Below, piece after piece: positions 1 to 20,561 of a DNA stretch of 20,561 nt (positions are counted from its first letter, which is position 1; each line of letters begins with the position of its first letter). Made by a program: the position numbers and the translations under genes. Origin of the DNA: Sulfurimonadaceae bacterium (GTDB lineage Bacteria > Campylobacterota > Campylobacteria > Campylobacterales > Sulfurimonadaceae); NCBI GenBank assembly GCA_030610325.1, contig JAUWRZ010000001.1, positions 1-20,561 on the forward strand. Direction: 5' to 3'. Below the pieces are notes generated by a model. The model was not told where the DNA came from. It saw nothing but the letters and a program-made list of their open reading frames with translations, and ran no database searches.

Positions 1-677
1 ACTTTCTCCATGCGGTTATGTACTTTGGAGCGGATCTCTTTTTGCAATCTTGACGCCTCGATCTCTTCGATCAAAAAATCGATCAGCATCAAGAAGCGCT
101 GCTCTATATCATCTTCGATAAAGAGTGCATAGGCCTGCTCTTTCTTCAGCTTGACAGAACTACTGACAAGATCAGCAATACGATCATATTCATGGTTCTC
201 TTCTATGGTACGTAGCAGGTCAGCCGGAAAATAATTGCTTGTCTGGGAGAGCTTACGCACTTTTTCACGGAGCACTTCCAAGATAGCGTCCATCTTTAAA
301 GCCTGAATAGGTAACGGCTCGATGATATCGACATGAGCTCTAAGGATCTTTTTGTCTTCGATACGTTCCAGGACACGTCCACGGGCAAGTCCCTGAAACA
401 GTACTTTGATACGACCATCAGGTAGTGCGACTTTACGCATGATCGATCCGACCACTCCTGCATCATATAGTGCATCAAAATCACGCTCTGTCTCATGCTC
501 AGGCCGGGTAGGACAGACGATCACAAGTGAGTTATTATCGATCGCATCGGATGCAGCCGCCATATTACTCTCATCACTTAGAAAAAGTGGTGAGATCATA
601 AAAGGGTATAAAAAAAGCTCGTCTTCAGCTATTACCGGCAAGTCTGCCGGGAAAGAGCCATAGTTACTAAGTTGCAT
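1..677 (-). CDS. lon: Lon ATP-dependent protease, N-terminal part (runs off the left edge)
   Basis: The visible 225 codons start at the ATG complementary to 675–677 and stay open to the window edge. The translation begins MQLSNYGSFPADLPVIAEDE and continues through YPFMISPLF and DAGVVGSIMRKVALPDGRIKV, which is the substrate-recognition (LAN) domain of Lon. The helical region follows, with SNYFPADLL and a charged coiled-coil stretch. The AAA+ and Ser-Lys protease domains lie outside the window. Lon degrades misfolded and regulatory proteins in the cytoplasm. An AGGA lies 6 nt before the ATG. The gene follows bamD by 50 nt on the same strand, an order also known in Campylobacter. A hairpin at the bamD stop codon and a possible TATGAT −10 (699–694, minus) leave room for separate expression. 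Confidence in the family is high, although only the N-terminal third or less is visible. Confidence 0.93.
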   Translation of the reverse strand, partial: MQLSNYGSFPADLPVIAEDELFLYPFMISPLFLSDESNMAAASDAIDNNSLVIVCPTRPEHETERDFDALYDAGVVGSIMRKVALPDGRIKVLFQGLARGRVLERIEDKKILRAHVDIIEPLPIQALKMDAILEVLREKVRKLSQTSNYFPADLLRTIEENHEYDRIADLVSSSVKLKKEQAYALFIEDDIEQRFLMLIDFLIEEIEASRLQKEIRSKVHNRMEK

Positions 678-717
678 TGACTATCCTGTAAACATCATAT
701 TTTTTGGTCGGGTGATG

Positions 718-745
718 ATGACTGATCCTACTGCGGACCAGTCAT
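718..745 (-). terminator. 11-bp hairpin across the bamD stop codon
   Basis: In the minus-strand transcript, ATGACTGGTCC (745–735) pairs with GGATCAGTCAT (728–718) around a 6-nt loop, with a single G·U pair. The stem includes the last codons and stop of bamD. No U-run follows; the next bases are CATCACCCGACC. It may be a partial terminator, an mRNA-stability element or a processing site between bamD and lon. The structure is visible in the sequence; its role is inferred. Confidence 0.4.
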
Positions 746-1513
746 CTTACGCTCTATATCTTCTTGTTGCTCAAGGTCTGTATTGATCGAGAACCAGTCA
801 GACTCATCATCATTTCGCCGCGAGACGACACTCTGCGTATCGGGGATCAAGAAAGCATACCAGCTTGGCCCTCCCTCACCTTCAAACATCTCTTTATACC
901 AGGGGACGTCAGCGGGATCGACCTCATCCCAGTCTATCCATGGCTGCGGTTTAAGACTACGGTAGTAGTTTGTCCCCCCGGGTTTATCCAAACGTTCATA
1001 GAGACTCGCTATTGTCTCGTTTAAGGAGGCTTCTGCCAGATAGAGACGCAAGACCATCGTATTTACGACCGGTCCATATTTTGAATGCGGATCGTCTCGA
1101 CCAAACGCTTCACCGGCTTTGATCCCCTCTTGTATGAGCCCCTGGTCACGTCTGGGATTGGGAAGTGCCATATATTTTGCTTTTATCATCAAGAACTTAG
1201 CATACTCACGTTCATCAGCATCGGCATAACGCTTGACATACTCCGTAAGAAAGTGCTCGCTTAACAGATACTCTTCATAATACATATGTGACACAGCAAG
1301 AATAAGTGTCGCTTCATCAAGCAGAGGTGAACCAATATGCTCACTCTGTAGTGAGCTATAGTAGTCATCAGCCTTTTCCAGGTTGGCATCCCCTACCGCT
1401 TCGATCATCTTCTCATACCAATAAGCTGCAGGCTGATTATACTCCTCGATCTCCTTGCTACATCCGGCAAAAAGTATCAATAGTACAAATCCAGTGATTA
1501 TAGATCTAAACAT
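728..1513 (-). CDS. bamD: Outer-membrane assembly lipoprotein BamD (ComL/YfiO family)
   Basis: The protein has 261 aa. It starts with a lipoprotein signal, with lipobox LFAGC and acylated Cys at residue 18. A helical region of TPR type follows, for example LLDEATLILAVSHMYYEEYL and YLLSEHFLTEYVKRYADADE at about residues 60–105, then PNPRRDQG near residue 120. The length and helix-rich layout fit BamD, the lipoprotein of the BAM complex that works with BamA to insert β-barrel proteins in the outer membrane. The C-terminal 60 residues are acidic and look less conserved. The gene is divergent from fliW, and lon lies 50 nt downstream, as in Campylobacter. No strong Shine-Dalgarno precedes the ATG; the best match is TTGGAT, about 10 nt upstream. 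The family call rests on the lipobox, the motifs and the conserved neighbourhood. Confidence 0.87.
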   Translation of the reverse strand: MFRSIITGFVLLILFAGCSKEIEEYNQPAAYWYEKMIEAVGDANLEKADDYYSSLQSEHIGSPLLDEATLILAVSHMYYEEYLLSEHFLTEYVKRYADADEREYAKFLMIKAKYMALPNPRRDQGLIQEGIKAGEAFGRDDPHSKYGPVVNTMVLRLYLAEASLNETIASLYERLDKPGGTNYYRSLKPQPWIDWDEVDPADVPWYKEMFEGEGGPSWYAFLIPDTQSVVSRRNDDESDWFSINTDLEQQEDIERKMTGPQ

Positions 1514-1544
1514 CTAGGCAAATCCAAGTCTTTTATTGGCTGCT

Positions 1545-1553
1545 ATTCTACCA
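1545..1553 (-). promoter_or_regulatory. Extended −10 promoter for bamD(-lon)
   Basis: On the minus strand the sequence reads TGGTAGAAT, an extended −10 (TGn plus TAGAAT). It would start transcription near 1538 and give a leader of about 25 nt before the bamD ATG at 1513. The upstream sequence is T-rich with no good −35, which is usual for housekeeping promoters in this phylum. Confidence 0.5.
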
Positions 1554-1722
1554 AAATCCCTTTAAAAAATATAAAATAGCTTCAGATCATCGATAATATT
1601 GAAGTCATATCATATAAATGCCGATATATAGACCTGACTTTTACATACACTGTAAGGTACCGATGACACTTAAGACATCTAACGATGCTCTTCAGTGATT
1701 TTAGTGCTACCTTGTAGGAATA

Positions 1723-1731
1723 TGTTACAAT
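1723..1731 (+). promoter_or_regulatory. Extended −10 promoter for fliW-proC
   Basis: TGTTACAAT is an extended −10 (TGn plus TACAAT). The predicted start is near 1738, about 22 nt before the fliW ATG. It faces away from the bamD promoter in the 246-bp divergent spacer 1514–1759. I see nothing else convincing in that spacer and no σ54 or σ28 flagellar consensus, so fliW appears to be expressed as a housekeeping gene here. Confidence 0.45.
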
Positions 1732-1759
1732 TATGCCGATAAAACGTGATTGGAGATCT

Positions 1760-2152
1760 ATGCTATTTGACCTGAAGATGCCCTTGCTTGGCTTTGAATC
1801 GATTAAGAAGATGCGACTTGAGAAAGTCGACGATATCTTTATGCGCCTCAAAGCTCCCGATGCTGATGAACCCTCCTTCACACTGATCAATCCTTTTGTA
1901 CTCCGTGATTACTCCTTTGATATCCCTGTGTCCGTCCAACAACTCATGGGGATCAAAGAGAAAAGTAATCTTCTTATCTACAACATCATCGTCATCCAGA
2001 ACCCTATCGAAGACTCTGTCGTCAACCTTATTGCCCCTATTGTCTTCAATACAGACAATAATACGATGGCTCAGGTCATCATCAGTGATGCTTCACAATA
2101 CGGTATCGCCGAACCGATATCTACTTTTCTTGAGACGAAGACTGATGACTGA
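1760..2152 (+). CDS. fliW: Flagellar assembly factor FliW
   Basis: The protein has 130 aa. FliW binds flagellin in the cytoplasm and also antagonises the translational regulator CsrA, which couples flagellin synthesis to filament assembly. Family features are MPLLGFESIKKMRLEKVDD at residues 7–25, LINPFVLRDYSFDIP at 42–56, and NLIAPIVFNTDNNTMAQVI at 89–107. An in-frame ATG at 1733 exists, but it would add nine residues not seen in the family. The ATG at 1760 has GGAG four bases upstream and begins MLFDLKMPLLGFE, which fits FliW N-termini. The stop overlaps the start of proC by 8 nt, so the two are probably translationally coupled. The fliW–proC pairing opposite bamD–lon is also found in Campylobacter. 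Confidence 0.95.
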   Translation: MLFDLKMPLLGFESIKKMRLEKVDDIFMRLKAPDADEPSFTLINPFVLRDYSFDIPVSVQQLMGIKEKSNLLIYNIIVIQNPIEDSVVNLIAPIVFNTDNNTMAQVIISDASQYGIAEPISTFLETKTDD

Positions 2153-2909
2153 GACACTGACCTTCATCGGAAACGGAGCCATGGCACTTGCTCTGGCAAA
2201 AGGCCTCAAAAGTTCTTATGCTATTGAAGTGGTCGGACGTAGCGACAAACGACTTGCAGAGTTTGAAGAAGACCTTGGAAGCCCAGCAGAAAAATATCTT
2301 CTTGAGGACTTTGACATCTCTGGAAAGACTATCATCCTCTGTGTCAAACCTGCTAATATCTTAAGCGTTGGTAAACAGTTGAGGGGAAAAGCCTCACTGC
2401 TCTACTCCGTACTTGCCGGGACCACGATACAGACACTTACATCCAATATCGAGGCAGATGCCACAGTCCGGGCTATGCCAAACCTTGCAGCGACTGTGGG
2501 AAGGTCCATGACTACATTGACTGGCAATACAGCCAGTCAGGAACGTGCTCTGGCACTTTTTGATGCTATTGGCAGTACCTTGTGGGTAAATAGTGAGAAA
2601 GAGCTCGATATTGCTACTGCACTAGCTGGCAGCGGTCCAGCCTACCTGACACTGATCGCCGAAGCACTTGCTGACGGTGCCGTCAAGGAAGGCATCAAAC
2701 GTAGCGATGCTATGACCCTGATGCGCGGACTTTTTGATGGTTTTGCTGCCTTGATCCAGGATGAGCACCCTGCTCTACTTAAAGATGCCGTCATGAGCCC
2801 GGGCGGGACCACTGCGGCCGGCTACGCAGCACTGGAGAAAGCCGGCGTCCGTCATGGATGTATCGATGCTATCTCAAGTGCGGCAAAACGCGCAAAAGAG
2901 TTACAATAG
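2145..2909 (+). CDS. proC: Pyrroline-5-carboxylate reductase
   Basis: The protein has 254 aa. It reduces 1-pyrroline-5-carboxylate to L-proline with NAD(P)H, the last step of proline synthesis, in the cytoplasm. The N-terminus has the Rossmann dinucleotide-binding motif GNGAMA at residues 9–14. CVKPAN lies near 66–71 and AMPNLAATVG at 110–119. The C-terminal half carries ALAGSGPAY (159–167) and the family signature DAVMSPGGTTAAGYAALEKA (214–233). The open frame extends further upstream, but that stretch reads fliW out of frame. The ATG at 2145 directly precedes the Rossmann fold and sits inside the end of fliW. Length and motifs are complete, with no sign of damage. An imperfect stem (GAGAAG…CTTCTC) follows the stop but lacks a U-run. 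Confidence 0.97.
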   Translation: MTETLTFIGNGAMALALAKGLKSSYAIEVVGRSDKRLAEFEEDLGSPAEKYLLEDFDISGKTIILCVKPANILSVGKQLRGKASLLYSVLAGTTIQTLTSNIEADATVRAMPNLAATVGRSMTTLTGNTASQERALALFDAIGSTLWVNSEKELDIATALAGSGPAYLTLIAEALADGAVKEGIKRSDAMTLMRGLFDGFAALIQDEHPALLKDAVMSPGGTTAAGYAALEKAGVRHGCIDAISSAAKRAKELQ

Positions 2910-2974
2910 AGAAGCGGACGATCCCCTCTTCTCACTGCTTGACCATTATACCTTCCAGCTCACTTCATAGTAAT

Positions 2975-3018
2975 ATTATTTAACATTTAAGAATCAAATC
3001 AGTTTGGTCTAGTATGAT
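2975..3018 (+). promoter_or_regulatory. Promoter P1 of the first giant gene, with TTAAGAATC box
   Basis: A −10-like TATGAT lies at 3013–3018. The −35 position has no TTGACA. It carries TTAAGAATC (2987–2995), the right half of a tandem heptad TTTAACA–TTTAAGA (2979–2992). The same arrangement recurs upstream of the second giant, which supports a functional promoter that probably needs an activator at the −35 box. The leader from about 3025 to the ATG is about 90 nt. The rest of the 205-bp spacer 2910–3114 holds no other feature I can support. Confidence 0.5.
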
Positions 3019-3114
3019 TAAAGACAGTACAGATTTTTAGATGGATGGTCAAATAATGATATGTGTCTTACACTATGAGTTCTTCCATGCATCTTTTTCT
3101 AAGAAGGAGACATA

Positions 3115-6100
3115 ATGGATCACCCTAATATCTTTGGATCGACCCATAAAAACACACATTTAAGACTCTTATCTCTCTTACTCATGTTCTTAGCGACACT
3201 CTCATCCGCGACAATACTTGAAGTCAGGGTATCTGATGACAATGATGATGCAGAGGAGACTATCGCAGATGGCAGTATAGACCGAGGCAGCAGCGACCTT
3301 GAACTAGTCTATGATGGTTCCACCGGACAGGCAGTAGGTATAAGGTTTAAAAGTATCTCTATTCCCAGAGATTCCAATATCACACAGGCTTACATACAGT
3401 TTACTGTAGATGAGATAGACTCAAAAGATACCGATGTACTTATCTATGCAGAAGAGACAGACGATGCTTCAGCATACTCCTCGACCGACTTGGATATCAC
3501 CAGCAGAGCAAAGACATCTGCATCGGTTCCCTGGTCGATCCCGGTATGGGGCAGCAAAGGCACCTCAGGAACAGACCAGAGAACGCCTGACCTGACTGCT
3601 CTCATCCAAGGCGTAGTCAATAGAAGTGGCTGGAGTAGTGGGAATGACATAGCCTTTATCATCGAAGCTGGGTCAGGGTGTTCGTCCAGAGATTGCCAAA
3701 GGACAGCAGAGTCTTATGATGGGTCTGCTTCTCAGGCACCTCTGTTGCATATCGAATACACCTCTTCAGGAATAGATGACAGCTGTGATGACACACTTGA
3801 TACGAGTACAAATGATAGTTGTCCGGGAACTGTCATCACATTTCTAGATGGGGTGACGACTGACACGACAGGCTGTATTACCGGTTCATCTGAGCCTAGT
3901 GATCCAGAGTTCTACAAGTTTACTGCCGGTACCCACGGGACCCTTGATCTGACTACGTCTTCGCCAAACGATCATGATTTTCATATGAGCGTAGGGACAA
4001 GCTGTGATGGAGAGGAACACTACCCAGACACAACTGCTCAGAGTCACCTCATACCTACTATAGCACTCTCCCCAGGTGAGACGATCTACTTCTACGTAAA
4101 AGAGACAGGCAGTGATACCGATGAGTATAAGATCGACTTTGATTTCACACTAGCCCCCTTTGCTGCTAATGATGACACTGCCAATGTAAACTCTAACAGC
4201 AGTGTCACCATAGCTATTTTAGATAATGACTCACCCGGACAAGGGGAGATGATCGATACAGGAAGTGTCATCATGATCACCGATCCGACAAATGGTAGTG
4301 TAGTCATCAATGCTGACGGTTCTGTAAACTATACTCCAGATACTGATTTTGGAGGTTCAGACTCCTTCACCTATACCGTTGATAATAGTGCCGGAACTAC
4401 TTCAAATACTGCCACAGTCTCAATAGATATAGGTCTTTCCGGTGGCGAGCGGGATTTTACGGTCCGTAATCCCCTCGGGACCAGGAACATCATAGGTAAC
4501 TTCAAGATCGGCGGAAACATCAACTTATGTGCGACTTCAAGTACAGGCTATCCATGGTCTGATGGTTGCAAGAGCTCTCAGGACCTCTCTAACAGTACGC
4601 ATTCAGTCTATGTGGATGGCGATAGTGATGCATCCACGGTAAACTCATCGAGTTTTGAGCTGGACCTGGCAGCAGGTTCCGAGGTAGTATGGGCTGGGCT
4701 TTACTGGCAGGGGCATCTGCACAATAGCGATGAGAGTAAAGACTTTATGGATGATGAGACTATTAGCGGTGCTCCTGAGTATGACAGTGGCAGAAAGGGG
4801 CTTGACCTCTCTGTCAATAGCTACGAAGCAGAGAAAGTCCTCTTTAGCATAAAAGGTGAGGCTTATCAGGAGGTGACAGCCACTCAACTTGATTTTGATG
4901 GATTAGGCTATGGCGGATTTGTCGAAGTCACCTCTTTGTTAGACCTGAATGACCCAAATGGTGTCTACTGGCTGGCTGATATCAAGTCACATCAAGGTAT
5001 GGAGAGTGATCACGGTAACTTTGCAGCATGGTCACTGGTCATCATCTACTCCAACCCAAATGAGGAGTATAGAAACATCACCCTGTTTGATGGTTATACT
5101 ACTGTCGACAGCGGCTACTCGAGAGATCTTGTCATCGATGGTTTCCTGACTTCAAAAGTCCCTCCTATCGAGTCAAAACTGGCATTCTTCTCACTTGATG
5201 GTGATGGCGGGACCAACTCTCTCACCGTCGTCAGTCCCTCTAAAGGTGCGACTCAAGTATCTGGTCCAGATAATCCCGCCGACTCTCTTTTTAATTCGAC
5301 TATCCAGGGGGTGAACAACAGAGTCCCCGACCATCCAAGTCTCAGGCTTGACCTAGATATACTTGAACTCACCGATGTACTAGGTCCTTTTGAGACCAGT
5401 GCGATCTTACAGCCTCGTACGACCGGTGACCGTTACACAGCCTCTTACTTCATCATGTCGACACAACTCTATGTGCCAAAGTTCTGTTATGACTACTCTT
5501 ATCAACAGAACAACCGATTCTTCACCGAGGACAACAATGGTACATCAGCACCATTTATAAGTGGGGTCGTCGATACCGATTCAGATGTGACTGTCAGCAT
5601 CTATATAAGAAATCAGGAGGAGACTGATATCACAGCTGAGGACCTGACCATGGATATCAATGATATCAATACCTCGATGGCGACTTATGTACCTGACTCG
5701 GTCGAGATCACCTTTCCCAATGAGGTCATCCCTTTTCCCATCTTAGACAGCGCTCTATCGGTAGGAAATGCGGCAGGTATGGACTATATCCATGATATCG
5801 CACTTAGTGATATCGATGGGACTGAATCTATCTACACCTACTATAAGATAAGACCGACAAGCAATGAACTAAACATCTCCCTTGATATAGAGATCACCTA
5901 CACAATGATCTTCACCGATGCCTACGGAGGGACAGCACCGATGACCTACACCAGTATCCTCGGCGGTCCTGAGTTCCCTATGTGTACCGGGGCAAACTTC
6001 TCGTACGACCCACAATGGAGTATCTTCAATGTCGTTGACACCGAACTTTACGACCAATATTCAGCCTATACCATACCGACTCAAGTCGCTAAACGTCCTA

Positions 6101-8421
6101 CCAGTTTTGATGTAGTCTCATTTGACCCCGATGCTGTCAATACAGAAAAACATGTCACTTCACTGGTGGGTATTGAACTTATCGATGCGGGAGCTTATCA
6201 TGATATCAATGCTTCCTGTAATGAGCCCTCTTCCGCCATCAGTCCCCGCGTCTGGGTCTTTTTTGATGATAATGGGACAAAGAAGTCTTTTGACTCATCC
6301 GTCATAGACCTAGCTATCAAAGATGGATACGTCTCCGATCAGGTCTTCAGCCCTGGAGCCTCGACAAATATCAAAAGTGCTGCAGATTTCTATGCACATG
6401 CAAGAGAGAACGTAGCATTTAGAGTCGTCTATAATGTCCATAACGACAGCAATGAGAGTCTGCTTCAAGTCATCCGTGACCCCAACGATCCAAAGTATAT
6501 TCGAATCGACAACTTTTCCAACCTGACTGATACATATGGTAAACATTGTAAGCAACTCGTAAAAAATCCTAATAATAATGTCCTGACAGACCTGGTCGCT
6601 ACTGCCTGTTCTAACAATGGTAACAATAGCACTGAGGTAGACCTTGCGATCTGTATGGAGTGCCTATTTGGTTATAACACCCGCTATATCTGCTCACGAG
6701 ATAACTTCTCTATCCGTCCTGAGAGTTTCAACATCAAGCTTAGTGATGGGACAAAAGATGCCAATGCGACTACAGCAGTCAGCTTTGCTACTGATCATAC
6801 CGGTGTTCAGACTCCGGTAGTCGGACAAGTCGATATGGCTTCCGGGTACCCCTATCGATTTGATCTAAACTCGACCAGCCATATAGACAATAGTGCGACA
6901 CCAGGATATACCCGCTCTTTCACGCCTGTCTTTAGTGATGACAATGCCACCTTCGTATGGTCTCCAGGCGATCCTGGCGCAGTAGCAGCTAACTGTAATG
7001 ACACAAACTCAAAAGAGCAGATAGTCGACTTTGTGAATGGTATCGCACGTACAGATCTCAATGTCACTCAGGTGGGTGAGTATCTGTTTCAGATCGTCGA
7101 TTCTTCCTGGACACAAGTCGACTGGGACCCAGACTTTCGAAGCCATCATCATGAAGGGGGCGGAACAAATGATGCCTATTTCATCGATGGAGCTGATTGT
7201 GTGATCGGCAATAGTGATGTCCAAAGCAGTGCACAAGCCACTAGTTCAGGTACGACCTTATATTACAACGGCTGTTTGATAAAAAGCGAGCATACCAACA
7301 GTGATGCAGACCTGCTCTATAAGGATTATGATATTCTCTTCCATCCATATACCTTTGATCTCTCCGATATCGATGCATCTTACGGTGTAGGTGCGAACCC
7401 AGATCTTACCAATAGCTGGCTCTACATGAACAACATGGCCGATGATGATGCCAACCAATCGTTCCACCTGCGTGGCGATATCGCAGCCATCAGTGCTGAT
7501 GGTACCACTTTAAGCAATTTTGTCAGTGGCTGCTACGCCAGAGATATCAAACTGACTCTTGAGAACAATGCACCGGCATCTGCTTATCCGGATGTACCTG
7601 CACATACTTATAGGTTCTTTGATACAAATGCGACAGATATATTGGCTGATATCAACAGTACTTTGACCAGCACTGGCTCACTGCTTACACTGACAGACGG
7701 AAACTTCACAAAGAGTATGGCTGGTGTGACGACTATCGACCTCAACAGTAATTTCACCCGTGAAGTCAACAATAGTGTCAACCCGTTTACGGTCACCTTC
7801 GGAGACTTCGATATTGCATGTGACGACCCCCTTGAGTGTCAGATGCAAGCCGATCTTGATAGCTCTTTTCTCCCGGAAGGAAACCTGACACTCAATTCCA
7901 GTCTCACCTACTATTACGGCAGAGTCCATGCTCCACGTTACCGTATCAATGACAGTACTGGTACAGTAGACCTCTACTATGAGATCTACTGTGATCCCAA
8001 TACCAACATCAACCCTTGCCAGATAGGTAATCCTACCGATCACAATGTCACCATCCCCAACCGCATCCTGAGTATCGATGATATCCGATGGTACAGAAAT
8101 GAAGCACACACTTCTGAGGTCGAAGGTGATATCAATGCTTCCCTTCCACCCCGAGGTATCGATGATCTGACAGTAAACAGCAGAGTGGCATATGATCAGG
8201 CGACTTTTACTTATGATGAGTCCAAAGGGTACCCTTATAAGACCAAGATACAGGTACCTTCTGACTCTTGGCTTATCTATAACAAGTTCGACGCTGCCGC
8301 AAGGGTCAATTTCTTTGAACTCGAGTTCAACAGTGCCGGTAGTGTCGCCGGTAAGCACATCGGTGTCAGCAGCTCTGACTCCAACGCCTCCATAAATACT
8401 AACAGGAGAATACAGTGGTAA
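3115..8421 (+). CDS. Giant secreted tip-adhesin-like protein 1 (1768 aa, MshQ/PilY1-type context)
   Basis: I infer a surface or pilus-tip adhesin; no enzymatic motif is seen. A signal peptide ends near SSA (residue 32). Residues 36–216 form a β-sandwich module of secreted proteins (DDAEE, SSDLEL, QRTPDL, GWSSGN, AESYDGS). A pre-peptidase-C-like β-domain (about 220–347) and a cadherin/Ig-like repeat (349–440: AILDND, NADGSVNYTPDTDFGGSDSF) follow. Next is a module with NIIGNFKIGGNI, WAGLYWQG (526–533), AAWSLVIIY and RNITLFDG, a pattern known in secreted repeat proteins. Residues 781–1768 match the C-terminal region of the next gene. They include a CMEC cluster (1180–1183), CSRDNFSIRPESF and YYYGRVHAPRYR, faintly like MshQ/DUF6701. 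Twenty D/E-X-N-X-S/T sequons are present. GGAG lies 5 nt before the ATG. The gene has its own promoter and precedes its paralog by 243 bp. Confidence 0.8.
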   Translation: MDHPNIFGSTHKNTHLRLLSLLLMFLATLSSATILEVRVSDDNDDAEETIADGSIDRGSSDLELVYDGSTGQAVGIRFKSISIPRDSNITQAYIQFTVDEIDSKDTDVLIYAEETDDASAYSSTDLDITSRAKTSASVPWSIPVWGSKGTSGTDQRTPDLTALIQGVVNRSGWSSGNDIAFIIEAGSGCSSRDCQRTAESYDGSASQAPLLHIEYTSSGIDDSCDDTLDTSTNDSCPGTVITFLDGVTTDTTGCITGSSEPSDPEFYKFTAGTHGTLDLTTSSPNDHDFHMSVGTSCDGEEHYPDTTAQSHLIPTIALSPGETIYFYVKETGSDTDEYKIDFDFTLAPFAANDDTANVNSNSSVTIAILDNDSPGQGEMIDTGSVIMITDPTNGSVVINADGSVNYTPDTDFGGSDSFTYTVDNSAGTTSNTATVSIDIGLSGGERDFTVRNPLGTRNIIGNFKIGGNINLCATSSTGYPWSDGCKSSQDLSNSTHSVYVDGDSDASTVNSSSFELDLAAGSEVVWAGLYWQGHLHNSDESKDFMDDETISGAPEYDSGRKGLDLSVNSYEAEKVLFSIKGEAYQEVTATQLDFDGLGYGGFVEVTSLLDLNDPNGVYWLADIKSHQGMESDHGNFAAWSLVIIYSNPNEEYRNITLFDGYTTVDSGYSRDLVIDGFLTSKVPPIESKLAFFSLDGDGGTNSLTVVSPSKGATQVSGPDNPADSLFNSTIQGVNNRVPDHPSLRLDLDILELTDVLGPFETSAILQPRTTGDRYTASYFIMSTQLYVPKFCYDYSYQQNNRFFTEDNNGTSAPFISGVVDTDSDVTVSIYIRNQEETDITAEDLTMDINDINTSMATYVPDSVEITFPNEVIPFPILDSALSVGNAAGMDYIHDIALSDIDGTESIYTYYKIRPTSNELNISLDIEITYTMIFTDAYGGTAPMTYTSILGGPEFPMCTGANFSYDPQWSIFNVVDTELYDQYSAYTIPTQVAKRPTSFDVVSFDPDAVNTEKHVTSLVGIELIDAGAYHDINASCNEPSSAISPRVWVFFDDNGTKKSFDSSVIDLAIKDGYVSDQVFSPGASTNIKSAADFYAHARENVAFRVVYNVHNDSNESLLQVIRDPNDPKYIRIDNFSNLTDTYGKHCKQLVKNPNNNVLTDLVATACSNNGNNSTEVDLAICMECLFGYNTRYICSRDNFSIRPESFNIKLSDGTKDANATTAVSFATDHTGVQTPVVGQVDMASGYPYRFDLNSTSHIDNSATPGYTRSFTPVFSDDNATFVWSPGDPGAVAANCNDTNSKEQIVDFVNGIARTDLNVTQVGEYLFQIVDSSWTQVDWDPDFRSHHHEGGGTNDAYFIDGADCVIGNSDVQSSAQATSSGTTLYYNGCLIKSEHTNSDADLLYKDYDILFHPYTFDLSDIDASYGVGANPDLTNSWLYMNNMADDDANQSFHLRGDIAAISADGTTLSNFVSGCYARDIKLTLENNAPASAYPDVPAHTYRFFDTNATDILADINSTLTSTGSLLTLTDGNFTKSMAGVTTIDLNSNFTREVNNSVNPFTVTFGDFDIACDDPLECQMQADLDSSFLPEGNLTLNSSLTYYYGRVHAPRYRINDSTGTVDLYYEIYCDPNTNINPCQIGNPTDHNVTIPNRILSIDDIRWYRNEAHTSEVEGDINASLPPRGIDDLTVNSRVAYDQATFTYDESKGYPYKTKIQVPSDSWLIYNKFDAAARVNFFELEFNSAGSVAGKHIGVSSSDSNASINTNRRIQW
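5455..8421 (+). repeat. Tandem gene duplication, copy 1 (shared C-terminal region)
   Basis: This part encodes residues 781–1768 of the first giant, homologous to residues 533–1526 of the second. Conservation rises towards the 3′ end: about 80 of the last 100 residues are identical without gaps, and the final 80 nt differ at only a few sites. The promoter regions are also related, so the duplicated unit included upstream DNA. Confidence 0.85.
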
Positions 8422-8664
8422 TACTGTCTCTTGAGAAGTGCTACTTTAAAGATATAGCATCTACTATTTATTTAACATTATTTAATAATTAAGAATCTTA
8501 TTAGTTCTTAATAGATATGATTGAGTATTGTAGTGACAATAAGGTGGGTGGTTGGGTCGCACATATCCTGCGTTTCTTTACAGCTATATAAGATCTATAA
8601 GTGACCCACACAGATAAAAGCCTAAAAATTGCACTTCCCTGATTTTCAAGAGTAGGAGGCGATC
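8422..8664 (+). promoter_or_regulatory. Promoter P2 and long leader of the second giant gene
   Basis: Bases 8477–8521 match 2975–3018 almost without gaps: ATTATTTAA, then TTAAGAATC (8489–8497), then a −10 TATGAT (8516–8521). One extra base lies between box and −10. TGGGTGG (8545–8551) sits 29 nt after the −10 start, exactly where TGGATGG sits in copy 1. The leader is about 137 nt long. It carries a G-rich element and competing stems (separate entry) and ends in AGGAGG five bases before the ATG. A weak stem at 8436–8461, followed by a T-rich stretch, may end the upstream transcript. Confidence 0.5.
8543..8609 (+). promoter_or_regulatory. G-rich element and alternative stems in the leader
   Basis: GGTGGGTGGTTGGG (8543–8556) has four G-pairs or triplets with 1–2 nt spacers, enough for a two-layer G-quadruplex. 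Downstream ACCCAC (8604–8609) can pair perfectly with GTGGGT (8544–8549). Alternatively, GTGACCCA (8601–8608) can pair with TGGGT-CG-CAC (8553–8562) with a 2-nt bulge. These structures exclude one another. I recognise no known riboswitch class; a regulatory role is inference. Confidence 0.3.
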
Positions 8665-11600
8665 ATGCGCTTTTTCATACCTTTTTTCTTCTTTTTATCC
8701 CTTACTTACACTTTAAATGCTGTTGATTGCGGTGGTAGCGATATCAGTGTACCATCAACAACAGCAGATGATGTCAGAGGTACTAAAGCTGATGATTACT
8801 ATATCCCTGTTGGATCAGTCATAGATAACGGGACTCTGACAGTCACCCTTTCAAACGATACGACTACTGATGCACTCAACTTCTCGATCGGTGATACGAC
8901 CTGCCCGGACAACAGTGATGGTAGATTGACGTGGACAACTAGTTTCTCAGCCACAGACGAACTAAATATCCATGTCTATAATACGATGGGCGATCTTACT
9001 CATACCTATGACTATACATTGACTGTTGAGTTCACTCCATCACCTTTAGGATGGCAAAAAAGCGCTGCAGACACGGCTCCAGCTAACTCTGCGATAAACA
9101 TGGATATCGATGCTGACTTCAAATTGCTCTTTGGTGGTGCCGGATACAGTATCTTTGGTGATATCGGTGCGACTGGAGACAGTGTCCTTTATGTCAACGA
9201 TCCCGACACAGATAATTATGGTGGTGCACTTTACGACTCTGTTGCCCAATACATGACTAAAGATGCTACTTTCAATACTACGACCTATACAGGTGGGGAT
9301 GCCCGAAAGGCCAACTCTTCCACGGCGACACTGGCGCTGCCCGATCATGTCGAAGGAAAACATATCGCCTGGGCAGGACTCTTCTGGCAGGGTTATGTCA
9401 TGAACGACTTTGGTGCTGGCATGACGATCGATGATGTAGACAAAGACATCACAGGATGGAACAACGTCACGATGAAGACTCCTGATGGGACGATGCACCA
9501 ACTCACGGCATCTCTGACTCTAAAAGACAATACTCAATCAACTTACCATTACTCACTAAAAGATGACAACAGCTATCGCCATTTCTATGGGGCTTATGTA
9601 GATGTGACTACCCTGGTAAAAAACAGCTACTCCGCTACTGATGATCTCTTTACTGTCGGAAATATCCTGACTAATGATGGAGAAGACACTAGTGCCTATA
9701 TGTATTTCTCCCACATCGGTGACGGTGAGTGGTATGATAACTTGGTAATGGGTTATTTCGGAGGATGGTCACTGATCGTCGTCTACAGCCTTGATGCAGC
9801 TACCATCACCACAAATACTACCGATATGAAGAACATCTCTATCTATAACGGGTATGACCTATTCCTTACCTGGGGAGTCGATGGGACAGCCTTTGAGACT
9901 ACCGTGACGCTCGATGGTTTTATGACACCAAAAGCTGGGGAGATAGACAGTAGACTTCTCTTCTTCGGAGGTGGTGTAGACCAGGGGATCTTCGATGACA
10001 CGTTACAGATACAAGATGGCAACAGCACTACTTATGTCGATCTGGCAAATGGTACCAATCCCGCGAGTAAACAGTTTAACAGCTCCTACACCGAAGACGG
10101 GGTCCACATGAACCCTTCCAAACCATACCGTCAGGGAATGGACCTTGATATCTATGATGTCTCGGATATGATGACGACTGACCAGTCAGAGACAAATATA
10201 AGATTTGGTGTCGTAAAAGACAATGGTGCTTGTGATCAGATCTTTCCCCAGGTCCTGGCCTTCTCTACTGAACTCTACAGACCACGTTTTTGCTACGACT
10301 ACTCATACAGTCAACATGGCCGCTATTTTACCGAAGATAACAATGGTACAAAACCCCCATCACTCACGGGTCTGGTGACCCCCAGTGAGGACATCAGACT
10401 GAGTCTCTATGTCAGAAGCGATGAGGATGCAGATATCACGGCCAGAAACCTGACAATGGATATCACTGACATCAACACTACTCAAGCGACTTACATCCGA
10501 AATAGCGTAGCCATCACCTACCCGGGAGAGATCAACTCTACAGCCATACCGGATGGGACAGATGGTATGATAGTATCCGACAGTGATATCCTCAACATCC
10601 CTTTTGGAGATGTGAATGGTACACAGTCTATCTATAGCTACTACTCTCTCTTGCCAGACCTGGATCTGATGGAGATGCCGATCAATGCTGAAGTGACATA
10701 TGACATCACATTTCCAGACGCTAACGGTGATCCCTTCAACCTCACCTATACCAGTGTCCTTGGTGATCATGACTTTCCACTATGTACCGGGGCGAACTTT
10801 ATGTATGAGCCTAAATGGAGTGTCTTTAATGTAGTACAAAGTGACATCTATGACCCATTATCCGGTGCGCAGTACTACAACATCCCTACCCAGGTCACCA
10901 GACGGCCGGGAAGCTTTGATCTTGTCGCTTATGATGCAGACGATGTCAACACTGAGCTACATGTAAGTACGATGGTCGGCGTAGAACTCATCGATGCAGG
11001 GGCTTATCATGACATCAATGCATCATGCTATGAGCCCTCATCTGCCATCACTACCCGTGTCTGGGTCTTCTTTGAAGGTAATGTCACCAGAACCCCTTTT
11101 GACAGGGATGCCATACAAAAAGCAATAGATAACGGTTTTGTATCTGACCAGATCTTCAATCCCGGAGGAGCAGATAACCTGACCGTAGCCGAAGACTTTT
11201 ATAAAGAGGCAAGAGAGAACACTGCCTTTAGGATCATCTACAATGCGTTACCTGATATCAATGGTTCTCTGGTGGATGTCCAACCCGGTACTAAAGATGG
11301 TATGATCACTATCGCCAACTTTCCTGAACTGCATCAGCTCTATCCTAAGTGTAAACAGTTGGTCAAAAACCCATTAAATACGACCATGACTGACCAGACG
11401 GCGGTAGCCTGTTCAAATGCAGGAAGCAATAGTACCCATGCCGATCTTGCCATCTGTATGGAGTGTCTCTTTGGTCTAAACTCCAACGTCTTATGCTCAA
11501 GAGACAACTTTGCGACTAGACCAGAGAGCTTCAACATCACCTTGAGTGATATGACAAAAGATTCCAATGCCTCGGCACCACTCCCTTTTGCTACCGACCG

Positions 11601-13245
11601 GACTGGGGTCGCATCACCCTCAACCGCCAAAGTCCATCTATCCAGTGGATACCCCTACCACTTTAGTGTGACCGCGACCAACCACTACAGCAACGTGGCT
11701 TCTCCCGGCTACAACCATACCATCACCAATACACTAGAGGACAATGCCTCCTTTGTCTGGTCTCCAAGTGATCCGACAGCTGCTAATGCCAACTGTAATG
11801 ACCTTGATGATGTAGCTCAGACAGTCTCCTTTTTACAAGGTAGTGCCGGAGTCGACCTCAATGTCACACAAGTAGGAGAATACCTTTATAAGATGACTGA
11901 CTCCACATGGACAAAAGTCGACTGGGATCCAGCATCTATGAGTCACCATAACAACAGTTACTTCTATGGCTACAACTCAGGTGAAAGTGGGACTCCGGCA
12001 AAAGATTGTGCCCAAGACCAATCCACAGTGCCTACATTTGGAGCGGTTGCTACGGCCGGTACATATAACGGTTACGCAGCTTTAAGCAATGTCAGTGGCT
12101 GTAAGATCAAGAGCGAGCACACGAACAGTGATGCCGGTCTTGTCTACAAAGACTACGATATCCTCTTCCACTCCTATGAGTTTGATCTCTCTGATATCAA
12201 CGCCTCTTATGGTGTCGGTGAGAACCAGGACTTCACAGATGCCTGGCTCTATATGAACGACCTTGTCGAAGATGCCAACCAATCCTTCCATCTTCGTGGC
12301 AATATAGCCGCTGTAAGTGCTGATGGCAAGCCTTTAAGCAATTTTGTAGATGGTTGCTACGCCCAGGACATCAGTCTTACACTCTCTAATAACGCTCCGG
12401 CCTCTGCCCTTCCTGATGTACCAGCCTATATCTATCGTTTTCTGAATACTGACGGCACCAATATACTGGCCGATGAGAACGGTACTTTGACAAGTACAGG
12501 CGTGTTGTTCACATTGACAGATGGGAACTTCTCCAAAGGGCTTGAAGGAAGGGCGACTATAGACCTTAACAGCAATTTCAGTCGTACCGCCAATAACAGT
12601 GTCAACCCTTTTACCATCACCATCGGGGACTTTGACACCAAGTGTGCTACTCCTTTAGACTGTCAGATGCAAGCAGACATGGCAGCTGATCATGAAGTCG
12701 ATGGGACCTTGGCTATTGACCAAAGCCTTCCTTACTACTATGGTCGTGTCCATGCTCCACGTTACCGTATCAGTGACAATACCGGGACAGTGCGTCTCTA
12801 CTATGAGGTCTACTGTAACCCCAATAGCACGGTAAACCCATGTCTCATCACTGATCCCACAGATCATAATGTGACCATGCCTAATCGTATCCTGAGTGTC
12901 GATGATATTCGATGGTATAGAAATGAAGTGCATACCTCCGGGGTCGAAGGTGATATTGAGACGTCCCTGATACCAAAAGGTGCTGACTACCTTGATAATA
13001 ATATAAGGGTAGCCTATGATCAGGCGACTTTTACCTATGACGAATCAAAAGGCTATCCTTATAAGACCACTATCACAATACCTACTGATCAATGGTTAGT
13101 CTATAATAAGTTTGATGCTACTGCTCGTATCAACTTCTTTGAACTCGAGTTCAACAGTGCGGGAAGTGTCGCCGGTAAACATATCGGTGTCAGCAGTTCT
13201 GACTCCAACTCTTCTAAAAATACGAATAGGAGGATCTCATGGTAA
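8665..13245 (+). CDS. Giant secreted tip-adhesin-like protein 2 (1526 aa), paralog of the preceding gene
   Basis: The phenylalanine-rich signal peptide is cleaved near LNA|VDC (residue 19). The head (20–125) is a small β-domain with Cys22 and Cys80, perhaps disulfide-linked, unlike the three-domain head of the upstream paralog. Residues 145–530 hold the secreted-module motifs DADFKLLFGGAGY, WAGLFWQG (236–243), GGWSLIVVY and NISIYNGY. Residues 533–1526 are the shared region: CYDYSY (543–548), DINASCYEPSSA (783–794), CMEC (931–934), CSRDNFATRPESF (944–956), YYYGRVHAPRYR and the terminal TNRRISW. Seventeen D/E-X-N-X-S/T sequons occur, about twelve at the same places as in the paralog. AGGAGG lies 5 nt before the start. 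The stop overlaps the first pilin gene by 7 nt, coupling the giant to the minor pilins. No transmembrane or wall anchor follows the signal, so the protein is periplasmic, surface or pilus-bound. The function is inferred from context. Confidence 0.8.
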   Translation: MRFFIPFFFFLSLTYTLNAVDCGGSDISVPSTTADDVRGTKADDYYIPVGSVIDNGTLTVTLSNDTTTDALNFSIGDTTCPDNSDGRLTWTTSFSATDELNIHVYNTMGDLTHTYDYTLTVEFTPSPLGWQKSAADTAPANSAINMDIDADFKLLFGGAGYSIFGDIGATGDSVLYVNDPDTDNYGGALYDSVAQYMTKDATFNTTTYTGGDARKANSSTATLALPDHVEGKHIAWAGLFWQGYVMNDFGAGMTIDDVDKDITGWNNVTMKTPDGTMHQLTASLTLKDNTQSTYHYSLKDDNSYRHFYGAYVDVTTLVKNSYSATDDLFTVGNILTNDGEDTSAYMYFSHIGDGEWYDNLVMGYFGGWSLIVVYSLDAATITTNTTDMKNISIYNGYDLFLTWGVDGTAFETTVTLDGFMTPKAGEIDSRLLFFGGGVDQGIFDDTLQIQDGNSTTYVDLANGTNPASKQFNSSYTEDGVHMNPSKPYRQGMDLDIYDVSDMMTTDQSETNIRFGVVKDNGACDQIFPQVLAFSTELYRPRFCYDYSYSQHGRYFTEDNNGTKPPSLTGLVTPSEDIRLSLYVRSDEDADITARNLTMDITDINTTQATYIRNSVAITYPGEINSTAIPDGTDGMIVSDSDILNIPFGDVNGTQSIYSYYSLLPDLDLMEMPINAEVTYDITFPDANGDPFNLTYTSVLGDHDFPLCTGANFMYEPKWSVFNVVQSDIYDPLSGAQYYNIPTQVTRRPGSFDLVAYDADDVNTELHVSTMVGVELIDAGAYHDINASCYEPSSAITTRVWVFFEGNVTRTPFDRDAIQKAIDNGFVSDQIFNPGGADNLTVAEDFYKEARENTAFRIIYNALPDINGSLVDVQPGTKDGMITIANFPELHQLYPKCKQLVKNPLNTTMTDQTAVACSNAGSNSTHADLAICMECLFGLNSNVLCSRDNFATRPESFNITLSDMTKDSNASAPLPFATDRTGVASPSTAKVHLSSGYPYHFSVTATNHYSNVASPGYNHTITNTLEDNASFVWSPSDPTAANANCNDLDDVAQTVSFLQGSAGVDLNVTQVGEYLYKMTDSTWTKVDWDPASMSHHNNSYFYGYNSGESGTPAKDCAQDQSTVPTFGAVATAGTYNGYAALSNVSGCKIKSEHTNSDAGLVYKDYDILFHSYEFDLSDINASYGVGENQDFTDAWLYMNDLVEDANQSFHLRGNIAAVSADGKPLSNFVDGCYAQDISLTLSNNAPASALPDVPAYIYRFLNTDGTNILADENGTLTSTGVLFTLTDGNFSKGLEGRATIDLNSNFSRTANNSVNPFTITIGDFDTKCATPLDCQMQADMAADHEVDGTLAIDQSLPYYYGRVHAPRYRISDNTGTVRLYYEVYCNPNSTVNPCLITDPTDHNVTMPNRILSVDDIRWYRNEVHTSGVEGDIETSLIPKGADYLDNNIRVAYDQATFTYDESKGYPYKTTITIPTDQWLVYNKFDATARINFFELEFNSAGSVAGKHIGVSSSDSNSSKNTNRRISW
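10261..13245 (+). repeat. Tandem gene duplication, copy 2 (shared C-terminal region)
   Basis: This part encodes residues 533–1526 of the second giant and pairs with 5455–8421. The spacing of conserved cysteines, the CMEC cluster and the terminal TNRRIxW are kept. Only this copy is followed directly by the pilin genes. Confidence 0.85.
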
Positions 13246-13955
13246 AGAACGCTTTTACCATGATCGAACTGATCTTTGCTATCGTCATCATCGGCATCGT
13301 CTCTGTCTCCATACCGACCATCATGGTGAACAACTCAGAGAACGTCGAGGTCAACCTTATGCAAGAGGCCATAATGATCGTCGCTACAAAGACCGGTCAG
13401 GTGCTGACTTACCCCTGGGATGAGAACAGCCGAGATCCTGTTAGCGGTACTCTGGCGAAGACCGATGCACTTAACATCGATGAGTTCTTCTTTGCTGGTG
13501 ATCTTGACCGGAATATCTCTGACTTCAGACGTGGTCATTTCCAACAGGCCCTTCGTCGTAAGCTCACCCCGGCAAGCGCAGAAAGAAGTGCAACAGCCTC
13601 TGGACTTTTGTCACTGGAAGCTCTTGACCTAAACATCAGTGATGACCTAGACGACTTTAATGGCCAGTCTACTCTTCTTTCCCATATAGGTGAAAGTGGC
13701 TATAAAAAAGACTACAATATAAGTATCAGTGTCATCTATGTCAATGATATGATCGATTATTCCACGGGGGGAAACACTCCGCTGGTCTTTAGTCTTAGCA
13801 AGACAGATGCCGGTCGTGCCACCAATATCAAAATGGTAGAGATCAATGTCAGAGCAAAAGACAGCACAGGTAACTGGCCACTCCTTCCCGATATACTTTT
13901 TAGAAGCTTTGCTTCAAATATCGGAGAGACTGATTACTATAAAAGGACCTACTGA
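13239..13955 (+). CDS. Type IV prepilin-like minor pilin 1
   Basis: The protein has 238 aa and a class III prepilin signal, MVKNA|FTMIELIFAIVIIGI. The leader is basic, cleavage falls before Phe, mature Glu5 is present, and a hydrophobic helix of about 20 residues follows. Ala rather than Gly precedes the cut, which is common in this phylum. The helix leads to a β-rich C-terminal domain from about residue 50. It is larger than most major pilins, so a minor pilin or pseudopilin (PilV/GspI/MshD-like position) is more likely. Three D/E-X-N-X-S/T sequons are present (N92, N132, N160). The ATG lies in the last codons of the upstream giant (ATGGTAA overlap, 7 nt), with AGGAGG (13228–13233) five bases before. 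Subfamily assignment is uncertain because the region after the helix has no recognisable motif. Confidence 0.85.
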   Translation: MVKNAFTMIELIFAIVIIGIVSVSIPTIMVNNSENVEVNLMQEAIMIVATKTGQVLTYPWDENSRDPVSGTLAKTDALNIDEFFFAGDLDRNISDFRRGHFQQALRRKLTPASAERSATASGLLSLEALDLNISDDLDDFNGQSTLLSHIGESGYKKDYNISISVIYVNDMIDYSTGGNTPLVFSLSKTDAGRATNIKMVEINVRAKDSTGNWPLLPDILFRSFASNIGETDYYKRTY

Positions 13956-13957
13956 TC

Positions 13958-14845
13958 ATGAGAAAAGCCTTTACAATGCTCGAACTGATCTTTGTGATCA
14001 CGGTCATGGGGATCATCGGTACCGTTGGTGCCAATGTACTGAGTGTCATGTATGAGAACTATATATCCAGTGCAGTCAACAATCAGATGCAGTCACAGAC
14101 AGAACTGGCCATGCAGCAGATAGCCAACCGGATGAGCAGTCGTATCAAAGACTCAGTCATCGCCGCCAATGATATTACGTTCCATGGCCTAAGTGATGCC
14201 CGTGATGATGTCAACTACACCCGGGTCGAGTGGATAGGTTCTGATAGTGACAGCTGGCTTGGCGATGCTGCCAGTACGGCTCCCGCATGGTCAGGGTTTA
14301 TCGATGTAGATAATAACAACACTACCAGACTGAGCTCACCCGGTTCAGACTTTACGACCAATGGACGTATTGATACAACTATACAGGCACTCTCCAATAG
14401 TGATATCACTGATGCTGCCATCTTCTTTATCGGGACCAATACCGATGTACAAAACGATTATGGCTGGAACGGTTCAGCATACAACATCAATGACACGGCC
14501 ATGCACCCAGTCGCAATAGCACCAAACACAGATGAGATCATACCGGCTGGCTACACCTTTTCCGGAGTGGATGTGTATGAGCAGTACAAGCTTGCCTGGA
14601 CAGCCTACGCCATCGGGATAGACCCCAATAATGACAACCTCTATCTCTACTATGACTACCAACCTTGGCAGAGTGAGGATTATGATGATGGTAGACAAGT
14701 ACTCCTGATGGAACATGTATCCACCATAAAAGCACAGGCCATCGGAGATGTCATCAAACTTCAGATCTGTGTCGATAACAACATCAGTGGGACTATCACA
14801 TCAGATGAACTTTACAGCATCTGTAAAGAGAAGGTGATATTTTGA
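13958..14845 (+). CDS. Type IV prepilin-like minor pilin 2 (GspJ/PilW/MshO-like)
   Basis: The protein has 295 aa. MRKA|FTMLELIFVITVMGIIG is a class III prepilin signal with Glu5. The following helix, SQTELAMQQIANRMSSRIKD (46–65), and the large β-domain resemble GspJ/PilW/MshO-type minor pilins. Those sit near the tip and bind the GspK-type subunit. C271 and C289 near the C-terminus could form a disulfide. There are three D/E-X-N-X-S/T sequons (N86, N120, N275). The gene starts 2 nt after the previous stop, and its own stop overlaps the next start (TTGA), so this is a tight operon. An AAGGA lies 10 nt before the ATG. Prepilin identity is clear; the GspJ/MshO subtype is inferred from size, order and the second helix. 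Confidence 0.85.
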   Translation: MRKAFTMLELIFVITVMGIIGTVGANVLSVMYENYISSAVNNQMQSQTELAMQQIANRMSSRIKDSVIAANDITFHGLSDARDDVNYTRVEWIGSDSDSWLGDAASTAPAWSGFIDVDNNNTTRLSSPGSDFTTNGRIDTTIQALSNSDITDAAIFFIGTNTDVQNDYGWNGSAYNINDTAMHPVAIAPNTDEIIPAGYTFSGVDVYEQYKLAWTAYAIGIDPNNDNLYLYYDYQPWQSEDYDDGRQVLLMEHVSTIKAQAIGDVIKLQICVDNNISGTITSDELYSICKEKVIF

Positions 14846-15321
14846 GGACTTATCAACATAACCGGCGCGCGATGGCGATGTTTGCCGCAATAGCCTTTTT
14901 ACTGGTCATGGCTACCATAGCAGGCTTGATGGTATCGATGACATCACTGACATCAAAACGTGGTGTCGATCTCTATTTTCAGGAGCAGGCACATCTTCTG
15001 GCAAAAAGTGCGACAGAGTATGCACTGTTAGCTATCTCCGGGCACAGCATCGCGACTACTGGAAACTGCATCAACTCTATTGACTCCTCGTATGACGGCA
15101 TCTATGATATCAATACTGAGATCCGCTACATAGGAAGTGGTTTTCCTACTACTGCCGGTGCATGTGATATGCTTCAATATGCCGGCGGGGGTGATATCAA
15201 TAATATTGTCACAGCTGAATCAAACGGCACTGTCATCATCGATGTCTACGTGACTGCCCCATCCGATGAGACCGGGGCTGAACGGGTACGTTTCCACCGC
15301 AGGACCATGCAAAAGCCATAG
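14842..15321 (+). CDS. GspK/PilX/MshP-like minor pilin without Glu5
   Basis: The protein has 159 aa. The chosen start is TTG at 14842, overlapping the previous stop by 4 nt, with AAGG about 7 nt upstream. It yields a basic leader, MRTYQHNRRA, before the hydrophobic helix MAMFAAIAFLLVMATIAGLM. The alternative ATG at 14872 would remove the leader. After the predicted cut, position 5 is Ala, not Glu. Lack of Glu5 is typical of GspK and known for PilX/MshP-type tip subunits. A polar segment, FQEQAHLLAKSATEYALLAI, continues the helix as in PilX. C76 and C108 may form a disulfide. One sequon (ESNGT) is present. As the last gene of the cassette it is a candidate tip initiator that links pilus and giant protein. 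Family assignment rests on helix pattern and gene order. Confidence 0.75.
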   Translation: MRTYQHNRRAMAMFAAIAFLLVMATIAGLMVSMTSLTSKRGVDLYFQEQAHLLAKSATEYALLAISGHSIATTGNCINSIDSSYDGIYDINTEIRYIGSGFPTTAGACDMLQYAGGGDINNIVTAESNGTVIIDVYVTAPSDETGAERVRFHRRTMQKP

Positions 15322-15348
15322 TATTTACCAAAAGCTACATACTGGCTT
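15313..15348 (+). terminator. Hairpin at the end of the pilin operon
   Basis: AAGCC-at-AGTAT (15313–15324) pairs with ATACTGGCTT (15339–15348). This is a 10-bp stem with a 2-nt bulge and a 14-nt loop, starting inside the last codons of the third pilin gene. No clear U-run follows, so it would be a weak or factor-assisted terminator. Confidence 0.35.
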
Positions 15349-15431
15349 CATCTGACCGATGTGCCCCATGGGATCAAACATAGATTTGTCCTCTACATAT
15401 CAGATTTCAACCTTATCCATTAAGATGAAGA

Positions 15432-15440
15432 TGTTATAAT
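15432..15440 (+). promoter_or_regulatory. Extended −10 promoter for hpf
   Basis: TGTTATAAT matches the extended −10 consensus completely. It would start transcription near 15447, about 22 nt before the hpf ATG. No clear −35 is seen at the proper distance. The hpf gene therefore probably has its own strong promoter, separate from the pilin cassette. Confidence 0.6.
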
Positions 15441-15468
15441 CAGTTTACTTACCTCTAAGGAGAAACGT

Positions 15469-16011
15469 ATGAATATCTCACTGACCGGACGCCATGTCGA
15501 ACTAACTGAATCTATCAAAGATCATATGATGAGTTCTATCGATACCTTAAATAAATACAATCTCGATATCATCTCTGTAAATGCTGTCGCATCAATGCAG
15601 GAGCGCAAGGGAAAACGCGGTCTGACAATCGAGTTTACCATCAACCTCGCCAATAAAAACACCATAGTCATCAAACAGCGAGATGATGATCTCTATGCCG
15701 CGATCGATATAGCCATAAACCGGGCTCAAAAAGCCCTACGCCGACTCAACGACCGAAACAGTGATCACCGTAATAAAAGTGCAAACGAAGCTAAGATAGA
15801 AGCCCAGGGTGAGATCAATCTCAGTGAAGCACATGAAGCACTCGAAGATGAGATAGTCCCTGTAGAACTTGACCTCTATAAACCCAGAGAGACTGCTGAT
15901 GTACTTGAAGACCTCAAAGAGAGCAACAAGCAGTTTGAGATCTTCAACGACAATGACGGTAAGACCAGAGTACTCTATAAACGCAGCGACGGAAGATTTG
16001 GATTATACTAG
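15469..16011 (+). CDS. hpf: Ribosome hibernation promoting factor, long form
   Basis: The protein has 180 aa. It binds the 30S decoding site, and its C-terminal domain dimerises two ribosomes into an inactive 100S particle in stationary phase or starvation. The N-terminal S30AE domain covers residues 1–95: MNISLTGRHVELTESIKDHM, then DDDLYAAIDIAINRAQKALR. A variable charged linker spans 96–125. The C-terminal dimerisation domain (127–180) shows DEIVPVELDLYKPRETADVL and RVLYKRSDGRFGLY, which identifies the long form rather than short HPF or YfiA. AAGGAG lies 6 nt before the ATG. The gene stands alone behind a good promoter and converges with recG. One chance sequon (EINLS, 116–120) occurs in the linker. 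Confidence 0.95.
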   Translation: MNISLTGRHVELTESIKDHMMSSIDTLNKYNLDIISVNAVASMQERKGKRGLTIEFTINLANKNTIVIKQRDDDLYAAIDIAINRAQKALRRLNDRNSDHRNKSANEAKIEAQGEINLSEAHEALEDEIVPVELDLYKPRETADVLEDLKESNKQFEIFNDNDGKTRVLYKRSDGRFGLY

Positions 16012-16030
16012 TATCTCACTCCTTCTTGTA

Positions 16031-16068
16031 GACAAGAGACTCTAAACGGATCTGATCCGGCTCTTGTC
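16031..16068. terminator. Inverted repeat between convergent hpf and recG
   Basis: GACAAGAG (16031–16038) and CTCTTGTC (16061–16068) are perfect inverted repeats. They enclose a second palindrome, CGGATC-T-GATCCG (16047–16059). The element fills the 69-bp gap between two converging genes and may act as a bidirectional terminator. No T-run flanks it on either side, so the mechanism is uncertain. Confidence 0.5.
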
Positions 16069-16080
16069 CTCGCAAGGCTA

Positions 16081-17904
16081 CTAGCGTTCTATCTTCTCTT
16101 CTATATAACTTTTCACCTCTTTGACCACCGCCTCATCTTCTGCCATATCTACCCAAAGAAACCTTTTTCCACTTTGACTCTTTCCTGTCAGAAGATCACC
16201 ACTTTGACGAAACCTCAGATCTAGTTGTGCGATATCAAAACCGTTGTCAGTCGTTGTAAAAGCGTCCAGACGTTCACTTCCATCTTGATTTGTAAAGAGG
16301 TAGCAGTAGCCCTTTAGACCTGTTCGACTGACACGACCGCGAAGTTGATGCAGAGTCGAGAGACCCAGACGTTCTGCACCCACGATGACCACTGTACTTA
16401 GGCGTGGTAAAGAGATACCCACTTCGACTACCGTAGTCGCCAAAAGGATGTTCCCCTTCTCACGAAAATCAAGTAAGACCTGCTCTTTGGCCTTATCTTT
16501 TCCATGTGTGACATACACCTCCTCAAAGCGCGTCTCCCAAAATGAACGTGCTTCTTCTATACTTTGATAGTTCAATGCTTCACTCTGTTCGACAAGGGGA
16601 TAGACAAGCAGGACCTGATGTTGCAATGCCACCTCTGCCTTGATATGCTCCATCAGAGCCGGAAAGTCTGCTTTATGGATGATGTCAGTCGTGATATCCT
16701 TCTTAAACGGTGTCTGCGTGATAAGGCTGACATCGATATGTGCCGAGTCGATCATCGCCTGAGTCCGGGGTATCGGCGTCGCAGAGAACTGAAGAAGATG
16801 GGGACGCTTCTGCTCTGAAGCGATGAGTTTCTCCAGCCGATTTCGCTGAGCTGTACCAAAACGATGCTGCTCATCGATCATGACCAATGCCGCCTCCGGA
16901 AGATCCCTGTAAAGTAGCGCATGTGTCCCTACTATGAGATCATACTCATCAAGACTCTGCTTCTTTTTTGTCTTATTGGTGACTAATACAACACGGATAG
17001 AGGGAAGGTGTTTATGCGCTTCTTCAAAAAGCTGATTTGCCAAAATAGTCGTCGGTGCCATCAAAATAGACCTATGCGGCCTTGCCATCATCACAGCAGC
17101 CAGGATGACCATCGTCTTACCCGAACCCACATCCCCAACGATCATACGCCGTGCTGCAGTCTCTTTAAGCAGATCATCTTTGATATCACCAATGGTCGTT
17201 AGCTGCTCCGGAGTCAGTGTAAACGGTAGAGTCTTACTCCAGGCTTCCCAGGCACCGCTAAGCTGATGTAACGCAGTGAAATGATGCCTCTTTTGTCTCA
17301 GACGCTGCATATAGTCAAAAAGTTCACTAAACTTTAAGGCATATAGCGCCTCTTGTGTGTACCCTTCCCCACTTCTATATAAAGGTTCGTCTGATGGAAA
17401 ATGGATCTTCATCACAAGAGTGATGACCTTCTCCGGCAAACCAGCTTCTGATAGAGCCTTTTGAGTGATATGCCGTGCCACCAGTCGGCCCATGACATCT
17501 GTACGCAGTGCTGTCTTATATCTAGGGGTCATCGCTCCGACCGAAGTGACCTTTTGCGGATGTGTCATCTGGCAACGCCCACCTGCACACTCGATCTTTC
17601 CATAGAGATAGTAGCGCTCATCTACGATGAACTGACGCAACATATAGGGTTTTGGACGAAAGATGACAGCCTCGATCTTATGACCGAAATTGTGGACAAA
17701 TAGTGAGAGTTGTAAAGTATGTGCTGTTCGCGATACCGCTTCGACGGTAGCGTCTATGGTCTGAGACTGATGTTCATAAAGGGTAGGTCTCAAACGCCGG
17801 TCGTCATAACCAGAAGGAGCCAAAAGTGCAAGACCGATGACGTTCTCTATGTTTAAGCGCTGAAATCTCTCCCGATCAGCTTTTTCATTAGCAAGTATCG
17901 ACAT
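16081..17904 (-). CDS. recG: ATP-dependent DNA helicase RecG
   Basis: The protein has 607 aa. RecG remodels stalled replication forks and branch-migrates Holliday junctions. Residues 1–130 form the wedge/OB region (YYLYGKIE, then AMTPRYK). The helicase core has Walker A GDVGSGKT (257–264), TTILANQLFEEA, the DEQH box (344–347), SATPIPRT (374–381), and the C-terminal LLATTVVEVGISLP and HQLRGRVSRTGLKGYCYL. At about 600 residues it is shorter than the roughly 690 aa of E. coli RecG, as expected for this phylum. The core is intact. It is the last gene of the DUF302–mqnC–M16–recG run, 72 nt after the M16 stop. That gap holds a short stem (GTGTCAT/ATGATAC, 17950–17935), and an AAGGTG lies about 12 nt before the start, so translation may be weak. 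Confidence 0.95.
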   Translation of the reverse strand: MSILANEKADRERFQRLNIENVIGLALLAPSGYDDRRLRPTLYEHQSQTIDATVEAVSRTAHTLQLSLFVHNFGHKIEAVIFRPKPYMLRQFIVDERYYLYGKIECAGGRCQMTHPQKVTSVGAMTPRYKTALRTDVMGRLVARHITQKALSEAGLPEKVITLVMKIHFPSDEPLYRSGEGYTQEALYALKFSELFDYMQRLRQKRHHFTALHQLSGAWEAWSKTLPFTLTPEQLTTIGDIKDDLLKETAARRMIVGDVGSGKTMVILAAVMMARPHRSILMAPTTILANQLFEEAHKHLPSIRVVLVTNKTKKKQSLDEYDLIVGTHALLYRDLPEAALVMIDEQHRFGTAQRNRLEKLIASEQKRPHLLQFSATPIPRTQAMIDSAHIDVSLITQTPFKKDITTDIIHKADFPALMEHIKAEVALQHQVLLVYPLVEQSEALNYQSIEEARSFWETRFEEVYVTHGKDKAKEQVLLDFREKGNILLATTVVEVGISLPRLSTVVIVGAERLGLSTLHQLRGRVSRTGLKGYCYLFTNQDGSERLDAFTTTDNGFDIAQLDLRFRQSGDLLTGKSQSGKRFLWVDMAEDEAVVKEVKSYIEEKIER

Positions 17905-17976
17905 ATGGTAGTCTACACCTTTTTTAAAGATCGCGTATCATCTATGACACGGTGCAATAAAGAGCCCACTTAAGGC

Positions 17977-19284
17977 TTATTTACTCTCGTCCTTCGCCTC
18001 ATCTTCAGCAGTGACGATCGCAAAACTAAGGTCTAGTATCTCTTTATGTCCATATATATACGCATTGAGATCATCCAGAGAGAGCGTACGGATCTTCTCA
18101 AGCTCCGCTTTTGAGTAGCCAAGTTCTTCACCCTTATAAAACTCCATAAAAGTGCGCGAAAGCCGCTGTGAAAGAGTCTCGACATGAAGCGGTTCCGAAC
18201 CAAGCAGAAACTTTTTCGCCTGATCGAGTTCCTCTTGCGTCACCCCTTTGGTGACAAAAGTGTCGATGACCTCTTTGACTGTACTCTTTGCCTCCTCAAG
18301 GGAGTCGATCTTTGTCTGTAGATAACCCATGAAGTAACTGTTCGAATTGCTTACATTCACACGGGCATACGCAGAGTATGCCAGACCTCTTTTGACCCGG
18401 ATCTCTTCCATCAGCCTACTGCCGAAGCCACCTGTACCCAGAATGTAAGTCGCGACTCTTGCTTTATGGTAAGCTTCATCGCCGACTTTAAGCTCATACG
18501 GTGATCCAAAATAGACATAGGCCTGATCAGTCGTGCGCAGCAGGACCTGCTCTTGTGGTGTAGCCGCTGCCATATAATGTCCAAGAGTGCCTACACTCCC
18601 TTTTTCGAGTATCTCAAGCAGACCGGTAGCATGTTCACGGACCTCTTCGGATGTGATATCACCCCCAACGACAAGTATAGCCCGGGATAAGACCATGTGC
18701 TCTTTTAGAAAATGCTTGACATCATCTGTCGTGATAGCCTCAACACTCTCTTTAGTCCCTATCGCAGGATCAGCCAATGGTGTCTTAGCGAACAGCATGC
18801 TCTTTAAAAGCTGATTGGCGACATAGTCATAATCGTTCTCTTTACGGGTGATCGAACCTATGGTCACAGCTTTTACTTTTCCAAGACTCTCTTCGGTCAG
18901 GTTAGGCTCTTGCAAAAGTGCCCTAAGTAACTCTACACCCGCAGCGAACTCCTCTTTAAGTGAACCCATCTCCAAGACCAGTGTCTCCGTCCCGGTACTT
19001 GCACTCATATGAATAGCTTTAGCATCAAGAGCCTTGGCAAACCCGATACTACCTAGACTTTTAGTCCCCTCGTTCATCATCTTCGCACTTAGCTTGGCTA
19101 AGCCAGTATGATCACCATCTGCGATAGAGCCACCATTACGAAAGATAAGCTGCATAGAGCTGATCGGAAGCCGCGTATCCTGTTCATAGATCAACGGTAC
19201 TTTGACCCCTTTTACTTCAAGAAAATCCAGTTGTGTTCCCATTATTACCTGCCCAAATAAAATAATCGCTAAGATGATCCTCAT
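17977..19284 (-). CDS. M16-family peptidase homolog lacking the HxxEH zinc site
   Basis: The protein has 435 aa. A short signal-like hydrophobic N-terminus (MRIILAIILFGQVIMG) suggests export to the periplasm. The two M16 half-domains are recognisable: LIFRNGGSIADGDHTGLAKL, and later LGTGGFGSRLMEEIRVKRGL with LAYSAYA (301–307), the C-terminal R/Y-type motif. In the first half, the position of the catalytic H-x-x-E-H reads KLSAK (64–68), so both His ligands and the Glu are missing. By analogy with heterodimeric M16 proteins, it could be a non-catalytic subunit that needs an active partner, or a chaperone-like protein. Its ATG overlaps the mqnC stop by 4 nt, and recG follows. I assign no gene symbol because function and substrate are unknown. 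Confidence 0.85.
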   Translation of the reverse strand: MRIILAIILFGQVIMGTQLDFLEVKGVKVPLIYEQDTRLPISSMQLIFRNGGSIADGDHTGLAKLSAKMMNEGTKSLGSIGFAKALDAKAIHMSASTGTETLVLEMGSLKEEFAAGVELLRALLQEPNLTEESLGKVKAVTIGSITRKENDYDYVANQLLKSMLFAKTPLADPAIGTKESVEAITTDDVKHFLKEHMVLSRAILVVGGDITSEEVREHATGLLEILEKGSVGTLGHYMAAATPQEQVLLRTTDQAYVYFGSPYELKVGDEAYHKARVATYILGTGGFGSRLMEEIRVKRGLAYSAYARVNVSNSNSYFMGYLQTKIDSLEEAKSTVKEVIDTFVTKGVTQEELDQAKKFLLGSEPLHVETLSQRLSRTFMEFYKGEELGYSKAELEKIRTLSLDDLNAYIYGHKEILDLSFAIVTAEDEAKDESK

Positions 19285-20330
19285 GCGAATAACTCCAGTG
19301 TCTCATACGCTGTATTACGAATAGCCGGGATCTCATCGAGATCATCGATCAGCCGTACCATCTCCTCTTTTGCCATCCTAAACCCTGCACCCGCACTGCG
19401 GACTACGTTCTCTTCCATCATCGTCGAGCCCAGGTCGTTCGCACCGTAAAGCAGTGCCATCTGTCCGATGTAAGGCCCCTGTGTCACCCATGAACTCTGT
19501 ATGTTACGGACATTGTCAAGATAAAGTCGTGCTACCGCTAAAAGACGTAAATAGCGGTTTGATGACGGCTTCTTGATATCGGGGATCTCCTCCATCAGCT
19601 GCGTGTTCTGACCCTGAAACGACCACATGATAAAGGCTCTGAAGCCACCTGTCTCATCCTGAAGACGACGGACCATATCAAAGTGCTCGATGATCTCCTC
19701 ATCCGTCTCGACCGTACCATACATCATCGTAGCTGTAGACTTGATACCAAGTTTATGGGCTTTACGGTGAATATCGATCCACACTTCTGAATCGATCTTT
19801 TTCGGAGCGATGATATCGCGTACCCTATCACTCAATATCTCTGCTCCCGCACCAGGGATGGAGGAGAGGCCTGTATCGTTCAGACGTGGCAGCGTCACAT
19901 CCAGAGATATATGCGATACTTTTGCGATAAAATCGATCTCGATGGCAGAAAACCCGTGGATCGTGATCATCGGGTACTTGGTATGGATATGTTCGACGAG
20001 GTCCTCATACCACTCTATCTTCAATTTCGGATGGACCCCACCCTGAAACAGGATCTGCGTGCCACCGATCTCAAGCAGCTCATCGATCTTCTCATCGATC
20101 TCATCAAAGGTAAGGACATAAGCATCATCATCCTTGGCATGACGATAGAATGCACAGAACTTACAGTCGACCCAACAGACATTCGTATAGTTGATGTTAC
20201 GGTCTACGACAAAAGTCGTTATCCCTTTAGGGTGCAGCTCTTTCTTACGTGCTGTCGCCATCTTTCCAAGCTCTTTAAGGTCGCCCTCTCTTATGAGGTG
20301 AAGCGCCTCCTCTTTAGTCATTCTCTGCAT
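19281..20330 (-). CDS. mqnC: Cyclic dehypoxanthine futalosine synthase (radical SAM)
   Basis: The protein has about 349 aa. MqnC converts dehypoxanthine futalosine to its cyclic form in the futalosine route to menaquinone, the main quinone of this phylum. The radical-SAM CX3CX2C cluster is visible as CWVDCKFC near residues 52–59, preceded by RNINYTN. Further family motifs are LFQGGVHPKLKIEWYEDL, LPRLNDTGLSSIPGAGAEIL and MMYGTVETDEE. The length is typical. Three start codons compete: GTG at 20333, ATG at 20330 and ATG at 20321. I chose ATG 20330, which touches the stop of the upstream gene. The stop overlaps the M16 homolog by 4 nt. No strong Shine-Dalgarno is seen, consistent with translational coupling. 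Confidence 0.95.
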   Translation of the reverse strand: MQRMTKEEALHLIREGDLKELGKMATARKKELHPKGITTFVVDRNINYTNVCWVDCKFCAFYRHAKDDDAYVLTFDEIDEKIDELLEIGGTQILFQGGVHPKLKIEWYEDLVEHIHTKYPMITIHGFSAIEIDFIAKVSHISLDVTLPRLNDTGLSSIPGAGAEILSDRVRDIIAPKKIDSEVWIDIHRKAHKLGIKSTATMMYGTVETDEEIIEHFDMVRRLQDETGGFRAFIMWSFQGQNTQLMEEIPDIKKPSSNRYLRLLAVARLYLDNVRNIQSSWVTQGPYIGQMALLYGANDLGSTMMEENVVRSAGAGFRMAKEEMVRLIDDLDEIPAIRNTAYETLELFA

Positions 20331-20561
20331 CACTTACTCTTTGTCCCGGCTTTAGTGGTGATCTTATCAAGAGCCCCATCAAGGCCTTTGAAAAGCTTAG
20401 GTGCATCGATATCATGCTGTCTCTTAAGCCATGTCCCATCACGATAAGCGATCTTTACTTTTGTATCACTATCCTCATAGACCAGTACACGAAGCGGAAG
20501 GTCCAGTCCGGCTCTGATATCTTGCTGCATAAACAACGTGCCCATCTTCGGATTGCCAAAG
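20330..20561 (-). CDS. DUF302-like protein, C-terminal part (runs off the right edge)
   Basis: The frame is open to the window edge, so only the last 77 codons are visible. The sequence FGNPKMGTLFMQQDIRAGLD, then LPLRVLVYEDSDTKVKIAYRDG, matches the C-terminal core of DUF302 proteins. These are small α/β-fold proteins of unclear function, often periplasmic or linked to redox and metal stress. The internal ATG at 20545 is not the real start, since FGNPK before it belongs to the family pattern. The tail is lysine-rich. The stop TGA overlaps the mqnC start region, so both share a transcript coming from the right. The family is moderately sure and the role unknown. Confidence 0.75.
   Translation of the reverse strand, partial: FGNPKMGTLFMQQDIRAGLDLPLRVLVYEDSDTKVKIAYRDGTWLKRQHDIDAPKLFKGLDGALDKITTKAGTKSK

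Follow-up and report, generated by a model that had tools for sequence, protein, structure and literature searches.

Gene content of the locus

The window analysed here comprises 20,561 nt of contig JAUWRZ010000001.1 (GCA_030610325.1) from a Sulfurimonadaceae bacterium (Campylobacterota). It contains two large paralogous genes followed by three smaller ones, all on the forward strand. Giant 1 (P0001, 3115..8421) encodes 1768 residues and carries 20 copies of the sequon D/E-X-N-X-S/T (X not Pro). A Pfam search places a Big_9/cadherin-like domain at residues 347–437, and the C-terminal core (5470..8418, forward strand, residues 786–1768) holds 19 of the 20 sequons. Giant 2 (P0002, 8665..13245; 1526 residues, 17 sequons) is without any Pfam domain in the same search. 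Its C-terminal core (10273..13242, forward strand, residues 537–1526) holds 16 of the 17 sites; in both paralogs these sites lie within the C-terminal ~990 residues. The two giants are 50% identical overall and 61% identical in the core.

Downstream follow pilin-like protein 1 (P0003, 13239..13955, 238 residues) and pilin-like protein 2 (P0004, 13958..14845, 295 residues), each with a prepilin motif and three sequons, and a PilX-like protein (P0005, 14842..15321, 159 residues) with one sequon. P0003 and P0004 exceed the cut-off of TIGR02532 (22.5 and 18.7 bits, cut-off 16.3) and stay below that of the Pfam N_methyl model (20.3 and 15.7, cut-off 21.2). The label PilX-like was given from position and the N-terminal hydrophobic segment only; family searches with P0005 gave no match, including none to pilins. 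The next gene, hpf (15469..16011, forward strand; ribosome hibernation factor family), encodes a cytoplasmic neighbour that served as control and contains a single sequon, which is put down to chance.

Export was called by a simple hydropathy rule. Four of the five proteins pass, giant 1 among them. Giant 2 lies just under the cut (1.88 vs 1.9) and has, as judged by eye, a signal-like stretch at its N-terminus.

Giant 2 is 24–26% identical overall to the gene at the same place in the sister species (L040, 11045–15655). Giant 2 is closer to giant 1 than to this copy, which we read as paralog conversion, replacement or independent duplication. Both end (8380–8418 and 13200–13242) in TNRR followed by one to three residues and a tryptophan at the extreme C-terminus. 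The strict pattern recurs in 33 of 79 loci from the best 80 of 121 relatives, and some Sulfuricurvum giants have a YDYTPATR terminus in its place. This tail might serve in docking or as a secretion signal.

Sequon counts in the window

The first-pass annotation had listed 44 sequons in the five proteins (20, 17, 3, 3 and 1), its position numbers being those of the Asn, and a script count agrees to the residue. The mirrored motif S/T-X-N-X-D/E occurs once, at residues 33–37 of P0003, and the flanking frames contain one sequon, in hpf; both had been noted before. These translated flanks comprised hpf, the proC ORF, recG, an M16 peptidase, mqnC, a bamD-like gene and part of lon (2395 residues) together with a 139-residue ORF at 1733–2152.

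Composition alone had been considered insufficient to explain the count, and shuffling bears this out. Shuffled versions of the locus gave a mean of 6.54 and a maximum of 16 sites, and none of 5000 reached 44, which is about seven times chance. For the giants, which contain 6.8 and 7.3% Asn, composition shuffles gave means of 3.2 and 2.5; the real counts were reached in 0 of 2000 of these and in 0 of 1000 shuffles preserving dipeptides. The N-terminal parts of the giants are at chance level, with one site each (1.22 expected in giant 1, 0.82 in giant 2). The small proteins alone are weaker: their counts of 3, 3 and 1 were reached in 9, 19 and 196 of 2000 shuffles. Because the pilin counts in this genome are only mildly unusual, the case for the pilins rests on the relatives.

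An alignment of the two giants recovers all 12 sites previously described as shared and adds a thirteenth (1053 in giant 1, 806 in giant 2). Since these 13 sites are common by descent, the giants are not independent of each other, and it is the relatives that settle the matter.

Recurrence in related loci

The best 80 of 121 relatives were kept, yielding 79 loci. Some genomes are represented twice, and the loci overlap the genome set described below (L161, for example, is the same as G001); neither the sets nor the loci are therefore independent. By record names the giant family occurs in Campylobacterota (Sulfurimonas, Sulfuricurvum, Sulfurospirillum, Sulfurovum, Hydrogenimonas, Nautiliaceae and others). 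Among the 79 records, L220 has a 12-sequon giant on a contig labelled as a Thermoproteota archaeon MAG, possibly through a binning error.

The giants of the 79 loci (best 80 of 121 relatives) carry 1384 sequons where 202.7 are expected, compared with 149 mirrored motifs, and the excess is at least 3-fold in 78 of the 79. Sulfurospirillum cavolei UCH003 (L167), a cultured relative, has 25 sequons in its giant and a full STT3. The N-terminal parts are at chance level in the relatives too; 17 of the 79 loci were left out of this split only, as they have no boundary motif.

Downstream of the giant, 57 of these 79 loci (best 80 of 121 relatives) encode two pilin-like proteins (~220 and ~300 residues) and then a PilX-like protein (~160 residues). 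In these full-order loci the first pilin-like slot contains 143 sequons (18.1 expected), the second 141 (19.3 expected) and the PilX-like slot 93 (7.4 expected), an enrichment of 7- to 13-fold. The fourth gene is an hpf homolog in 35 of the 57 loci and has 1 sequon in total, with 6.5 expected. This count covers the 35 of 36 loci that match hpf, because an extra pilin in L217 shifts the slots (all 36: 3 vs 6.7). No other single argument for a role of export is as strong as this lack of excess in hpf, directly beside enriched exported products. In these loci, as in the window (15469–16011), hpf lies on the 3' side of the pilin genes, a conserved linkage.

The rule behind the motif

To describe the excess, positions of the motif were scanned in the 79 giants (best 80 of 121 relatives). 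At the centre, Asn is 6.4-fold enriched and every other residue at most 1.3-fold. At −2, Asp reaches 7.5 and Glu 3.8, all others at most 1.3; at +2, Ser reaches 6.1 and Thr 6.6, all others at most 1.1. Of 1393 sites, 4 have proline at +1 and 5 have it at −1 (53.6 expected each), while 463 of 9548 other Asn residues in the same giants are followed by proline. N-X-S/T without an acid at −2 occurs at chance frequency in the 79 loci (1759 vs 1703). Spacing is equally specific: among 29 homolog sequences the (−2,+2) arrangement is 7.6-fold enriched and no other exceeds 2.0, and the two giants of the window give 6.0 and at most 2.4. The excess therefore follows the acceptor rule of PglB, D/E-X-N-X-S/T with X not Pro, as the first-pass annotation had proposed. 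Read as a footprint of the enzyme, the pattern shows that these genera require an acid at −2, unlike the relaxed enzymes found in C. coli or Desulfovibrio (PMC4894442).

The homolog set comprised 31 sequences, with L025 (in-frame stops) and the duplicates L009 and L010 left out; 19 of the 31 were aligned for conservation. Their 316 sites are spread over 114 columns, none of which is occupied in more than 13 of the 19 sequences. The sequon Asn is slightly better conserved than other Asn residues (37.7% vs 32.1% of pairs). We take this shifting of sites between columns to mean that selection acts on how many glycans there are more than on where exactly they sit. In the predicted core of giant 2, 11 of 16 sequon Asn residues and 40 of 64 other Asn residues are in loops, which is no clear excess.

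PglB and the pgl genes

A family search for STT3 found no match in the genome of the window, an assembly of 539 contigs that is 83% complete, and was positive in 54 of 60 relatives, one of them the sister species. In that species pglB adjoins five pglA-C-D-E-F-like genes and itself runs to a contig edge. Searching our genome with the DNA of this cluster led to contig C280 (84% identical), which contains pglF(part)-E-D-C-A-like genes. Its final ~210 bases encode the last 70 residues of PglB in frame. This PglB end and the pglA gene are 91% and 88% identical to those of the sister species. The check for pglB suggested by the first-pass annotation hence returned a pglB end, of which only the last 70 residues are readable, and a pgl-like cluster. 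As the gene leaves C280 at the contig edge, the simplest reason for the missing STT3 domain is a gap in the assembly, and the genome presumably carries an intact pglB.

The C280 genes take their names from the sister cluster, by gene order and DNA identity; the sister cluster was itself named from sequence. In family searches the genes correspond to a GT4 glycosyltransferase, a NeuD/PglB/VioB-type acetyltransferase (over the cut-off) and two products that stay below cut-offs, a phosphoglycosyltransferase-like protein and a LegC-type aminotransferase; the partial gene gave no match at E 1e-20.

PglB of the sister species has all three STT3/PglB domains and aligns over nearly its full length with C. 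lari PglB (5ogl, E 5e-168). It retains WWDYG, the catalytic motif of PglB, as well as arginines equivalent to R331 and R147. According to PMC4894442, both arginines are tied to recognition of the acid at −2, although R331 by itself does not decide specificity.

An excess that depends on PglB should vanish in genomes lacking STT3. Ten of the 79 giant-bearing loci (best 80 of 121 relatives) belong to genomes with no detected STT3, and nine of the ten are as enriched as the rest; so are the giants of the STT3-less G141 and G142. Draft-genome gaps, as in our own genome, are a likely cause. The exception among the ten, L209 (Helicobacteraceae isolate AUK043), has 3 sites in the giant where 2.2 are expected and 1, 0 and 0 in the pilins, and is the only unenriched locus of the 79. 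A homolog in the STT3-less, 99%-complete G057 has 4 sites (1.3 expected), the lowest ratio, with L017, of the 31 sequences. The distant homolog L260, whose genome has an STT3, shows no enrichment (2 vs 1.33); L261, called in a wrong short frame, was left out of the distant homologs.

Sequons are also found in other exported proteins. A sample of our genome (38 contigs, 174 kb) contains 17 in exported proteins (8.2 expected) and 10 in cytoplasmic ones (14.3 expected). The corresponding exported counts are 11 vs 10.2 in the sister sample, which is chance, and 28 vs 21.5 in G016. The STT3-less G044 (31 vs 22.3) and G057 (14 vs 9.2) resemble the pglB-bearing genomes. The giants carry 11 sequons per 1000 residues, the exported proteins of our sample 1.4. 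Its next-densest large proteins are two adjacent lipoprotein-like proteins on contig C24 (L066, 1586–3877 and 4011–5750) with 5 and 6 sequons. High counts are thus limited to few proteins and the exported proteome is little enriched, which points to strong selection on a few large surface proteins.

Probable pilus setting and predicted structure

Five places in our genome exceed the PF00437 cut-off for pilus-type ATPases. Two of these exceed the PilT/PilU cut-off, and three PilB/GspE-like ones remain below the equivalog cut-offs. The conserved giant–pilin–pilin–PilX-like order and these ATPases suggest a location of the giants at the pilus tip.

The PilY1 domain PF05567 is absent from P0001 and P0002 at E 0.1 and from all 13 members of homolog set A1 at E 0.01, so an assignment of the giants to PilY1 by Pfam is ruled out. 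A genome-wide search for PF05567 matched 0 of 60 genomes, a count that says nothing because the control genomes likewise gave no match.

An AlphaFold2 model of the giant 2 core (mean pLDDT 87) is rich in β-structure, with predicted β-domains of Ig-like resemblance. No PDB chain is a sequence relative of the giants at E 0.1.

Alternative explanations

One alternative is a chance motif arising from Asp/Asn/Ser/Thr richness or local residue bias. The giants are indeed rich in Asn, acidic and hydroxyl residues, which is where their expected 3.2 and 2.5 sites come from, but both types of shuffle and the mirrored motif already refute this idea, and the unenriched N-terminal parts of the same proteins, the avoidance of proline and the −2/+2 spacing speak against it as well. 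We consider it practically negligible. The motif might instead mark a structural or metal-binding loop (a calcium-binding D-x-N-x-S/T or a repeat), given that the giants are β-rich with Ig- and cadherin-like domains, in which Asp/Asn loops are common. Unlike in metal loops, however, the enrichment of Asp at the centre does not exceed 1.3-fold, and neither Asp nor Asn at +2 reaches 1. Ser and Thr are equal at +2, proline is avoided on both sides, the sites shift between columns, and the excess is shared by unrelated pilin-like proteins. Such loops are a highly improbable source of the pattern.

There are two further alternatives. The sequons could be relics, selected in ancestors of a lineage that has since lost pglB, and in our genome no STT3 domain is readable. 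Against this stand the in-frame PglB end and pglA on C280 and the fact that the gene leaves the contig end; moreover L209, which may be a true pglB loss, shows no excess, so that relics may fade. We judge this very unlikely. More weight is due to the view that the PglB acceptors are real and that the giants, as secreted or outer-membrane adhesins, are served by a type II-like pseudopilus with no pilus tip. The pilin-like proteins match general prepilin models only, and the PilB/GspE-like ATPases reach neither equivalog cut-off. Yet the two PilT/PilU-family ATPases suggest that the genome does encode a retractile pilus somewhere, and the gene order recalls the PilV/W/X–PilY1 set. A pseudopilus is, on balance, an unlikely arrangement, if one to be taken seriously.

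Comparison with known systems

Most of what is known of N-glycosylation in bacteria concerns proteins of Campylobacter and Helicobacter, each of which has few sites. The locus shares with the PglB systems of Campylobacter jejuni, C. lari and Helicobacter pullorum the sequon without proline, the pgl gene set (pglB-A-C-D-E-F-like order in the sister species, pglA-C-D-E-F and the pglB end in our genome) and, in the sister PglB, the Arg331 and Arg147 equivalents. For C. jejuni, PMC6478998 gives 53 proteins as modified, with two sequons each in CmeA, B and C. Unlike in C. jejuni, single proteins here carry 17–22 sequons and pilin-like partners are targeted too.

PilV, PilW, PilX and PilY1 are encoded in one operon. 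As in the PilY1/PilC systems of Pseudomonas and Neisseria, a large exported protein is encoded beside genes with prepilin motifs; unlike PilY1/PilC, the giants are without PF05567, have a predicted Ig-like β-core and are heavily sequon-bearing. In PilY1/PilC adhesins the N-terminal part is variable and the C-terminal part conserved (PMC4471445). We think that the giants may act like PilY1 tip adhesins.

An acid at −2 is no part of the archaeal sequon, whereas the pattern found here requires one. Archaeal pilins and archaellins are type IV pilin-class surface proteins and N-glycosylation targets (PMC2952790). Gram-positive pilins and antigen I/II adhesins resemble one domain of a giant at 8–9% identity, with no match over the whole length. 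Searches of an open-access library, which lacks most subscription papers, turned up no account of a bacterial pilus adhesin N-glycosylated in this way.

Proposed mechanism and implications

The sequon patterns strongly support the view that the five proteins have been selected as PglB acceptors. We consider it likely that the operon as a whole encodes exported, multi-domain, adhesin-like paralogs together with three minor-pilin-like proteins, all of them substrates of the cell's own PglB and exposed by a pilus. In the proposed sequence of events, the giants and pilin-like proteins would be exported by Sec. In the periplasm, the inner-membrane PglB would transfer the glycan of the pgl pathway to the Asn of D/E-X-N-X-S/T. 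Most glycans would sit on the C-terminal, β-rich "stalk" of the giants and on those portions of the pilins that face the periplasm. A type IV pilus machine would then allow the pilins to carry or expose the giants, and the largely sequon-free N-terminal "head" of the giants would be free for binding. The sites are presumably occupied; the structure of the glycan, the adhesive function and a shielding or stabilising role of the glycans we likewise infer.

If the sites are used, we know of no bacterial protein with more N-glycans per molecule than the giants would carry. A large environmental group would then build heavily N-glycosylated surface adhesins together with minor pilins, and the reason for having the pgl pathway would become testable in non-pathogens. 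As a tentative generalisation, which we hold to be possible but rather doubtful, the chief client of the pgl pathway in free-living Campylobacterota may be a hyper-N-glycosylated pilus adhesin complex, consisting of a giant stalk with 10–30 N-glycans and the minor pilins. If true, this complex would be a bacterial counterpart of the stalks that glycans shield in surface proteins of animals and viruses, and the pilus adhesin would perhaps represent the original role of the pathway now called general glycosylation in Campylobacter.
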